Assembly (NCBI GenBank): GCA_021831785.1
Contig: JAKBMB010000007.1
Coordinates: 62,001 to 126,000, forward strand
Origin: Deltaproteobacteria bacterium
GTDB lineage: Bacteria > Desulfobacterota > Binatia > Binatales > Binataceae
Direction of reading: 5' to 3'
DNA: 64,000 nucleotides
Shown here: in pieces, positions 1-64,000 of the stretch
Layout: each line of letters starts with the position of its first letter
Position numbering within the stretch: position 1 is the first letter of the stretch
Position numbers and translations under genes: made by a program
Notes under the pieces: model-generated
What the model was told of the DNA's origin: nothing
Seen by the model: only the letters and a program-made list of their open reading frames with translations
Database searches by the model: none

Positions 1-1353
1 CGCGGGATAGTAATTGCTGGCCAGGCTCTGCGCCACCTGTTCGAAGCGAGCGAGCGCCCGCTCGCGCTGCCCCGACTTCTCCCATGCCCGCGCTTCCCAG
101 TAACCGAATCTGTCGCGGGCCGAACCCGCGGGCGCCTGCTCGCGCAGCTTGCCGAATTGCTCGGCCGCGGCGCGATACTCCCCGCCCATGTAAAGCATCC
201 AGAGCGCGCGAAATCTCGCTTGCGCGCCGGCCTCGCTCCGCGGATAGCGCGCGGCCAAGCGCAGGTATTCGATGCGCGCCCGGCTGAGATCGTGCTCTTC
301 CTCGGCAATGCGCGCCATTCTCAACATCGCCTGGGATGCCAGCGGGTTGTCGGGAAAGTCGCGCGTGACCCGGCTAAACCAGCTCCTAGCCTGCTCGGTC
401 TGGTCGACATGCCAATACCACAGCCCCAAGGCGTAGGTCGCTTGGGGCGCAGCCGCGCCGTTCGGCGCTACTTCCAGGTAGCGATCGAGCGCGCGTTTTT
501 GGCGGGCGCGGTCGGTATGCGCGGCGGCGCGCGCCTCAACCCACAAAAGCTCGGCCAGCGTCTGTTCGCTCGGCCTAAGCGTGAGCGCTTTGTCGACTAC
601 CGCAAGCGCCTGCTCCGGAAGCCCTTCCCTGAGCAGCAGCTCGGCCTCGGCCCTGAACTCGGCTGCGGTGTGTAATCCGATGAGGTCGGAGTAGAGCTTG
701 CGCAGTCCGCTCTGCAGCGCCCGCGCCTTGGCGTCGGCCGCGGAGCGCGGAAACTCGCGCCGCACGAGGTCTAACTGGGTGTTGGCGGCGCGGACATCCT
801 GCTGGCCGATCAGCGCCGCGGCCAAGACTACGCGTGTCTCGCCTTCGAGCTCGCTGCCGGCGGTTTTCGGCAGCAAACGCGCGGCGGTTTGCTCGGCGCG
901 CGCGAATTGCCCCTGCTTAAGCGCTAACTTCGCCAGTTCGAGTTCGCTGCGGTTAGCCAAAATACTCTGAGGGTAGTTCTGCAACAGCCGCTCGAAGCTG
1001 GTCTCGGCTGCGCCAAGCTGGCCGAGCCCGCTTTGCGCGCGTCCCAGATAGAACAATACGTAATCGCCCAGATTGGGGTAGCGCCCGCCGAGCGATGCCA
1101 ACACCTGTACCGCCTGCTCCAGATCGCCGTTTAGCTCGGCCCGATAGCCTCGTAGGAACTCTTGGCGCGCCGCAGCCAGCCAGGCCGGCGCAGGCGCCGC
1201 CTTGACGGACGGCACCGGGGTCGTTGCCGGCCCCGACGGCGGCACAGTGTCTCTTGGACCGGCTGCGGCGCGCAGCGGCGTCAGGACTAACGCGAGCGCC
1301 AAAGCGCCGCTCAGATGCTTTGCAGACTTGCCAGATTTCCTCACGCCGCCCAT
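1..1353 (-). CDS. Lytic murein transglycosylase, N-terminal part (cut by window start)
   Basis: The frame is open for 451 codons and runs off the left edge, so the C-terminal end is missing. The ATG at 1353 follows a GAGG seven bases upstream and begins a signal peptide (basic start, then the hydrophobic stretch LSGALALALVLTPL, then AAA). From about residue 55 the protein is a chain of TPR-like helical pairs (for example YLGRAQSGLGQLGAAETSFE). The last visible residues include YWEARAWEKSGQRERALARF, which matches the linker found before the catalytic domain in Slt70-type transglycosylases. The family cleaves peptidoglycan in the periplasm. The catalytic domain lies outside the window, so another periplasmic TPR protein is possible. 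Confidence 0.72.
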   Translation of the reverse strand, partial: MGGVRKSGKSAKHLSGALALALVLTPLRAAAGPRDTVPPSGPATTPVPSVKAAPAPAWLAAARQEFLRGYRAELNGDLEQAVQVLASLGGRYPNLGDYVLFYLGRAQSGLGQLGAAETSFERLLQNYPQSILANRSELELAKLALKQGQFARAEQTAARLLPKTAGSELEGETRVVLAAALIGQQDVRAANTQLDLVRREFPRSAADAKARALQSGLRKLYSDLIGLHTAAEFRAEAELLLREGLPEQALAVVDKALTLRPSEQTLAELLWVEARAAAHTDRARQKRALDRYLEVAPNGAAAPQATYALGLWYWHVDQTEQARSWFSRVTRDFPDNPLASQAMLRMARIAEEEHDLSRARIEYLRLAARYPRSEAGAQARFRALWMLYMGGEYRAAAEQFGKLREQAPAGSARDRFGYWEARAWEKSGQRERALARFEQVAQSLASNYYPA

Positions 1354-1697
1354 CGCGCCTCAACTTCGCTGCCGATAGCCTCAGCTTTCAAGTGTAAAGG
1401 CGCCCGCAGGAATACCCAACTCCTGGCCCATCAAAATCGGATCGGCGCAAGCCCGGCTCAGCCCTTGTCGAGGCCTGGTTTTGCGGCGCGTTCTACGGCG
1501 GCTCGTTCACCGTTCTTTGACTGGAGCCGCTTTGACCGCTACGCCGGCCCAAGCGCCGCGTACCGCCTTGCTCAGTCTCGGCGAACTCGACTTAGGGTTG
1601 AGATTTGCACCGCGCAACCGCATTATACAAGCTAGGCACAATAACCCGCGGCTTGGGGCGCGTTCAATTCGAAGCCGCGCCGCGACCGGGTAGACCG
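1354..1697. other. Divergent intergenic region
   Basis: This 344-base stretch separates the divergently read transglycosylase and maf genes. It must hold promoters for both, but I see no convincing -10/-35 pair, operator or hairpin. Confidence 0.4.
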
Positions 1698-2270
1698 ATG
1701 AAACGATTCATCCTTGCTTCCGCGTCGCCGCGCAGGCGCGGTCTGCTGTCGGCCGTCGGCCTTGAGTTCGACGTGGTCGAAACGGCCGTGGTGGAACAGC
1801 CGCTCGAAGGCGAGCCGCCGCAGGAGTTCGCTTTGCGGATGGCGCGTTCCAAGGCGCTCGCGGCTTCGGCGCTCAATCTCGAGCGCCTGGTGCTTGCCGC
1901 CGACACGATCGTCGAGCTGGAGGGAGAAATAATCGGCAAACCGAAGAGCCCGGACGAAGCTCGGCGCACGCTAAGCCGGTTATCGGGCCGCACGCATACG
2001 GTGATCACCGCGCTGGCTATCGCCCAGGGGGGAGAGATTCTGGAGCACGAAGCGGTTTTATCGCAAGTCGCCTTGCGCGCGCTGTCCGGTCAGGAGATGG
2101 AGGCGTATATCCTGAGCCGGGAGCCCTTTGATAAAGCCGGAGCCTACGGAGTCCAAGGACTGGGGCGCAGCTTCGTTGAGCATATCGACGGTTCGTTCAG
2201 CAACGTGATGGGTTTGCCGATCGAAAACGCGCTGGCCGCCCTCAAGCGGCATCTCCTACCTGCCCCTTAG
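1698..2270 (+). CDS. maf: Maf family nucleotide pyrophosphatase
   Basis: The 190-residue protein has the standard Maf layout. SASPRR is at residues 8-13, LAADTIV is in the centre, GKPKSPDEA and SGRTHTVITA follow, and the C-terminal half has FDKAGAYGVQG and the signature SFSNVMGLPIE. Maf proteins are cytoplasmic Mg-dependent pyrophosphatases acting on dTTP/UTP or modified nucleotides. I chose the ATG at 1698 because it puts the family N-terminus (K-x-x-ILASASPRR) at the start. The in-frame codons upstream look non-coding. It is the first gene of a compact run with yggS, proC and yggT. Confidence 0.93.
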   Translation: MKRFILASASPRRRGLLSAVGLEFDVVETAVVEQPLEGEPPQEFALRMARSKALAASALNLERLVLAADTIVELEGEIIGKPKSPDEARRTLSRLSGRTHTVITALAIAQGGEILEHEAVLSQVALRALSGQEMEAYILSREPFDKAGAYGVQGLGRSFVEHIDGSFSNVMGLPIENALAALKRHLLPAP

Positions 2271-2306
2271 ATGCGTCGGCGCCGGGCGCGGCGAGAAAGC
2301 CCATAT

Positions 2307-3023
2307 ATGGTTGGGGAGAAGGAGCGGTTGGCGTCGAACCCGGATCGCGAGACCGGCGAGCGCCTCGAGGCCGTGCGCGAACGTATCGCGGCCGCGGCTA
2401 ATCGCAGCGGGCGCGCCCCGGACAGCGTCAGGCTGGTGGCCGCAAGCAAAACTCAGCCGCCCGCAGCTTTGCGCGCCGCCTATCGGATGGGCGTTTGCGA
2501 CTTCGGCGAAAGCTACGTCCAAGAGGCCGTTAACAAGCGCGCCGCGCTCGGCGACCTCGCCGACCTCCGATGGCACCTCATCGGCCATTTGCAGCGCAAC
2601 AAAGTTGCGCAGGCGCTCGATTGTTTCGAGCTGATTCATAGCCTGGATTCCGCGCGTCTTGCCGCACGGCTTGCGGGGCTGCGGGCCGGCGCGGCGCCGC
2701 AAGTTCTAGTCCAAGTCAACCTTGGCGGCGAAGCCGGCAAAAGCGGCGTTGCGCCGAGCGAGCTTGAAGCGCTGCTCGATGCCGTGCGCGCGGTGGTGAA
2801 GGTCGACGGCTTGATGACCATCCCCGCGCGGGCGGCGACGGCGCAGGATTCTCGCCGTCAGTTCGCGCACCTGCGCGAACTGAGGAACGGCCTTGCGCGC
2901 TTGACCGGACTTGAGCTAAACGAGCTTTCAATGGGGATGTCTGATGACTTCGAAGTCGCGATCGAGGAGGGCGCCACTATCGTCCGCATCGGCCGGGCGA
3001 TCTTCGGCGAGCGCATGAGATGA
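2307..3023 (+). CDS. yggS: YggS family PLP homeostasis protein
   Basis: This belongs to the alanine-racemase-fold YggS/PROSC family, which binds pyridoxal phosphate and buffers it in the cytoplasm. The PLP lysine lies in LVAASKTQ (K48). Other family motifs are FGESYVQEA, WHLIGHLQRNK, VQVNLGGEAGKSG, LMTIPA and the phosphate-binding end LSMGMSDDFEVAIEEGAT with RIGRAIFG. The reading frame is open from an ATG at 2271, directly after maf, but that adds a 12-residue Arg-rich leader foreign to the family, so I prefer the ATG at 2307. Its stop overlaps the proC start as ATGA, which indicates translational coupling. YggS next to ProC is a very common bacterial pairing. Confidence 0.93.
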   Translation: MVGEKERLASNPDRETGERLEAVRERIAAAANRSGRAPDSVRLVAASKTQPPAALRAAYRMGVCDFGESYVQEAVNKRAALGDLADLRWHLIGHLQRNKVAQALDCFELIHSLDSARLAARLAGLRAGAAPQVLVQVNLGGEAGKSGVAPSELEALLDAVRAVVKVDGLMTIPARAATAQDSRRQFAHLRELRNGLARLTGLELNELSMGMSDDFEVAIEEGATIVRIGRAIFGERMR

Positions 3024-3898
3024 AGCAACTCGGATTTATCGGCGCGGGCAATATGGGCGAGGCGCTGATCCGCGGCTTGCTCGAGAGAAAGGTCTTCAAG
3101 GCCGCGGACATCATTGCGGCCGACCCCGAGCCCAAACGCAGGCGTAAGCTCGCCCGCGCGCTTGGGGTCGAGACGACCACCGAAAATCGCGAAGTCTTGG
3201 CGGACGCGGCGGCCATTGTGCTCGCGGTCAAACCGCAGATAATCGACGGCGTGCTCGAAGAAATCCGCAGCGCGCTCGACCAATCTGCATCACCGGACGG
3301 GGATCGATCCGGCTTGGCGAATCGGGGCGCCAAAACTAAGCTCAAGCCGGGCCGGCTCTTTATTTCGATCGCCGCCGGAATTACTCTGGACCATCTGGAG
3401 CGCCGGCTCGGCCCGAGGGCGCGCGTGGTACGCGTTATGCCGAACGCGCCGGCGATGGTTGGCCGCGGGATGACCGCCGTGGTGCGGGGCTCGCGCGCCA
3501 GCAAAGCGGACGAGACGTTAACGCTTAGGATTTTTGGCGCCGTGGGCCACACCGTGGCGCTCAAGGAAGAAGCGGCGCTCGATGCCGTTACGGCCCTTTC
3601 CGGCAGCGGCCCGGCGTATGTCTACTTGTTCGCCAAGGCGCTGGCCGACGCTGCCGCGAGCGAGGGTATCGAGCCGCGCCTCGCCCTTAGGATGACGCTG
3701 CAAACGCTTGCCGGGGCCATCGTAATGATGGAAAATTCCGGACTTAGTCCGGACGAGCTTATCCGGATGGTCGCTTCGCCTGGAGGCACGACCGAGGCCG
3801 CGCTGCGCAAGTTTGCGGAGGCCGGTTTCGCCGCCGGGGTGGCCGAGGCGGTTCGCGCCGCCGCAGCGCGGTCGCGCGAACTGGGTGCAATCAGCTAG
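3020..3898 (+). CDS. proC: Pyrroline-5-carboxylate reductase
   Basis: ProC catalyses the last step of proline synthesis, NAD(P)H-dependent reduction of pyrroline-5-carboxylate. The Rossmann motif GAGNMG is at residues 8-13, followed by AVKPQ, ISIAAGITL, RVMPNAPAMVG, the catalytic-domain motif ALSGSGPAYVY and the C-terminal MVASPGGTTEAAL. The ATG overlaps the yggS stop by four bases. At 292 residues it is about 20 longer than usual. The extra sequence is a polar insertion between the VKPQ helix and the SIAAGI strand (residues about 90-110, rich in S, D, G and K). Confidence 0.95.
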   Translation: MKQLGFIGAGNMGEALIRGLLERKVFKAADIIAADPEPKRRRKLARALGVETTTENREVLADAAAIVLAVKPQIIDGVLEEIRSALDQSASPDGDRSGLANRGAKTKLKPGRLFISIAAGITLDHLERRLGPRARVVRVMPNAPAMVGRGMTAVVRGSRASKADETLTLRIFGAVGHTVALKEEAALDAVTALSGSGPAYVYLFAKALADAAASEGIEPRLALRMTLQTLAGAIVMMENSGLSPDELIRMVASPGGTTEAALRKFAEAGFAAGVAEAVRAAAARSRELGAIS

Positions 3899-3910
3899 AC
3901 TAGGCAAAAC

Positions 3911-4213
3911 GTGGTTATCTGGGCGAATTTCATAATTACCATTACGCAGATGCTGCAGATGGTCTTGCAGCTCTACTTCTGGATCGTAATTGTCGCGGCG
4001 ATCATGAGCTGGATCGAGCCGAATCCCTATAATCCCATCGTGCGCGCGATCTATTCGGTGACCGAGCCGGTCTTCGACTGGGTGCGCGGGCATATGCCGG
4101 TGGTGCTGGGAGGGATCGACTTCTCGCCGATGGTCGTCATCTTTGCGATCTATTTTCTGCAGGCCTTCCTAATTCCCACCGTGCGCCAGATCGCGCTTGG
4201 CGGCCTCAACTAG
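3911..4213 (+). CDS. YggT family membrane protein
   Basis: The 100-residue protein has a GTG start 12 bases after proC, so it is probably in the same transcript. It has two hydrophobic segments (about residues 8-33 and 74-95). The linker SWIEPNPYNPIVRAIYSVTEPV matches the YggT family signature (W-x-x-P-x-NP, then T-P-P). YggT proteins are inner-membrane proteins with proposed roles in osmotic tolerance and cell division or cofactor homeostasis. They are regularly encoded beside YggS and ProC. No catalytic residues are evident. Confidence 0.9.
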   Translation: MVIWANFIITITQMLQMVLQLYFWIVIVAAIMSWIEPNPYNPIVRAIYSVTEPVFDWVRGHMPVVLGGIDFSPMVVIFAIYFLQAFLIPTVRQIALGGLN

Positions 4214-4320
4214 GAGCGATCTCCGCTCGCCGTCCGCGAGACACGCCGTACTCGCCCTTGCGCGATCCAGGTTGACGGGCGTGCGCTGCTTTCTACGCGG
4301 CTGGCCGCCGTTCGAGTGAC

Positions 4321-5496
4321 TCACACGCCTAGCAGCTCCCGGTAAACAAGAACGACACGCCGCACGTATTCGTCCCAGGAAAACTTGCGCGCCTGGTCAA
4401 TCCCCGCCCGTCGCCGTTCCTGCCAGCGCTCCGGCGCTCTTTTTCGCTCGCTCAGCAAATTACGCGCTGTCTGTACCCAGGCTGCGATGTTCCCTGGCAT
4501 GCAGTAACTCGCCGCGTTGCCGCCGACTTCACGGAACACGGGCAGGTCGCTAGCGAGCACCGGCGTGCCACACGCGAGCGCCTCGACCGCCGGCAGCCCA
4601 AAGCCCTCGGCATCGGAGGGCAGCAATACGAGCGCCGCCCGCCTATATACAGCCGCCAGCGTGGCGCGCGGGATAAACGGCGCGACCACGATCGCGTCAC
4701 TTAATCCGAGCTCGTGCACTAACTCAAGTTGCCCGACCGTGAAGCCACCGCCCACTCGTATCAGACGCGCGGCAGGAAGTTCGCCACGTATGCCAGCGAA
4801 GACGCGCAGGAGAATGTCAATTCGTTTGCGCTGGATAGTGTTGCCAACGTGCAATATATCAATCGCATCTTCCCGCGCTGGCCCAAGCACGCGCTGCGCG
4901 TCGAGCTCGGCCTCTGTCACGGAGCTTGGGCAGTATGCCGGATGGACACCGTTGTGAATGACCTTAAGCCGCGCCGCCGGCATTAATTCGTACTGTAGAA
5001 TGGCGTCTCGCGTGGCGACACTATCACAGAGCACGCTCGCCGCTTTGCGAAACCCGCTCAAGGTACGGTGAGTCATCGCGCGAAACCACTTGGGACGCGG
5101 CTCATGGGCCGGGTCAAGCAAGCAGCGAAAGGTGTCGAGATCATGGCAGGTCACAACTGTGCGCTCTGCCGGCAAATCGTGAACGAGCTGACTATAGCTA
5201 TGGTCCACCAGATGAAATAGCGTGAACTGCGCTTGCATGCCGCGTACAAGGCGCGGGTAATCCCAGAAGCGATTGATCAAGCGATCTGCGTTGAAAGCGG
5301 TTTTCCGGCCGCCGATAAACGGTAGGTAGCCGAAGCGTCGGACCATCGAGGGCTGTATCTTTACCGCGTCGATGAAGTCGCAGTGCCTTACGCGTATGCG
5401 CTCAGTGAGCATCTCGCCAACCAGGTCCATACTCAGCCAGCCTTCCTCAGCAAAATCCTGAATGACGCCGACGCGTATGCGACCCGAATTAAGCAC
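4321..5496 (-). CDS. Glycosyltransferase family 4 (GT-B fold)
   Basis: The protein resembles family 1/4 retaining glycosyltransferases of lipopolysaccharide or exopolysaccharide pathways. The C-terminal half has the sugar-nucleotide site: the phosphate-binding loop near HVGNTIQRKRIDILL, and the EX7E signature EGFGLPAVE followed by ACGTPVLASDLPVFREV. The N-terminal half carries acceptor-side motifs such as TCHDLDTF. The frame is open to an ATG at 5526, but a GTG at 5496 has a GGAGG four bases upstream, so I start there. No other glycan genes are nearby, and donor and acceptor cannot be told from the sequence. Confidence 0.87.
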   Translation of the reverse strand: MLNSGRIRVGVIQDFAEEGWLSMDLVGEMLTERIRVRHCDFIDAVKIQPSMVRRFGYLPFIGGRKTAFNADRLINRFWDYPRLVRGMQAQFTLFHLVDHSYSQLVHDLPAERTVVTCHDLDTFRCLLDPAHEPRPKWFRAMTHRTLSGFRKAASVLCDSVATRDAILQYELMPAARLKVIHNGVHPAYCPSSVTEAELDAQRVLGPAREDAIDILHVGNTIQRKRIDILLRVFAGIRGELPAARLIRVGGGFTVGQLELVHELGLSDAIVVAPFIPRATLAAVYRRAALVLLPSDAEGFGLPAVEALACGTPVLASDLPVFREVGGNAASYCMPGNIAAWVQTARNLLSERKRAPERWQERRRAGIDQARKFSWDEYVRRVVLVYRELLGV

Positions 5497-6025
5497 GGTT
5501 CCTCCGAGCGCGGGACGACTGGCCATTACCCCAGGACATCCTCTCCTGTCAGTGTGTCACAGGCGACATTGGCGACCGGCCCGCGCATATCATAGCGCGA
5601 CCCCGTGCCGCTCGTCGCTGAGACCGGCCGATGGTCCCTGCGGATTTCGTGCTCGAAGTCAAACGCGGAATCGTGAGGTCGCTGTAACATAAAAGGAAGT
5701 TTAGGCGCAGAAAATGACCGCGCAACTGTCCGAGGGACCGGCGTGCGGGCCTTAAGGCGTCGATGAGCAATTACCTGCTTTCACCGGTTGACTCAAAGCA
5801 ATTTGACGCGCCCGACAAAAGCTAAGGCAGTTCGCCTTCGACAGTCCCTTTGAGGGCTTGCTTAAATTCCATAGCGGTTTATTTCCCTCGGCGCCGAGTT
5901 CCATCGTCTATAGCGCCGCCTGTTCGAACGGGCACTCTCTTGCGAGCTTGGTCGCAAAATTGTTAAGTAAGAGCCAAATCTGACATGGCTCAAGATCGAC
6001 GGGCCGGACCAGGGAATTCCTCGTC
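5497..6025. other. Intergenic region with no recognised gene
   Basis: This 529-base gap separates the divergent glycosyltransferase and exporter genes. Base composition falls somewhat between 5750 and 5880. I find no RNA gene, repeat or clear promoter. Short ORFs here lack Shine-Dalgarno sites and plausible composition. Confidence 0.4.
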
Positions 6026-6853
6026 ATGACACAGGTTCTTGGATGGCTTTTTGCGCTCGCGATTGGCTCCGGGTTTGTCGGAGCGCTCTCGGGGCTCGGC
6101 GGCGGCGTCTTCATCGTGCCGGCGCTGGTGATTCTGGCGCACGTGCCGATGTACGTGGCGGCGGGCGCTAGCCTGATGTCAGTTGTCGCGACCAGCGCGG
6201 GCGCCAGCGTGGCCTTTGTTCGCGAGGGTTGGACTAATCTTAAAGTGGCGATGGTGCTGCAATGCGCCACGGTGACCGGGGCACTAGCTGGGGCCTTTTT
6301 AGCCGGGCGTATTCCGTCTTGGACACTTGAACTCCTGTTTTCGCTGACCATGCTTCAGTCGGCCTATGTCTCGGCACGGAAAAAGGGCGACGACATTTTG
6401 CCGCGCAGTGATGCACTAGCTGCGCGGCTTCGGCTCTCCGGTCATTTCCCGGAATACGGGGGCGAATCGATCGCGTATGGTGTGGCAAACGTGCCGGCCG
6501 GGGCGGTGGTGATGTTGGTTGCAGGCGTGATGTCGGGGCTGCTCGGCATCGGCTCAGGAGCGCTCAAGGTCATCGCGATGGATTCAGTGATGCATCTGCC
6601 GCTCAAGGTGTCCAGCGCAACCAGTAACTTCATGATTGGGGTCACCGCGGGAGCCGGCGCGCTGGTTTTTTTGGCGCGCGGCGATGTGCCGACTGTGATC
6701 GCGGCGCCCGTTGCACTGGGAGTCACCGCGGGGGCACTGGTTGGCAGCCGGGTGCTGACTTTTATCAATGTCAGATGGCTGCGCTTTGGCTTCGTGCTGC
6801 TGCAACTCCTAATCGCGGTAGAAATGGGCTGGCGCGCGTTCTCCCACATTTAG
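6026..6853 (+). CDS. TauE/SafE family sulfite/anion exporter
   Basis: The 275-residue polytopic membrane protein has about eight hydrophobic segments and the family's internal repeat. Each half contains a glycine-rich motif: SGLGGGVFIVPAL in the first and SGLLGIGSGALKV in the second. The family exports sulfite, sulfoacetate or related organic anions across the inner membrane. The gene is followed after three bases by a DUF1634 gene, a typical partner, and then by a persulfide dioxygenase whose product would be sulfite. Sulfite as substrate is therefore an inference from context. Confidence 0.88.
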   Translation: MTQVLGWLFALAIGSGFVGALSGLGGGVFIVPALVILAHVPMYVAAGASLMSVVATSAGASVAFVREGWTNLKVAMVLQCATVTGALAGAFLAGRIPSWTLELLFSLTMLQSAYVSARKKGDDILPRSDALAARLRLSGHFPEYGGESIAYGVANVPAGAVVMLVAGVMSGLLGIGSGALKVIAMDSVMHLPLKVSSATSNFMIGVTAGAGALVFLARGDVPTVIAAPVALGVTAGALVGSRVLTFINVRWLRFGFVLLQLLIAVEMGWRAFSHI

Positions 6854-6856
6854 CCG

Positions 6857-7258
6857 ATGCCTGACCGAACGAAAAGCGAGCAAGGAGAACAAATCCTGCG
6901 TTTCTGGACGCCCTTGCTACTGCGCTCGATTCTTATCGTTTCGGTTTTCATACTGCTTGTCGGCCTTCTTCTGGCATTGAGCCGGCCGTCAAGCTACTAC
7001 ATGAAGAGTTTTGAGAAGGCACAGCAGGGATTAGTGCATCAGCGAACATCAGCGTCCACGATCTTTCGTGAGGCGATTCACGGAGACCCCGACGCGGTGA
7101 TGATCATAGGGCTGATGGTGTTAACGCTGGTCCCGCTGGCGCGCGTGGTCTTCTGTCTCCTAGTATTTCTCCGCGAGAGGGACCTGATTTACGTTCTGTT
7201 TACGGCTTACGTCTTGGTCGGCTTGATCTTAGGGATCTTCCTTGGTCGAATCGGTTAA
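6857..7258 (+). CDS. DUF1634 family membrane protein
   Basis: The 133-residue protein has three predicted membrane segments (about residues 22-45, 78-101 and 110-130). The last two read roughly as GLMVLTLVPLARVVFCLLVF and VLFTAYVLVGLILGIFLG. This is the DUF1634 layout, in which the gene almost always sits beside a TauE/SafE exporter, as it does here. The start lies three bases after the exporter stop, so the two are probably co-transcribed. The function is unknown. An accessory or stabilising role for the exporter is an inference from conserved neighbourhood. Confidence 0.85.
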   Translation: MPDRTKSEQGEQILRFWTPLLLRSILIVSVFILLVGLLLALSRPSSYYMKSFEKAQQGLVHQRTSASTIFREAIHGDPDAVMIIGLMVLTLVPLARVVFCLLVFLRERDLIYVLFTAYVLVGLILGIFLGRIG

Positions 7259-7383
7259 GCGCCCGGACTTGAAGCGGCTCGACGCCGCAACGCGCCCGCT
7301 CGGTCGACTGAACGCGGTTGTCTTCGGCAGAAAGTCGTCGAGCGTCCGCGCACAGGTGCGAAATCTATAATCAGGCTTGGGTG

Positions 7384-7405
7384 TATAATGAGTTCGGAAG
7401 GGGGG
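7384..7405 (+). promoter_or_regulatory. Possible -10 box and strong Shine-Dalgarno upstream of persulfide dioxygenase
   Basis: A perfect TATAAT lies at 7384-7389 and a second at 7366-7371. No good -35 hexamer sits at the right distance from either. GGAAGGGGGG at 7396-7405 is a strong ribosome binding site for the ATG at 7413. Transcription from the downstream box would leave a leader of only about 17-20 bases. Confidence 0.4.
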
Positions 7406-7412
7406 CACCGCT

Positions 7413-8453
7413 ATGCTATTTCGCGAGCTGAACCAGGCAAGCTGTAAGACCTATCTGGTGGCCTGTAACGCCACCGGGCAAGCCGTCCTTATCGATCCGG
7501 TCAAGGAGCATATCGAGCGTTACATCGCGATGTTGGCCTATCATCGGCTTACGCTGACGCTCTCGATAGACACCCATACCCATGCCGACCATCGCTCCGG
7601 GGCCGCCACTCTGCGGGATTTGTTGGACGCGCGGGTCGTGATGCACAAGCGCGCTCCTTCTCCGCGCGTGGACCTGCACGTCGATGAGGGCGACAAGCTT
7701 GCGGTCGGCGAGCTGGAGCTTCGGGTTTTGTATACGCCCGGCCATACCCCTGATGCGATTTCTCTGGTTGTCGAAGACCGGGTGTTCACCGGCGACACGC
7801 TGCTGATCGGCGGCACTGGACGCACCGATTTTGCCGGTGGCGACCCGGCGGCTCAGTACGAAAGTATCACCCGCAAGCTCTTTGTTCTGCCGGACGAGAC
7901 GCTGATATACCCGGCGCATGATTATCGCGGCCGTACTTCCTCGACGATCGGCAAGGAGAAGCAGAGCAACCCGCGGTTGGCCGGAAAGACGCGCGACCAG
8001 TACATCGGCCTGATGAACCATTTGGGGCTGCCGTTGCCCGACAAAATCCAGACCGTGCTGCAGCCGAATCAGTGTGGCCTCGAAGAGAACGCGATCCCGT
8101 TCCCTACGATTGAGCAGCTAAGCCAGGTGCGAGAGCTAAGCGTGGCTGAGCTTGCGTGTCGCCTGGCCGAACCCAATCCGCCGGTGCTGATCGACGTGCG
8201 CGAAGACCAAGAGGTGCGCAGCGGCGAGATGGGGCATATTCCCGGCAGCCGGCTCATAGCGCTGCGCGAGCTGCCCGCGCGGCGGCAGGAACTCGAGGGT
8301 CTCAAGGACAGGGTAATCGTCACCATATGCCGCGCCGGCGTCAGAAGCGCCATCGCCGCGGCTATCCTCAGGAGCTTTGGTTTCGAGCAGGTCTTCAACT
8401 TGGCCGGCGGCATGGTGGAATGGGACACGAGCGGTGTTGCCCGAGACCTTTGA
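7413..8453 (+). CDS. Persulfide dioxygenase (ETHE1-like) fused to rhodanese domain
   Basis: The N-terminal 230 residues are a metallo-beta-lactamase fold with HTHADH at 55-60, YTPGHTPD, GDTLLIGGTGRTDF and PAHDY. These are the iron ligands and signature of ETHE1-type dioxygenases, as is the conserved stretch with STIGKEKQSNPRL. The last 110 residues are a rhodanese domain with the active-site loop CRAGVRS (Cys306). The family oxidises glutathione persulfide to sulfite, and rhodanese moves sulfane sulfur. With the TauE-type exporter just upstream, the set looks like sulfide/persulfide detoxification with sulfite export. The separate spacing and its own strong ribosome site suggest an independent transcript. 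Confidence 0.92.
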   Translation: MLFRELNQASCKTYLVACNATGQAVLIDPVKEHIERYIAMLAYHRLTLTLSIDTHTHADHRSGAATLRDLLDARVVMHKRAPSPRVDLHVDEGDKLAVGELELRVLYTPGHTPDAISLVVEDRVFTGDTLLIGGTGRTDFAGGDPAAQYESITRKLFVLPDETLIYPAHDYRGRTSSTIGKEKQSNPRLAGKTRDQYIGLMNHLGLPLPDKIQTVLQPNQCGLEENAIPFPTIEQLSQVRELSVAELACRLAEPNPPVLIDVREDQEVRSGEMGHIPGSRLIALRELPARRQELEGLKDRVIVTICRAGVRSAIAAAILRSFGFEQVFNLAGGMVEWDTSGVARDL

Positions 8454-8797
8454 GCTTTACCACGCTCCGTCGGAGCCTTGCCGTCGCTAGTCTCCCGAGT
8501 GCAAAGTTCGGTGAATAATTCTTGCTCTCTCGCCTGCTTGCGGGACAGGATTAGCGGCGGCTTCAACGCCTCTCCCTACCGGGAGAGGCCGGCGCCCTCC
8601 GGCGCGGCTCAGGGCAGGCTCCGCGCCGGGTGAAGGACCACGGAGAAACAGCAATTGCTGCGCGCCTTACTCAGCTCTCAGCACCCTCACCCTGACCCTC
8701 TCCCGCTTCACGGGCGAGGGCGCAGAAAAAACGCTGCGCGGCGCGGCCGTTCGCTCCCGATGGGGAGAGGAACGGACATGGCTCAGCCGATGCCCGG
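8454..8797. repeat. Intergenic region with REP-like inverted repeats
   Basis: This gap lies between two convergent genes. It contains a perfect hairpin at 8569-8590 (GCCTCTCCC, four-base loop, GGGAGAGGC). A second block at about 8681-8775 reads ACCCTCACCCTGACCCTCTCCC and later GGGGAGAGG. Such CT/GA-rich palindromes are typical of dispersed intergenic elements. They may also act as a bidirectional transcription end for the two converging genes. Confidence 0.55.
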
Positions 8798-9985
8798 TTA
8801 ATGGCTTTGCGGGCCGCCCTGGGTCCCGTCTTTGAAAATTGGCTGCACGCGCTCACCCTCGCGGGCGCTCTGGCCAACGTTCATCGCAAGCAGTTCTTGA
8901 CCGGAAAGCCCGCCCGTCACCTCGACCACCCGCCCGTCGTCGTAGCCCAGCGTGACCTCGGCCAGATGTATCCGGTCTTCGTGCACAGTGGGCACGAAAA
9001 CCTTGCCGTTGTTAAAGATCAAGATGTCGTCCGGAACTTTCGGCACTCTTTTCGGCACCGAAACCTGGACCGCCATTTCGGCATACATGCCCGGCAGTAG
9101 AGAATGGTCTTTGTTGCGGAAATCGACCTCGACCAGCATCGTGCGCGTCGCGCTCATCAACGCCGCCGGATGGCGCGTAACCGTCCCGATGTAACTGCGC
9201 CCGGGATATTCGGCAACCGTGACCACGGATGGGTCGCCGTCTTTGATATAAGTGGCCGAACTCTGGGGCATGTAAGCGTAGACCCGCACCGTGTCGAGCA
9301 AGGCCAGCGTCAACAGCGGCATCGGACTTGCGGCGGTAGCGGCAACCAGAGGTGCGGAAGACGCGGCGGCGCTGGACTGCGCAACCAAAACGCCCGGGTC
9401 CACGTTGCGCGCGCTGATCATACCGGCGTAAGGCGCACGCACCTCTTCGTAGCGAGTGATATCTCTGAGCTGCTGGAGGGTCGCTTTGGCCTGCAAAAAG
9501 TTGGCTTGTGCCTGGTCCGCGTCCTGCTGCGCTATAACCTGGTTCCTAACCAACGTCTGATAGCGGTCATTGGTTATCTTCATGATCTGATAGTTGGCCA
9601 GGGCATTGGCCATTTGCTTGTTCAACTCGGGAGCCTCGATTACCGCCAGCAACTGCCCTTGTTTGACCCAATCGCCCTTGTCGACCAGCATCTTTTGCAC
9701 AAAGCCGCTGACCTTAGCGTAAATCGCGGTCTCTAAGTAGCCGTGAATCTCGGCCGGAAGCTTCACCACGCGACCCTTCTCGGCGAAAGAGAGCCGCTTG
9801 ACCAGGACGCTCGGGCCCCGTTGCACTTCCGCCACGCGCAAAACCTGCTGGCTGCGCATCAGGCGCTCGCGGGCCAATACGATCCCCACCGTGACGCCCA
9901 GCACCGCCAGTGCGCCGAGCACCCAACCGATGAAGAACAGGCTGCCGGGTTTTCCAACCGCAGCCGATGAGGCCCTATCTTCCAT
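8798..9985 (-). CDS. RND efflux periplasmic adaptor subunit (HlyD/AcrA family)
   Basis: This is the membrane-fusion subunit of a tripartite pump. From the ATG at 9985 there is an N-terminal membrane anchor (residues about 17-37) and a first barrel-sandwich half containing AKVSGFVQKMLVDKGDWVKQGQ. A coiled-coil hairpin follows (about 105-150, with NQVIAQQDADQAQANFLQAKA), then the second lipoyl half with YEEVRAPYAGMISARNVDPG, and a beta-barrel. The frame is open upstream to 10126, but those codons lie inside the permease gene, so I reject that start. The start sits 37 bases after the permease stop, in the same operon. Confidence 0.93.
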   Translation of the reverse strand: MEDRASSAAVGKPGSLFFIGWVLGALAVLGVTVGIVLARERLMRSQQVLRVAEVQRGPSVLVKRLSFAEKGRVVKLPAEIHGYLETAIYAKVSGFVQKMLVDKGDWVKQGQLLAVIEAPELNKQMANALANYQIMKITNDRYQTLVRNQVIAQQDADQAQANFLQAKATLQQLRDITRYEEVRAPYAGMISARNVDPGVLVAQSSAAASSAPLVAATAASPMPLLTLALLDTVRVYAYMPQSSATYIKDGDPSVVTVAEYPGRSYIGTVTRHPAALMSATRTMLVEVDFRNKDHSLLPGMYAEMAVQVSVPKRVPKVPDDILIFNNGKVFVPTVHEDRIHLAEVTLGYDDGRVVEVTGGLSGQELLAMNVGQSAREGERVQPIFKDGTQGGPQSH

Positions 9986-10022
9986 AGCGGTTAAAAGACC
10001 CCGGTCCTGGCCGGATAAACTA

Positions 10023-13000
10023 TCAATCACCCTCCGACTGCGCAACGAAGGTGGCGATTTCGGCGTCGCGGTGATGCTTGCGCATCCGGTCGGTGCTGAA
10101 CATCGAGTAGACCGTGGGCACCACAAACAGCGTCATTAGAGTGGCCGCGATGAGTCCGCCGATGAGCGCCAGGCCGAGCGGCGCGTTTTGCTCGCCGGCC
10201 TCGCCCAAGGCTAACGCCGTCGGCAGCATTCCGAGCAGCATCGCCATCGCCGTCATCAGCACCGGTCTTAACCTGATGCGCCCGGCCTCGATCGCCGCGC
10301 TGACCGCGTCGTGGCCTTCTTCGCGCAAATCGTTGGCGAACGTGATCACCAGATTGGCGTTAGCGACGCCGACGCCGACTGCCATCACGGCGCCCATCAG
10401 CGATTCGACGTTGAGCGTGGTGTGCGTCAGCACCAGCATCCAGAGCACGCCTACCAGCGCTCCCGGGACCGCGACTATGATGATGAACGGATCGATCCAG
10501 CTCTGGAAGTTGGTCACCATCAGCAGGTACACGAGGATCACTGCCAGAACGATTCCCATTTCCAGGCCGTTGAACGACTGCCTCATCGCTTGGCTCTGTC
10601 CTCTGATCGCCGTCCTCACCCCGCGGGGTAGCGTGCCGAGACCCTTGATCGCGCGCTCGACGTCGTCGGTCACGCCGCCGAGATCGCGGCCCTCAACCTC
10701 CGAATCAACGTCGATCACGCGCTGCACGCTGTAATGGTTAATCACCCAGGGCTGCAGCTCATGCTTGATCGTCGCCACGTTGGACAGGAACTGGGTGTCT
10801 AGCGTGGTGCCGTCCGTGCGCGACGGCGTGAGCGGCGTGTTCAGCAGGGTCTGCATGCTGTCGATCAACTGGATCGGCGTCTCGACCGCGACGATATAGT
10901 TGACTGCGTTCACCGGGTTGAGCCAATAGTTCGGCGCCGTCAGGGAGCTCGAGCTGAGCGAGGTGAGCAGGCTGTTGGCGACGTCATTTTCGGTCACGCC
11001 GAGCTGCAGTGCCTTGGACCGATCGACGTAGAGGCCCAGGCTGGGGTAGTCCATGACCTGCGCGATACGCACGTCCGCGGTTCCGGGGATTTCTTTCATT
11101 TTGTCTCGAAGCTTGAGCGCGAGGTTATAGCCGACCTTGAGGTCGGGGCTCTCAATCTGCACGTCGATCGGCGCCGGCAGGCCGAAGTTCAGGACTTGGC
11201 TTACGATATCGGCGGCCTGAAAGTAGCTGGTCACCTCGGGAAACTCGGTGCGCAGCATCTGCCGTATGCGGTGGATATAGACCCCGGTCGGGCGATGCCC
11301 GGGCTTCAGCGAGATCTGCATGTCGGCGTCCTGCGAGCCGATGCTGTCGGTCTGGTAGAACGCCAGATTGTAATAGATTGGCAGGCCGATATCATCGGTG
11401 ATGGTATCGAGTTCATTGGCGGGAATTATCTGCTGGATTCTGCGCTCAATAGCATCGACGATCCGTTCGGTTTCTTCGATGCGGATTCCGGGACTGACGC
11501 GCAGATGCAATTTCATCATGCCCGCGTCAGCCTTCGGGAAGAAATCCACGCCGACCGCCTTCACCAGGCCGGCCGAAGCGACGACCATCACCGTGGCGCA
11601 GGCCAGCACCCATCGCCGCGCAGCTATCACGCGCGCCAGCAAGCGGGCGTAGGCGTCGCGCATGCGGTTGAAGTAGTAGTCGCGGCCGCGGTTGAACCAC
11701 GGCCAAAACCCGCGCGCTTCGTCCCCCTCATCATGCTCCTTACGGATCAGCTTGCGCGCCATCGTGGTCACCAGCGTGCGCGACAGCAGGTACGACGTGA
11801 GCATCGAATACACCACCGACAGCCCTAACGGAAGGAACAGATACTTGGCCACGCCCTCGAGCAAGACGATCGGGAAAAACACGATGCAGATGGCGAGCGT
11901 CCCGACAAAGGCCGGCGCCGCGATCTGGCGCGCGCCGTCCAAAATCGCGACCTCCAGCACTTTACCCATCGCGAAGTTGCGGTGGATGTTCTCGACCTCG
12001 ACCGTGGCGTCGTCCACCAGCATTCCGACCGCGAGCGCAAGCCCGCCAAGGCTCATGATGTTGATCGTCTGGTCGCTGAGATAGAGCCCGACTATCGCCG
12101 TCATCACGCACAGCGGAATCGACACGATCACGATCAGCGTGCTGCGCCACGACCCGATGAACAGCAGCACCATCAGCGCCACCAGCATCGCCGCCAACGT
12201 CGCTTCCACCACCACGCCCTTTAGCGCGCCGCGCACGAACACCGATTGGTCGAAATCGACCGAGACCTTGAACCCCTTCGGCGCAGTCGCCAAGATCAGC
12301 GGAATCGCGGCCCGAGCTTCGCTGACCACGCGCATCGTCGAGGCTGAAGCATGCTTGAAAATGGCCATGTAAGTCGCGCGCCGCCGGTTGACGCGAACAA
12401 TATTGGTTTGCGGCGGGTGGCTGTCGGTTACCGAGCCGATGTCGCCCATGTAAATGGTACTGGCGCCCACCACCTTGATCGGCAGGTGGTTAAAATCTCG
12501 GACCGTCGGAGGATTCCCGTTGAGCGTGACGTTGTACTCGTAATTGCCGATCCGGGCGATGCCGGCGGGGAGAATAACGTTGGTCTGCTGCAAGGCGCTG
12601 ACCACGTCCTGTGGCGACAATCCCCTGGAATAGAGCTGCGATGGGTTGATGTTGACCATCACCTGCCGCTGCGTGCCGCCGTATGGCGCCGGCGAGGAAA
12701 GGCCGCGGATCGCGAACAGCCTTACGCGCGCGAAATTGAGCCCGTAGTCAAAAAGCTCCTGCTCGGAGAGCGTGTCGCTCCATACGGTGAGCTGCGCTAC
12801 CGGCACATTGGCTGCGTTATAGTCAACGATGATCGGCGGAAAGATGCCGGGCGGCGCGATGCGCAACAGCGTCTCGGAAATCGCGCTGATCTGCGCGATG
12901 CCCTCGCCGACGCTGACCCCGGGATGGAAGTAAATGCGTATGATGCCGGCGCCGCTTAAACATTCCGATTCCATGTGCTCGACGCCATTGACGGTCGTCG

Positions 13001-13214
13001 AATAGGCGCGCTCGGCAATCAACACGACTCGCCGCTCCATATCGAGAGCGGACAGCCCGGGGTAGTTCCATACCGCTATCACCACGGGGATGTTGATCGC
13101 CGGGAAGATGTCGAAGCTCATCCGCGACAGAGAAACGATCGCCATCAAAACCATCAAGATTGCCAGCACCGCTGTCGACAACGGCCGGCGCAGAGCGAGA
13201 CGAACAATCCACAT
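10023..13214 (-). CDS. RND efflux transporter permease (AcrB-like)
   Basis: The 1063-residue protein has the RND architecture: membrane helix 1 at the N-terminus (RRPLSTAVLAILMVLMAIVS), a large porter/docking domain, a core of membrane helices with the proton-relay motif GMLVDDATVEVENIHR on helix 4, then a second periplasmic loop and helices 7-12. It is a proton-driven inner-membrane pump that exports hydrophobic or amphiphilic compounds through an outer-membrane channel. No outer-membrane factor is encoded next to it. A TolC-like gene starts at 62725 but is not linked. The order, permease upstream of the adaptor, is the reverse of acrAB. Substrate is unknown. Confidence 0.94.
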   Translation of the reverse strand: MWIVRLALRRPLSTAVLAILMVLMAIVSLSRMSFDIFPAINIPVVIAVWNYPGLSALDMERRVVLIAERAYSTTVNGVEHMESECLSGAGIIRIYFHPGVSVGEGIAQISAISETLLRIAPPGIFPPIIVDYNAANVPVAQLTVWSDTLSEQELFDYGLNFARVRLFAIRGLSSPAPYGGTQRQVMVNINPSQLYSRGLSPQDVVSALQQTNVILPAGIARIGNYEYNVTLNGNPPTVRDFNHLPIKVVGASTIYMGDIGSVTDSHPPQTNIVRVNRRRATYMAIFKHASASTMRVVSEARAAIPLILATAPKGFKVSVDFDQSVFVRGALKGVVVEATLAAMLVALMVLLFIGSWRSTLIVIVSIPLCVMTAIVGLYLSDQTINIMSLGGLALAVGMLVDDATVEVENIHRNFAMGKVLEVAILDGARQIAAPAFVGTLAICIVFFPIVLLEGVAKYLFLPLGLSVVYSMLTSYLLSRTLVTTMARKLIRKEHDEGDEARGFWPWFNRGRDYYFNRMRDAYARLLARVIAARRWVLACATVMVVASAGLVKAVGVDFFPKADAGMMKLHLRVSPGIRIEETERIVDAIERRIQQIIPANELDTITDDIGLPIYYNLAFYQTDSIGSQDADMQISLKPGHRPTGVYIHRIRQMLRTEFPEVTSYFQAADIVSQVLNFGLPAPIDVQIESPDLKVGYNLALKLRDKMKEIPGTADVRIAQVMDYPSLGLYVDRSKALQLGVTENDVANSLLTSLSSSSLTAPNYWLNPVNAVNYIVAVETPIQLIDSMQTLLNTPLTPSRTDGTTLDTQFLSNVATIKHELQPWVINHYSVQRVIDVDSEVEGRDLGGVTDDVERAIKGLGTLPRGVRTAIRGQSQAMRQSFNGLEMGIVLAVILVYLLMVTNFQSWIDPFIIIVAVPGALVGVLWMLVLTHTTLNVESLMGAVMAVGVGVANANLVITFANDLREEGHDAVSAAIEAGRIRLRPVLMTAMAMLLGMLPTALALGEAGEQNAPLGLALIGGLIAATLMTLFVVPTVYSMFSTDRMRKHHRDAEIATFVAQSEGD

Positions 13215-13428
13215 GGCGTCTTTAGCTTATCGAGCGAGGATTTCGTGACCAGCGGTCACAAATTCAAAATATGCATAATGATTGGCGCGGCGCAATCTTG
13301 AACCATAAGCGCTGCCGGCGTCCTGGACCGCGGTTGGCCGGGAGGGCTCATCATGAGGGCTTATTATGTTATGATGGCCAGTCATGAGGTTGCTCCGCGC
13401 GCCGGAAAATGGCAAAAGTTAGCTCTGC

Positions 13429-13506
13429 GGGGTCGTAGTTCAGCCCGGTTAGAACGCCGGCCTGTCACGTCGGAAGTCGTGGGTTCAAATCCCATCGGCC
13501 CCGCCA
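13429..13506 (+). tRNA. tRNA-Asp (GTC anticodon)
   Basis: A full cloverleaf can be folded. The acceptor stem GGGGTCG pairs with CGGCCCC, with one G-U pair. The D-arm contains GTTCAGCCCGGTTAGAAC. The anticodon arm is CCGGC-CTGTCAC-GTCGG, with GTC in the centre of the loop. The T-arm is GTGGG-TTCAAAT-CCCAT, the discriminator base is G, and CCA is encoded (13504-13506). It lies 75 bases upstream of rplM. Confidence 0.96.
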
Positions 13507-13581
13507 CATGATCGGCGGTACGCGTTCAGCAAGACGCTCGCGCCCGGACGGCGCAGCGACGGCGACATTGAGGCTATCTAG

Positions 13582-14040
13582 TTGAAGCTGACGGAACAAA
13601 CAGCAAGCGTTTCACGCGAAGATGCGTTGCGCGGACGGCAATGGATCCTGGTCGATGCGGCCGGATGCCCACTGGGACGGCTGGCCGCGAGAGTGGCGAG
13701 CATGCTGCGCGGCAAAGACCGCCCCGATTTCACGCCCAACCAAGACTGCGGCGATTTTGTCGTGGTCGTCAACGCGCAAAAAGTTGAATTGACCGGAGCA
13801 AAGCTAGAGCAAAAGGCTTACTACCGGCACAGCGGCTACCCAGGCGGAATCCGCAAAACCACGGCCGGCCGAATACTCCAATCGAAACCCGAGCGGCTGA
13901 TTGAGATGGCGGTGCGCGGGATGTTGCCCAAAAACCGCCTGGGCAGGCAGCTTTTCACCAAACTTAAGGTTTACCGCGGGAGCGAGCATCCGCACGCCGC
14001 CCAGGCTCCGGCTCAGGTAACTGTCAAGAGGCAAGGTTGA
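13582..14040 (+). CDS. rplM: 50S ribosomal protein L13
   Basis: The 152-residue protein has the L13 signatures [25 protein letters not shown] near the start and [13 protein letters not shown] with [13 protein letters not shown] in the second half. L13 is an early-assembling protein of the large subunit. The start is a TTG with GAGG eight bases upstream. No ATG is placed correctly in this frame, since the next Met is internal to the conserved domain. It is followed by rpsI, the near-universal L13-S9 operon. Confidence 0.96.
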
Positions 14041-14043
14041 TTT

Positions 14044-14448
14044 TTGAAGATGGCAAGTAAGGCGCCAGTGATTTGGTCCACCGGCAAACGCAAGGCCGCG
14101 ATCGCCAGAATCAGACTTATCCCAGGCAGCGGAACAATACGGGTCAACGAGCGAAGCCTCGAGGACTACTTTCCCCGCGAAACCGCCCGCATGCAGATCC
14201 TGGAGCCGTTCGAGATCACTAAGACCGGCGCCGACTATGACGCCGTGGTCAGCGTCGCCGGCGGCGGCGTGTCGGCCCAGGCTTCCGCCGTTCGATTGGG
14301 TATCGCGCGCGCCTTGGTCCAAGCGACAGAGAGTCTGCGCCCGGCGCTGCGCAAAGCGGGTCTGCTCACCCGCGACCCGCGGAAGGTGGAACGGAAAAAA
14401 TACGGCCGGCACAAGGCTCGCAAACGGCCTCAGTACTCCAAGCGCTAG
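14044..14448 (+). CDS. rpsI: 30S ribosomal protein S9
   Basis: The 134-residue protein starts three bases after the L13 stop. It has the S9 core ([55 protein letters not shown]) and ends in the basic tail [10 protein letters not shown], which reaches the decoding site of the small subunit. Two starts are possible: TTG at 14044, with AGAGGCAAGG upstream, or ATG at 14050. They differ by only two residues. Confidence 0.96.
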
Positions 14449-14654
14449 CCCGGCCGGCCTGCCGGCGCCGATTTCCTGCGTCCGTCTTAACGAAGAGGGC
14501 GCTCTATCCGACAATGGGCCAGCAACTTTTGGGTCTATCCCCGTGCGTTTGCTGGCGTGGCAGCTTGAGCTAGGACCGTCCTCCCAGCCGGGCTTTTCTC
14601 CGCGCGTGAGGTAGCGCCGCTCATTTCGCTTGGAATGACGGGTTGAGGTTTCAT

Positions 14655-15710
14655 ATGACGCGTCACAACCGAGTCACGGTGGCGATTTTAGGCGCCACCG
14701 GCTATTCGGGCATTGAAGCGGTACGGCTTCTAGTCCGCCACCCCTTGGTCGAGCTGACCGTGCTGACCTCGGAGCACTACGCCGGGCGCGAGGTGGCCGA
14801 CGTGTATCGCCATCTGTCCGGCCTTGATCTGCCTTCGTTCGAGGACCTGCGTCCAAACCTAATCAAGGGGCGCGCCGAGTTCGTCCTTTCGTGCCTGCCG
14901 GAAGCGGCCGGCGCGGAAGTGGTTGCGAACCTGGTCAAAAGCGGCGTGAGGGTGATCGACTTCTCGGCTGACTTCAGGCTTAAGGATGCCGAGCTTTACC
15001 GGCGGACCTACAACATCGAGCATCCGGCGCCCGAGTTCCTGCGCGAAGCGGTGTACGGGCTATGCGAGTTTCACCGCCACGAGCTCCCTGAGGCGCGGCT
15101 GGTCGCCAACCCTGGCTGCTATCCGACCGCGGCGTTGCTCGGGCTCCTGCCGCTGGTCAGGCAGGGGCTCGTCGATCCGTCGATGATTCTCATCGATGCT
15201 AAATCCGGCACCACCGGAGCGCGCCGGAAGGCCAACGTGGACCAGCTCTTTGCCGAGGTCAATGAAAACTGTCGCGCCTACAAGGTCGGCAGCCATCGTC
15301 ACACGCCGGAGATGGAGCAGGAGATCGCCGCGATCCTAGACCGCGAGATTGCGGTGATGTTCGTGCCTCACTTGCTGCCGGTCAGCCGCGGCATCCTGAC
15401 CTCCATCTTCCTGCGCCCGCGAGCCGGGACGCTCGCCGAGGACGTTCGCGCCGCGTTCGAAACCGCCTTTGCCAAATCGCCGTTCATCCGACTTTTGGGC
15501 GAGGGCCAAGTGCCGGAGCTCAAGAACGTGCGGGCGACGAATTTTTGCGAGATCGGCTTCGTCCTGAACCATCGCGCGCAAGCGCTCTGCGTGCTGACCG
15601 CGATCGACAACCTCGGCAAGGGCGCTGCCGGCCAGGCGGTGCAAAACTTGAACCTGATGCTCGGTTGGGACGAGGGCGCGGGGCTGCTCAACCTCGCCCC
15701 GGTCCCCTGA
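14655..15710 (+). CDS. argC: N-acetyl-gamma-glutamyl-phosphate reductase
   Basis: ArgC performs the NADPH-dependent third step of arginine synthesis. The sequence has the nucleotide-binding GATGYSGIEAVRLL at the N-terminus, the catalytic cysteine in ANPGCYPTAAL, GTTGARRKANVDQLF, the substrate-contact stretch GSHRHTPEMEQE, and VPHLLPVSRGI. The ATG at 14655 has GAGG six bases upstream. A TTG at 14643 is in frame but lacks a ribosome site. It follows rplM-rpsI by about 200 bases, an order also seen in Geobacter-like genomes. No other arginine genes are in the window. Confidence 0.95.
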   Translation: MTRHNRVTVAILGATGYSGIEAVRLLVRHPLVELTVLTSEHYAGREVADVYRHLSGLDLPSFEDLRPNLIKGRAEFVLSCLPEAAGAEVVANLVKSGVRVIDFSADFRLKDAELYRRTYNIEHPAPEFLREAVYGLCEFHRHELPEARLVANPGCYPTAALLGLLPLVRQGLVDPSMILIDAKSGTTGARRKANVDQLFAEVNENCRAYKVGSHRHTPEMEQEIAAILDREIAVMFVPHLLPVSRGILTSIFLRPRAGTLAEDVRAAFETAFAKSPFIRLLGEGQVPELKNVRATNFCEIGFVLNHRAQALCVLTAIDNLGKGAAGQAVQNLNLMLGWDEGAGLLNLAPVP

Positions 15711-15721
15711 CTATTCGGGGC

Positions 15722-16759
15722 TCAGCCGCCGCCGCGCATAAATTCCAAAATGTCGTAGCCGGTCACGGCGCGGCTTTTCTCCGCCCATTGCGCCAGTTCC
15801 TGCGCCGCCACCATCCCCGCCTGGGCCCCCTTGGCGAGGTCCATCAGCGCTATCTTGACGGTCGCCTCGTCCGCCATCTCTCCCGTCTCCGGGTCGGCCA
15901 TCGAACCGCCGCCTTTGGCGTGATAAAGGGCGATCAGCCGGCGCGCGAAGTCGACCTGCTCGCGCGTCGGCGTAAAGCAGGCGTTGGCGATCTCAGCCTG
16001 CTGGGGATGGATCACCCAGGTGCCATCCATTCCCAGATTCGCCGCGCCGAGGTTTTTCTCGCGCAACAGGCGCTGGATTTGCGCGACTTTTTCCGGCGAG
16101 TCTTCCTTGCGCCACAACTTCAGAAAAACGTTGTCGATCGCGTGTAGGCCGGCCGCCTTGGCGGCGACGACCGTGGCCTGTTTGGCGTAATGAAAGTTCT
16201 GGTTCTGGTTCTCGAAGATTTCGCGGATTCCCAGATTGGCGGCGAAGTCGGCGATGCCGAAGATCAAGCCTGCCATCCGCTCGGAGGCCTTAGCGATCTC
16301 GTAGGCGTTGATTAACGCCTGGGGCGTTTCAATCAGCACCTCCAATTGAAGCTTGCCGCGCCAGTTAGCGCGCGGCTCGAGTTGGTCGAGCAGTTGAGCA
16401 ACCTCGCGCACCTCGCGCGCTTCCCGCACCTTCGGCAGGATTAATCCGTGAAAGCGGTTCGGAGCGCCGAGCACTACCGCCTGCACGTCGCCGCTAAAGA
16501 AGGGCGAGCGAAGATTGTTCGGGCGCACCGTTATTACCTTGGCGCCGAAGTCCAGCGTGTTCAGCGCTTCCAGCGCCACCTTGCGGCTTTTGTCGCCCTT
16601 GAATTCGTACGGACACGCGTCCTCGAAGTCCGCCATTACCAAATCAACGGGCGAGCGCTCCGGGTCGGCGGCATGGCGATGAAACTTAAGGCTGTGAGCC
16701 GGGTAGGTCAGTTCCGTACGAGGAATTATGAAACGTGTCCCGTTGTCGATTACGTACAT
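15722..16759 (-). CDS. CitE-like CoA-ester lyase (HpcH/HpaI aldolase superfamily)
   Basis: The 345-residue protein belongs to the TIM-barrel citrate lyase beta/malyl-CoA lyase group. Visible motifs are ADFEDACPYEFKGDKSR (the D/E pair used for Mg binding), VRPNNLRSPFFSGD, GLILPKVREA, LEVLIETPQAL with its conserved Glu, and LGMDGTWVIHPQQ. The family cleaves or forms C-C bonds in (S)-malyl-CoA, beta-methylmalyl-CoA or citramalyl-CoA. The start has GGAGAGCG just upstream. It converges with argC. The exact substrate cannot be read from sequence; malyl-CoA lyase-type activity is likely but not proven. Confidence 0.84.
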   Translation of the reverse strand: MYVIDNGTRFIIPRTELTYPAHSLKFHRHAADPERSPVDLVMADFEDACPYEFKGDKSRKVALEALNTLDFGAKVITVRPNNLRSPFFSGDVQAVVLGAPNRFHGLILPKVREAREVREVAQLLDQLEPRANWRGKLQLEVLIETPQALINAYEIAKASERMAGLIFGIADFAANLGIREIFENQNQNFHYAKQATVVAAKAAGLHAIDNVFLKLWRKEDSPEKVAQIQRLLREKNLGAANLGMDGTWVIHPQQAEIANACFTPTREQVDFARRLIALYHAKGGGSMADPETGEMADEATVKIALMDLAKGAQAGMVAAQELAQWAEKSRAVTGYDILEFMRGGG

Positions 16760-17035
16760 CGCTCTCCGTTCTCCCGCTTGGGCTTAGGCTTTGCGGAACC
16801 TGATAGCCGATGAAACCAGCTTGGCACAAGGACGAACCGTCTTGTAGCAGGCGGCAAAAAAGACCTGGAGACCGGCGGCGGCCGCGGATGGCGCCGCACG
16901 GCGCGCCTCGAAAGCCCTGTTGATGGCGTTAAACTAAACCGCGCGGCGCGCCGTTTATTCGCGCGCTCCGGTGCTTGACGCTTGACGCGCGCCGAAGACC
17001 TATGCAGGAACTCTTAGGGGGGCGACACTGTAGCG

Positions 17036-19918
17036 ATGGCTGCGTTATCGATCGAGCGCTTGCAAAAGGAGCTGCGCCGGCGCGTGGACGGAGAGGTACG
17101 CTTCGACCGCGCCACGCTGTCGGTTTACTCCACTGACGCCTCGAACTATCGCCTGGTTCCGCTCGGCGTGGTGGTCCCGCGCCACGAAGGGGACGTGCGC
17201 GCCGCGCTGGCGCTGGCGCGCGAGAACGCGGTCGCGGTGCTCGCGCGCGGCGGCGGAACGAGCCTGGCCGGACAGGCTTGCAACAGCGCGCTGGTGCTCG
17301 ACTTCTCCAAGTACTTTAACCGCATAATCAAGCTTGACCCGCAGCGCCGCTTAGCCGTGGTCGAACCTGGCGTGGTGCAAAGCCAGCTCAACGCAGCGCT
17401 GGCGCCGCATGGCCTTTTCTTTGCCCCCGACCCGACGACCAAGGACCGCTGCAATATCGGCGGGATGATCGGGAACAATTCCTGCGGCGCCCACTCCCTG
17501 CGCTACGGCAAAACGGTCGACAATCTGCTCGAAGTAGAGGCGCTGCTCTACGATGGCACGACGCTGCGCGCCAGCGCAGATACCGAAGCGCGGCTGGCCG
17601 AGCAGGTTGCGGCGGACGGCCGGGAAGGCGAGATTTACCGCCGCCTGCTGGAGCTGCGCAACCGATGCGCCGAGCGGGTTCGCGAGCGTTATCCGAAGGT
17701 CCCGCGCCGCGTGTCCGGCTACAACCTCGACCAGCTCCTTCCGGAGCGCGGCTTCAACTTAGCCGGCGCGCTCGCCGGCTCCGAGGGCACGCTCGCACTC
17801 ACTCTGCGCGCCGGCTTGAAGCTGGCGGTGCTGCCGCGCCGGCGAATAACCGTGGCGCTGGGCTGCCAGGACGTTTTCGCCGCCGCCGATCAGATGGATT
17901 GGCTTCTGGAATACCGGCCGCAGGCGCTCGAAGGATTCGACGAACGCATCGTGCCCCTGGCGCGCGCTAGAGGGATCGCGCTCGACGCGCTCAAGCTTTT
18001 GCCTGATGGCCGCGGCTGGTTGCTAATCGAGCTCGCCGCGGACGAAGCCGACGCGGCCCGCGACCAAGCCGAAGCGCTGGCGGCGCGCGCCGCCAAACAG
18101 CCGGGCGTGACTGAGGCCCGCGTCTTCGCCCAGCAGAACGAGCAGCGCGCGGTCTGGGGATTGCGCGAGTCGGGCCTTGGCTCCAGCGTGGTTATCGAGG
18201 GCATGCCGCGGACCTGGCCGGGGGCTGAAGACACGGCCGTCGCGCCGCAAAAGCTCGGCAGCTACCTGCGACGGTTAGATCGTTTGCTCACCGCCCACGG
18301 CCTTAAAGTCGCGGTTTACTACGGCCATTTCGGCGACGGATGCCTTCACTGCCGGATCAGCTTTCCGTTCGGCGACCCTCAAGGCGCCGAGCGCTACCGC
18401 ACGGCGATGCTGGATATAGGCGACCTCGTCGTCGAGTTCGGCGGGTCGTTGTCGGGGGAGCACGGCGACGGCCGCGCCCGCTCACAGATGCTCGGCAAAA
18501 TGTTTGGGCCCCAATTGCTGGCCGATTTCGCCGAGTTCAAGCGCATCTTCGACCCCGCGGGAGCCATGAACCCGGGGATAATCGTCGCCCCCGAGGCGCT
18601 CGACGCTCATCTGCGCCCGGCGTCGTGGCGCCGAGCGCCGACGATGGCAACCCAGCTCGATTTCAGCCGCGAGCAAGGTCTGGACGGCGCGGCCCTCGGA
18701 TGCGTAGGGATCGGCAAGTGCCGCAAACTAGAGGCCGGCACGATGTGTCCGTCCTACATGGTCACGCACGAAGAAGTGCATTCCACGCGCGGGCGGGCGC
18801 GGCTTCTCTTCGAGGCGCTTTATGGCGGCCTGCTCGACCGCGGGCTTGAGGATCCCGCCCTCCACAGCGCGCTCGAGCTGTGCCTTTCGTGCAAAGGATG
18901 CAAGCGTGAATGCCCTGCCGAAGTGGATATGTCCGCCTACAAGGCGGAGTGTCTCGCTCATTACTATCGCTCTCATCGGCGCTCGGCGCACGAGCTGCTC
19001 GTCGGCTATCTTCATGAGCTTTCCGCTTATGGCGCTAAAGCGCCGCGGCTGTGGAATTTTCTTTCACACCGGCCGCCGTTCTCGGAACTCGCCAAACGCG
19101 CCTTAAAGCTTCATCCGCAGCGCCCTCTGCCCGCGCTTGCGCGCCAGCCGTTTCGCGACTGGTTCAAAGCCCGCCGCCGGAGCGACCGCGCTGGGCGGGA
19201 GGTGGTCCTGTTCGTCGATACGTTCACCAACTTTTTCGACCCTGATGTCGGGCGGTGCGCGGTCGAAGTTCTTGAGCGCGCCGGCTTCGCGGTGCGGATT
19301 GCGCCACAGGACCTATGCTGCGGGCGGCCGCTGTATGATGTCGGGATGCTTAAGCGGGTGCGCCAGCGGCTGGCGCAGCTTCTCGGCGCGTTTATGCCTT
19401 TCGTCGAGCGAGGCGTTTACATAGTCGGTCTCGAGCCAAGTTGCCTGTTGACGCTGCGCGATGAGCTTTTGCGCTTTTTCCCCAAAGACCCGCGCGCCAA
19501 GGCCCTGTCGCAAAGGGCGCTGTTGCTCGATGAGTTTTTGCTTCGCGAAGGTGCCGCCGAAAGCTCGATGGCGTTGCCGGCCAACGCCCTGCTCCACGGC
19601 CATTGCCATCAGAAGGCGATCGCCGGGACGGCGTCGGCGCTCGCGCTGCTTGGGCGAATCGAGGGGCTTAAGCTAACGGAACTTGACGCGGGATGCTGCG
19701 GGATGGCAGGCGCCTTCGGTTATCATCGCGACCACTTCGAGATCTCTCGACAGATCGGCGAGCGCGTCCTAGCGCCGGCGATTCGGGAAAGCTCGCCCGA
19801 GACCTTGATCATCGCCGACGGCTTTTCCTGTCGCACGCAGGTAGCTGCCTTGTGCGGCGGACGACGTGCCCTCCATCTGGCGCAGGTGCTTAGTATGGCT
19901 CGGGCCGACTCTCGCTGA
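17036..19918 (+). CDS. FAD-linked oxidase / Fe-S oxidoreductase fusion (D-lactate or 2-hydroxyacid dehydrogenase type)
   Basis: This 960-residue fusion has a PCMH-type FAD domain at the N-terminus (ARGGGTSLAGQA near residues 70-81 and GGMIGNNSCGAHSLRYGKT near 140). An FAD-oxidase C-terminal domain follows (YYGHFGDGCLHCRISFPFGD). Then come two ferredoxin-like cysteine clusters (CVGIGKCR...MCPSY and CLSCKGCKRECP) and two CCG domains (DLCCGRPLYDVG and DAGCCGMAGAFGY). This is the layout of membrane-associated D-lactate/2-hydroxyglutarate dehydrogenases that pass electrons to quinone or a cytochrome. All expected cofactor motifs are intact. It stands alone on its strand. The physiological 2-hydroxyacid is unknown. 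Confidence 0.9.
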   Translation: MAALSIERLQKELRRRVDGEVRFDRATLSVYSTDASNYRLVPLGVVVPRHEGDVRAALALARENAVAVLARGGGTSLAGQACNSALVLDFSKYFNRIIKLDPQRRLAVVEPGVVQSQLNAALAPHGLFFAPDPTTKDRCNIGGMIGNNSCGAHSLRYGKTVDNLLEVEALLYDGTTLRASADTEARLAEQVAADGREGEIYRRLLELRNRCAERVRERYPKVPRRVSGYNLDQLLPERGFNLAGALAGSEGTLALTLRAGLKLAVLPRRRITVALGCQDVFAAADQMDWLLEYRPQALEGFDERIVPLARARGIALDALKLLPDGRGWLLIELAADEADAARDQAEALAARAAKQPGVTEARVFAQQNEQRAVWGLRESGLGSSVVIEGMPRTWPGAEDTAVAPQKLGSYLRRLDRLLTAHGLKVAVYYGHFGDGCLHCRISFPFGDPQGAERYRTAMLDIGDLVVEFGGSLSGEHGDGRARSQMLGKMFGPQLLADFAEFKRIFDPAGAMNPGIIVAPEALDAHLRPASWRRAPTMATQLDFSREQGLDGAALGCVGIGKCRKLEAGTMCPSYMVTHEEVHSTRGRARLLFEALYGGLLDRGLEDPALHSALELCLSCKGCKRECPAEVDMSAYKAECLAHYYRSHRRSAHELLVGYLHELSAYGAKAPRLWNFLSHRPPFSELAKRALKLHPQRPLPALARQPFRDWFKARRRSDRAGREVVLFVDTFTNFFDPDVGRCAVEVLERAGFAVRIAPQDLCCGRPLYDVGMLKRVRQRLAQLLGAFMPFVERGVYIVGLEPSCLLTLRDELLRFFPKDPRAKALSQRALLLDEFLLREGAAESSMALPANALLHGHCHQKAIAGTASALALLGRIEGLKLTELDAGCCGMAGAFGYHRDHFEISRQIGERVLAPAIRESSPETLIIADGFSCRTQVAALCGGRRALHLAQVLSMARADSR

Positions 19919-20021
19919 GCGCGCCGAGCTCGGCCCGTGGGGGGTCGCTTTGGGGCATGTCAGAGGCCCGGTTTAAGCAGGTCACCGAGCTGAATTTCCG
20001 CCCCGCCTCGAGAAATCGGCG

Positions 20022-20927
20022 TTAGGCGAAGTAGTCGTCGATGCGGATACCGTGGACCTCAAGCGTGAGCACCTTGTTGTCACGGAAAATCCGCAGGCTT
20101 ACCGCTTCGCCAGGCTGGCGCGAGCGCAGCGCGTCGTACAGGGCGCGTCGCTCGCTCAGTCCCTGGCCGTCGATGGCGAGGATCACGTCGCCCTGCTTTA
20201 GCCCGGCTTTCTCAGCGGGCGCGCCCGGCAGCAGCCCGGCCACGACCACATGCTCGCGCAACGTGTAGGAGAGCAGTCCTAACCAGGCCCACGGGCGTAC
20301 GCTCACGCGCCGGCCTTCGCCGACCAGCTCACCGCGCGCCTCAAGGAAGCATTCGCTCGGGATTGCCAGCACCGAGCGCCCCACTTCGGCCATACTGAGG
20401 TATGAGACACCGAATATCTGTCCCTTGGCGTTGCACACCGGAGCGCCGCCAAAGCCCAAGTTCATTGCCGAGAGCATCACGCAGCGCTCCAGCACAAATT
20501 CCCACAGCGCGTCGAACGGGCCAATATAGCTGATTAGTCCCGAGTCGGCGCGCCGCCCCTCGTTGCCCGTGCTGGCGACAATAAAAGCTTCCTGGCCAAG
20601 CACGCAGTCTTTTGACGACGCAACTGCCAGATAGGGAAGCTGTTGGCTGGCGTTAATCCTTATCAGCGCCAGATTGCTCGTAAAATCCTGAGCCGCAATC
20701 TGCGCGTCGTACTGGGTGCCGTTGGTCAGGGTCACGATCACCCTGCGCGCCCCCATGACGACGTAGTTGACCGTCAGCACCAAGCCGTCGGCGCCGACTA
20801 GCGCGCCGCTGCCGCGCCGATCGGTGCCTAATCCAACCGCCACCGAAGGGTGCTCCTGCGGTACGTTGGCATGGATTCCCACCACTGCGGCCGCGACTTG
20901 TTCCAGCAGATATACCGCCGCGTTCAC
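20022..20927 (-). CDS. HtrA/S1C-like PDZ protein with all three catalytic residues replaced (predicted pseudoprotease)
   Basis: The 301-residue protein aligns with the DegP/HtrA core: GSGALVGADGLVLT, TLTNGTQYDAQ, a serine-loop region, then a PDZ domain (about 205-295) with LPGAPAEKAGLKQGDVILAIDG. The catalytic triad is absent. HtrA TNNHVV reads TVNYVV here (His to Tyr55). RSDIALI reads TSNLALI (Asp to Asn85). RGNSGGA reads LGFGGAP (Ser to Gly160). No signal peptide is visible, since the start is MNAAVYLLEQ, so it may be cytoplasmic. The fold and PDZ ligand pocket look preserved, which argues for a retained binding or scaffold role rather than recent decay. A further upstream start is possible. 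Confidence 0.82.
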   Translation of the reverse strand: MNAAVYLLEQVAAAVVGIHANVPQEHPSVAVGLGTDRRGSGALVGADGLVLTVNYVVMGARRVIVTLTNGTQYDAQIAAQDFTSNLALIRINASQQLPYLAVASSKDCVLGQEAFIVASTGNEGRRADSGLISYIGPFDALWEFVLERCVMLSAMNLGFGGAPVCNAKGQIFGVSYLSMAEVGRSVLAIPSECFLEARGELVGEGRRVSVRPWAWLGLLSYTLREHVVVAGLLPGAPAEKAGLKQGDVILAIDGQGLSERRALYDALRSRQPGEAVSLRIFRDNKVLTLEVHGIRIDDYFA

Positions 20928-21102
20928 CCCGCTGTACCTCCGGAACCGGCCTTGGGCAGTTCCAAACCGCCCTCAACCCCAGCCGCTATCGCTCGCCCGA
21001 CGGACCCAACCTGGATGGTCTTTGTCCGCGTCAAAGCCGGCGGGCCAAAAGAAATAGTTTGCGGGCGCCAAGGCCGCACCGCGCGGGCCATCAGTTAACG
21101 CC

Positions 21103-21525
21103 CTAATTCTTCGGCGGATTTTGCTCGGCCTGGCGCGGTTTTCCCGGTTGATTTTCGGCGCGAAGATTAACCAATTGCAGCGCGGAGCCCAGGTCAAGGT
21201 CGCTGTACTTGCGATCTGAATAAAGCCGGTCGAGCTGCTGCATCAAATTCTCCGTCCCTACGTCCGCCACCCGAAGCTCCCGCGAAACCTGGCGAATGAT
21301 CTTGCGCGCGCTTTTCCAGCGAAAAAGCTCCGCGGCAATTTCCAGGTTTTCGAGCTTGCCGACGCTAATCTTCATGGCGTCGGCGTAGCCGGTCACGTAG
21401 CCGCGCTTGCCGGAAGGGTCGAGCCCCATCCAAAACATGCCATTGTGACTCAAGTCCTCAGTGGCGAGCGCCACGCTGCAACTCAAAATGAAACCCGTGA
21501 TAACTCCAGTAACAAATCTTTTCAT
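21103..21525 (-). CDS. Small exported protein of unknown function
   Basis: The 140-residue protein begins with a clear Sec signal peptide (MKRF, hydrophobic VTGVITGFILSCSVALA, then TED). The mature part starts with NGMFWMGLDPSGKRGYVTGY, followed by amphipathic helices and a Pro/Gln-rich tail. The pattern W-x-G-L-D...K-x-x-Y-V-x-G-Y resembles small periplasmic proteins annotated only as hypothetical. I cannot assign a family. The gene runs alone between two longer intergenic stretches. A palindrome, AAAGGCCTTTCAAAGGCC, lies just upstream of its start. Confidence 0.75.
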   Translation of the reverse strand: MKRFVTGVITGFILSCSVALATEDLSHNGMFWMGLDPSGKRGYVTGYADAMKISVGKLENLEIAAELFRWKSARKIIRQVSRELRVADVGTENLMQQLDRLYSDRKYSDLDLGSALQLVNLRAENQPGKPRQAEQNPPKN

Positions 21526-21829
21526 TGCCTTTAGGCCTTTGAAAGGCCTTTCATTGCTTGACGTAGCATAGCGTTAACCAAATAGCAAAGCGGGGATGAA
21601 CCGTAATTCGCGTTGCCGCCGAACCCTTGTCGATGCAAAAATTGATAGATCATTCTAAGATGACTTTACGCCCTCGTCCGCCCCTGGCACCCGCAAGCGG
21701 CCGCGCGCTGATGCGCGGCTTTCGACGGCGGGGATTCCAAGTAGACTAAGCGCCAGCGGACGCGCGTCTGGCCGTGTTGATGCGGACGATTCCGAACCGA
21801 GTACGATTTGAAGCAAGATTTTCCCAAAA
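21526..21829. other. Intergenic region with palindrome AGGCCTTTCAAAGGCCT
   Basis: This 304-base divergent gap precedes the exported protein on one side and the luxE-like gene on the other. The only structure I see is the inverted repeat at about 21533-21551, close to the exported-protein start, which could be an operator or leader hairpin. No RNA gene is recognised. Confidence 0.4.
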
Positions 21830-22924
21830 ATGACTATCTACGACGACGTGCTTCAATACATTAGCACACCCGCACCTGAGCGTTTTGAATCGTTGGCCCT
21901 CAAGGTGTTCGCTTATCAGTTTGCCGCCGTGCCAATGTATCGAGCATTTTGCCTGAGTACGGGTGTCAGTGCTAGCGCGGTGCGCGAATTAGGCAGGATT
22001 CCCGCCGTCAGCACCGCGGCGTTCAAGTTTGCCCGATTGCAGAACGGCGTCAGCCAACGCGTCTTTCGCAGCAGCGGGACGAGCCGCGGTGCGCAGCGGC
22101 GGGGGGAGCATTTCGTTCCTCGCTTGGACGTTTACCGTGCCTCCGCGCTAGGTCATCTGCGGCGGATGCTGTTTCCCGACGGGGCGCGGATGCGGATGTT
22201 GGCGATGCATCCGACAGCCGATCTGATGCCCGAGTCTTCGCTTGCCCAGATGATAAGCTGGTGCCTGGAGGAGTTCGCCGAGCCGCCGACTCTGTGCGCC
22301 GCCACGGCGCGCGGCGTGGACCTCGCCGGTGCGCGGCAGTTTCTGAGAGCGGCTGTCCGCGCCCAAGCACCGGTTTGCATTCTCGGCACTACTGCCGCAC
22401 TCGGCGCGCTGCTCCGGAATTTGCGCCAAAGCCGCCGCACGCTTGTCCTGCCGCATGGCTCGCGAATTATGGACACGGGCGGAGCCAAGGGACAGGCCCG
22501 CCCGCTCGGCGTCGCGGAAGTCTTGGAGCTATGCGCGCGATGGCTGGGAGTCCAACCCGACTTCGTCGTCAACGAGTACGGTATGACCGAGATGTGCTCT
22601 CAGCTTTACGATGCCACGCCGTTCAATTCGAATGTTGGGAAGGCGACCGGGCAGCGGCTCAAGCTCGCCCCGCCCTGGCTCCATGTCGGCGCCGTTGACC
22701 CACTTCGCCTAGAACCGATCGGCGATGACGAACCTGGATTGCTCAGGTTCTTCGATCTCGCCAACGTTGGCTCGGTCTCGGCGCTGCTGACCGAGGATGT
22801 CGGGATTGTAAGCCGGGGCTTGGTGCAGATTCTCGGGCGCGCCGCGCTCAGCGAGCCACGCGGATGCGCGCTCGGTATCGCCCAGTTCGCCGAATCTGCG
22901 CCGGCAAGCGGCGTGCTCGGGTGA
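21830..22924 (+). CDS. LuxE-family acyl-protein synthetase (acyl adenylation)
   Basis: The 364-residue protein belongs to the LuxE/PaaK adenylate-forming group. It has the nucleotide-binding motif FRSSGTSRG near residues 78-86, an A5-type motif NEYGMTEMCSQLYD and a C-terminal segment with LLRFFDLANVGSVSALLTEDVG. LuxE activates a fatty or aryl acid as acyl-AMP and transfers it to its own cysteine and then to LuxC. Here the next gene is luxC-like and overlaps the luxE stop by one base (TGATG), and an aminotransferase follows by a further overlap. The acyl substrate is unknown, and no luciferase genes are present. Confidence 0.86.
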   Translation: MTIYDDVLQYISTPAPERFESLALKVFAYQFAAVPMYRAFCLSTGVSASAVRELGRIPAVSTAAFKFARLQNGVSQRVFRSSGTSRGAQRRGEHFVPRLDVYRASALGHLRRMLFPDGARMRMLAMHPTADLMPESSLAQMISWCLEEFAEPPTLCAATARGVDLAGARQFLRAAVRAQAPVCILGTTAALGALLRNLRQSRRTLVLPHGSRIMDTGGAKGQARPLGVAEVLELCARWLGVQPDFVVNEYGMTEMCSQLYDATPFNSNVGKATGQRLKLAPPWLHVGAVDPLRLEPIGDDEPGLLRFFDLANVGSVSALLTEDVGIVSRGLVQILGRAALSEPRGCALGIAQFAESAPASGVLG

Positions 22925-24357
22925 TGACGGCGCCGTGCGACCCACGCCTGTTTAACTCAACGATGATAACCAGGCGCTCCCATCCCGTAGCGGCTGCGAC
23001 GCTAAGGCCGCAGACATCGGGTTCTCAGGCCTTCACCCGAGCCGGCATCGAGGCCAACCCGGTGAGCCATGAGGCCGGGCCGATGAATCATGAGGCCAAG
23101 CCGATGAACGATAGCGACGGCGGCGCGGGCGGCCTCGAATCGGGGCTGAGCGCAGCGATGCTAGCGCGATGCGCGCGCCGGCTCAGGGCCGCGGCAACGG
23201 CGCCGTTGGGTCCGGGGCAGACGGCCGCGGCGTTGGCTCGCGCATGCGAGGCCTGGCGCGACCTCGCCTACGAGCGGCGCAAGCGAACGCTCGACCAGGT
23301 CTCCGCGCGCTCAGGCCTTGGCCTTGAGCTGCTCGGCGAGTCGCTAAGCGCGCTGCTCGAGCCGTTTGAGCGGACAGCCTTTCAGACGCTGGCCGCGCGC
23401 GCCCCTCGGCCGAGCTTGCTGCTGGGCTTCATTATGCCTGGCAACGTGGTCGGCGCCGGCTTGCACGAAGTAATCCAAGCGCTGGTGGCAGGCGCGGCGG
23501 TGTTAATCAAAAGCGCGGCCGCCGAGCCGTTCTTTTTCGCCCAGTTCGCCCGCACCGTGGCCGAAGCCGACGGAGCGCTGGGGCGCAGAATCGCGGTGAC
23601 GGCCTTCGCCCGCGAACGCGCGGACTTAAGCCGCGCGCTGGCGCGCAACTGCGACGCGCTGGTCGCCTTCGGCAGCGACGATACGATCGCCACGCTTCGT
23701 GGCCTGACGCCTAATCTCATACCATTTGGCAGCCGGCTAAGCGGCGGATTCGTAGATTGTGACGGGATGGCGCCGGCTCGGGCGGACGCACTGGCCGCAG
23801 CGGTGGCGCGCGACGTTGCTCTGTTCGAGCAGCGCGGATGCCTCTCGCTCCATCATGTCTTTGTCCGGGCGCGCCGAACGGAACTCGCGCACGGTTTCGC
23901 GGCACGGGTGGCGCGCGCGCTGGAAGGGATCGCGCGCCGCCTGCCTGCGCCGCGCGCCTTAAGCCTCGGCGAGGGCGCGCCGCTGCGCGCGGCGCGCGAG
24001 GAGGCGCGATGGCGCCGAATCGGCGGCGAGCCGGTCGACTTGTGGGAAGGCTCCAACTTCTCCTACAGCGTGATTTTCGACCCGGCGGCAAGTTTTCGTC
24101 CCTCTCCCGCGTACCGAACCGTGTACGTGTCTGCGGTCGCCGGCCAAGCCGAGCTGGAAGGGCGGCTTGCGCCGGTCAAGGGCAAGCTCGAAGCGTTTGC
24201 GATTTACGACCCGCACCGGCGCTGTCCGGAGTTAGCCCTGCGGCTCAAGGCATTCGGCGTGTCACACGCCTGCGCGCCGGGGCAGATGCAGTCGCCGCCG
24301 CTTGATTGGCCTCACGGCCGGGGGCGATTACTTAAGCATCTGGGGTATCGCGCGTGA
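22924..24357 (+). CDS. LuxC-family acyl-CoA/acyl-protein reductase
   Basis: The roughly 477-residue protein matches the LuxC (aldehyde-dehydrogenase-like) family. It has a GFIMPGNVVGAGLHE segment, VLIKSAAAEPFFFAQFA, FGSDDTIATLRGL, and the active-site cysteine in EQRGCLSLHHVFV, where LuxC proteins carry their acylated Cys. LuxC reduces an acyl thioester to aldehyde with NADPH. I start at the ATG at 22924, which overlaps the luxE stop. The frame is open further upstream but those codons lie inside luxE. The N-terminal 60 residues, with repeated M-N-x-E-A-x-P-M segments, are not conserved in the family. The stop overlaps the next start as GTGA. Confidence 0.88.
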   Translation: MTAPCDPRLFNSTMITRRSHPVAAATLRPQTSGSQAFTRAGIEANPVSHEAGPMNHEAKPMNDSDGGAGGLESGLSAAMLARCARRLRAAATAPLGPGQTAAALARACEAWRDLAYERRKRTLDQVSARSGLGLELLGESLSALLEPFERTAFQTLAARAPRPSLLLGFIMPGNVVGAGLHEVIQALVAGAAVLIKSAAAEPFFFAQFARTVAEADGALGRRIAVTAFARERADLSRALARNCDALVAFGSDDTIATLRGLTPNLIPFGSRLSGGFVDCDGMAPARADALAAAVARDVALFEQRGCLSLHHVFVRARRTELAHGFAARVARALEGIARRLPAPRALSLGEGAPLRAAREEARWRRIGGEPVDLWEGSNFSYSVIFDPAASFRPSPAYRTVYVSAVAGQAELEGRLAPVKGKLEAFAIYDPHRRCPELALRLKAFGVSHACAPGQMQSPPLDWPHGRGRLLKHLGYRA

Positions 24358-25559
24358 GCGGTTTTCAGAAAGGCTTTTTGCGCCACTTGGCGCAAACCTC
24401 GGACGCTCCGATCGCGCTTGAGATAGAGCGGGCCAACGGCTCGTGGTTGATCACGCGCGAGGGCCGGCGCTACTTGGATTTCATCGCCGGAATCGGCGTG
24501 TCGGCTCTCGGCCACGGCCATCCGGCAGTGTTGGAGGCGCTCGCCGCGCAGGCTGCCCGCCACCTGCATGTAATGGTCTACGGCGAGTACGTGCTTGAGG
24601 CGCAGGTGGCGCTGGCCTCGCGCCTAGCCGAGCTGCTGCCCAGTCCGATCGACCGCGTTTACTTTACCAACTCGGGCGCCGAGGCTATCGAAGGCGCGCT
24701 CAAGACCGCGCGCAAGCATACCGGCAAGCCGGCATGGGCGGCCTTCGACGGAGCTTATCACGGCGACACCCTGGGCGCGCTGGCCTTGGCCGGCAACCCC
24801 GGCTTCCGCGCCCCGTTCCAGCCGCTGCCGGGCCCGGTCGTGCACCTGCCTTACGATGACGAGCGCGCGCTGGCGAAGCTTGACGCGAGCGTCAGCGCGG
24901 TCGTGGTCGAGCCGGTCCAGGCCGAGGGCGGAGTTAGAATCCCCGCCGCGCAGTTCATGCGCGCGCTGCGCCGGCGATGCGACGAGTTGGGCGCGCTGCT
25001 GGTCTTCGATGAGGTATTGACCGGTTTCGGCCGCACCGGCAAGCTCTTCGCCCTCGAGCATTTCGGCGTGACGCCCGACATTGTTGTGCTGGCCAAGGCG
25101 CTGGGCGGCGGCCTGCCGCTCGGCGCGTTTTGCGCGCCCAGCGCGGTTCTCAAGACGCTGTCGCGCGATCCGCCCCTGGGTCACATCACCACGTTCGGCG
25201 GCCATCCGCTGTCCTGCGCAACCGGTCTCGCGGCGCTGGAGTTTATCGCCGCAAATCGCCTATGGGAGCGGGCGCGCCGCGCGGGAGAGCGGCTACTGGA
25301 TCGATTGCGCGAGCTTGCCGACGCCAAGCGCGTGCGCGCGGTGCGCGGCATCGGCTTTTTGCTCGGCATGGAATTTACCTCGGCGCAGCTTGCGCGCCGC
25401 TTCGTCGAAAAAACCATCGCCGGCGGGGTGGTGGTGAACTGGACGCTCAATGCCGACAATGTGGTGCGGCTTGCGCCGCCGCTTACGATCAGCGACGAGG
25501 AAATAGACTTCGCCCTCGCCGTGATGCGCAAGGCACTGGGCGCCTTGCGCGGCCGCTGA
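24354..25559 (+). CDS. Class III aminotransferase (PLP-dependent)
   Basis: The 401-residue protein has the class III aminotransferase core: YLDFIAGIGVSALGHGHP, the phosphate-binding TNSGAEAIEGALKTAR, AFDGAYHGDTLGAL, EPVQAEGGV, the Asp/Gln region FDEVLTGFGRTG, and the PLP lysine in VLAKALGGGLPLGA. The family includes acetylornithine, GABA and omega-amine transaminases. The GTG start overlaps the luxC stop by four bases, so the three genes are translationally coupled. In this setting the enzyme could aminate the aldehyde made by LuxC, giving a primary amine. That is an inference. ArgD activity is the main alternative, since argC is about 9 kb away and no other argD is seen. Confidence 0.9.
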   Translation: MSGFQKGFLRHLAQTSDAPIALEIERANGSWLITREGRRYLDFIAGIGVSALGHGHPAVLEALAAQAARHLHVMVYGEYVLEAQVALASRLAELLPSPIDRVYFTNSGAEAIEGALKTARKHTGKPAWAAFDGAYHGDTLGALALAGNPGFRAPFQPLPGPVVHLPYDDERALAKLDASVSAVVVEPVQAEGGVRIPAAQFMRALRRRCDELGALLVFDEVLTGFGRTGKLFALEHFGVTPDIVVLAKALGGGLPLGAFCAPSAVLKTLSRDPPLGHITTFGGHPLSCATGLAALEFIAANRLWERARRAGERLLDRLRELADAKRVRAVRGIGFLLGMEFTSAQLARRFVEKTIAGGVVVNWTLNADNVVRLAPPLTISDEEIDFALAVMRKALGALRGR

Positions 25560-25661
25560 CTGCCTGGGGCACGTGACTTGCGGCGCGTCGTCAAGGGGTA
25601 TCGCGCCAAGGCCGCACTCGGGCGCCGGCAAGCCGGTCGAGCGCCGGGTGCGCGCGTCGGT

Positions 25662-26687
25662 TTAGGCCGCGCCGCGCAGCGCCGGATTCTCCAGCCGCAG
25701 AAATTTTCTCAGTGACCGCTCGACCGCTTGCCGCTCCAGCCCCAGGGCAATAAAGACCACGTGCGAGCTTCGATCCTCGCTGGGCCATGCGGACAAATGC
25801 TCCGGCAGATGAATCAGATGCTGGACTCCGTGAATGAGCACCGGCAGGTCTGAACCGACCACGCGCAGGATGCCCTTGACGCGCAGCAAAGCCGCGCCGT
25901 GCTTATACGCCAGCAGGCTTAGCCAGAGCCCAAAGGCGGCCCAATCGACAGGCTCGCTCAGCGTGATGACGAAGCTGCTCACCGGCTGGCCGGCGGGCCT
26001 CTGATGGGTGGGTGCGAAGCTCGCGCTCGCCTCCTCGCCTGCAACAACCATAGTCGGCGCCGAGCGTGCTCCCAGGCGCGCTATCAGCGACGGATCGACG
26101 CGCCCATAGATCGCCTGGTCAATAGCGGCGGCGGGATTGAGCGCGCTCAGGCGCCGGCGCAAGCGCTCTGAACTCTCGCGGCTCGCCAGGTCCATCTTGG
26201 TTAGGATAAGGTGGTCCGCGGCGGCGATTTGCTTGATGAGTTCCGGATGCCGGTCGAGGTTAGCTTCGCCCAGTACGGCATCGACCGTCGCTGCTACTTT
26301 GGCCAATCGCAGGTGATGGCGCAGCGCCGGATGGCACATCAGCGTGGCAAGGATAGGACTCGGATCGGCAAGGCCCGTGGTCTCGATGATGACGCGGCCA
26401 AAGCGCGGAATCTCGCCGCGGTCGCGCTGGGTCAGGAGTTGCATCAAGGCTTCGCTCAGGTCGCCGCGAATCGAGCAGCACACGCATCCGCTTTGCAGCA
26501 GGACCGCCGAATCCGTCAGGTTGCGCACAATGAGATGATCCAGGCCTACGGCGCCGAATTCGTTGATCAGTACCGCGGCGTCGTGAAACTCCGTGCTGGC
26601 CAGAAGGCGCCGCAGCAGCGTGGTTTTGCCGCTGCCGAGAAAGCCGGTGAGGACGATTAGCGGCAGCGGTCCTGCTTCAGGTTCCAT
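25662..26687 (-). CDS. CobW/G3E family GTP-binding metallochaperone
   Basis: The 341-residue protein is a G3E GTPase. Walker A GFLGSGKTTLL is at residues 15-25, then NEFGAVGLDHL, the metal-binding motif GCVCCSIRGDL, ETTGLADPSPI (Walker B/switch region) and the guanine motif TKMD. A CobW C-terminal domain follows (SFVITLSEPVDWAAFGLWL, LLRVKGILRV, IHGVQHLIHLPEHL). The family delivers zinc, cobalt or other metals to client enzymes. It overlaps by eleven bases an upstream 104-residue gene that carries an N-terminal CxxC, so the two form an operon. The client is unknown. Confidence 0.92.
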   Translation of the reverse strand: MEPEAGPLPLIVLTGFLGSGKTTLLRRLLASTEFHDAAVLINEFGAVGLDHLIVRNLTDSAVLLQSGCVCCSIRGDLSEALMQLLTQRDRGEIPRFGRVIIETTGLADPSPILATLMCHPALRHHLRLAKVAATVDAVLGEANLDRHPELIKQIAAADHLILTKMDLASRESSERLRRRLSALNPAAAIDQAIYGRVDPSLIARLGARSAPTMVVAGEEASASFAPTHQRPAGQPVSSFVITLSEPVDWAAFGLWLSLLAYKHGAALLRVKGILRVVGSDLPVLIHGVQHLIHLPEHLSAWPSEDRSSHVVFIALGLERQAVERSLRKFLRLENPALRGAA

Positions 26688-26991
26688 CCGGCGCCTCCAG
26701 AAATTGGGCGTCTAAGGGATCAAGCGGGCGCCCAGCCGCGATTTCCGCTTTTTGCCACAAGTCGCCGACCGTCTCGGCTAGCTCGCAACGGCCGGTCGGA
26801 CCTCGCACTACGAGCTTCTCTCCTTGCCAGTCGGCGACGGTTACCCGGTAAGGTGTAAGAATTTTATTGATGAGCGTGATCCGGTGCTGCCGCTCGCGCC
26901 GGCGCTGCCAGACCGGAACGGAGTCGCCGTCGCGGACAATCTCGTCGGACCAGTGGCGACTGTCGCCGAAGATGCCGCACAGGCCGCACAT
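26677..26991 (-). CDS. Small CxxC protein paired with G3E GTPase
   Basis: The 104-residue protein begins MCGLCGIFGDSRHWSDE, so a CxxC lies at residues 2-5 followed by a nearby His. The rest is a compact alpha/beta domain (LINKILTPYRVTVADWQGEKL, then GRCELAETVGDLW). The N-terminal MCGLCG resembles glutamine-amidotransferase starts, but the protein is far too short and lacks that domain. Its reading frame overlaps the GTPase gene by eleven bases. A metal-binding client or helper of the GTPase is a reasonable inference from the CxxC and the coupling. No established function is known to me. Confidence 0.75.
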   Translation of the reverse strand: MCGLCGIFGDSRHWSDEIVRDGDSVPVWQRRRERQHRITLINKILTPYRVTVADWQGEKLVVRGPTGRCELAETVGDLWQKAEIAAGRPLDPLDAQFLEAPDGT

Positions 26992-27458
26992 ACCGCGTAT
27001 GATATCATCGCCGAGCTAGCGGTTTGCTCGCGGTCCGTCAAAGGGGGCTAGGCGAGCAAGTCGCTGACGGTCAGGCACGATGGCCCGGCGCCGGCTGCAG
27101 TCACGGCTGCGATGTGCGCGCGCGGCCCCAGGGAAAATCGCTCCTCCCCAGTGTTCGCTTCGGCCGCGGCACGCGCTCACAGCGTCTGCCAGCCAAAGCC
27201 CGGCTGAAGCGCGAAAGCCGCTGTACGGGGCAAATGAAGATCGTCGAGCAAAGCAGCCACAATCCCGATACGGTGCTGGTCGAGAGCCAGGCGATAACGC
27301 AAGCGCCGATGAAACTCAGACCGGAGCGCGCCAAGCGCGTTCGCGCTGCGGCTACAAATGCCGGGCGGTCGAATTGGTGACTATTTTGGCGAACTCACAA
27401 AGAAGAGCCAGCCGCGCATGCCGCCCCGCTTCCGGCTCAACTCAGTTCACGCCGCAGC
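26992..27458. other. Intergenic region with no recognised gene
   Basis: This 467-base gap lies between two minus-strand genes. The ORFs in it are short and lack Shine-Dalgarno sites. I find no RNA gene, hairpin with T-run, or repeat. Confidence 0.4.
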
Positions 27459-27773
27459 TTATTGGCAGATTGCGGCCGCGTCCACCTCGTACCTCTGGGC
27501 GAGGAAGAAATTGCGCATGCTCAACTCGGTCTGCACGTCAGTGAACTTGCCGCTAGGACATGCGCTGACAAGCTGCTGGTTAGCCGCTCCCGTCAATCCC
27601 TGCGGAACGGTGAGCATCAAAATGCCCCAATCACTCGCGCTTGCGGTAGCGGTATTTCCGGCCCCGGTCTTGGTCGAGTCGGAAATCGAGCTCGAAGTAA
27701 TCATTACGCACCCGGAGAGCCCAAGCAACATCGACATGGCGGCAATGGGCAGGAGCTTGTAGAAATGGCGCAT
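27459..27773 (-). CDS. Small putative lipoprotein
   Basis: The 104-residue protein starts at an ATG preceded by a near-perfect GGAGGAAG, which decides this start over longer in-frame options (the frame is open to 27896). The N-terminus MRHFYKLLPIAAMSMLLGLSGC is a lipoprotein signal peptide with the lipobox LSGC, so it should be lipid-anchored. The mature part is Ser/Thr-rich, then has a small domain (DWGILMLTVPQGLTGAANQQ...CPSGKFTDVQTELSMRNFF) with three cysteines in all. No family is recognised. Confidence 0.75.
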   Translation of the reverse strand: MRHFYKLLPIAAMSMLLGLSGCVMITSSSISDSTKTGAGNTATASASDWGILMLTVPQGLTGAANQQLVSACPSGKFTDVQTELSMRNFFLAQRYEVDAAAICQ

Positions 27774-27975
27774 ACTTCCTCCGTGGACGAAAAGACTTGA
27801 GAAAGAGCGGCCACGCCACCCAGTCATATCATCGCAGACGCTCACGCCGCTGCGGGAGGCGCGCGGTCCGCTTGACCCCAAACTTCTGTTTCTCAAGTTA
27901 AAAACACCTCCCTTCTTATTGCGGTAGCGGCTTCAATGTCAACCCCCGGCGCGCATCCTAGCCGCAGCCGCCGGC

Positions 27976-30075
27976 TCAGGCCGAAAGCCGCTTGGCGCCG
28001 GCTCGGGCCGGTTCCGCATCGGGAATTCGCTCGAGCTGCGACAGCCAGACGGTCGCCTGGCTGTCGCTCGGCGCGCGGTAATCGCTGCGCGGCGACAGGG
28101 AACCGCCCGAGCCAACCTTGGGCGCGTTGGGTATACAACTGCGCTTGTATTGCGTCAGTTCGAAGAAGCGGCGCACAAAGACGCCAAGCCACTGTTTTAT
28201 CTCGCCGATGCCGTACTGGCGGCGCGGGCCTGCCGCACTGCCGTCAGGCCACAGGCCCTGATTGCGGTCATGCCATGCGGACCAAGCCAGAAAAGCGATC
28301 TTCGCCGGCGTATAGCCGAAGCGCAGCGTGTAGTAGAGATTAAAGTCCTGCAGCTCGTAGGGGCCAATTTGGTCTTCGGAGCGCTGCGCGGGCTGGCCGG
28401 CGGTCTGGCCGGGAATTAACTCGGGGCTGATTTCGGTCGCCAGCACTTCCTTGAGCACGGCGCCCAACTCCGCGCCGAGTTGCCCGCTTTCCGCCACCCA
28501 GCGTATCAGGTACTGAATCAGGGTTTTAGGAACGCTCGCGTTGACGTGGTAATGCGACATGTGATCACCCACGCCGTAAGTGCACCATCCCAGCGCGAGC
28601 TCGCTCAGATCGCTGGTGCCGACGACCAATCCGCCGTGCAGGTTCGCCAGGCGGAAAAGATAATTCGTGCGCTCGCCCGCCTGAACGTTTTCGAAGGTAA
28701 CGTCGTAAGCCGGCACGCCCTGAGCGTAAGGATGGCCAATCTCGTTGAGCACTTGCATGCAACTTGGACGAATATCGATATGGGACGACTGGCAGCCCAC
28801 CGCGGTCATCAGCCGGCGCGCCTGCTCCAGCGTGCGCTCGCCGGTGGCGAACCCCGGCATCGTGTAAGCGAAGATATGGTCCCGCGGCAGTCCCATCAGG
28901 TCGACCGCCCGCGCGCACACCAGCAAAGCATGGGTTGAGTCGAGGCCGCCCGAGATGCCGATCACGACCTTGTTTATCTTGGCACTCTGGAGCCGCGTCA
29001 CTAGACCCTGGACCTGAATCTCGTAGACCTCGCGGCAGCGCAGATCGCGCATCGCAGGCTCGGCCGGCACGTAAGGAAAGCGCTCGTAGGAGCGAGCAAG
29101 CGGCAAATAGCCGGCCGCGGGCAGTTCGGCGCGGAAACCTACGGTCTCGAATTTAGCCAACGCCTCGCGATGGCGCTCCACGGCTTGGCCAAAGCTGTTC
29201 TGACGCATGCGGTCCATCACTAGACGGTCGAGGTCGATGTCGGCGGTGAGCAACTGCGCCGAGTAACTGAATCGTTGAGTTTCGCCGAGGCAAGTCCCGT
29301 TCTCGTAGACCATGCCGTGCCCGTCCCACGCCAGGTCGGTCGTGGACTCGCCGGCCCCCGCGCCGGCGTAGACGTACGCTGCCAGGCACCTGCCCGACAG
29401 ATTGCCGACGAGCTGGCGCCGATAATCTTCTTTCCCCACTGTCACGTTGGAGGCGGACAAGTTGACCAGCACGGTGGCGCCCGCCAGCGCGGCATAAGAG
29501 GAGGGCGGAATCGGCACCCATAGGTCTTCGCAAATCTCGACGTAAAGCGTGAACGAAGGATGGTTCTCCGCTCTGAACAGCAGGCGGTTGCTGAAAGGTA
29601 CGTCGCGGTGGCCGCAGATGTCGATTCGATCGCGCAGCCGGAAGTCGGCGGGAACAAACTGCCGTCCCTCGTAGTACTCGCGGTAGTTGGGGAGGTAGGT
29701 CTTGGGAATCACGCCCAAAATTTTCGAGCGATAGAGCACCGCGGCGCAGTTGAAAAGCAGGCTGTCCACCTCGAGCGGAAGCCCCACGACGGTGATGACC
29801 GGGCTGGTCTTGGTGGCGGTCAACACCTCGATGAGCGCCTCAAGGCAGCCGTCGAGCAGGGCCCTTTGATGGAACAGGTCCTCGCACGAATAGGCTGAAA
29901 GGCCGAGCTCCGGAAACACCGCGAGCAGCGCGTTGCGCTCGGCCGCCTGGCGCATTAGAGCTACCGTCTGCGTGGCGTTGAACTGCGGGTCGGCGACCTG
30001 CACCTGCGGTATCCCGACAGCCGCGCGGATAAAGTTATGCTGGTAAAGATTAAAAAAGGAATTTCTCTCCGACAT
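27976..30075 (-). CDS. nadE: Glutamine-dependent NAD+ synthetase
   Basis: The protein of about 699 residues has two domains. The N-terminal nitrilase-type glutaminase (residues 1-300) shows its catalytic triad in FPELGLSAY (Glu), PKTYLPNYREYYE (Lys) and YVEICEDLWVP (Cys). The C-terminal synthetase has the ATP-pyrophosphatase P-loop GISGGLDSTHALLV, GTSDLSELALGWCTYGVGDHMSHY and KRSCIPNAPKVG. It makes NAD+ from nicotinate adenine dinucleotide using ammonia tunnelled from glutamine. The length fits the long bacterial class. I chose the ATG at 30075, with GAGG six bases upstream, over the adjacent GTG. Confidence 0.95.
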   Translation of the reverse strand: MSERNSFFNLYQHNFIRAAVGIPQVQVADPQFNATQTVALMRQAAERNALLAVFPELGLSAYSCEDLFHQRALLDGCLEALIEVLTATKTSPVITVVGLPLEVDSLLFNCAAVLYRSKILGVIPKTYLPNYREYYEGRQFVPADFRLRDRIDICGHRDVPFSNRLLFRAENHPSFTLYVEICEDLWVPIPPSSYAALAGATVLVNLSASNVTVGKEDYRRQLVGNLSGRCLAAYVYAGAGAGESTTDLAWDGHGMVYENGTCLGETQRFSYSAQLLTADIDLDRLVMDRMRQNSFGQAVERHREALAKFETVGFRAELPAAGYLPLARSYERFPYVPAEPAMRDLRCREVYEIQVQGLVTRLQSAKINKVVIGISGGLDSTHALLVCARAVDLMGLPRDHIFAYTMPGFATGERTLEQARRLMTAVGCQSSHIDIRPSCMQVLNEIGHPYAQGVPAYDVTFENVQAGERTNYLFRLANLHGGLVVGTSDLSELALGWCTYGVGDHMSHYHVNASVPKTLIQYLIRWVAESGQLGAELGAVLKEVLATEISPELIPGQTAGQPAQRSEDQIGPYELQDFNLYYTLRFGYTPAKIAFLAWSAWHDRNQGLWPDGSAAGPRRQYGIGEIKQWLGVFVRRFFELTQYKRSCIPNAPKVGSGGSLSPRSDYRAPSDSQATVWLSQLERIPDAEPARAGAKRLSA

Positions 30076-30717
30076 CACCGGCCTCTACGCCTGCAAGCTT
30101 GAAAATCTTTCGCCCTTTCGCTTGTCGCCGATCATGAGTTTTGCGCGTCGGGCTTAGCATGTCAGGGCATCAGCTTCGACCGTTTCGGCGCATCGCGTCC
30201 TACGGTGCTTGCGCTTGATAGATGATCTTTCGCACCGCTACCGATCACTCTTCACCTCCGTAATAAGCCGGAGTCATGACCTGTCTGCCAGTATTATAAG
30301 GTAAAATCATGACTGCTTCCGCACTCGGCAAGCGGGCGCCCCGAGCCGGGATGCCGATGCCCGCGGCTATCGATCCCATCTGAGAATGTTGCGGGCTCGG
30401 TTGCCCTGCGCCGGGCACCTACTCAAGCGTTGGGATTGGCACGAGGCTGCAGGGGGGCTACATAAGGAACGCGCAGTACCTTGGGTGCGATGTGCCCAGC
30501 TCGAATTCGAACGGCACGAGGTTAGCCGGGCGCGGATAAGCAGCGGCCTATTGAGGCGGGCTCGAGTGCTGGAGCACCGGGGCTCGAATGCCGGGGCGCC
30601 GAAGAAGCAGGCCAACGCCCGGGCATTGGCGACCGGCCCGGTTGCCGCAAGCCGCTTGAGGCCTCGAAACCTGCTGCGGCCGATCCCGCTCCATCACCCA
30701 TTTATGAGATGCGCGAT
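30076..30717. other. Long intergenic region with no recognised gene
   Basis: This gap of about 640 bases separates nadE from the terminal subunit I gene of the first heme-copper set. I looked for small RNA signatures (6S, SRP, RNase P) and found none I could fold. The ORFs here read as random sequence. An AT-richer patch near 30280-30315 might hold the nadE promoter. Confidence 0.4.
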
Positions 30718-32199
30718 TCAGGCAGAGTGAGCCGCGGCATTGCGCCAGGCGATGCCCAGGCGCGCAAACATTTCTACCGCAAGCCATCCGATGCCGAGTC
30801 CGAGAGCGATCACAAACGGCGTGCCCACTTTGGCAAAGATCTGCCACTCGGGAAGATGCTCGGCGTAGCGACGGGGAACGCCGGCTGCGCCCGACAGGAA
30901 GAGCGTCAGCACAAAGCCAAGCCCGCCGAGCCCGTACATCCAGGCCGCAATCTTGCTGGCAAAGCGGTCATGGCGGCCGCTGAGCTCGCCGGTGAGATGA
31001 TAGAAGTAGGCCCAGACGAAGGCCACCGCTCCGAGCAGGTAGTAGGTGTGAAAGTGCGCCGGCACCCAAAGCGTATTATGCATCACCTGGTTTACCGCAA
31101 TCGTCGAGTCCAGGAGGGCGCCGATGCCGCCAAAGACCCATCCCCACAGTCCCCAGGCGATGAGGATCGAAGGCACCGACCAGCGCATCCCGGAGCGGTA
31201 AATCAGGGTAAGCCCACCCGTCACGGTAACCAGTATCACCGGCAGGCCGGCGGCGTACGATCCTACCTGTCCTACGATTTGCATCCCCAGCGGTTGAACG
31301 AAATCTTGGTAGAGGTGATGCGGGTAGGGCAGGATTACGCCCACCACCAGCACATTGAAGGCGAGCACCACGGGCCAGCTTGCCTTCCATGCGCGCCCGA
31401 CGTAGACCGGCAATGTTGCATAGACGAGGCCTGCCGCAAGGTAGATGGTCAGGTTCGCGGTCATATGCCCGAAGAAGAACATAAAGTTTTTTGCCAAAAG
31501 CGCGTCGAGCGAGCCCACCAGTCCCGCTGCCTGCGCAAGCATCGCCATGAGCAACAAGGCACCGGCGGCGACTGTCAGGACGCCATCAATCGAAACCGCC
31601 GTCGCTGCCAGCACCATAGGCGGAGGCGGGGGTGAAGCCTGGTTCTTGCCGGCCGAAAAAAGATAGGGCCAGCCAAGCGCGCCGCCAAGCCCACCGAAGG
31701 CGCGCCTAGCCGCATAGAGCACGTTGAGACAGAAAAGCAGAAAGCCGACGCCGATAAGAAGATAAGCGATACACGAGACGACAGCCGCCCACAGCGGCCA
31801 TTCATGGCTGGGGTCGAAAGGAAGTGGCGGAAGCATCGTCCATCCCGCGGCAAAGCCGCCAATCAGGGTGCCTATGACGAAAAGCGCCACACCGGCGAGG
31901 TAAACAACATACGCCGCCCACAGCAAGCGGGGGCTCAGGCTAATCGCCATACTCAGCGCGTTGGCGAGCCCACCCATAGCGCCAAGCAGCGCCATCGCGA
32001 TCATCCCGCCCCCATGCAGCGTCATGACCTGGTAGAACTGAAGCGGAGGTAAAACGAAAAGTCCGGCCTGATCAAGCCGCATCAGAAGCCCCAGCAGACC
32101 CATAAGCAGGAACAAGCCGAGCGCCGTGGTCATGTAGACGAGCGCGAGCCTTCTCAAGGCCGCGGCGCGTTCGCCCCGCGGGTCTATGTCTGTCATCAT
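30718..32199 (-). CDS. Heme-copper oxidoreductase subunit I lacking the active-site Tyr (B-family-like)
   Basis: The roughly 493-residue protein has about twelve membrane helices. The heme and copper ligands are intact: TLHGGGM (low-spin heme His), GHMTAN (first CuB His), YPHHLYQDF (CuB His pair) and MHNTLWVPAHFHTYY (both heme irons). In oxygen reductases of the A and B families the cross-linked Tyr sits four residues after the first CuB His (GHPxVY). Here that position is Asn (codon at 31453-31455). This fits non-canonical NO reductases better than an oxidase. I use the ATG at 32199 after AAGGGGG. The CuA subunit gene lies 54 bases upstream. HNTLWVPAHFH resembles ba3 oxidase. Confidence 0.85.
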   Translation of the reverse strand: MMTDIDPRGERAAALRRLALVYMTTALGLFLLMGLLGLLMRLDQAGLFVLPPLQFYQVMTLHGGGMIAMALLGAMGGLANALSMAISLSPRLLWAAYVVYLAGVALFVIGTLIGGFAAGWTMLPPLPFDPSHEWPLWAAVVSCIAYLLIGVGFLLFCLNVLYAARRAFGGLGGALGWPYLFSAGKNQASPPPPPMVLAATAVSIDGVLTVAAGALLLMAMLAQAAGLVGSLDALLAKNFMFFFGHMTANLTIYLAAGLVYATLPVYVGRAWKASWPVVLAFNVLVVGVILPYPHHLYQDFVQPLGMQIVGQVGSYAAGLPVILVTVTGGLTLIYRSGMRWSVPSILIAWGLWGWVFGGIGALLDSTIAVNQVMHNTLWVPAHFHTYYLLGAVAFVWAYFYHLTGELSGRHDRFASKIAAWMYGLGGLGFVLTLFLSGAAGVPRRYAEHLPEWQIFAKVGTPFVIALGLGIGWLAVEMFARLGIAWRNAAAHSA

Positions 32200-32253
32200 C
32201 ACCCCCTTGTTCAAGCATCTGCGCCAGCGCAGGCACACCGAATGCTTATTTCA

Positions 32254-32769
32254 CTATTTCACTGTCAGCGGCGTTACCATCACGTAGTGCGGCATGCCGC
32301 AGTATTCAAGACAGCGAATCATGTAAGTGCCGGGACGCTCGAAGGCGTAAATCAAATGGTTGGTGTATCCCGGCATCGCCTGCACCTGGGTGAGTAACTT
32401 CCCGTCCGGGCTGTAAACTGCGAGACCATGGTTTACATCTTTGGAGGTTACGACGAACTCGATCGGCGTCTTGGCAGGCACCTCGCTGGTGCTGAGCTTC
32501 CAGTACCATTGCGAAGCTATTACCTGAACCACCAGTTGCGGCTTACCGATGGTCAGCGCGCGCATCGGGAAGTAGGGCAGCCAGTAGAAAGAGACCAGCA
32601 GAAGGAGGGTTAGCGAACCTGCAGACAGGTAAAAGAGGCGACGGCGAATCACGTCCACCTTCGGAACAAGTTCCTCATACGCAGCCCGGCCTCCGGAGTG
32701 GCCAAGAACCCAGACCCAGACCGCCGTCCATATAACGCCAAGCGCGGCGAGAACGCCGAATACGACCAT
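32254..32769 (-). CDS. CuA-containing subunit II of heme-copper oxidoreductase
   Basis: The 171-residue protein has two N-terminal membrane helices (about 1-24 and 45-68) and a periplasmic cupredoxin domain. The CuA ligands are complete: the His in DVNHGL and the C-terminal CLEYCGMPHYVM (Cys, Glu, Cys, His, Met). The segment QVIASQWYWKL carries the aromatic patch used for electron entry. It accepts electrons from a periplasmic donor and passes them to the subunit I encoded just downstream. The domain is minimal, as in small ba3-type subunits II. Confidence 0.92.
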   Translation of the reverse strand: MVVFGVLAALGVIWTAVWVWVLGHSGGRAAYEELVPKVDVIRRRLFYLSAGSLTLLLLVSFYWLPYFPMRALTIGKPQLVVQVIASQWYWKLSTSEVPAKTPIEFVVTSKDVNHGLAVYSPDGKLLTQVQAMPGYTNHLIYAFERPGTYMIRCLEYCGMPHYVMVTPLTVK

Positions 32770-32882
32770 TGCCCCACCTCTATCTGGCGTTGAATGGCAC
32801 CCGGCGTCCTGCGCTTTTGCCGGGCCTGACAGCCTATGCGCTTATTGGCCGGCGCGGCGTATTGGCCCCGGCTTGAGCCGCG

Positions 32883-33155
32883 TCAGCAGCAGTGGTTGAT
32901 ACCCCCATGACGCTGCGCCAGGGCATCCTTGACCATGCGCACGCGCTCGCGCCGGCTGCGCCGCCTAAGCTCTTCGGTGCCGAGGCCGGCGCTGTTCAGT
33001 CGGCGCAGTTCGTCGGCCGCCACCCGCCAAGCGGCCGCGGCGCAACTCACAAGACCCGCGCCGCAGCGCCCAACAGCCGCCTCGGCCGCGCGCAGGCGCG
33101 AAGGCGGCGCAAGGGCAGGCGTCGCTCGCGCGAGTGTTCGCTCCAGGCGTTTCAC
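32883..33155 (-). CDS. YbdD/YjiX-like small protein translationally coupled to cstA
   Basis: The 90-residue protein starts at a GTG that overlaps the cstA stop as GTGA. Although short and Arg/Ala-rich, it ends with VKDALAQRHGGINHCC, close to the basic helix and terminal Cys-Cys of YbdD/YjiX (DUF466) proteins, which are nearly always encoded directly after cstA. It is longer than the usual 65 residues because of an N-terminal extension. YbdD-type proteins are needed for pyruvate uptake with CstA homologues such as BtsT. The C-terminal match and the overlap are what I see. The family assignment is an inference. Confidence 0.75.
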   Translation of the reverse strand: MKRLERTLARATPALAPPSRLRAAEAAVGRCGAGLVSCAAAAWRVAADELRRLNSAGLGTEELRRRSRRERVRMVKDALAQRHGGINHCC

Positions 33156-35206
33156 GACGCCCTCGAGGCGACGCGCGCTTCGACGCGCTCAACAGCGCCC
33201 TCGGACGGCGCGAGGAGCAGGCGCGCCCAGACGCGGATCGCGTCAAGCAAAATCGTCAGCACCACCGCGATGAACACGATCGTAAGTACTCCGTCGATGC
33301 GGTCGTTCCAGACCATCTGCGCCATCGTGCGCGCTTGCCCGGCGGCGAGCCCTGGCGAGGAAACAAGCTGCTGCTGCAGCGCGTGGGCATGGGCAAAAAA
33401 GCCGACATTGGGTAGCGGACTTAGCACCTTCTGCGCGCCCGCCGTCATCGTCACGGCGATCAGCCATACCAGCGGCAGCAGGGTGACGAAGGCGTAACGC
33501 GCCTTGCCCGAGCGGATTATGATCGTCGTCGCGACGCACAGGGCGATGCTGGCGAGCATTTGATTGGCGATACCGAACAACGGCCAGAGCGAATTGATGC
33601 CTCCCAGGGGGTCGATGGTTCCGGAGTAGACGAAGTAACCCCACGCGGCGCACACCAAAAAAGAGGTGATGAAAATGTTGGCGTAGGAGGAGGCCGCCGC
33701 CAGCGGCTTGTAGATATGGCCGACAAGATCCTGAAACATGAAACGGGCAACCCGGGTCCCGGCGTCGAGCGTGGTCAAAATGAACAACGCTTCGAACATG
33801 ATCGCGAAATGGTACCAGAGCGCCATCACGGCGCGACCGCCCAACGTGTTGGAAAAGATCTGCGCCATCCCGACCGCCAGCGTCGGCGCCCCGCCCGCGC
33901 GCGCGTAAAGCGTGGTTTCCCCGACGTCGTGCGCGAGCTTTTGCATTTCGGCGTCGGTCACCTGATAGCCCCACGACGAGATCGTCGTGGCCGCGGCGAC
34001 GCCGGTTCCGACCCTGCCCACCGGGCTGTTCATCGCAAAGTAAACACCGGGCTTAAGCGTAATCGCGGCGATGATCGCCATCACGGCCACAAACGATTCC
34101 ATCATCATGCTGCCGTAGCCGACCATGCGTGCATCACGCTCCTTGATCAGCATTTTGGGCGTGGTGCCCGACGCCACCAGCGAATGAAAGCCCGAGATCG
34201 CGCCGCACGCGATGGTGATAAAGGCGAAAGGAAAGACTTTGCCGCCGAACACCGGCCCGGTGCCGTTGGTGAACGCGGTCAGGGCGGGCATGTGCGTCGG
34301 CGGATGAATCGCGACGATGCACAGCGCCAAAAAGAGGATCGTCGCCACCTTAATGAACGCCGAAAGATAGTCACGCGGCCCGAGCAGCAGCCAGATAGGC
34401 AGCACCGAGGCCAAAAAGCCATAGCCGATGATCCACAGAGCAAGCTCGGGCGCGCTGCGCAAAAAGTAATGGCCCCAGCTAAAGTCGCCCACGTAGCGTC
34501 CGCCAACCACCGCGAGAAGAATCAGAGCTAGACCGATCGTGGTGCCTTCAACGATTCGGCCCGGACGCAAGAAGGTCAGGTAGATTCCGATGAGCATCGC
34601 AATCGGAATCGTGGCCGCAACCGTCGAAGTCGCCCAGATGCTGTTCTTGAGCGCGTTTACCACCACTAGTCCCAGCGCGGCGATGAGGATCACCATGATC
34701 ATCATTACGCCGACCAGCGCGACAATTCCGCCCAGCGGGCCGATCTCATCTCGCGCCATCTTGCCTAGCGACCGTCCGTCGCGGCGCAGCGAACAGCCCA
34801 GTATCACAAAGTCCTGGACGCAGCCGCCGAGCACCGCGCCGATCACGATCCACAGCATCCCGGGCAGATAGCCGAATTGGGCGGCGAGCACCGGCCCGAC
34901 CAGCGGTCCCGGCCCGGCGATAGCGGCGAAATGATGGCCCAGCGTGATCCAACGATTGGTCGGCACGTAGTCGCGGCCGTTGTTCAGGCGCACTGCCGGG
35001 GTTACCCGGGCGTCGTCAAGCTCCAACACCCGATTGGCGATAAAGCGCGAGTAGAAGCGATAGGCGACTGTATAAATACACGCGGCGGCGACGACGAACC
35101 ACATCGCGCCCGGCTGCTCGCCCCTGGCAAAAGCCAAAAAACCAAGCCCGCCGGCCCCCGCCGCGGCGACCAGCAGCCAGACTAAAAGGCGTAAAAATCG
35201 GCCCAT
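33152..35206 (-). CDS. cstA: Carbon starvation protein A family peptide/pyruvate transporter
   Basis: The protein of about 684 residues has many membrane helices and the CstA signatures PTNRWITLGHHFAAIAGPGPLVGPVLAAQFG, QDFVILGCSLRRDGRSLG, GAISGFHSLVASGTTPKML, and the C-terminal FGIANQMLASIAL. CstA and BtsT are inner-membrane transporters of peptides or pyruvate induced on carbon limitation. I start at the ATG at 35206, which has GGAGG seven bases upstream. It is coupled to the YbdD-like gene by a four-base overlap. It lies between the first heme-copper set and the nos genes on the same strand. Confidence 0.94.
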   Translation of the reverse strand: MGRFLRLLVWLLVAAAGAGGLGFLAFARGEQPGAMWFVVAAACIYTVAYRFYSRFIANRVLELDDARVTPAVRLNNGRDYVPTNRWITLGHHFAAIAGPGPLVGPVLAAQFGYLPGMLWIVIGAVLGGCVQDFVILGCSLRRDGRSLGKMARDEIGPLGGIVALVGVMMIMVILIAALGLVVVNALKNSIWATSTVAATIPIAMLIGIYLTFLRPGRIVEGTTIGLALILLAVVGGRYVGDFSWGHYFLRSAPELALWIIGYGFLASVLPIWLLLGPRDYLSAFIKVATILFLALCIVAIHPPTHMPALTAFTNGTGPVFGGKVFPFAFITIACGAISGFHSLVASGTTPKMLIKERDARMVGYGSMMMESFVAVMAIIAAITLKPGVYFAMNSPVGRVGTGVAAATTISSWGYQVTDAEMQKLAHDVGETTLYARAGGAPTLAVGMAQIFSNTLGGRAVMALWYHFAIMFEALFILTTLDAGTRVARFMFQDLVGHIYKPLAAASSYANIFITSFLVCAAWGYFVYSGTIDPLGGINSLWPLFGIANQMLASIALCVATTIIIRSGKARYAFVTLLPLVWLIAVTMTAGAQKVLSPLPNVGFFAHAHALQQQLVSSPGLAAGQARTMAQMVWNDRIDGVLTIVFIAVVLTILLDAIRVWARLLLAPSEGAVERVEARVASRAS

Positions 35207-35605
35207 GGCGAACCCTCCGAACGCGATGCGAACGGCCAGCAACTCAGACCCTAAGCAAAAACCCCGCTTCTCGGCCTGGCCTGGCGGCCGCCGCCCTCTG
35301 CTTAGCTTTGCCGAACGCTCGAACTCATTCTCACATTAGTACTTGAATAGCGCATTTTAAAGACACCGGCCCTCGGCTTGTTCGACGGGATGGCGGCGGC
35401 CCGTTCGTAACAAAGGCCTCATCATTGGCCCAGATGGCGGCCGTGACTATCGAGCAGGTCAGCGAAAAAGTCTGAAAAAAGCGAGCTTTGGCCGGTAAGT
35501 TTCTGCCGCAGCCGAGCAGCAAGCAATTATCCGAAATACCGCGGCGTGCGGCCTTTGAGCAAATCCACAAAGGCGTTGCTGTTGTAATGATTCGCCGGCC
35601 GCGGG
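35207..35605. other. Intergenic region between nosY and cstA
   Basis: This 399-base gap holds no convincing gene. It probably carries the cstA promoter. No T-tailed hairpin is obvious at the end of the nos operon. Confidence 0.4.
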
Positions 35606-36397
35606 CTAGAAGTCGCGCCGCGCGTACGCGTTAACCCCCGCCAGTACCGGCAGCGCCACCCATGCGGCAAGACACGCACCGGCAAGTCCGAGCCCCAGTG
35701 TGCTGCCGAAAAATTGTTTGAAGACGGCCCCGGTGTATCCCATCAGGGCGGCAACGTCTAGCCGCAACAATATCAGAATCCGCGCCACATCGAGTGGGTT
35801 GAGGACGCACAACCCTAGCAGCGGCTTCTCCAAAGGATACGCACTAAACGCCATTATCACCGCCAGCAGCAGCCCGTCGTAAACCAACGCCAAAAAGAGC
35901 CAAAGGAAAATCGCGGCGCCCAAGGCCTTGAGGCGGTTCTCGGTGCGAACCGCGATCGCAAAGGCAAACGCCACAAAAATGAAAGTGAGAAAGATTCCCG
36001 CGAGCAGCAGCACCAAAAGCGTCCCCGCCTGGTCCCGCGTACTCCACCCGTACCAAGCGAACGGCGCGCCAAGGCCGACCGTGAACGCCGCGGCCAACGA
36101 CACCGATAACCCGAGATATTGGCCAAAAAAAACTGTGGAGCGCGCAACCGGCTGGGCGAGCAGCAACTCCGCGAACTCGCGCGAGTTATAGAACGACAGC
36201 ACGCCAACCACGATGCTCACAAAGGGGATCACGAGCAGAACCAGGTCGAGGACGCTTACGACCGCCTGCGCGGGCCGCTCGCCGAAAGCAAAGAGCGCCC
36301 ACGCCAGCAGCATAAAAAACAGCCCATAACTCGCGACCCACCAACCGCGCATTAATTCGCGCGCGGCCTGCCGCGCGACCGTCATCATCTGCCGCAT
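35606..36397 (-). CDS. nosY: ABC transporter permease, NosY type
   Basis: The 263-residue membrane protein has about six helices and the ABC-2 permease layout. It includes VVGVLSFYNSREFAELLLAQPVARSTVFFGQYLGL, the NosY-type region that contacts the ATPase, and LCVLNPLDVARILILLRLD in the second half. NosY with NosF and NosD forms the maturation complex that helps deliver copper (and possibly sulfur) to the CuZ site of nitrous oxide reductase. The start overlaps the nosF stop by thirteen bases. It is the last gene of the nos run. Confidence 0.9.
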   Translation of the reverse strand: MRQMMTVARQAARELMRGWWVASYGLFFMLLAWALFAFGERPAQAVVSVLDLVLLVIPFVSIVVGVLSFYNSREFAELLLAQPVARSTVFFGQYLGLSVSLAAAFTVGLGAPFAWYGWSTRDQAGTLLVLLLAGIFLTFIFVAFAFAIAVRTENRLKALGAAIFLWLFLALVYDGLLLAVIMAFSAYPLEKPLLGLCVLNPLDVARILILLRLDVAALMGYTGAVFKQFFGSTLGLGLAGACLAAWVALPVLAGVNAYARRDF

Positions 36398-37104
36398 GAT
36401 GAACGCTGCTCCATCATCGCAGCGATCGCGCGCTCGAGCGTCCGCTCCCCGGTCAATCGCGCCGCCTCACCGGGCGCGCCGTCGAAATATACCTTTCCGT
36501 CCAAAAGGAAAATCACCCGGTCCGACAATTCCTCGACTTCGGCGATGATATGCGAGGCCACCAGGATCGTCTTGCCGCGCGCCCGTTCTCGTTCAAGCCA
36601 TTTCTTTTGGCGCTGGCTTGAGAGCGGATCCAGGCCTGCCGTAGGTTCGTCCATGATAAGAATTTCCGGGTCGAACATGGTCGCCAGTACGATGCTGATC
36701 TTTTGACGCGTTCCTCCGGAGAGCTGCCGCACGGGCCGATCGAGCGCTCCTTCGAGGCCGAATAACCCGATCAGTTCCTTGCCGTCACCGCTATCGGCAC
36801 CCCGGATATCGCGAATGAACGCGAACAGTTCCCGCACCGAGAGGCTCTCGGGAAAATGGGCGGTTTGCGCAACGTAACCAAGCCTGCGCCGGCAGCGCCA
36901 GTCGCCGTTTATGCTGAGCCCGTCGATGCGAATTTCGCCGGCATCCGGGTAAACCAACCCTACGATGCATCTCAAAAGCGTGCTCTTCCCCGCAGCGTTC
37001 GGCCCCACCACCGCGGTAATTTCACCCGGTTTTATCGCCAGGCTGATCCCGTCCAGCGCCCTTATTGAACCGAAGCGTTTTTTAAGACCCGCGATTTCGA
37101 CCAC
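36385..37104 (-). CDS. nosF: ABC transporter ATP-binding protein, NosF type
   Basis: The 239-residue protein is a complete ABC ATPase. Walker A GPNAAGKSTLL is near residue 34, the Q-loop is in YVAQTAHFPESL, the signature is LSGGTRQK, Walker B is ILIMDEPTAGLD and the switch His is in VASHI. It energises the NosY membrane partner during CuZ assembly. Its start lies 42 bases inside the end of nosD, and its stop overlaps the nosY start, so the three are translationally coupled. Confidence 0.93.
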   Translation of the reverse strand: MVEIAGLKKRFGSIRALDGISLAIKPGEITAVVGPNAAGKSTLLRCIVGLVYPDAGEIRIDGLSINGDWRCRRRLGYVAQTAHFPESLSVRELFAFIRDIRGADSGDGKELIGLFGLEGALDRPVRQLSGGTRQKISIVLATMFDPEILIMDEPTAGLDPLSSQRQKKWLERERARGKTILVASHIIAEVEELSDRVIFLLDGKVYFDGAPGEAARLTGERTLERAIAAMMEQRSSCGR

Positions 37105-38402
37105 GAAGGCCTCGCGATGAGCGGTTTTTCGTCGGCCAAGTTGCGCGGCGTAAGCACTGGGATGGCCTCTTCGGCTGTGTCCAGCAACTCCGCGAACGGA
37201 CTGCGCAAAAGCACAATCGCCGCCGGGTACTCTTCGAGCAGGAGCCCAAAGAGCCGGACCGGCCAGAACGGAACGTCGCCGATTCCATCGTGGTCGAGGT
37301 CATAGCCACGATAATCGTCCCAGTAATTGCCGTTAAACGAGTTCGCGGACTGCGTCGACGAATTGGTGGTCACATCAAAAGCGTTCGCCTCAAATACATT
37401 GCCGGAGAAAGCGTTGCTATCCGCGTTGGCCATGATCCGGACAGCGAAACCGTTGTTGTAGAATCGGTTCTTCGTGAGGAAGTTGCGGTTGGCATCCTCG
37501 GCATAAAGCGCCACCGAATTGTGAAAAAAGAGGTTGTCTGCCAGTTCGCTATCGTCAAGATCCTTAAGCAACGCGCCGTAGCATGCCGCTCCCCAATTGT
37601 CTTCAAAGCGGTTGTCGATCACCCTGAGCCGTTTCGAATACATCAGGACGACGCCGGCTAGGTTCGCGCGCAGTAGATTGCTCTGATAGTAGTTATCCGC
37701 CGAGTACATGGTATGAAGGCCATAGCGCACGTTTTTCTCGCTGACATTGTGGCGCACGGCGCTGGCGTGCAAAAACTCGAAGTAAAGCCCATCCCTATGG
37801 CCGGTCACGTAGTTTCGCTCAAGGGTAATGTGGTGGGAGTTCCAAAGATGGATCCCGTTGCCGGAAAATGCCTCCGAGGTAGCGTTGCCGTACACCTGGT
37901 TGTCCCGTACCACGCAGTCCTCGCTCGCCGCTAAATAGATGCCAAAGAAATTATCGATTAATCGATTACCCTCGATAACGCAGCGGCGGGCTGCTTCAAC
38001 TCTGAGTCCCGCCAGGTCGGCAAGATAACTTTTTGCTGAATTTCGGATCACAAGTCCCGAAATGCTCACATCGTCAGCTTTCACGGTTAACACCTGGTTC
38101 TTGCCCGCGCCGTCGATCACCGGCCAGCCTTGTCCGACGATCTCCACCGGCTTATCAACCACAATTTCGCCTTCCACGTAAAGGCCGCTTTGAACCACAA
38201 TTCTGCCCCCCGTGGGAGCTTCTCTGAGCGCGTCAACCAGGCGCTTTACCTCACACGTAGGACAGACCACGAGTGTCGGCCGTTGAGCTTGACCCTGCGG
38301 CGCCGCAGGCTGGGTGCCGGCCGTCGCATCGCTGGGCGCGAATAGCGCAAGCATGACGAACAGCGGGAATATCAACCCTAACAGCCATCGCCCCATGCTC
38401 AT
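37062..38402 (-). CDS. nosD: NosD periplasmic copper-site maturation protein
   Basis: The roughly 446-residue protein has a signal peptide (MSMGRWLLGLIFPLFVMLAL, then SDATAG) and a right-handed beta-helix of the CASH/NosD type. Repeats are seen as GLRVEAARRCVIEGNRLIDN, GIYLAASEDCVVRDNQVYGN, GIHLWNSHHITLERNYV and so on. The C-terminal region has the family motif NYWDDYRGYDLDHDGIGDVP. NosD works with NosFY in the periplasm to build the CuZ cluster of NosZ. The frame is open upstream to 38480. I prefer the ATG at 38402 because it gives a normal signal peptide and sits 43 bases after nosL. Confidence 0.92.
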   Translation of the reverse strand: MSMGRWLLGLIFPLFVMLALFAPSDATAGTQPAAPQGQAQRPTLVVCPTCEVKRLVDALREAPTGGRIVVQSGLYVEGEIVVDKPVEIVGQGWPVIDGAGKNQVLTVKADDVSISGLVIRNSAKSYLADLAGLRVEAARRCVIEGNRLIDNFFGIYLAASEDCVVRDNQVYGNATSEAFSGNGIHLWNSHHITLERNYVTGHRDGLYFEFLHASAVRHNVSEKNVRYGLHTMYSADNYYQSNLLRANLAGVVLMYSKRLRVIDNRFEDNWGAACYGALLKDLDDSELADNLFFHNSVALYAEDANRNFLTKNRFYNNGFAVRIMANADSNAFSGNVFEANAFDVTTNSSTQSANSFNGNYWDDYRGYDLDHDGIGDVPFWPVRLFGLLLEEYPAAIVLLRSPFAELLDTAEEAIPVLTPRNLADEKPLIARPSWSKSRVLKNASVQ

Positions 38403-38445
38403 CCGAGAGGACCTGTATGCCGAACCTGTCTGAAGCCTTGAAGGC

Positions 38446-38973
38446 TTAGCCGGGTCGGATCGTGGCATCCGTGGCGCCATGAGCGGGCTGTGTCTTGAGA
38501 ATCTCGTTCCACGATATCTCGGTGCCGCCTAAGCTCGCGAGCGCCTGGCTACGATCGGTCTGACGCGAAAAGGCGATAAAATTTCTTCTCATGGGACTGT
38601 GCAGCCGCAACGCCTTCAAATAAAAGGCCGCCGCCGCCGGAATCAACTGATCAGGGTGCGCGAAGTCGCTGACCCACATTGAGTGGACCTCGGCCGGCGC
38701 AACCTCATCTTCAGCCACAAAGCTCGCCAGACATTCGATCGAATCGAAGTAGTAGACCCGCCCCTCTTTGGTCACCAGCTCAGCGGCAAAGCGGGGATCG
38801 CTAACAATCATGTGGCAGTACGCGCACTCCACGCCGCCAAAGTGAATTGGATAAGGCGGTGCCGGGTTGCAGCCCGCGACAACCGCCATCGCCATCAATC
38901 CCGTAAAGCCAAGCCAGAGGCCTGCGACGAGGCCACCCGCCGGTCCCCTTGGTAGAGAGAAATCTCCTTTCAT
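38446..38973 (-). CDS. nosL: NosL copper chaperone lipoprotein
   Basis: NosL delivers Cu(I) to the nitrous oxide reductase maturation machinery on the periplasmic side. The N-terminus has a hydrophobic segment ending in the lipobox VVAGC. The mature part carries the copper-binding motif ECAYCHMIVSD and the segment VYYFDSIECLASF typical of the family. The frame is open to a GTG at 39060. The ATG codons at 38985 and 38973 both give a normal lipoprotein signal, and neither has a clear ribosome site, so the exact start is uncertain. Confidence 0.9.
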   Translation of the reverse strand: MKGDFSLPRGPAGGLVAGLWLGFTGLMAMAVVAGCNPAPPYPIHFGGVECAYCHMIVSDPRFAAELVTKEGRVYYFDSIECLASFVAEDEVAPAEVHSMWVSDFAHPDQLIPAAAAFYLKALRLHSPMRRNFIAFSRQTDRSQALASLGGTEISWNEILKTQPAHGATDATIRPG

Positions 38974-39139
38974 GCTGCGGCTCATGCTGCGGCGGCTGAA
39001 TCGACGCGCACGATTAGACCCACTCCTGCCATCGCTCGCCACGCCATCATCCTGCGGCACTCGTCTAACAGCGGGCGCGAGTCGCGGCTCAGCTCGCCCG
39101 ATTTCGGCGTCGCCTCACCTTTTTACCAACTGCGCGATG

Positions 39140-39781
39140 CTATCCCAATCGATACTGCGAACGCTCTTTGCGATCAGCGTCGGCAGTCCTCGAAATGCCA
39201 AGGGATGCCTGAGCGCTCAAATGTGCCAGCTCCCACACCAGCGCAACCCCTCCGAGCGCAAACGAAAACATCATTGCAAAGGCCCCCCAATCCGGCCAGG
39301 CCATGATGTGGAAGTTGAGAAACATGTAAGCGCCGATTAGGTGGGGAGTAAAAGGCGGTATCTTGATGGCTGCGTGAGGGTCGAGGTCGTGGCCGTATAC
39401 GTACAGCCAGCGATAGAAATCCCCAAGCAGCGCAAGACCGCTGATCGCGAAAAAGCCCAGCCATGCAAGAAGCGATCTGAGTCCGCCGAAAAGGCCAACC
39501 GCAAGACCAGATACAATAAGCAACACCAGCAATACTGGAATTATCTTGAGCTCGACGAATTCGCTTTCGACTATTTCGTGCATCCCGATGTAATGGTTGA
39601 GTTCATTGATCAGGTCAACTCGTCCTGTAATGCGGTTTGCATAGATCCACATCATAAGGCCTTCGGGATACTGCGGCGCACTGAATCCATAACTCCAGAG
39701 CGGCGCCATAAAAGCGGGCACAAGACTGATTGCGGAAAGCACGATCAAAACACGTGATATTTGCTGTAATTTGCCGTACAT
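39140..39781 (-). CDS. Membrane protein of the nos cluster (NosB-like candidate)
   Basis: The 213-residue protein has four or five membrane helices. Conserved-looking polar motifs sit at their ends: WIYANRITGRVDLINELNHYIGMHEI after helix 1, and DFYRWLYVYGHDLDPHAAI and FHIMAWPDWGAF later. Several His and Asp residues face the periplasmic side and could bind metal or haem. Clade II (Sec-type) nos operons carry a membrane protein, NosB, between nosZ and the maturation genes, and this one sits at that place. I infer the family from position and topology. GGAGAAAC precedes the start. Confidence 0.72.
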   Translation of the reverse strand: MYGKLQQISRVLIVLSAISLVPAFMAPLWSYGFSAPQYPEGLMMWIYANRITGRVDLINELNHYIGMHEIVESEFVELKIIPVLLVLLIVSGLAVGLFGGLRSLLAWLGFFAISGLALLGDFYRWLYVYGHDLDPHAAIKIPPFTPHLIGAYMFLNFHIMAWPDWGAFAMMFSFALGGVALVWELAHLSAQASLGISRTADADRKERSQYRLG

Positions 39782-40255
39782 TAAAGTTTCTCCACAAGAA
39801 CACGCCGAACGGCTCCCCAGGAGCGGCTGGGTTCATTGCCTCGTCCGGCCCCGCCACTCCTGGGAGAGCGGCGAACCGATGGAGCTGCTCAGCAGCCCTA
39901 CCATCCAAAGCCAATCGAGCCCATATACTGCTGGAATTGCTCGCCGTTGGTAAGCTGGTTATAGCGCCATTCCTAACCTAGCAAGGTGCGTCCGGGGCGT
40001 TCTTGGAGCAAGAGAGCCGCTATCGTGTGCTATCGCGGCTGCCGTTGAAAAAGCGAGTATCACCAGCGCAATCGCCGCGCCCCCGGCCCCGGGCCGGATG
40101 CCCAACTTATTAAGCGTCGTTGCCCTTGATCTCCTCTTTCGTCAGCATCCGCTGTTTTCGCTCTGCAAAACAATTTGCGAGAAGGGTTGACCATAGGCGG
40201 TCGAGACCGCCTTTTCGCGGGCTCGACCGCCCCGGCAATGTGGCGGCGTTCGCGG
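39782..40255. other. Gap between nosZ and the NosB-like gene with possible broken small exported ORF
   Basis: This 474-base stretch interrupts an otherwise compact operon. On the minus strand a TTG-start ORF (39959-40105) encodes 48 residues with a signal-peptide-like start (IALVILAFSTAAAIAHDS). Another frame just downstream ends WRYNQLTNGEQFQQYMGS. A 12-codon ORF with a GAGGAG inside it ends five bases before the TTG. This looks like a small periplasmic protein gene broken by frameshifts, but it could also be chance. A GCTGCTGAGCAGC palindrome lies near 39886. Confidence 0.35.
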
Positions 40256-42256
40256 CTATTTGCCGCCGCCGTGCCACACCAATGCGACGTTCTCGCCTGG
40301 CGGCGACACCCGCACGTAACCCTGCATTTCCTGGTGCAGCGCGGAGCAGAAATCCGTGCAGTAAAACGGAAACACTCCGACCTTTCTAGGGACCCACTTC
40401 AGCGTCAGAGTTTCGCCGGGCATGACCAGGAGGTCAGAGTTGCCCGCGCCGGCGACGGCGAAGCCGTGCGGGATGTCCCAATCCTGCTCCAGGTTGGTGA
40501 CATGCAAGTAAACCGTGTCTCCGAGGTGAACCCCTTCGATGTTATCGGGCACGAAGTGGCTGCGAATCGCGGTCATATAGACGTGCACCTCGTTGCCTCG
40601 CCGTTCGACTCGAGCGTCCTTTTCGCTGGTGATCGCGTAGGGGTTCTTATTCTGCGTGAGGTCATAGTACTTGAGGCTTTTCGGCATCAGGAGGCTGGCC
40701 GGAATGGCTTGTCCGTAGTGAGGTTCGCCAATGTTCGGAAAGTCGAGCAGCAAGCGCATTTTCTCGCCCGAGATGTCAATTAGCTGGGCGGATTGCGCCA
40801 GCTCAGGTCCGGTTGGGAGATAGCGGTCCTTGGTGATTTTGTTGAGTGCAACCACGTACTTGCCCCACGGCTTGGCCGAGTCGCCGCCGGGAATCATTAG
40901 ATGCCCAATCGAATAGTAGACCGGGATGCGGTCGACGATCTGCCAGGTGCCGAGCTTCCACTTGATAATCTCGGAACTGATAAAGCACGAAGTATAAACA
41001 TAGCCCTTTCCATCGAACTCGCTGTGAAGCGGGCCAAGACACGCGTTTTGAACCTCGCCGGCGACGATCGAATCGAACTTAAGCACCGGGATGCCGTAAG
41101 ACGGATGGTCGGGCTGAGGAGCTTCGAAGTCCTTGTTCTCGATCGCCTTGGTCATCTTGGCGAACGAATGCACCGCGATTGTAGAGGAGAGCTTCCCTCC
41201 GGGTACGATGTACTCGCCGCTCGGATCGACGTCCACGCCGTGGGGTGATTTCGGCGTCGGCAGATAGTACACCATGCTCTCGCATGCCTGAGGCGTAAGT
41301 ACGGTGGTGCTGCTCAGTTCTTCCGACTTTGCCACGTGGGTTACGGGATCGACGAAGTTGTGGAAGTATTGTGCAGGAATTTTCTGACCCTTGCCCTGCG
41401 CAAGGCATTGCTCGGCGCGTTTCCAGTTGACGGCGGCGATGAAGTCTTTGTCGAACTGCGAGGCGTTCACCTCCAGCAGGGTGTGAGCCTCTTCGGTGTT
41501 GTAGCTGGAGAAAAAGCACCAGCCGTGAGACGGCCCCTTGCCGCAATGAGCCACGTCATAGTCGAAGCCGGGCATCAGTATCTGAAAGGCGATGCTCATG
41601 CTTCCGGTTTTAGGATCGGGTTTGATGAAGTTCAGCGTGCCTTTGAAGTTTCCCTTGTAGTCGGCTATTGGCATATCCTTTTGCGGAATCGGAACGCTAA
41701 AACGCGTGCCGGCAACGATATATTCGCTGTTCTCCGTTATGAACGGTGCGGGATGCAGGCCATCGACATGGGGAATCTCGAGCGTCTCTACCGTTCTGAA
41801 TTCCCGCAAATCGATCCGCGCGACGCGCGGCGTGTTGTTCCCGTTGATGAAGAGCCAGCGGCCGTCCGGGACGCCGTTGGTTTGGGAAAGTTCGGGGTGA
41901 TGGGCGTCGTCCCAGGGAACGAATCCATAAGAAGTCATCAACAGCGCCTTGGTCTCTTCAGAGAAGCCGTAACCGTCTTCCGGGTTAACACCGAAGACCG
42001 GGATGATCTGGAGTAAGCGCCCGGACGGCAGACCGACGACGTTGATTTGCCCATTAAAGCCGCCAGACAAGAAGGCGTAAAACTCATCGTACTTGCCCGG
42101 CGGGACGTACACGTCCAAAGCAGCTTGCTTTTGGGCTGGGCCCGCTTCTTGTTCGGACGGCGCGTTGGATGCCGGCTGATTGCACGAAGCGCTAAGCAGG
42201 GCGAGAGCCAACAGTGTTAAGCCAGCTTTTAGGGCGGTAAACCCTCCCTTTTTCAT
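40256..42256 (-). CDS. nosZ: Nitrous oxide reductase, Sec-exported (clade II) type
   Basis: NosZ reduces N2O to N2 in the periplasm. The 666-residue protein begins with a Sec or lipoprotein-like signal (MKKGG, LTLLALALLSASC) rather than a twin-arginine motif, which marks clade II. The beta-propeller has the CuZ histidine motifs (DDAHHPE, VDGLHPAP, SPHGVDVDPSGEY, GPLHSEFDGKGYVYTS, YYSIGHLMIPGGD, EPHYGQ). The C-terminal CuA domain has DIPHGFAV and Cys633, Cys637, His641 and Met644 in FYCTDFCSALHQEMQGY. All ligands are present. The start follows GGAGGAAAG. Confidence 0.96.
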   Translation of the reverse strand: MKKGGFTALKAGLTLLALALLSASCNQPASNAPSEQEAGPAQKQAALDVYVPPGKYDEFYAFLSGGFNGQINVVGLPSGRLLQIIPVFGVNPEDGYGFSEETKALLMTSYGFVPWDDAHHPELSQTNGVPDGRWLFINGNNTPRVARIDLREFRTVETLEIPHVDGLHPAPFITENSEYIVAGTRFSVPIPQKDMPIADYKGNFKGTLNFIKPDPKTGSMSIAFQILMPGFDYDVAHCGKGPSHGWCFFSSYNTEEAHTLLEVNASQFDKDFIAAVNWKRAEQCLAQGKGQKIPAQYFHNFVDPVTHVAKSEELSSTTVLTPQACESMVYYLPTPKSPHGVDVDPSGEYIVPGGKLSSTIAVHSFAKMTKAIENKDFEAPQPDHPSYGIPVLKFDSIVAGEVQNACLGPLHSEFDGKGYVYTSCFISSEIIKWKLGTWQIVDRIPVYYSIGHLMIPGGDSAKPWGKYVVALNKITKDRYLPTGPELAQSAQLIDISGEKMRLLLDFPNIGEPHYGQAIPASLLMPKSLKYYDLTQNKNPYAITSEKDARVERRGNEVHVYMTAIRSHFVPDNIEGVHLGDTVYLHVTNLEQDWDIPHGFAVAGAGNSDLLVMPGETLTLKWVPRKVGVFPFYCTDFCSALHQEMQGYVRVSPPGENVALVWHGGGK

Positions 42257-42340
42257 GACAACTTTCCTCCTTCGAAGCGCGCTTCAGGAAATCAACCCGA
42301 ATCGCTTTCAATCAAAAACCCTTTCTCGTGACCTGGCGGT

Positions 42341-42829
42341 TCATTTTTTAGCCGCCTGATTTGATGCCTGCCGCAAGTATTCCAGCACCGCCCGAGCATC
42401 TTCTGGAGAAATACCGCTCACCGTCATAATCGAACCGTATTTCCCCACGAGGTCTCGGGCCACAGGATCGTTCATGATCATCCCGTTAGTGTTGAGAACC
42501 ATATTCATGATCCACTCGGGCGACCTCAGCTTGGTGACGTTGCCTAACGGAGGACCGACATAGCGGGAGTCAAGCCGGTGACAAACCGAACAGTGCGTCG
42601 CGAAGATCTTCTCACCATTGGCGGCCAACGCGGGATCGAGCGGCCCAAGTTTGACTTCCTTAATCGGCCCAACGCCCTTATCTGGTAACGAAGGGCTCTC
42701 GGGCGGGGCCGGGAGCTGGCCTAATGCCTGCCGAGCGGTCATCGCGCCAACGATGCCGAAAACCAACGCGAAAACTCCGAATCCGATTGACGTCGACCGA
42801 ACTGGTCGATCCCCTCGCATCAAAGCCAT
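42341..42829 (-). CDS. Monohaem cytochrome c of the nos operon
   Basis: The 162-residue protein has a signal or membrane anchor (residues about 14-32) and one class I cytochrome c domain with the haem site CSVCH (Cys80, Cys83, His84). Later methionines in MNMVLNTNGMIMNDP and IMTVSGISPEDA can supply the sixth ligand. It is a likely periplasmic electron donor to NosZ, encoded 84 bases downstream. AAGGAGGT lies upstream of the ATG at 42829, somewhat far at eleven bases. The frame is open to 42889, but the earlier Met has no ribosome site. Confidence 0.9.
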   Translation of the reverse strand: MALMRGDRPVRSTSIGFGVFALVFGIVGAMTARQALGQLPAPPESPSLPDKGVGPIKEVKLGPLDPALAANGEKIFATHCSVCHRLDSRYVGPPLGNVTKLRSPEWIMNMVLNTNGMIMNDPVARDLVGKYGSIMTVSGISPEDARAVLEYLRQASNQAAKK

Positions 42830-43513
42830 GCTGCTGAATGACCTCCTTACTGAGTGACATTGGGCCGTTGCGCCAGTTCGTCCTTGCAAGCGCTGAGACG
42901 CGCTTCATGGCATCGTTAAGGCTGACTCGAATTGTTTCTTGCGAGTGGCCTGAGCATAAGAGGCAAGACCCTCAAATAAGCAATATGAAAGCAACTTTTA
43001 GGCCAGTTGCTCGAGACCATGCAGCGCAGGATTAGTAGACCTTCTTCGCGCACCGATGGGTCATCTACGGGACACCGTGGGGCATCGATTCCTCGGTCAG
43101 CGACCACGGTCCTCCGACCGCCAGCCGAGACCTGGATCAACTCGCCGGCGCCGGCCACTTTCGAGGTCGCTTGCTCGCCTATCAGCGGAAACCAACTGTC
43201 TCAATTTCGTTGACGCACTCCACTGCAAGGGCAGCGCGCGCAACAGCTTCTCCAGCGTGAGCGGCAGCCCCCAGCCGGCCGCGTAGAGCCGCGTCGAGTT
43301 GATCAAAGCTCGCACTCAACTCCTTCGGCGCCGCATCCGTCATCGTACGGAGCGCCCGCAAAGACTGGTCCCGAGGGATTCGCCGTCCCGCCGAAATGTG
43401 GCTGAACATCGAAGACTGCTGGTGGTCCGTTCCCCGCATCCCCTTCCTTCTCACGCGAGGATGACCGCAATCCTGCTGCACAATCAATCGAGAAACGAGG
43501 TTTTTTCCGCAAC
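42830..43513. other. Regulatory gap between Rrf2 gene and nos operon
   Basis: This gap of about 680 bases must hold the nos promoter. I see no FNR/NNR box of the TTGAT-N4-ATCAA kind and no clear NsrR palindrome. A minus-strand ORF at 43182-43343 could encode a 53-residue acidic/Ala-rich peptide (MTDAAPKELSASFDQLDAAL...), but it lacks a Shine-Dalgarno site, so I do not call it a gene. Confidence 0.4.
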
Positions 43514-43936
43514 TTACTGGGCAAACCTACCGGGCAACTTCGCCACCGCCGCCAACGAAAGCCGGTCCAGCGCTTCGACCAACACCGGGCGAGTCCGCTT
43601 CCACACTTCGTGCAAAACACAGGGATGCGAGTCCGAACATCGATTGCTCCAGAACACGCAGCGCTCGAACAGGTCCGGGCCGTCGATTGCCTCCACGATC
43701 TGGCGCACTGATATTTCGCCCGGCGGTCTGGCCAGCGCGTAGCCGCGCTCCTTGCCGCCCTGGAGCGAACACAGGATTCGGTGGCGTACCAGCTTATGCA
43801 AGATTTTCGGGACAAACGATTCAGGCAGCCCTGCGGCCTGCGCTAACTGGCGCGCATGAAGAAATACCTCGGGCGGCGCTTTGGCCAACTCGGCCGCGGC
43901 CGCCAGCGCGTAGCTGCTTTCTCTGGATAGCTTCAC
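43514..43936 (-). CDS. Rrf2 family regulator with three Fe-S-type cysteines (NsrR/IscR-like)
   Basis: The 140-residue protein has the Rrf2 winged helix (MKLSRESSYALAAAAELAK, QLAQAAGLPESFVPKILHKLV, the wing GKERGYALARPPGEISV) and a dimerisation helix. Three cysteines in ERCVFWSNRCSDSHPCVLH, spaced C-x6-C-x5-C, sit where IscR and NsrR bind their iron-sulfur cluster. NsrR-type members sense nitric oxide. The gene begins 32 bases after the second heme-copper subunit I and lies upstream of the cytochrome c-nosZ genes, so control of either by NO is plausible. The sensed signal is not proven by sequence. Confidence 0.9.
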   Translation of the reverse strand: MKLSRESSYALAAAAELAKAPPEVFLHARQLAQAAGLPESFVPKILHKLVRHRILCSLQGGKERGYALARPPGEISVRQIVEAIDGPDLFERCVFWSNRCSDSHPCVLHEVWKRTRPVLVEALDRLSLAAVAKLPGRFAQ

Positions 43937-43968
43937 CCAAGCTTACGAGTCCTGCCGCTCCTGCGGGT

Positions 43969-45687
43969 TCAGTGCACCGGCCAGACGTGTCCCAGGAAGA
44001 ACATGTTAACCGCGACAACGACAAAGAAAAACAGCAGAAAAACGTTCACCAGCACCACGGTGCCGGGAACACCATGGCCTAAGGCGGCTAGTCCGGGCGG
44101 GGAACTTGCCACTGGCACTAGCGGCTGCTGCGAGGCCGGGATCCGTTCGCCCCACAGCAAGGTCGCCACAGCAATGCCGACGTAAAGGGCGCCACCGACC
44201 AGTGCTAGCACGGCCCCGACGCCAGCGATGTCCAGCGCGAGGTAGGCACCGGTAGGGAAGTGCACCGCCACCGGCGAGCCCTGATAGGCGATGCTCGCGA
44301 CTCGTCTGGGCACCCCGTAGGCAGCCCCGGCGTTCATCATGCCGATTCCGAGCAAGGCCACGCCCACTCCGTACAGGTAGGGCTGGATAATGGCCAGCCG
44401 CCAGCCCACCACCTTCCTGCGAACGACCAGTGGAAGCAGGTAATAGGTCAGGGCCATGAACGCCAGCGTGGTGCCGCCGACCACCGTTGCGTGAAAGTGG
44501 CCCGGGATGGCCAGTGTGTTGTGGTGTAGGATGCTGACCGGCCCGTGACCGAAGGCCACCCCGGTGGTGCCGCCGAGAAATCCGAAGATCAGGAGCGACA
44601 GCGCCGACCCCGAGAATCCCGGCTCTTTCCAGGGAGCTTTTCTGAGCCATTCGAACCAGCCCCGGGTGTAGCCCTTGGCACGCTGCGCGACCTCCACCGC
44701 GGCCGGAATCGAGAAGGCGTGGATCATGCTCCCTAGGACCGCAGAGTACATGGCGTAGCTCGTGTTCCAGTACTTAAAGGAACGCGACAGGCCCGGGTCG
44801 ACCAGCAGGTGATGAACCGAGCCGAGCTGGATGGTCAGGATGTAGAGCAGAAACGCGAACCGGCTAAGCTTCTCGTTTAACGGCTTGGCACCCACCGTCA
44901 TGTATGCCAGCAGGTACCACACCGACACCATCGCCGCCAGGTTGACCTGCTGCGTGCCGTGACCCAGAAGCCAGATCGTGAGCCGATAGGTCTCAGGATC
45001 CTCGTGCATCAGCCCGAACGACCACAGCAAGGCGGGCACAAAGGTAAATACCCCGCCAAGAAGAGAGCTGACCGCAAGGATGGCGGCGGTGGCAAGGCCG
45101 AAGGTGACCAGCGGCACCGAGCCGCGATAGCGACCCTCGGCTTTGGCTACAACCAGCGTGGCGAAGAATATGCAGCAGGCCAGAAACGCCCCGACCGCGA
45201 ACAGGTCGTAACTCAGGTAAAAGCTCGGCGGCGCTTGCATGGGAGCGTACGCGTCCCACATTACGTCAGCACGTCCCGAGAAGACCACCACGTCTCCCAA
45301 GACCGCCCCGGCCAGCATCAGGGCATAGGCCACCCAGGCCAACTTGGGAGTCACCAGTCGGGCATTGAGCACGATCGCGCTCCCGAAATAAAGGCCAGCG
45401 ACCTCAAAGAAGATGATCCAGTAGATCAGCATGTTCATGCCGTGAGCTGTGAGGAACCGGTAATACAGTTCCGGGTTGCCCGAAAGCAGGCCCACCGCCG
45501 GCCATCGGGTCAAGCCCACGAACAGCGCCATGATCCCCCCGATCAGCAAGAAGACCACCGCGGTCACGGCGTTTACCGTGATCAGCCGCTCGGCGGCGAG
45601 GTCGACCCGCAACCCGGTCACCTGGCAGATACGCGACTCGAACTCGACCGGACGCCTAATAGCGACGGCTGCGGCTCCGGATGCCAT
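43969..45687 (-). CDS. Heme-copper oxidoreductase subunit I with Tyr-to-Gln change (second set)
   Basis: The roughly 572-residue protein has at least thirteen membrane helices. Metal ligands are intact: TAHGMNMLIYW (low-spin heme His), GHGTQQVN (first CuB His), GSVHHLLVDP (CuB His pair), and HHNTLAIPGHFHAT (heme irons). At the position of the cross-linked Tyr, four residues after the first CuB His, it has Gln (codon 44947-44949). The fold is nearest the B family, but the missing Tyr argues against oxygen reduction and for NO reductase-type chemistry. The ATG at 45687 has AAGGAG eight bases upstream and starts four bases after the subunit II stop. Confidence 0.88.
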   Translation of the reverse strand: MASGAAAVAIRRPVEFESRICQVTGLRVDLAAERLITVNAVTAVVFLLIGGIMALFVGLTRWPAVGLLSGNPELYYRFLTAHGMNMLIYWIIFFEVAGLYFGSAIVLNARLVTPKLAWVAYALMLAGAVLGDVVVFSGRADVMWDAYAPMQAPPSFYLSYDLFAVGAFLACCIFFATLVVAKAEGRYRGSVPLVTFGLATAAILAVSSLLGGVFTFVPALLWSFGLMHEDPETYRLTIWLLGHGTQQVNLAAMVSVWYLLAYMTVGAKPLNEKLSRFAFLLYILTIQLGSVHHLLVDPGLSRSFKYWNTSYAMYSAVLGSMIHAFSIPAAVEVAQRAKGYTRGWFEWLRKAPWKEPGFSGSALSLLIFGFLGGTTGVAFGHGPVSILHHNTLAIPGHFHATVVGGTTLAFMALTYYLLPLVVRRKVVGWRLAIIQPYLYGVGVALLGIGMMNAGAAYGVPRRVASIAYQGSPVAVHFPTGAYLALDIAGVGAVLALVGGALYVGIAVATLLWGERIPASQQPLVPVASSPPGLAALGHGVPGTVVLVNVFLLFFFVVVAVNMFFLGHVWPVH

Positions 45688-45691
45688 GTGC

Positions 45692-46219
45692 TCACTCCTT
45701 GACAATAACGCGGCCGGCCATGAGATGATGGCCGACGCCGCAGTATTGGTTGCAGAGAATCGTGTAGACGCCGGCCTCAGTCGGGGTGAGCGTGAGAAGG
45801 CTGGCGTAGCCGGGCACCACCTGGAAGTTCATATTGACCGGTTGCAGCGAGAGGCCATGCTGGACATCCGTGGCGGAGAGGTAAATGTGATAGGTCTCCC
45901 CCTTCTTCAGCTCGAGGATCGGTGACCACTGGAAGCGCTGCGCGATCAGATAGGCGCTTGCTCCGGCAGGTGGACGAACCACGGGAATACCCTTGTAGGT
46001 GCCGACTTGGTAGCGCCGGATGAAGTCCTGCGCCACCCGGGCGAACTCTTCAGGAGAGATACGGTAGGATATCTCCGGATTGTCTGCCGCCCCGTAAGCG
46101 TGCCAAATCGGCATGCTCACGGATAGCAGCAACAAGAAGCTGACGCCGGTTACCACCCACACTCGCTCCGCCCTGCTCAGCGGCTTCCACCATATGCGCT
46201 CCGGAGCGGCGATAGGCAT
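45692..46219 (-). CDS. CuA-containing subunit II (ba3-like), second set
   Basis: The 175-residue protein has one N-terminal membrane helix (VWVVTGVSFLLLLSVSMPIW) and a periplasmic CuA cupredoxin domain. The ligands are complete: His in TDVQHGL, and CNQYCGVGHHLM with Cys, Cys, His and Met. CNQYCG is exactly the form found in Thermus ba3 oxidase, where Gln replaces the usual Glu. I prefer the ATG at 46219, with AGAGG upstream, over the Met at 46267. It lies between a blue copper protein gene and subunit I in one operon. Confidence 0.92.
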   Translation of the reverse strand: MPIAAPERIWWKPLSRAERVWVVTGVSFLLLLSVSMPIWHAYGAADNPEISYRISPEEFARVAQDFIRRYQVGTYKGIPVVRPPAGASAYLIAQRFQWSPILELKKGETYHIYLSATDVQHGLSLQPVNMNFQVVPGYASLLTLTPTEAGVYTILCNQYCGVGHHLMAGRVIVKE

Positions 46220-46293
46220 TTTCTCTTTTACCTCTCTTCGGCTGACCCACGCTGCGCGGCCCGGCAAAGGTTCGCTTGTACCCGGTCGCTCAT

Positions 46294-47001
46294 CTATTTG
46301 GCGACGACCGTCGGCTTGATGGACACCGACTCAGAGACCTCAAGAATCCCGTACATCCCTGCCAAGGCGTGGCCGGGAACCCCGCAGATCAGTAGGTACC
46401 TGCCCGGCCTGTTCGCCGTAAATCGGGCCCCGGCCGACTGACCGGGTGGCGTGCCTGCCAGCGGACTCGGCGTTTGGGCACCGGAAAATGCCGGCTGGGC
46501 AAGCGCGGTCAACGGGGGCGTGACCGCATAGGGAATAATCTGAACGCTGTGCGGGGTATTGCCCCGGTTGACCAGAGTCAGTTCCACCTCTGCTCCCACG
46601 GGGACGGTGATGACCGGATGCCCTTTGGTTCCGCCATTGAAATTGAAGCCGGCGTTGGCCTGGTCTTCACTGGCCACCAGTTTGAAGGCCGCACTTGCCG
46701 ATCCTGTAGCTCGAACCGGGACCTCAGCGGGCGCGTTGGGCACCGCAGGCCCGGTGGCCGCCTGCGCCCGCGTGGCTGCTTGAACCTGGCTAGCCGTCTG
46801 CGCCGGGGCGCCGATCAGCTCGGGGAACGGGGGGGTGCCGGAAATGTTCAAAAGGCCCCAGACTATGTAAAAGCCCACGGCGATGGTGACGTTGAGGCCA
46901 AGCAAAAGGAAGATATCGTCCAGCAGGAGCTGGCCGTAGGGTATGGGGCCGGAGCCTGAGCGTTCGCCGCCCTGGTCTTCGGCGGGCGCGTCCTTGTTCA
47001 T
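46294..47001 (-). CDS. Membrane-anchored sulfocyanin-like blue copper protein
   Basis: The 235-residue protein has a membrane helix at about residues 29-50 (IFLLLGLNVTIAVGFYIVWG), an Ala/Pro/Gln-rich linker, then a cupredoxin domain. The type 1 copper ligands are visible: His in NRGNTPHSVQI, and Cys, His and Met in LLICGVPGHALAGM. The start of the domain (FNFNGGTKGHPVITVPVGAEVEL) resembles archaeal sulfocyanin. It is the first gene of the second heme-copper set and is the obvious membrane-bound electron donor to the CuA subunit encoded next. Confidence 0.85.
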   Translation of the reverse strand: MNKDAPAEDQGGERSGSGPIPYGQLLLDDIFLLLGLNVTIAVGFYIVWGLLNISGTPPFPELIGAPAQTASQVQAATRAQAATGPAVPNAPAEVPVRATGSASAAFKLVASEDQANAGFNFNGGTKGHPVITVPVGAEVELTLVNRGNTPHSVQIIPYAVTPPLTALAQPAFSGAQTPSPLAGTPPGQSAGARFTANRPGRYLLICGVPGHALAGMYGILEVSESVSIKPTVVAK

Positions 47002-47336
47002 GAGGCAAACTCTCTAAAAAGACCGATTAACTCTTTTTAACCCCTGCTGTCAAGAGCGGCACGGCTTGGTCACGCCGGGGCATAGCCGGGTCTTACGTCT
47101 TGCATGAGGCCGGGTCGGAACGGCGGTTCCAATTCTGCTCCGCTGTAAGCGCGCCAACCCTTCACGGGCCGCTTCGCTGTGTCACGCTCGCAGGCTCCGC
47201 GCCCGGCGAGTCGGGATCTCGCGCAACCTGCGCGGCGTCGACCGATGGGATGCACCCAGCCCGTTTCCTGAAACGGTTTCGCAATGGCCAGAATGGCAAC
47301 TTTGATCATCACGCAAGATAACGGGAGGGTCCGAGG
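47002..47336. other. Intergenic region upstream of the second heme-copper operon
   Basis: This 335-base gap should hold the promoter of the sulfocyanin operon. An AT-rich patch at 47015-47042 (CTAAAAAGACCGATTAACTC) is the best place for it, but no clear hexamer pair is seen. Confidence 0.35.
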
Positions 47337-47390
47337 ATGGAAGTTACAACGATCGGGATCGATGTGGCAAAGGGAACGGGTCGCGAGGAA
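47337..47390 (+). pseudogene. IS110-family transposase N-terminal remnant
   Basis: An ATG with GGGAGGG upstream begins MEVTTIGIDVAKG, which is the start of IS110 transposases (the DEDD catalytic domain opens with this strand and its first Asp). After these 13 residues the similarity stops and the frame reads as random sequence. Only the 5' end of the gene therefore survives. Confidence 0.65.
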
Positions 47391-47602
47391 CGCTGGCCCA
47401 TGAACCCGGGCTTTTCACTGCCCAACCGGACTAGCAATCGGGTGACCCTCAACGTGCGAGGCACGACGAGTCGAACCGCAGCATCCCGCCGATTCTGTCC
47501 AAGGGCCGGCGAACCATCGCGCCCGGAAAATCCCGGAGCTCAAACGTTGTCCTTCGTGGAGCTTACGGCTCGAAAAGGTGGGCAAAAATTGCGCTTACTT
47601 TA

Positions 47603-47835
47603 TTATGCTAAGCTGTTGCTGCTCCCGGCGACGGCTTCAATTCGCTTGACGATATCGAGCCATAACGTGGCGCTCTGGACCTCGGTGAAGCCGGCCGCAC
47701 GGACAGCCGCCTCGGTTTCGCGATCAAGCCTCGCGCCGCACACGTGATAGAGCAGCGGTGAGAGCCGCCTGACATACCATCCGAGCCAGCGCCGCTGCGG
47801 CGGGACCCGTTCCAGCAGGAAGTAGTCGGCCGGCT
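47603..47835 (-). pseudogene. SAM-dependent methyltransferase, C-terminal fragment
   Basis: On the minus strand one frame reads through about 77 codons to a TAA. It gives ADYFLLERVPPQRRWLGWY, then VRRLSPLLYHVCGARLDRET, EAAVRAAGFTEVQSATLWLD and VKRIEAVA. The pattern of an L-x-x-L-Y-H segment followed by AAGF and a final beta hairpin is typical of the end of class I methyltransferases of the UbiE type. No start or SAM-binding GxGxG is present, because the upstream part is replaced by the transposase remnant. It is a truncated gene. Confidence 0.6.
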
Positions 47836-47838
47836 GGA

Positions 47839-48243
47839 CGCAGGACGCGGCGAACCGCGCGCAACGCCTGGATGATTACCTGCGCGAGGTCGGTCTAGGC
47901 TGGGTGCTCAGGCTCAGCGCCGTGCTGGGGGAGATGGATTTTTCGGCGCTGAGCGGTGGTTATCGAGCAAGCGGGCGCAAGGCGTTTCATCCGCGCACGC
48001 TTTTGGGACTTATCGTCTATGGGATTTTAATCCGGGGCAGTGGTCGTTGCGCGAGTTGGAAGGGCTGGCGCGGCGCTGACGGCCGGTGATGGCACGATGA
48101 TCGATGCGGCGGCCAGCCGTTTTCGACTGTTGCAGACGGGGGCGGCTGAGCAAGCGGCGCGAGAGTTGCGGGCGCAGGCTGCGGCGGCGCCCGACGACGC
48201 CAAGGTTAAACGCGAGGCGGAGCTAGCTCTGAAGCGAAAATAA
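47839..48243 (+). mobile_element. Decayed IS1182/IS5-like transposase remnant
   Basis: The first piece reads GQDAANRAQRLDDYLREVG and, after LSGGYRASGRKAFHPRTLLGLIVYGILIRG, shifts frame to QWSLRELEGLARR and a stop. In intact IS1182 transposases the same order is HPRMLLKLLIYG then S-x-RELE. A second piece (48082-48240) reads DGTMIDAAASRFRLL and a charged helix, which in the intact protein lies well downstream. There is therefore a frameshift plus an internal deletion, and no catalytic core remains. Confidence 0.7.
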
Positions 48244-48390
48244 CTTCATCGATGAAGACTCGGAAGTCCGCGCCCTATGCCTGCGGCATGCTCCAAAGGC
48301 AGAGGACCGGCTTGCGGGTTTTTGGTGCGTTGGAGGTTGTCCGGTCCGCGGGCCTCGGTGGCGCGGGCGGCCCTGCCCGCGCTGGGCACG

Positions 48391-48414
48391 GGCGGGCACC
48401 GCGGCCCGCCCCAC
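48391..48414 (-). repeat. REP-like GC-rich repeat copy
   Basis: Read on the minus strand this is GTGGGGCGGGCCGCGGTGCC plus CGCC. It differs by one base from the two direct copies at 57884-57907 and 57923-57946. It lies between the transposase remnant and the convergent rdgB gene. Confidence 0.7.
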
Positions 48415-48494
48415 TAAGATTTATTTCGGTTCAGGGCTAGCCAGCGTGGCGGCCAAACTGGGCGCCGAGCGGCTGGCGTGCCGGCGCAGCGCGC

Positions 48495-49124
48495 CTACGT
48501 AGCCCGCAGGATTTCGAACAGAAAGGGGCGCGCGCGCTCGAGCGCTGCTTTGCGCTGACTCACCGACGCGGCCTGCCGGTCGTCGAGTTGGGCGTAAAAG
48601 CAGCCGCGTTCAGGTAGATACAGGAGCGCCCGATACGGGAAACCCGCGCGAAAGCTGGGGTAGGCGTGGCGCGCGATGATGCCCTCGAGCGCGGTCTCGA
48701 CCACCGCCTCGTGTTCCTTCCCTTCGGCTTTGTAGGCGAGGGCCACGGCGACCTTAAGCCGCGCCGTTCGCCGCTCGTCCTCGACTCCCGCCATCCGGCG
48801 CAGCACCTCGGCAATCAACTCCTGGTCGCTGGTCTCGCGGCCGTCAAGCCAGCGATGCGAACGCACGCCGGGCTCGCCGCCCAGCGCGTCGATCTCGAGT
48901 CCGCCATCATCGGCCAAGGTCGCAAATCCGCTAAGCCGGCGGTAAAAGCGCGCCTTGATCAGCGCGTTCTCCGCAAAATTCGCACCGCTCTCTTGAGGCG
49001 CGACCTCAAGGCCGGCGTCAGCGAGCGAAATCAAGATAAATGGATAATCGGCCAGCAGCAGCCGATACTCGCCTAGCTTGGCGCGATTGGTCGTCGCGAT
49101 TAGAAGGCGGAGAGGGCTCGTCAT
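48495..49124 (-). CDS. rdgB: RdgB/HAM1 family non-canonical purine NTP pyrophosphatase
   Basis: The 209-residue protein has the Ham1/RdgB motifs: LLIATTNRAKLGEYRLLL at the N-terminus, GANFAENALIKARF, and the catalytic loop LADDGGLEIDALGGEPGVRSHRW, where most members have ADDSGL. It removes ITP, XTP and dITP from the nucleotide pool. The C-terminal half has a Tyr/Phe-rich segment in place of the standard SxAEM motif, so it is a divergent member. It is followed upstream on the same strand by ddl. Confidence 0.85.
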   Translation of the reverse strand: MTSPLRLLIATTNRAKLGEYRLLLADYPFILISLADAGLEVAPQESGANFAENALIKARFYRRLSGFATLADDGGLEIDALGGEPGVRSHRWLDGRETSDQELIAEVLRRMAGVEDERRTARLKVAVALAYKAEGKEHEAVVETALEGIIARHAYPSFRAGFPYRALLYLPERGCFYAQLDDRQAASVSQRKAALERARPFLFEILRAT

Positions 49125-49179
49125 AAGAAATCCACGGCAAGCGGGCCGCGCGCGTCGCCCTCGCGCTGCCCTTGCGGCC

Positions 49180-50334
49180 TCAGGCCGGCGTCTTGGCCCG
49201 GTAAGTGAAGCTCAGCGCTCGGCGCTCGGCGTGCTCCTCGAGCGCGAGCTCGATCAGTCGGTCCACGAGCTTCGACATCGGTATACCGGCCGCTGCCCAC
49301 AGCTTGGGGTACATGCTGATCTCGGTAAAGCCCGGAATGGTGTTGACCTCGTTCACGACAATCTCGCTTAGGTCTTCACGCGCCAGAAAGTCGACCCGCG
49401 CCATTCCGCGTAGGTCAAGCGCGATGAACGCCGCTTGCGCCATCGCGCGAATCCGCTGCGCTGTCGCGGCCGGAAGCGGGGCGGGAATCATGAGCCTAGC
49501 GCCCCTGGGATCGACGTATTTAGACTCGTAGCTGTAAAACGCATGACCGCGTTCGACCATGATCTCGCCCGGACCGGCGACTTCCGGCTGGCGGTTGCCG
49601 AGCACGGCGCATTCCAGCTCGCGGCCCTCGCACGCGGCCTCGATGAGAATCTTGCGATCGTAGCGCAAAGCGTCGAGAATCGCCGGCTCAAGCTCTTGCG
49701 GTCCGCAGACGCGGCTTACGCCGATCGAAGAACCGAGGCAACTGGGTTTGACGTAGAGCGGATAGGCCAACTCGCCGGCCAACTTGAGTGCCTGCGCGCG
49801 ATTTTCCTCGAAGCCCACCTTGGTCAGCACAGCGAACCTGGTGACCGGGATGCCCGCCTCGCGCATCAAGCGCTTCTGCGCATCTTTGCTCATCCCCAGT
49901 GCCGAGCCGAGCACACCCGAGCCCACGTAGGGAACGCCGGCCAACTCAAACAGCCCCTGCACGGTGCCATCCTCGCCATAGGTGCCGTGCAAAATGGGAA
50001 AGACGACATCGACCTGCTCGCCCGCCGCGAGCTTGAGCCTGTGCGCACCGTTCTCGGCGCCGGCCCTGCATAGCGCTCCCTGCGCCAGCGGATACGGCAG
50101 TAGCGCGGCGAGGACGCCGCCCGCGTCGAGCTCCGCCAGACGCCCGGCCGCGTCGGCTAATGCCGAAAGCGCGTCCTCGCGCAAAAACCAGTGCCCGTCG
50201 CGGTCGATGCCGATCGGTACGATCTCGTAGCGTGCGGGGTCCATCGCGGACATCACCGCGAGCGCCGAGCGCAGCGAGATTTCGTGCTCTCCCGAACGCC
50301 CGCCGAATAAGACGGCCACTCTAAGCTTTGGCAT
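49180..50334 (-). CDS. ddl: D-alanine--D-alanine ligase
   Basis: Ddl makes D-Ala-D-Ala for peptidoglycan in the cytoplasm. The roughly 384-residue protein has the N-terminal VLFGGRSGEHEISLRSA, PILHGTYGEDGTVQGLFEL, the ATP-grasp segment LYVKPSCLGSSIGVSRV, EAACEGRELECAVLG, and the C-terminal metal site MARVDFLAREDLSEIVVNEVNTIPGFTEISMYP. The length and the inserted region after ALLPYPL fit the longer Ddl class. I start at the ATG at 50334. The frame is open to 50394, but the first 20 residues are not conserved. No ribosome site is clear. Confidence 0.95.
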   Translation of the reverse strand: MPKLRVAVLFGGRSGEHEISLRSALAVMSAMDPARYEIVPIGIDRDGHWFLREDALSALADAAGRLAELDAGGVLAALLPYPLAQGALCRAGAENGAHRLKLAAGEQVDVVFPILHGTYGEDGTVQGLFELAGVPYVGSGVLGSALGMSKDAQKRLMREAGIPVTRFAVLTKVGFEENRAQALKLAGELAYPLYVKPSCLGSSIGVSRVCGPQELEPAILDALRYDRKILIEAACEGRELECAVLGNRQPEVAGPGEIMVERGHAFYSYESKYVDPRGARLMIPAPLPAATAQRIRAMAQAAFIALDLRGMARVDFLAREDLSEIVVNEVNTIPGFTEISMYPKLWAAAGIPMSKLVDRLIELALEEHAERRALSFTYRAKTPA

Positions 50335-50701
50335 GACCGTACGGCGAGGGTTGCGCCCGGTTAATCGGGACAGACTCTTGCAAGGCGGACTCATGCAGCG
50401 CCGTCGCCAGCGTCATCGAGCCGACTCGCGCGGCCTCGGTTACCGTCAGCGACCGATACCGGTAGAATGAGCTACAGAGCTTTCGGCAAGGCCGCAGCGC
50501 TACGCGGCGGCCGGTCCAGCGTCCGCCGCCGCGCGGACAAACTGCTCGCAGGGAACTATATTGCGCGCGGGCACCGGCAGCGCTGCCGGGGTCTCCGAAT
50601 GCGCGGCAGAGCATTGCGAGCTCGCGGTCGAAAAGGTTCCGTGCTAGACGCGACTCCGGCATCGTCGGCAGCTTTATCAGCGGTTGCCCGCGAACCTCGG
50701 C

Positions 50702-52156
50702 TCACAGCCGATAGTTTGGCGCTTCCTTGGTGATGAACACGTCATGCACGTGGCTCTCGCGCTGCCCGGCTTCGCTCGCCCTAATAAAGCGCGCGCGCTG
50801 GCGGAGCTCGGCCAGGTTTGCGGCGCCGACGTATCCCATCCCGGCTTGCAGCCCGCCGACGAGCTGCTCGACATTCGAAGCCAGCGCGCCGCGGTACGGC
50901 ACGCGCCCTTCGATTCCCTCGGGCACGAGCTTCTCGTCGCTGATCTCTTGCTGTCCGTAACGGTCGCGCGCGCGCTCCATCATCGCGCCGAGCGAACCCA
51001 TGCCGCGGTAAACTTTGTACGCCCGGCCCTGATAAATCACGACCTCGCCCGGGCTCTCCTCGGTGCCGGCGAACAGCGAGCCAATCATCGCACTGTCGGC
51101 GCCCGCGGCCAGCGCTTTGGTGATGTCGCCGGAAAAACGAATGCCGCCGTCGGCGATCACCGGTATCTTGCGCGGCGCCGCCACCGGAACGCAGTCCAGA
51201 ATCGCCGTGAGCTGCGGGACGCCGACGCCGGAGACCACGCGCGTGGTGCAGATCGAGCCGGGGCCCATGCCGACGCGTATCGCGTCCGCCCCCGCCTCGA
51301 TCAGGCTCAACGTGGCCTCGGTGGTCGCCACGCTGCCGGCGACGACTTCGAGCTCGGGAAACTGCCGCTTGATGGCCTTGAGCGTGTCGATTACGTTGCG
51401 CGAATGGCCATGCGCGGTGTCGAGGCAAAGCACGTCAACGCCGGCGCGCTTGAGCGCCGCGGCCCGCTCCTCGGCATCCGGTCCCACCCCGATCGCCGCG
51501 CCGACGCGCAGCCGGCCCAGCGCGTCCTTGCACGCTTGGGGATAGCGCGAGGCCTTTTCCATGTCTTTGACGGTGATCAGCCCGCGAAGCCGCTGGTGTT
51601 CATCGATCAGCGGCAGCTTTTCGATGCGATGCGCCTGGAGAATCTCCTTGGCCCGTTCGAGTGTGATGCCCGGGCTCGCCGTGACCACCTTGGTAGTCAT
51701 CACCTCGCGCACCGGTCGATCGAGCCGTCCTTCAAAGCGCAGGTCGCGATGGGTCACGATGCCGACCAGGCGGCCTTCTACCGCCACCGGCAGGCCCGAA
51801 ATTCTGCACCGGCGCATGACCTCGAGCGCGTCTTCGATTTTCTGATCGGGATGCACCGTCACCGGATCGACGATCATCCCGCTTTCGAACTTCTTGACCG
51901 CTGCCACCTCGGCGGCCTGATCTTCGATTGAAAGGTTGCGGTGAATGAAGGCCATGCCGCCGCTCTGCGCCATCACGATGGCCGCACGCGACTCGCTGAC
52001 CGTGTCCATTGGACTGGCCACCAGCGGGATGTTAAGACGAATTTTGCGCGTCAGGTAGGTTGAAACGTCGCACTGAGAGGGCAGTAAATCCGATTCTTGA
52101 GGGAGTAGGAGCACGTCGTCAAAGGCTAGTCCCTCGCGCAGCTCCGCGTGGCGCAT
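50702..52156 (-). CDS. guaB: Inosine-5'-monophosphate dehydrogenase
   Basis: GuaB commits IMP to guanine nucleotide synthesis by NAD-dependent oxidation to XMP. The protein of about 484 residues has the N-terminal [18 protein letters not shown], two CBS domains (about residues 90-205), the catalytic loop [18 protein letters not shown] with its Cys, [19 protein letters not shown], and the flap with [12 protein letters not shown]. The ATG at 52156 is preceded by GGGGAGAAG. A terminator-like hairpin followed by five T residues lies just upstream in the leader (52173-52197), which suggests attenuation. Confidence 0.96.
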
Positions 52157-52172
52157 AAGCTTCTCCCCAACG

Positions 52173-52197
52173 AAAAAGCCCGCGCCAGGGCGCGGGC
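52173..52197 (-). terminator. Terminator-like hairpin in the guaB leader
   Basis: On the minus strand GCCCGCGCC and GGCGCGGGC form a nine-pair stem around two bases (more realistically seven pairs around CCCTGG), followed at once by TTTTT. The T-run ends 16 bases before the guaB ATG. No minus-strand gene ends here, since the upstream neighbour is read divergently. The structure therefore seems to lie in guaB's own leader. Confidence 0.65.
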
Positions 52198-52353
52198 CGG
52201 ACCCGATAAAAGACCACAACGCGTTGCGGTTGACAGAGGCATACTATTGAGTAGCAATTTAGTGCCGCTTGCGCAACCGACCGGATTTCCTGTACCAGCT
52301 ATCATACCCATGATTAAAACGGACGCGAGTCGGGTCGGCCGTTTCCAGCGCAA

Positions 52354-53115
52354 GTGCTGCTGATGACCTGGGACTTGCGTCTATACCTGGGCGCCATCGT
52401 GCTATGCTCGCTGGCCGGCGGCGGCACGCGCCTACTGCTGTCCGAGCAGCCCGCAGAGAGCCAACTCGTGCCGGTGAGCTTTGCCGGGGGCATCCTGCTC
52501 GGCGTAGCCTTCTTTCACATGATTCCAAACGTTGCACCTGTTCTGGGGCAAAGCCTCGGCCTGCCGTTGGTCGGCGGCTTTTCCGTGATCGCCGTCCTCG
52601 AGCATTTCCTGATCGTCCATCCGCATCCTGAGCATCCGGCCGAGCATGGCCAAAAACGCCACGTTCACGTCGGCGCCGCGGTGGCGGTCGGAATTTCGTT
52701 CCACAGCATGCTTGATGGCTTGGCGGTTGCCTCCTCCTACGGCCAAGCCCAGCTAGGCTCGGTGGTGTTGGTTGCGGTCATCGCGCACAAAATACCGGAG
52801 GCGTTCGCCCTGACCACCCTGCTGCTGTTAGACCATTGGTCGCCCGCGGCGACGCTGATATGGCTTTTGGCCTACTCCGTCACCACGCCTGTGGGTGCCA
52901 CTTTGACCTTCGACTTCCTCCAACACGCCAGTTTTTTCTCGGTCGCCGCTGCCGTCGCCTTTTCAGCGGGAACCTTCCTCGCCATCGCCGCCTCAGACAT
53001 CTTGCCCCGCATCCAGATAGAACGCTCGTACACCGGGCGGACGTTGCCGCTGATGGCTTTTTTGGCCGGGGTCATGCTGAGCTGGCTGGCTGCGGCATTG
53101 GAGCGCGCGCTTTAG
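52354..53115 (+). CDS. ZIP family divalent metal transporter
   Basis: The 253-residue membrane protein has about eight helices and the ZIP metal path: FHSMLDGLAVASS on helix 4 and AHKIPEAFALTTLL on helix 5. The variable cytoplasmic loop is His-rich (HPHPEHPAEHGQKRHVHV), as expected for zinc handling. ZIP proteins move zinc, iron or other divalent ions into the cytoplasm. The start could be the GTG at 52354 or the ATG at 52363. It is divergent from guaB. Confidence 0.9.
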   Translation: MLLMTWDLRLYLGAIVLCSLAGGGTRLLLSEQPAESQLVPVSFAGGILLGVAFFHMIPNVAPVLGQSLGLPLVGGFSVIAVLEHFLIVHPHPEHPAEHGQKRHVHVGAAVAVGISFHSMLDGLAVASSYGQAQLGSVVLVAVIAHKIPEAFALTTLLLLDHWSPAATLIWLLAYSVTTPVGATLTFDFLQHASFFSVAAAVAFSAGTFLAIAASDILPRIQIERSYTGRTLPLMAFLAGVMLSWLAAALERAL

Positions 53116-53276
53116 AGACGGGGGAAAATGCTACTCTATCGCGCTGCATATCGCCGGTTGAAAACGGGCAGCGTCAACCCCGAATCTGCTGTGCGATGCG
53201 CCGAAAGGGCGAAAGGTCTTGCGTCTGCGGCGCGCTATGCCCTGTCCGATTTTGATTGGCGCGGTGAATGAAAATG

Positions 53277-53308
53277 AAAAGGGGTCCTTCCTAGGAAGGA
53301 CCCCTTTT
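53277..53308. terminator. Perfect 32-bp palindrome, bidirectional terminator
   Basis: AAAA, then GGGGTCCTTCCTAGGAAGGACC, then CC and TTTT form a perfect palindrome with a twelve-pair GC-rich stem and a U-run on either strand. It can end the ZIP gene transcript on the plus strand and the short lysine-rich peptide transcript on the minus strand. Confidence 0.85.
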
Positions 53309-53315
53309 CTTCTGC

Positions 53316-53333
53316 GAGACCAGTTACGGTCTC
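53316..53333. other. Small hairpin in 3' region of the peptide transcript
   Basis: GAGACC-AGTTAC-GGTCTC forms a six-pair stem between the peptide stop codon and the terminator. It may be a secondary structure of the 3' untranslated region. Its role is unknown. Confidence 0.4.
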
Positions 53334-53414
53334 TGTCTCGGTAAGCGACGCTAGCGCATTAAAACTCAGTATTGCCGCTAAAGCTGGAAGTGCGGCGGAT
53401 GCAGAGATAAAACG

Positions 53415-53480
53415 TTACTTCTTTTTCTTAGGGGGCTTTTTCTTCATCGCGGCTTTGGTAGCCTTCTTTGCTGCAGGCAT
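53415..53480 (-). CDS. 21-residue lysine-rich microprotein
   Basis: The ORF encodes MPAAKKATKAAMKKKPPKKK followed by one more Lys and TAA. Eleven of 21 residues are Lys and five are Ala. GGAGG lies five bases before the ATG. A sigma70-like promoter (TTGATT, 17 bases, TATAAA) is placed 91 bases upstream of the ATG, with an AT-rich stretch behind it. A strong terminator lies 107 bases downstream. The composition resembles the C-terminal tails of histone H1-like proteins, so nucleic acid or polyanion binding is plausible. That is inference. The presence of every expression signal in the right order is what I see. Confidence 0.7.
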   Translation of the reverse strand: MPAAKKATKAAMKKKPPKKKK

Positions 53481-53522
53481 AAGTACCTCCTTGCCAAAAT
53501 CGGTTGCGCTGGCGTCGCGGGA

Positions 53523-53551
53523 GCATCCTTGCTTAAGTAAGCTTTGGATGC
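53523..53551 (-). other. Hairpin in the 5' leader of the microprotein transcript
   Basis: GCATCC pairs with GGATGC, with an inner GCTTA/TAAGC stem, inside the predicted leader and about 43 bases before the start codon. It could stabilise the transcript or regulate translation. Confidence 0.45.
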
Positions 53552-53570
53552 CAAACCGCTTTCGTCCGTA

Positions 53571-53645
53571 TTTATATAAAAACGTTATTGCTAAATCAAG
53601 AGAAGATTTTCGAAATATAGAAAAAAATTTTAAAGCCGGTGAAAT
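53571..53645 (-). promoter_or_regulatory. Strong sigma70-like promoter with AT-rich UP-like element
   Basis: On the minus strand TTGATT (53599-53594) and TATAAA (53576-53571) are separated by exactly 17 bases. Upstream, 53600-53645 is strongly AT-rich (TTTAAAATTTTTTTCTATAT), like an UP element, in a window of otherwise very high GC. The predicted start near 53564 gives a leader of about 84 bases to the lysine-rich peptide. Confidence 0.7.
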
Positions 53646-53713
53646 CCGCTTACCAAAGCCCTTTAAGGGCGATTAAAATGGCGTTCGCGGATAAGGATGC
53701 TTAATTTGGAGCA

Positions 53714-54055
53714 ATGCCCGAAATTAGGGTGCGAGGAGTGACTCGATTAGCCAGGGTGCTGCGCGAGCGTCTGGTTCTGATGGTGCTCTCGACCGCGTTC
53801 GTCGCGGTGATTTTTCACCTGACCTGGTCTCACCACGGGTTGAAAGATCTGCTTGCTTTGCGTCAGCAGGAAGTCCAGCTACGGGCGGAATGCCGGCGGT
53901 TGGAAAGCGAGAACGCGGTTTTAAGCGCCCAAGTTGAACAACTGCGTTTTGATGACGAATATCTGCAGAGCTTAATCCGGCGCAAGCTAGGTCTGGTCAG
54001 GCGCGACGAGTTAATCTATCGCTTCGATTCTGAAGCACACCCGCCCGCGCGTTAA
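53714..54055 (+). CDS. FtsB/DivIC family septum formation protein
   Basis: The 113-residue protein has a short cytoplasmic start, one membrane helix (about residues 20-38, LVLMVLSTAFVAVIFHLTW) and a coiled coil with leucine heptads (ALRQQEVQLRAECRRLESENAVLSAQVEQL). It ends in the family's YLQSLIRRKLGLVRRDELIYRF. FtsB bridges FtsL and FtsQ in the divisome. The final K-L-G-L-V-R-x-D-E-x-I-Y-x-F is the clearest signature. Confidence 0.87.
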   Translation: MPEIRVRGVTRLARVLRERLVLMVLSTAFVAVIFHLTWSHHGLKDLLALRQQEVQLRAECRRLESENAVLSAQVEQLRFDDEYLQSLIRRKLGLVRRDELIYRFDSEAHPPAR

Positions 54056-54215
54056 GCTGGTTGGCACGCTTTTAAGCGGCTACAATAAGCCTTCGACCGA
54101 GCCTTTTGACGCCCTCCAAAGACCGCGTTCGCGCAGACCAGGCCGACACCGCCGACGGCGGGAGGCCGGCTTTGCTTGCCGGGCGCGGATTGGGTCTTTA
54201 AGCGGAGTAGAGAAG

Positions 54216-55433
54216 ATGGGAGAACCGCGAGCCTTGAGGACCGAAGCTACTTTGCGGCCGGTGGCTCGGTCGGCGCGCCTGATTCTGTTCGTCACCGTAT
54301 TCATTGATTTGCTCGGCTTCGGCATCGTCATTCCGTTTCTTCCGCTGTTTGCCGCCCGTCTGGGGATCGGCGCCGCCGGGGTTGGGGCGGTGCTCGCGGC
54401 TTACTCGGCGACGCAGTTTTTGTTTGCTCCGATGCTGGGGAATCTTTCCGACCGCGTGGGCCGGCGTCCAATCCTGCTGTTCGGTCTGGCGGGCTCCGCG
54501 GTGGGTTACGCGCTGTACGGATACGCCGCCTCTTTTGCCGGGCTGTTAATCTCGCGCATCGTACACGGTGCCTGCGCCGCCACGGTGTCCACGGCCCAGG
54601 CTTACATGGCGGATATTACCTCCGAGGAGCAGCGGGCGCAGGCGATGGGACTTATCGGCGCTGCCTTCGGCCTGGGGTTCGTTCTGGGGCCGGCGCTCGG
54701 GGGCCTGCTGGGCTATTCAAGCCTGCGCGTGCCGGTCTACTTCGCAAGCGCGCTTGCGGCGGCTAATTTCGCCTTTGCCCTGTACAGTTTGCCTGAATCT
54801 CTCCCGGCTGCTTTTTCGGAAAAGGCGGTCCGGTCAGGCCGTGGGCGGCTGGCGATGCCAGCTATCACTCCGACGCTGCGCCGCCCCGACCTGCGCCGGC
54901 TGCTGGTTTTGGCTTTCTTGTGCACCGTTGTCTTCGCGGCCTTCGAGACGACCTTCGCGTTGGTGGCGGCGGCGCGCTATGGTTACGGCGCCAAAGCGGT
55001 CGGCGGCGCGCTGGCCTGGGCCGGCATCGCGCAGGCCGCGGCACAGGGCTACCTGGTCGGCAAGCTGGCGCGGAGGCTTGGCGAGTCGCGGCTGATTCGA
55101 CTCGGTATTGTAGCGTTGGGGATGGGCCTGGGTCCGCTGGCAAGTTTTTCGTCCACCGCGTGGCTGCTCGTGCTGCTCGGCTTGGCCGCCGCGGGCTACG
55201 GCTTTGCCAACCCGGCGATCGCGAGCCTGCTGTCGAAGCTCGCCGGCGCGGCAAGCAAGGGCGAGGCGCTGGGAGTTAACCAGTCGGCGTTGTCGCTGGC
55301 CCGCATCGTGGGTCCGCTGCTCGCCGGCGCTGCCTACCAGTCTCTGGGCCCAACGGCGCCTTACGTGGGGGCCGCGCTGATAATGCTGGTCGGGCTCGTC
55401 ACGGCCCGCGGCGTCGCAGATGCTGGCGGCTAG
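54216..55433 (+). CDS. MFS efflux transporter, TetA-like
   Basis: The 405-residue protein has twelve predicted helices and the drug:H+ antiporter motifs: FIDLLGFGIVIPFLPLFA in helix 1, motif A as GNLSDRVGRRPILLFGL between helices 2 and 3, and an FVLGPALGGLLG motif C in helix 5. This is the TetA/multidrug-1 pattern. It exports small molecules using the proton gradient. No regulator lies beside it, so drug specificity cannot be inferred. The downstream HemJ/CopD-like gene follows by 18 bases. Confidence 0.9.
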   Translation: MGEPRALRTEATLRPVARSARLILFVTVFIDLLGFGIVIPFLPLFAARLGIGAAGVGAVLAAYSATQFLFAPMLGNLSDRVGRRPILLFGLAGSAVGYALYGYAASFAGLLISRIVHGACAATVSTAQAYMADITSEEQRAQAMGLIGAAFGLGFVLGPALGGLLGYSSLRVPVYFASALAAANFAFALYSLPESLPAAFSEKAVRSGRGRLAMPAITPTLRRPDLRRLLVLAFLCTVVFAAFETTFALVAAARYGYGAKAVGGALAWAGIAQAAAQGYLVGKLARRLGESRLIRLGIVALGMGLGPLASFSSTAWLLVLLGLAAAGYGFANPAIASLLSKLAGAASKGEALGVNQSALSLARIVGPLLAGAAYQSLGPTAPYVGAALIMLVGLVTARGVADAGG

Positions 55434-55451
55434 AGAGGGACTTATTCGCGC

Positions 55452-55874
55452 ATGATTTCAGCACTACGCATCCTGCACCTGTTCGGCGTTATCCTATGGA
55501 TGGGCGGCCTGCTCGCGGTTACCACGCTGCTGCGCATCGCCAGCGGGCAATCCGAGTCGGACAAGGGCCGGGGCTACGCTCTGGCTCGCCGTTTGCTCAG
55601 CGCCGGAGCCAACCCTGGGGCGTTGGTGGCGATAGTGCTGGGCGTCGCGCTGCTGATCGCAGAGCCTAAGTTCTTATACCGGGGATGGTTCCATGCCAAG
55701 TTCTTTTTGGTGCTGGCGCTGTTGTTCATCCACGGGCGGCTTTATTTGCGCGCGCGAGTGCTCGAAAGCGATCCGTCGCATCCCGCGGCCACCAAGCAAT
55801 TCGCCGCGCTTCATGGGGCGGTCAGCGTTATCCTGCTCGCGATTCTCTTCCTGGTGTTAGTGCGGCCGTTTTAG
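55452..55874 (+). CDS. HemJ/CopD-like membrane protein
   Basis: The 140-residue protein has four membrane helices. The first carries His in LRILHLFGVILWMGGLLAV. The third carries WFHAKFFLVLALLFIHGRLY, where H-A-K matches the conserved His and Lys of HemJ, the oxygen-independent protoporphyrinogen oxidase, and of the related CopD domain. HemJ would serve haem synthesis, in keeping with many haem enzymes in the window. CopD would serve copper uptake. Sequence alone does not separate the two. It lies 18 bases after the MFS gene. Confidence 0.72.
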   Translation: MISALRILHLFGVILWMGGLLAVTTLLRIASGQSESDKGRGYALARRLLSAGANPGALVAIVLGVALLIAEPKFLYRGWFHAKFFLVLALLFIHGRLYLRARVLESDPSHPAATKQFAALHGAVSVILLAILFLVLVRPF

Positions 55875-55918
55875 CGCTTTGCGCGGGCGCTTGTTGAAGC
55901 TCCGCGGCGCGCGTCGCA

Positions 55919-56695
55919 TCAGAAGCGGTCTTTCATTGCGCGCAGTTGAGCGAAGATTTCGACCGGGTCGTCGCTCAGACCCGGGTTGGAGCGCTTAAGG
56001 GATGCGCGAATTTCAGCGCTGTCGGTGCGCAGGAAAGGATTGGTCTGTTTTTCCTCGCCGATCGTCGAGGGTATGGTCCATTTGTTTTCGCGCCGGCGTG
56101 CCACGGCCCACTCGTACTTCTTCTTAAGCGCGGGATTACCGGGCTCGACGGTGAGGGCGAAGCGCAAATTGTTCTCCGTATACTCGTGTCCGCAGAAGAC
56201 CTGGGTGTCGTCGGGCAGCGCCGCTAGTTTGCGCAGCGATGCCACCATCGTTGCGGCCTGTCCCTCAAACACGCGGCCACAGCCGGCGATAAACAGCGTA
56301 TCACCGCAGAAGAGCGCCTTGAGCGACGCAAAATAATACGCCACATGGCCATTGGTGTGGGCCGGAATTCCCAGCACCCGTCCCGCAAGGCCGCCCACCT
56401 GGATCGTATCGCCGTCATCGACCGGATCGGTCAGCGCAGGTATGCGGCCGCCTTCAGCCCGCGCGCCGTATATTCTAATTCCCGCCACCTTCGCCGCGAG
56501 AGCCGTGTTGCCGCCGGTGTGGTCACCGTGCCAATGGGTAGAGAGCACGGCGACAAGCTTGAGGCCGCGCCGCTTGACCTCATCCAGCACCGTGTCGGCC
56601 TCGGCACAGTCGATGACGGTGGCCTCTCGGCTTGCGTCGTCTGCCACCAGATAGGCGTAGTTATCGGTTAGCTGGGGAACCGGGATTACGCTCAT
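55919..56695 (-). CDS. gloB: Hydroxyacylglutathione hydrolase (glyoxalase II)
   Basis: The 258-residue metallo-beta-lactamase-fold protein has the glyoxalase II motifs THWHGDHTGGN, IPAHTNGHVAYYF, GDTLFIAGCGRVFEG and FCGHEYTENNLRFA. Near the end a C-terminal substrate domain has GEEKQTNPFLR. It hydrolyses S-D-lactoylglutathione. The ATG at 56695 has GGAGG eight bases upstream. The longer frame to 56743 lacks a ribosome site. Together with the ETHE1-like enzyme it points to glutathione use in this organism. Confidence 0.94.
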   Translation of the reverse strand: MSVIPVPQLTDNYAYLVADDASREATVIDCAEADTVLDEVKRRGLKLVAVLSTHWHGDHTGGNTALAAKVAGIRIYGARAEGGRIPALTDPVDDGDTIQVGGLAGRVLGIPAHTNGHVAYYFASLKALFCGDTLFIAGCGRVFEGQAATMVASLRKLAALPDDTQVFCGHEYTENNLRFALTVEPGNPALKKKYEWAVARRRENKWTIPSTIGEEKQTNPFLRTDSAEIRASLKRSNPGLSDDPVEIFAQLRAMKDRF

Positions 56696-56853
56696 TGTGG
56701 GGTCCTCCGTGGGTTTGCCGCGCAAGGCGCCGGCTAGGCGCAACCTGAGACGTCACGCGCGAATCATGCGTCCGCGCGGACCGGTCATTAGCTTGCGGCC
56801 ATACACCGGCAGTCAGGCGCCTTCGGGCATACGTTCTCAGCATACGTCTTCGG

Positions 56854-57627
56854 CTACAGGCCCACGATGCTATAGCCCAGGTCGGCGTAAACCGTCTGGC
56901 CGGTGACAGCGCTTGCCAGGTTGCTCAACAGCGCGGTAGCCATCGCGCCGACCTCTTCGCGGTTGATCGTGCGTCTTAGCGGCGAGCGCCGCTCGACCTC
57001 GTGTACCATATCATAGAAGCCGTGAATCGCCGCGGACGAGAGCGTGCGCACCGGAGCGGCGCTGAGCGCGTTGACGCGGATGTTCTTTTCGCCCAGGTCG
57101 ACGGCGAGGTAGCGTACGCAGGCTTCGAGCGTCGCTTTTGCCACGCCCATCACGTTGTAGTTCGGCACCGCGCGCACCGCGCCGAGGTAGGTCAGGGCGA
57201 GAATTGAGCCGCCGCCGCGCCGCTCCATCAAGGGCTCCACCGCTCGCGCCAAAGACACTAAAGAGTACGCGCTGATCTCGATCGCGCGGATGAAGTTTTG
57301 GCGGCTGACGTTGAGGAACCTGCCCTGCAGGTCCTCGCGCTCGGCGAAGGCCACCGAATGGACCAGCATGTCCAATCCGCCCCAGAGTTCGCCGACCCGC
57401 GTGAAGACTCCGTTGATACTCGGCTCGTCGCCGACGTCCATCTCGCCGATTATCGTCGCCCCGACCTGCTCGGCCAGCGGGCGTACGCGCCGTTCGAGCA
57501 CCTCGCCTTGATAGGTGAGGGCGACTCGGGCCCCTTGAGCAACCAGGTTTTGCACGATCGCCCAGGCGAGGCTTCGTTCGTTGGCCACGCCCACGACCAG
57601 CGCGGTTTTACCCTCGGCGATTCCCAT
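56854..57627 (-). CDS. fabI: Enoyl-[acyl-carrier-protein] reductase (NADH), FabI
   Basis: FabI catalyses the last reduction in each cycle of type II fatty acid synthesis. The 257-residue SDR-fold protein has the divergent FabI nucleotide motif VVGVANERSLAWAIVQNL, DVGDEPSINGVF, HSVAFAEREDLQG, the catalytic Tyr and Lys in NYNVMGVAKATLEA, and the substrate loop SAAPVRTLSS. The start has GGAGGAGGT upstream. No other fatty acid genes are near. Confidence 0.95.
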   Translation of the reverse strand: MGIAEGKTALVVGVANERSLAWAIVQNLVAQGARVALTYQGEVLERRVRPLAEQVGATIIGEMDVGDEPSINGVFTRVGELWGGLDMLVHSVAFAEREDLQGRFLNVSRQNFIRAIEISAYSLVSLARAVEPLMERRGGGSILALTYLGAVRAVPNYNVMGVAKATLEACVRYLAVDLGEKNIRVNALSAAPVRTLSSAAIHGFYDMVHEVERRSPLRRTINREEVGAMATALLSNLASAVTGQTVYADLGYSIVGL

Positions 57628-58287
57628 TTCGATCTGACCTCCTCCAAGCTGCGGCTGGCGCGCTCCGATGGTTTCTGCGCCACAGCCGCGCGCGTGCCGG
57701 GCAGCGCACCGATTTTAGCCCAATCGCGCGAACCTCGACAGCGCCTTAAACCTGCAAATTGACTAGAAGTAGTCTCATAAATGACTGTAGCGTACGGATG
57801 TTATTCTGAGCGCCCTGAGCCGGAGCCCCGAGGCTGCCGAAGGGATTGCGCCGGCGGCGAATTGCTCCTGCGACTTGCCTCCAGTGGGGCGGGCCGCCGT
57901 GCCCGCCTTGCTCTTTCTTCCAGTGGGGCGGGCCGCCGTGCCCGCCATGATGCGCGGGCGCCACGCCCGCGCGGCCAATGAATCACCGGCGACCGGGCGG
58001 GCACGGCGGCCCGCCCTACTTAAATGAGTCACAAGCTCTGAGCGCAGCGAAGCATCTGCGCGCAGCGATTCTATGCCCTTATACCATCGCCTTTCAGCCA
58101 AATCGCTTCGCGTAGATGCTTCGCGGAGTTTACCCTGACCCGTTGTCCGCTGGGATTCCTCGCTTCGCGCGGAATGACGGGCGAAGGGCTCGGCATGACG
58201 GAGAAGGCGAATGCGTTTACGAAATACGCTCTGACTGAAAAGCTCATCGCGCGGCGGATGATCGAACCGCGAACGCATCGCGCCCGC
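57628..58287. other. Repeat-rich intergenic region
   Basis: This 660-base stretch has no plausible gene. It holds two direct copies and one inverted copy of a GC-rich repeat (57881-58015). A block with GCTTCGCG/CGCGAAGC-type short palindromes follows (58030-58190), including GATTCCTCGCTTCGCGCGGA and AATGACG. These are typical of dispersed intergenic elements. Confidence 0.6.
57881..58015. repeat. REP-like repeat cluster: two direct copies and one inverted copy
   Basis: A 27-base unit starting CCAGTGGGGCGGGCCGCCGT and ending GCCCGCC occurs identically at 57881-57907 and 57920-57946. Its 20-base core recurs inverted at 57996-58015 (GGCGGGCACGGCGGCCCGCC). Another inverted, one-mismatch copy is at 48391-48414. 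Each core is itself partly palindromic. Confidence 0.85.
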
Positions 58288-59079
58288 TCAGAGCGGCAAG
58301 GTCATGCCGTCGTACGCCATCTCAAGCCCGATCTCGCCGCTGCGCCGCAGCGTTTCGCGTCCCAGATGGGTGAGCACGACGCGGCGCGCCTTGAAGCGCT
58401 CGAGGTTAGCGGCGATGCGCGGATAGCTGAGATGGAACGCGGCCTCGGTTTCAAAATAAGTGCACTCAAGCAGCATCAAGTCCGCGTTTGCGCTCAGCGC
58501 CACCAGATCTTCGGTCCAGCCGGTATCTCCCGAAAAGACCAGCGACTTGCCGTCGGTCGTGACTTTCAGCGCCAGCGAAACATCGCCGGTCGTGTGCGGA
58601 GTGCGGATACAGTCGACGGTTACGCCTGCGAACCGTGAACGCGTTCCGGGTTTAAGCGTGACGAACTTGAGCTTGCGCGCCACGCGCTCGGCCGGAGATT
58701 TCGGATACATCAGCCGAAACATCGCCCAGACGCGGCTTTCGAGATTGCGCGGTCCCGCGATCGTAAGCCGGCGCAGGGCCGGACTCTCGTACAGATACTC
58801 GAGAATCAGAAACGGCAGCCCGGCGAAGTGGTCGCCGTGCAAGTGGGTTATCAGCGCCAGGTTGAGCGTGGCGGCCTCGATGCCGGCGCGCTTGAGTCCG
58901 GCCAGCAGCGTCGGCCCGGCGTCGATCAATACATTGGCCGACTTGCTCCTTAAGACGTAGCTCGCCTGAAGCCTGCCGCCGCTGGCAAAGGCGTCACCTG
59001 CGCCGAGGACCGTGAGTGTTGCTGATGGCGGCGGCGCGCCGTCGCCGCCGGCCTTAAGCTGCTTGTGCGCGATTGACAT
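58288..59079 (-). CDS. MBL-fold hydrolase, RNase Z/arylsulfatase-like
   Basis: The 263-residue metallo-beta-lactamase-fold protein has TVLGAGDAFASGGR at its N-terminus, the metal motif THLHGDHFAGLPF, RTPHTTGDVSLAL, FSGDTGWTEDL, a Glu in LLLECTYFE and the last His in VLTHLGRE. This arrangement is that of the RNase Z/AtsA branch. The true substrate is unknown, and a tRNA 3' processing role is not supported by an exosite arm. The ATG at 59166 overlaps the helicase stop as TAATG, but it adds 29 Arg-rich residues outside the domain, so I use 59079. The first start remains possible. Confidence 0.82.
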   Translation of the reverse strand: MSIAHKQLKAGGDGAPPPSATLTVLGAGDAFASGGRLQASYVLRSKSANVLIDAGPTLLAGLKRAGIEAATLNLALITHLHGDHFAGLPFLILEYLYESPALRRLTIAGPRNLESRVWAMFRLMYPKSPAERVARKLKFVTLKPGTRSRFAGVTVDCIRTPHTTGDVSLALKVTTDGKSLVFSGDTGWTEDLVALSANADLMLLECTYFETEAAFHLSYPRIAANLERFKARRVVLTHLGRETLRRSGEIGLEMAYDGMTLPL

Positions 59080-59165
59080 TCCAAGCTCGTGTGCGAGACG
59101 GTTTCGGCGGCGCGGTTCGCCGGCGGGGCGGATCGCGTCGCGCCCGCTGATTCGCGGCCGTTGCA

Positions 59166-61178
59166 TTAGTCGGTAACTTCCTCCTGAAGCGATGCGCAGA
59201 CCAGGGTTTGCGGGTCGAGGTCCTGCAAGAAGCGCGACACTTGCCCCATCGTGAAGCCCACGCCGCGTTCGAACATGTAAATCGGGTAAGCCAGGTAAAG
59301 CTCGTCGCGAGCGCGCGTGCTCGCGACGTACATCAAGCGCCGCTCTTCCTCGAGCTCGTCGGCGCCGACGCTTTGCGGCGGCGGAAAGCGGCCGTCCGCG
59401 GCCCAGATCAGAAACACCACCTTCCACTCCAGACCCTTGGCCGAATGGATTGTGCTGAGGGTCAAGCACTCGTCTCCGCGGTCGGCCGCAAGCACGCCGC
59501 CGACCGCGTCGGAGGGCGGCTCCAGCGCCATGTCCGCGAGCATCGCCTGCAAGCTTCGGTAGCGCTGGGCAATTTGCTGAAAGTGCTCCAGGTCGCGCTC
59601 GCGGCGGGGGTAATCATCGGGGTAAGATTCGCGCATCAGCGGTAAGTAGTAATCGACCACCGTGGCGAGCTGATTGGCCGGCGGCTCAAGGGCGCGCCTG
59701 AGCGAGGCCGTCAGCGCGGCCAATTTCGCCAGCGCCTGGGCCGCGGTAGGGTGCTTGCCGACCGCCTCCGGCGCCTTGTCCTTGAGTGCCTGCTCGGGGT
59801 CGTCCGCGCGCGACAAAGCCTCGACCAGGAGCTGGGCCCGCCGGTTGCCCACGCCGCGAATCAGCGTCAGCGCGCGCAGCCAGGAGACGGCGTCGGCGGG
59901 ATTGGCGGCCACGCGCAGATGCGCCACGACGTCTTTGACGTGGGCGGTCTCGACGAACTTAAAGCCGCCGCGCTTGACGAACGGTATATCGCGGCGCTGA
60001 AGCTCGAGCTCGAGGTCGAAAGAGTGAAAGCTCGAGCGGAAAAGCACCGCGATTTCGCCCAGCTCGACGCCCTCTTCACGCAGTTCAAGGATGCGCTGGG
60101 CGACGAAACGCGACTGCATGTGCTCGTCTTGGGCGCGCACCAGCAGCGGGCGGAATTGCCCCGTGCGGCGGGTAAAAAGGGTCTTGCTGTACTTATGGGA
60201 AGCGCGCGTCAAAATCTCGTTGGCAAGGTCAAGTATGCCCTGCAGCGAGCGGTAGTTTTCCTCAAGCTTGATGATCCGGGTGCCGGCAAATCGGCGCGGG
60301 AACTCCAGGATGTTGCGAAAATCGGCGCCGCGAAAAGAGTAAATCGATTGGCCGTCGTCGCCCACGGCCATGACGTTTTGATGGGTCGCGGCGAGCAAGC
60401 GTACCAGATCGGCCTGAATCGGGTTCGTATCCTGATACTCGTCGACTAGGATGTAGCGAAAATGGTCCGAGAGGCGCCGGCGAACCTCCGCGCTGCCTTG
60501 CAGCAACTCGGCCAGCACGTAGAGCAGGTCGTCATAGTCGAGCAACGCCCGCGCGCGCTTGTACTGCGTGTAATTCTCGGCCAGGCGCGCGATGTCCGCG
60601 GCGTAATCGAGCAAATGGGGAAAGTCCGCCTCCAGCTCCTGGTCCAGCGAGCGCGCCTTGTTGCGCGCCATGCTGATAACTTCCGCGAGCGTGCCCTTGT
60701 TGGGAAATCGGCGCTCCCTGGAGGCAAACCCCATCTGCCCCCGTACCAAGTTGATCAGGTCCTCCGTATCGCCGCGGTCGAGGATGCTGAAGTTGCTCGG
60801 CAGGTCGATAGCTTTGCCGTAGCGCCTGAGCACGCCGTTGGCAAACGAATGAAAGGTCCCGCCGGTCACCGCCCGGCTGCGCTCGCCCGCCAGCCGCTCG
60901 ACGCGCGAGAGCATTTCTTGCGCCGCGCGGCGGGTGAACGTGAGCATCAGGATCGCCTGCGGCGGCACGCCGCTCTCGATCAACCGCGCCACGCGGTAGA
61001 CCAGCGTGCGCGTCTTGCCGGAGCCGGCGCCCGCGACGACCAGCGCCGGCCCTTCGTCGTGCATCACGGCTTCGAGCTGGGCGGAATTAAGCAGCGACGA
61101 ATAGTCGACCCTAAAGCCGCGGCTGGTGCCCGCCTCTTTGCGCAAGAGTAGAATTTTGTCGCCCAAAGCGCCGTTCAT
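59166..61178 (-). CDS. UvrD/PcrA-like superfamily I DNA helicase
   Basis: The 670-residue protein has all the SF1A motifs: Q-motif LNSAQLEAV, Walker A VVAGAGSGKTRTLVYR, motif Ia MLTFTRRAAQEM, Walker B YILVDEYQDTNPIQ, motif III AVGDDGQSIYSFRGAD, motif IV LEENYRSLQGIL, and motifs V and VI as STIHSAKGLEWKVVF and RRLMYVASTRARDEL. It is a 3'-5' helicase of the repair type. It is shorter than PcrA (about 720) and lacks a long C-terminal tail. The MBL-fold gene follows, possibly overlapping by one base. Confidence 0.93.
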   Translation of the reverse strand: MNGALGDKILLLRKEAGTSRGFRVDYSSLLNSAQLEAVMHDEGPALVVAGAGSGKTRTLVYRVARLIESGVPPQAILMLTFTRRAAQEMLSRVERLAGERSRAVTGGTFHSFANGVLRRYGKAIDLPSNFSILDRGDTEDLINLVRGQMGFASRERRFPNKGTLAEVISMARNKARSLDQELEADFPHLLDYAADIARLAENYTQYKRARALLDYDDLLYVLAELLQGSAEVRRRLSDHFRYILVDEYQDTNPIQADLVRLLAATHQNVMAVGDDGQSIYSFRGADFRNILEFPRRFAGTRIIKLEENYRSLQGILDLANEILTRASHKYSKTLFTRRTGQFRPLLVRAQDEHMQSRFVAQRILELREEGVELGEIAVLFRSSFHSFDLELELQRRDIPFVKRGGFKFVETAHVKDVVAHLRVAANPADAVSWLRALTLIRGVGNRRAQLLVEALSRADDPEQALKDKAPEAVGKHPTAAQALAKLAALTASLRRALEPPANQLATVVDYYLPLMRESYPDDYPRRERDLEHFQQIAQRYRSLQAMLADMALEPPSDAVGGVLAADRGDECLTLSTIHSAKGLEWKVVFLIWAADGRFPPPQSVGADELEEERRLMYVASTRARDELYLAYPIYMFERGVGFTMGQVSRFLQDLDPQTLVCASLQEEVTD

Positions 61179-61554
61179 CCTACCATGTCTCGCATTTCGC
61201 GCGACCGGCCAAGACGCATTGTGTCACCTTCGGAGCGGCGATCAAGGATCATCAGCATGATCTCCACGCTGACCGGCGCGGCGGCTTGGCGTGGGGGGCA
61301 ACTGCTTGTGAATATCGCAGGCCACAGGCGATCGGCGAAATGAGCGCCGCAGAGCTCGTCGCCTGTCTCCGGCGCGTCGGGTGCGCCTGGTTGAGCACGC
61401 GCGCGAAATGCGGCCGGCCGTGCGCTGCGGCCGAGCGCAAATTGCGGTGCGACACTGTCGTTGCGTGTCGTGTCCCTCTGAAAAAACGCGCGCTTCCAAA
61501 GCGGCCGGACGCGGGCTGCGCGCCGCCCTATCAGCGCAGGCAGGCGTGCCAGCG
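61179..61554. other. Intergenic region with no recognised gene
   Basis: This 376-base gap lies between two minus-strand genes. The plus-strand frames through it continue antisense into the next gene and look fortuitous. I see no RNA gene or clear terminator. Confidence 0.4.
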
Positions 61555-62337
61555 CTACCGACGCCCGAGGCCGCCAACGGGTCGAAAGTGGCCGAGGAAC
61601 GGCCCGGTCTCAAAGCCGGGACGGTTGGCACCGATCGCGCCAGGACCGCTCGGCGCACCGGGCTTGGCCGCGCCGATAAGGCCGGTGCCGGCCGGCGCGG
61701 TATTTGAGACCGGGCCCGCCACTGGTTGGGCCGTTGTGGTATTTACCGCGAAGGGGCTCAAGCCGAAGACCGGGATGCCGAAGAAAAAGGGCAATCCTAC
61801 CAGAGTTCCGGCACCGAGAAACGGCACCGCGCCCGCGAAGGCGCCGAAACCGGGACCCACCATTTCGTTTTGAAACTGCTCCTCATAGGCCTGGATGTCA
61901 TTGGGCATCTCCGCGGTCGCCGAGCCGGCCTGCGGCTCAGACAACGCGTTGATGCTGCCGGTCGAGCCGACGGCCGGCGCCGGCGCAACTGTGCTCCGCT
62001 GCTGCTCGGCGGCGCGCAATTCGGGACGAATCTTAAGCTGATCGTCGATATCGATCCACGGGTTGCCGAAAAATTCGCCTGCGCGCAACTCGACCGTGAT
62101 TTTTTCATCGGTGCTGGCCACGAAGCCGAATAAAATAACTTTGCGGTCGCCGAGGCGGTTGTCGAGAACCTGAGCGCGCGCCAACGGGAAATGGTTGTTG
62201 ACCTGGAGATAGCCGGTGAGCGAGCGGCTTAGGGGTATGTTCTGGGAAAAATCATCCGCGTGCAGCGTTGACGGCGATAGCGTCAACCAGATACCGATCA
62301 GCACGGCCCGCGCGAGCACACGCCCACTAGCCGCCAT
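61555..62337 (-). CDS. Exported protein with Gly/Pro-rich C-terminus, function unknown
   Basis: The 260-residue protein starts with a signal peptide (MAASGRVLARAVLIGIWLTL, then SPSTLHA). A globular region follows (about residues 35-120) with SLTGYLQVNNHFPLARAQV and RKVILFGFVASTDEKITVEL, which reads as beta-rich. After this come a polar linker, a hydrophobic Gly/Phe segment (GFGAFAGAVPFLGAGTLVG and LPFFFGIPVF) and a tail of Ala/Gly/Pro repeats ending GHFRPVGGLGRR. The pattern suggests an envelope protein. No family is recognised. Confidence 0.7.
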   Translation of the reverse strand: MAASGRVLARAVLIGIWLTLSPSTLHADDFSQNIPLSRSLTGYLQVNNHFPLARAQVLDNRLGDRKVILFGFVASTDEKITVELRAGEFFGNPWIDIDDQLKIRPELRAAEQQRSTVAPAPAVGSTGSINALSEPQAGSATAEMPNDIQAYEEQFQNEMVGPGFGAFAGAVPFLGAGTLVGLPFFFGIPVFGLSPFAVNTTTAQPVAGPVSNTAPAGTGLIGAAKPGAPSGPGAIGANRPGFETGPFLGHFRPVGGLGRR

Positions 62338-62724
62338 CTTGGTCCACCTGACAATAGACTATGGCCAAGCGCAGATGCTTCGCAAGGGCCCGCTCATGCG
62401 AAAGCGAAGCATGCGGCGCCAACCGCGCCGGGTCGCGGACGTTGAATAAAGCACCGCCTTCTTGCGTCTACCGGGAGCTTTGGCGCTCGCGCCGTAAAGC
62501 AGACGTTATATAAGGACCGCGAAATTGCGTTTGCCGCTCTACTTGGTCCGATCTAGACCACCGGCTAGTGCTGGATTTGCGAGTCGGCTTATAAGGGATT
62601 GCCGCGATTCATCGGCGGGCGCGGGCCGGCGCGACGATCCTCTTTGGTCGCTTCCCCGGCTTTAACCGGTTAGCGTAATCCTTCAACATTAACCACATTA
62701 ACCACAGAGCGGAGAGATCCTCCT
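62338..62724. other. Intergenic region upstream of TolC-family gene
   Basis: This 387-base gap lies between divergent genes. It contains an imperfect inverted repeat with ATGCTTCGC and GCGAAGCAT (about 62374-62412), and a direct nine-base repeat ATTAACCAC near 62690-62708. No gene is apparent. Confidence 0.4.
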
Positions 62725-64000
62725 ATGGCAAAGTGTAAGGCAAAATTCTCGCTGTGGATTTTATCGGTTGGTTTGTTGATGTGCCTGTCAAGCGGGCCCG
62801 GACCGGCAGCAACGGTCGACGAATACCCAATCACGCCCGGCGCCGAGTTAACGCTAAAGCAAGCCATACTAGTCGCGCTCAAGTACCACCCCAGGCGCAA
62901 GCAAAGAATCTACGAGGCGAACGCGAGCCGCGAGAAAATCGGCGAGGCGCGCGCGCTGATGGGTCCGCAACTCCATGGCGTGGCGGAGGAAATCGGCGCG
63001 ACCAACAATCCCGTCGGCAACACCGAGTACATCGCGTATCCCTTTTATAATATGCCGACGATTCACGCGGATAACTTTTCGCGCGGGGCGCAGGAGCGCA
63101 ACGGCAATCAGTTCGCCTGGTACAACAACTTCTTGGGCGGCTATTCACTGGACCAGTTCTTATTCGACTTCGGCCGCCATCGCGGCTTCGTCAAGCAGCG
63201 CGAGTTCGAGGCCCAGGCCGCCGAGTACCGGCAGAGACTGACCGATCTGAACCTGATCTTCGAGGTCTCCCGCCGCTATTTCGCGCTGCTTAGAGCCAAA
63301 CAGATGGTGCGCGTCTACGAAAAGGCGATCGAGCAGCGCCGGTTTCACCTCCATGAAGCCCAGGTCAAGGCGGCGGCCAAACTCAGGCCCGACGTGGACA
63401 TCTATGCTACCGAGGCGGAGCTGCAGCGCGCCCAGCTTCATATGGTTGACGCGCGCTACGCGGTCGCGGACGCCAAAGTGGCGCTCGATAACGCGATGGG
63501 CTTAAGCGACCTCGCGCCGAGCTACGAACCGGCCGACATACTCACCTACGGAAAGATCAGCGATACGATGAGAGGGTTGCTGCAACTTGCCTACCGCACT
63601 CGACCCGACATCAAAATGTTCCAGGCGCTGATCGAGGCAATGGGCGCTCAGATAGTTCAATATCGAAGCGATTATTTTCCGAGCGCGGGCGTCTTCTCGG
63701 AGTCAACCACGATGGGTACGGCAATCTCGATGCCTGCCAATAACTGGGCTCTTGGCCTGGTCGTACACTGGCCCATCTTCAACAGCTTTTTGACTACGCA
63801 CCAGTTACAGGCGGCTAAGTTGAGTCAGAAAGCGATTGAGTACGGTCTTGCCGATCTCAACCAGATCGTCATCTACCAAGTCAAGACTTCGTTTCTGAAC
63901 TGGCAGGCCTCGGTCGAGCGCATCGACCGCGCCGAGAAGGCGCTGGCCGCCTCGCGCGTGGAGCTTGAGCTAGTCGAAAAACGCTACGAGGCCGGACTCA
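62725..64000 (+). CDS. TolC-family outer-membrane efflux protein (cut by window end)
   Basis: The frame is open for 425 codons to the window end. GGAGAG precedes the ATG. A signal peptide (MAKCKAKFSLWILSVGLLMC, then SGPGPAA) leads into the TolC-type repeat: LTLKQAILVALKYHPRRKQRIYEAN, then long coiled-coil helices (FEVSRRYFALLRAKQMVRVYE and the later YQVKTSFLNWQASVERI), with QFLFDFGRHRG and ALGLVVHWPIFNSF as membrane-barrel strands. The family forms trimeric outer-membrane channels for RND or type I exporters. It is not linked to the RND genes at 8798-13214, though it could serve them. The C-terminal end is outside the window. Confidence 0.9.
   Translation, partial: MAKCKAKFSLWILSVGLLMCLSSGPGPAATVDEYPITPGAELTLKQAILVALKYHPRRKQRIYEANASREKIGEARALMGPQLHGVAEEIGATNNPVGNTEYIAYPFYNMPTIHADNFSRGAQERNGNQFAWYNNFLGGYSLDQFLFDFGRHRGFVKQREFEAQAAEYRQRLTDLNLIFEVSRRYFALLRAKQMVRVYEKAIEQRRFHLHEAQVKAAAKLRPDVDIYATEAELQRAQLHMVDARYAVADAKVALDNAMGLSDLAPSYEPADILTYGKISDTMRGLLQLAYRTRPDIKMFQALIEAMGAQIVQYRSDYFPSAGVFSESTTMGTAISMPANNWALGLVVHWPIFNSFLTTHQLQAAKLSQKAIEYGLADLNQIVIYQVKTSFLNWQASVERIDRAEKALAASRVELELVEKRYEAGL

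Follow-up and report, generated by a model that had tools for sequence, protein, structure and literature searches.

The analyzed window, a 64,000-nucleotide stretch of DNA, carries a minus-strand operon whose heme-copper subunit I is most likely of the eNOR type, with NO-reductase function predicted by family. New here is that the anchor of the copper protein encoded in this operon is, by profile match, the small eNOR subunit. The parts of the system, their order, metal ligands, clade and fusion could all be established at the sequence level. We consider it probable that together they constitute a three-subunit B-branch eNOR, in which the fused copper domain would act as the electron donor and an Rrf2 protein would exert control. 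To our knowledge, the electron donors of eNOR are poorly characterized; the fused donor points to a likely electron source and opens the entry of electrons to direct tests.

The four genes previously claimed for this locus were all confirmed on the minus strand by ORF analysis and Pfam searches. The first encodes a fusion of the small eNOR subunit with a sulfocyanin-like copper domain (46294–47001), followed by CuA subunit II (CNQYCGVGHHLM; 45692–46219; ATG start; PF00116 COX2, 24.1 bits, cut-off 22), eNOR-type subunit I (43969–45687; ATG start; PF00115 COX1, 187 bits, cut-off 34.8) and an Rrf2-family regulator (43514–43936; GTG start; PF02082, 93 bits, cut-off 30). Longer TTG-start forms are also found among the ORFs for the CuA subunit and subunit I. 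The operon had been placed directly upstream of the nos genes. It does lie ahead of them on the same strand, but a 624-bp gap and a gene for a cytochrome c (42341–42889; minus strand; PF00034, 42.6 bits) separate it from nosZ, which encodes a Sec-dependent (clade II) nitrous oxide reductase (40256–42256; minus strand; TIGR04246, 916 bits, cut-off 625). The nos accessory genes (37062–39781; minus strand) encode NosL (38446–39060; PF05573, 46 bits), NosD (37062–38480; TIGR04247, 425 bits) and a membrane protein without a family match (39140–39781), which we presume from its gene position to be NosB-like.

Sequence comparisons revealed a complete set of metal ligands in subunits I and II. Subunit II contains the CuA motif C-N-Q-Y-C-x3-H-x2-M, and the pattern C-x3-C-x3-H-x2-M is present in all 97 loci that have a CuA ORF, including the window. 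For subunit I, the alignment columns bore out the earlier assignment of the His ligands (H82, H243, H292, H293, H397 and H399) and of Gln247, four residues after H243, to the Tyr column of ba3 oxidases. These six heme/CuB histidines are complete in 97 of 98 rows, including the window; the exception is Thermus locus L029, where H399 is replaced by Lys. At the position in helix VI where Tyr at H+4 marks the ba3 oxidases (18/18 rows), every row of the clade that includes the window enzyme (98/98) has Gln. The work of Hemp and Gennis in 2008 and of Murali et al. in 2024 reportedly describes eNOR as an NO-reducing member of the heme-copper enzymes in which Gln occupies the Tyr site. The same residue is given as the distinguishing mark of eNOR in Table A4 and the Figure 6 legend of PMC8756737, a source that places eNOR in Chloroflexi, Proteobacteria and Archaea.

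In the phylogenetic tree, 43 Gln rows form a single clade (100/99) adjacent to 18 ba3 rows (99/99), with the A family further out, and the Tyr-less subunit I falls outside the ba3 oxygen-reductase clade. Because the tree was built without published eNOR sequences, and also without cNOR, qNOR, bNOR, gNOR and nNOR, the assignment to eNOR is based on the Gln residue, the position next to the B family and the range of taxa in which the clade occurs. As the subunit I clade fits the published eNOR description, the NO-reductase reading holds by family. The preliminary description of a sulfocyanin-fed, NO-controlled NO reductase was therefore upheld in part: the NO-reductase component is backed by the Gln residue, the clade and genomic links to nitrite reduction across the family, and the electron source and regulation are discussed below.

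An oxygen reductase with a lost Tyr, or a mixed O2/NO enzyme acting at low oxygen, would be a rather improbable reading of subunit I, although two features speak for it. The AlphaFold model of the subunit (pLDDT 81.9, pTM 0.86), of which only the fold match was used, is closest to ba3 oxidases in the PDB (TM by query length 0.75–0.80). Furthermore, an active-site Tyr could be supplied from another helix, a candidate being the invariant Tyr282 of helix VII, which lies ten residues before the HH pair in 98/98 rows. At the sixth residue ahead of the HH pair, where we take C-family (cbb3) enzymes to have their Tyr, 98/98 rows have Ile or Leu instead. Among the columns aligned to the K-channel residues of ba3 oxidases, according to what we assume to be their numbering, Y258 and S320 are kept and H323 replaces Thr. 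The separation of the clade from ba3, the association of the eNOR family with NirS and its fusion to NirS argue against an oxygen reductase, as does the window's genome itself, which already has Tyr-bearing A-family subunits (L001–L003).

The small eNOR subunit is a one-helix protein that was recognized in 120 of 123 loci, in 115 of them as a short gene of its own. These comprise 96 of 98 loci (the two misses are at contig ends), 23 of an additional 24 and, finally, L185. The subunit has a conserved Q, D and P-x3-Y-x2-W-G pattern; three examples had no Pfam match, and its profile gave zero matches at E ≤ 10 among 2093 ORFs of 22 ba3, sNOR-like and other heme-copper loci. In the window, residues 22–61 of the stop-to-stop ORF match this profile (E = 4e-15, with the window sequence included in the profile). 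The small-subunit part spans about residues 1–60, with a helix at 22–53 in a low-confidence AlphaFold model of the fusion alone (pLDDT 52), which was used for the helix only. The protein initially described as a membrane-anchored copper protein is indeed anchored, but by the small eNOR subunit instead of an independent anchor.

The copper domain covers about residues 101–225, with the ligands H151, C206, H211 and M216 in a C-x4-H-x4-M pattern that is presumably the one of sulfocyanin and rusticyanin. Its original naming as sulfocyanin agrees with the SoxE domain, which exceeds the Pfam cut-off (PF06525, 58.2 vs. 21 bits), but the score for the NCBIfam sulfocyanin model TIGR03094 is below its cut-off (73.1 vs. 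168.4 bits), and we therefore use the term “sulfocyanin-like”. The fusion is found in two genomes only (G000 and G028), that is, in the window and one relative, and in 1/395 genomes of the phylum sample. All four type 1 ligands are retained in both copies. Between them, the linker drifts (dN 0.84), while the anchor (0.30) and the copper domain (0.28) are conserved.

Other lineages carry different partners on the same helix. In a Fraserbacteria genome (L032), the partner of the small subunit is a cytochrome c, and in two alphaproteobacterial genomes (G477 and G698) it is a cytochrome c plus NirS, the nitrite reductase that produces NO. Through its gene structure, the NirS fusion links the family to NO beyond the loss of a residue. 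Tentatively, and with somewhat less than even confidence, we suggest that the one-helix subunit may be a docking platform on which partners are exchanged: a copper domain, a cytochrome c, or a cytochrome c with NirS, the latter forming an NO-passing membrane complex. If so, NirS and the NO reductase would hand NO between their active sites with little release. Such a hand-over within one complex, as suggested by the NirS fusion, bears on NO and N2O leakage from denitrifying communities.

In the proposed mechanism, subunit I would hold a low-spin heme, a high-spin heme and CuB, with Gln instead of Tyr. The small subunit would occupy the membrane next to subunit II and extend its C-terminus into the periplasm, as subunit IIa does in ba3 oxidases, and a loosely conserved linker of ~40 residues would join it to the type 1 copper domain. 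This domain may draw on the periplasmic electron pool, with a bc-type complex or the cytochrome c encoded at 42341–42889 as possible sources, and probably hands the electrons to the enzyme. From there, they would pass through CuA and heme to the heme–CuB site, which would catalyze 2 NO + 2 e− + 2 H+ → N2O + H2O, and the N2O would go to the NosZ encoded next door. Alternatively, the enzyme could be an eNOR whose copper domain is not a donor but a copper store, a CuA/CuB metallochaperone or an enzyme-tied scavenger. The copper demand of the nos cluster and of the CuA/CuB sites is consistent with such a role, and a SCO-family gene neighbors the eNOR of Defluviimonas. We consider it unlikely in view of the four type 1 ligands kept in both fusion copies; moreover, an electron carrier fits better than a chaperone because the anchor in the sister lineage L032 carries a cytochrome c.

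The system can be compared with several known ones. Rusticyanin and SoxE, the sulfocyanin found in the archaeal SoxM complex, are type 1 copper proteins that have been proposed as donors to heme-copper enzymes, and the window domain resembles them in fold and ligand spacing. Both serve oxygen reductases, and we know of no fusion of either to a small subunit. The window enzyme shares with eNOR the Gln at the Tyr site, the relation to the B family, the CuA gene upstream of subunit I (45692–46219) and occurrence in Chloroflexi and Proteobacteria, and differs in the fusion of its small subunit to a type 1 copper domain; PMC8756737 presents eNOR as a two-subunit structure and does not use the term “small subunit”. 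The small eNOR subunit resembles CbaD, the subunit IIa that PMC3128077 describes for the ba3 oxidases of Thermus and Aquifex, in size, single helix, gene position before subunit II and a conserved Trp, but has its own Q, D and P-x3-Y-x2-W-G pattern and is at most a candidate homolog. According to the same paper, halocyanin is fused to subunit IIa in a haloarchaeal ba3 oxidase, again a blue-copper protein on a one-helix third subunit encoded just upstream of subunit II. There the helix is C-terminal, whereas in the window it is N-terminal and joined to a sulfocyanin-like domain; furthermore, the haloarchaeal example L030 keeps the Tyr (GHPVVY) that the window enzyme lacks. The copper fusion is thus a new variant of an already published principle, and it is no evidence for NO as the substrate because halocyanin–IIa fusions occur in oxygen reductases too. 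In open-access literature, we found no heme-copper NO reductase with a fused type 1 copper domain, and among the titles and abstract openings listed, none reported fusions of this kind, save for the paper on a Chloroflexi C1-C2-NirS fusion. The source genome of that protein also has an eNOR (PMC8756737). Like the fusions in L080 and G698, it has extra N-terminal parts on a cytochrome c–NirS protein, but the added part is a cytochrome instead of the eNOR small-subunit helix.

Genes of the eNOR type are widespread: at least 458 relatives were confirmed, and a scan of phage contigs found none there; those on annotated plasmids carry oxidase-subunit labels. The named loci are the closest 80 of these at least 458 relatives, which biases the sample toward near relations. 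NirS-like genes were present in 36 of 52 eNOR genomes and NosZ-family matches in 16 of 52, with 50 of the 80 named genomes covered by these searches. Within alphaproteobacteria, NirS-like genes occur in 13/14 eNOR genomes vs. 17/240 of the class, and NosZ matches in 9/14 vs. 18/240, the 240-genome control being unmatched for genome size and lifestyle and possibly containing eNOR genomes itself. Among the 13 NirS-like genes, the one in G474 is a possible paralogue, with 47% identity. The window's genome had no NirS-like match at E ≤ 1e-40, and for NirK it gave a weak match at best (145 of 296 bits). Linkage of the operon to nosZ is not a general trait: in flanks of varying length, at most 10 kb, nosZ was confined to the window and one of the 80 named loci (the closest 80 of at least 458), and nos linkage was dropped as a defining trait of the operon.

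The Rrf2 protein has the three cysteines noted before (C93, C100 and C106), which are aligned in 5/5 NOR-linked Rrf2 proteins. Its suggested NsrR-type identity was not supported (25.2 vs. a cut-off of 182 bits), and only the Rrf2 superfamily model passes its NCBIfam cut-off. Control of the operon by this protein is probable and would involve a cluster that responds to NO, redox or iron state, and NO sensing may be envisaged. It is also quite possible, if somewhat short of an even chance, that the protein resembles IscR and SUF regulators in sensing iron–sulfur or redox conditions and that the operon is outside NO control; its highest specific NCBIfam scores are those for a SUF regulator (69 bits, cut-off 111) and IscR (51 bits, cut-off 208), ahead of NsrR. 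Gene neighborhoods point the other way: in 3/82 loci (the window, G028 and L032), the Rrf2 gene lies within 130 bp of subunit I, an Rrf2 gene is located beside sNOR-like genes in Ruegeria pomeroyi, and in Thermus L029 the Rrf2 gene follows subunit I and precedes a DUF542 gene, which we assume to be linked to repair of NO-damaged clusters. A weak candidate operator, the inverted repeat TAAAAAGA-N9-TCTTTTTA (47015–47039; minus strand), lies 8 nt after TTGACA (47048–47053), and a related repeat is present in the G028 operon leader. A promoter scan did not call the TTGACA promoter; it returned two promoter-like sites (0.9 expected), none at the operon start. Terminators were no more frequent than by chance (4 vs. 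4.7 expected).

Beyond the nos cluster, the window contains a second, sNOR-like pair on the minus strand, consisting of a CuA subunit (32254–32769; PF00116, 40 bits) and a Tyr-less heme-copper subunit I with Asn at the Tyr site (30718–32238; GHMTAN). The latter shares 53% identity with a Thermomicrobium roseum plasmid gene and 39% with a gene of Ruegeria pomeroyi (Silicibacter) located in an Rrf2/CuA/subunit I/SCO cluster, which we take to be norSY-senC. The sNOR-like group has Asn in 3/3 rows and forms a single clade (100/99) with a weak inner order (86/31). Within these three rows, the pair at 30718–32769 shows the sNOR traits of Asn at the Tyr site, a CuA subunit and the relation to Ruegeria.

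The four genes of the preliminary description are all present on the minus strand, with Pfam matches above curated cut-offs: a copper protein (46294-47001; SoxE), a CuA subunit (45692-46219; COX2), a heme-copper subunit I (43969-45687; COX1) and an Rrf2 regulator (43514-43936; Rrf2). Downstream, a gap of 624 bp precedes a gene for cytochrome c, which is followed by nosZ of the Sec type (TIGR04246, 916 bits). NosL and NosD are encoded along with it; by eye, this nos region also includes an ABC ATPase and a permease. Upstream of the operon, the ORF at 47337-47747 (+), whose start resembles that of an IS110-type transposase, is perhaps a broken insertion element. The genome measures 3.68 Mb and is 96% complete.

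Judged by its sequence, subunit I is an eNOR-type enzyme. We compared 98 related subunits by column (the window, four others, 13 from a phylum search, and the best 80 of at least 458 relatives). Throughout this set, the site of the cross-linked Tyr is Gln (98/98), preceded directly by Gln and followed two residues later by Asn (98/98), and 97 rows retain every His ligand; ba3-type rows have Tyr at the site (18/18). In cbb3 oxidases, a Tyr stands six residues before the HH pair; this position is Ile or Leu in all 98, of which 80 are the best of at least 458 relatives. In the same set, Tyr282, ten residues before the pair and a candidate for a Tyr that might reach the active site from helix VII, is invariant, and so are E95, Y311 and H323; ba3 rows have Phe at the first position (18/18) and other residues at the remaining three. 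Subunit I falls outside the ba3 oxygen reductases in a 68-row tree, which included ba3 and A-family rows and no published eNOR sequences: the 43 Gln rows form a single clade (100/99), the 18 ba3 rows form another (99/99), and A-family rows fall outside. Within this tree, the window clusters with G028, a genome of the same family, and Fraserbacteria locus L032 (100/100). An AlphaFold model (pLDDT 81.9) finds its best PDB matches in ba3 oxidases. In two studies, Gln is given as the eNOR residue, with eNOR occurring in Chloroflexi, many Proteobacteria and Archaea (PMC8756737), and eNOR is described as biochemically characterised and related to B-family oxidases (PMC11388526). The one row with an incomplete set of His ligands is an eNOR-like subunit I encoded on a Thermus thermophilus plasmid (L029:8986-10671, +), with Lys for the second His of GHFH (HFK), a change that presumably removes a low-spin heme ligand.

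The most interesting aspect is that one small subunit bears a copper domain here and cytochrome c or NirS elsewhere. In the membrane-anchored copper protein described earlier, the SoxE domain is joined to an N-terminal anchor that is the one-helix eNOR small subunit. Among ORFs of 87 sequence sets, the copper protein mostly matched a short ORF adjoining CuA, and only through query residues ~4-64; the other three matches (L029, L032 and L036) are copper domains within larger NirK-like or multicopper proteins. With a profile made from the ORF matches, 96 of 98 loci (including the best 80 of at least 458 relatives) proved to have the small subunit, and the two others, L063 and L143, lie at contig ends. 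Across these loci, the ORF stops no more than 10 residues past the helix in 90, has a tail of 31-33 residues in two, and runs on for more than 100 in four. Among 24 further loci, it is a separate subunit in all 23 from the phylum of L035; the remaining one, L195 from the phylum of L032, has CuA and subunit I and no recognisable small subunit adjoining CuA. Searched against 2093 ORFs from 22 heme-copper loci of the ba3, sNOR-like and other types, the profile gave no match with E of 10 or below.

The long forms of the window and G028 join the small subunit to a SoxE domain. Their dN is 0.30 for the anchor, 0.84 for the linker and 0.28 for the copper domain (dS 1.1-1.6), so both ends are constrained and the linker far less. 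Another of the four long forms, from Fraserbacteria (L032:8867-9409, +), carries cytochrome c (PF00034); a NirK-like multidomain copper protein is encoded directly upstream and Rrf2 directly downstream. In genome G477, the small-subunit helix is followed by cytochrome c and cytochrome d1, that is, NirS (L080:7043-8938, -; PF02239, 487 bits). A second such fusion, in genome G698 (L185:1501-3489, -), is 93% identical over its full length; both genes diverge from the CuA gene, and both genomes belong to one class (Alphaproteobacteria by title).

Fusion of a blue-copper donor to a third subunit is already known. We read L030 by eye as two copper domains followed by C-terminal hydrophobic stretches, beside an enzyme that retains Tyr, and it seems to be a haloarchaeal-type halocyanin-subunit IIa fusion gene. 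Subunit IIa of ba3 oxidase is a single helix encoded upstream of subunit II, and in Haloarchaea it is found fused to halocyanin, termed the enzyme's redox partner (PMC3128077). That fusion has the reverse domain order and occurs in oxygen reductases; the window fusion therefore supports electron delivery and says nothing on substrate. As far as we searched, a fused putative copper donor in a bacterium is new; otherwise, the window protein is one more eNOR.

Tyr loss, clade and a link to NirS, which includes the NirS fusion itself, favour NO as substrate. Using the L080 fusion as query (E<=1e-40), we found a NirS-like gene in 36 of 52 eNOR genomes: 36 of 50 named ones, drawn from the best 80 of at least 458 relatives, and neither the window's genome nor G028. 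It occurs in 13 of 14 eNOR genomes titled alphaproteobacterial (among the matches listed) versus 17 of 240 genomes of the class; among these 13, G474 has a match of 47% identity that may be a paralogue. Of 82 loci (again including the best 80 of at least 458), 17 have NirS in the flanking sequence examined (E<=1e-100). Against NO counts the lack of a NirS-like match at E<=1e-40 in the window's own genome. Its contig C15 encodes a NirK-like protein (L112:1267-2292, +; 145 of 296 bits) that, by eye, apparently lacks the type 2 copper histidines. The bacterium may respire NO from other organisms; alternatively, its Nir may be of another kind or absent from the assembly.

On the side of the nos cluster away from the operon lies a second Tyr-less CuA heme-copper pair, sNOR-like with GHMTAN (30718-32769, -). 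Its subunit I has Asn at the Tyr site and forms one clade (100/99) with genes of Thermomicrobium and Ruegeria pomeroyi, formerly Silicibacter pomeroyi. Both Asn and Silicibacter are named for sNOR in PMC8756737. Two unusual NOR kinds thus appear to flank one nos cluster. Contig C17 of the same genome encodes another CuA heme-copper subunit I (L006:1405-2946, -), with Glu at H+4 and GHSM replacing GHFH, so that the second motif His is substituted; nearby genes look soxYZ-like by eye.

Control of the operon by NO through the Rrf2 protein, as proposed earlier, is plausible. In three of 82 loci (the window, G028 and L032; the set includes the best 80 of at least 458 relatives), an Rrf2 gene comes no more than 130 bp after subunit I, and on the Thermus plasmid Rrf2 and DUF542 genes likewise come after subunit I. 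In an alignment of five Rrf2 proteins linked to NOR genes, one of them encoded beside the Ruegeria sNOR-like genes, all share the three cysteines; the window protein scores below the NCBIfam NsrR cut-off. The presumed promoter coincides with an inverted repeat, and the leader of G028 holds a related repeat.

Subunit I matches occur in 18 of 41 genomes of the window's family (E<=1e-20), and only the window's genome and G028 have the Gln type. At E<=1e-90, the window's phylum has matches in 12 of 395 genomes, that of L032 in 2 of 100, and that of L035 in 25 of 350. Two genomes of one phylum each carry two eNOR subunit I genes (L144 and L152; L143 and L153).
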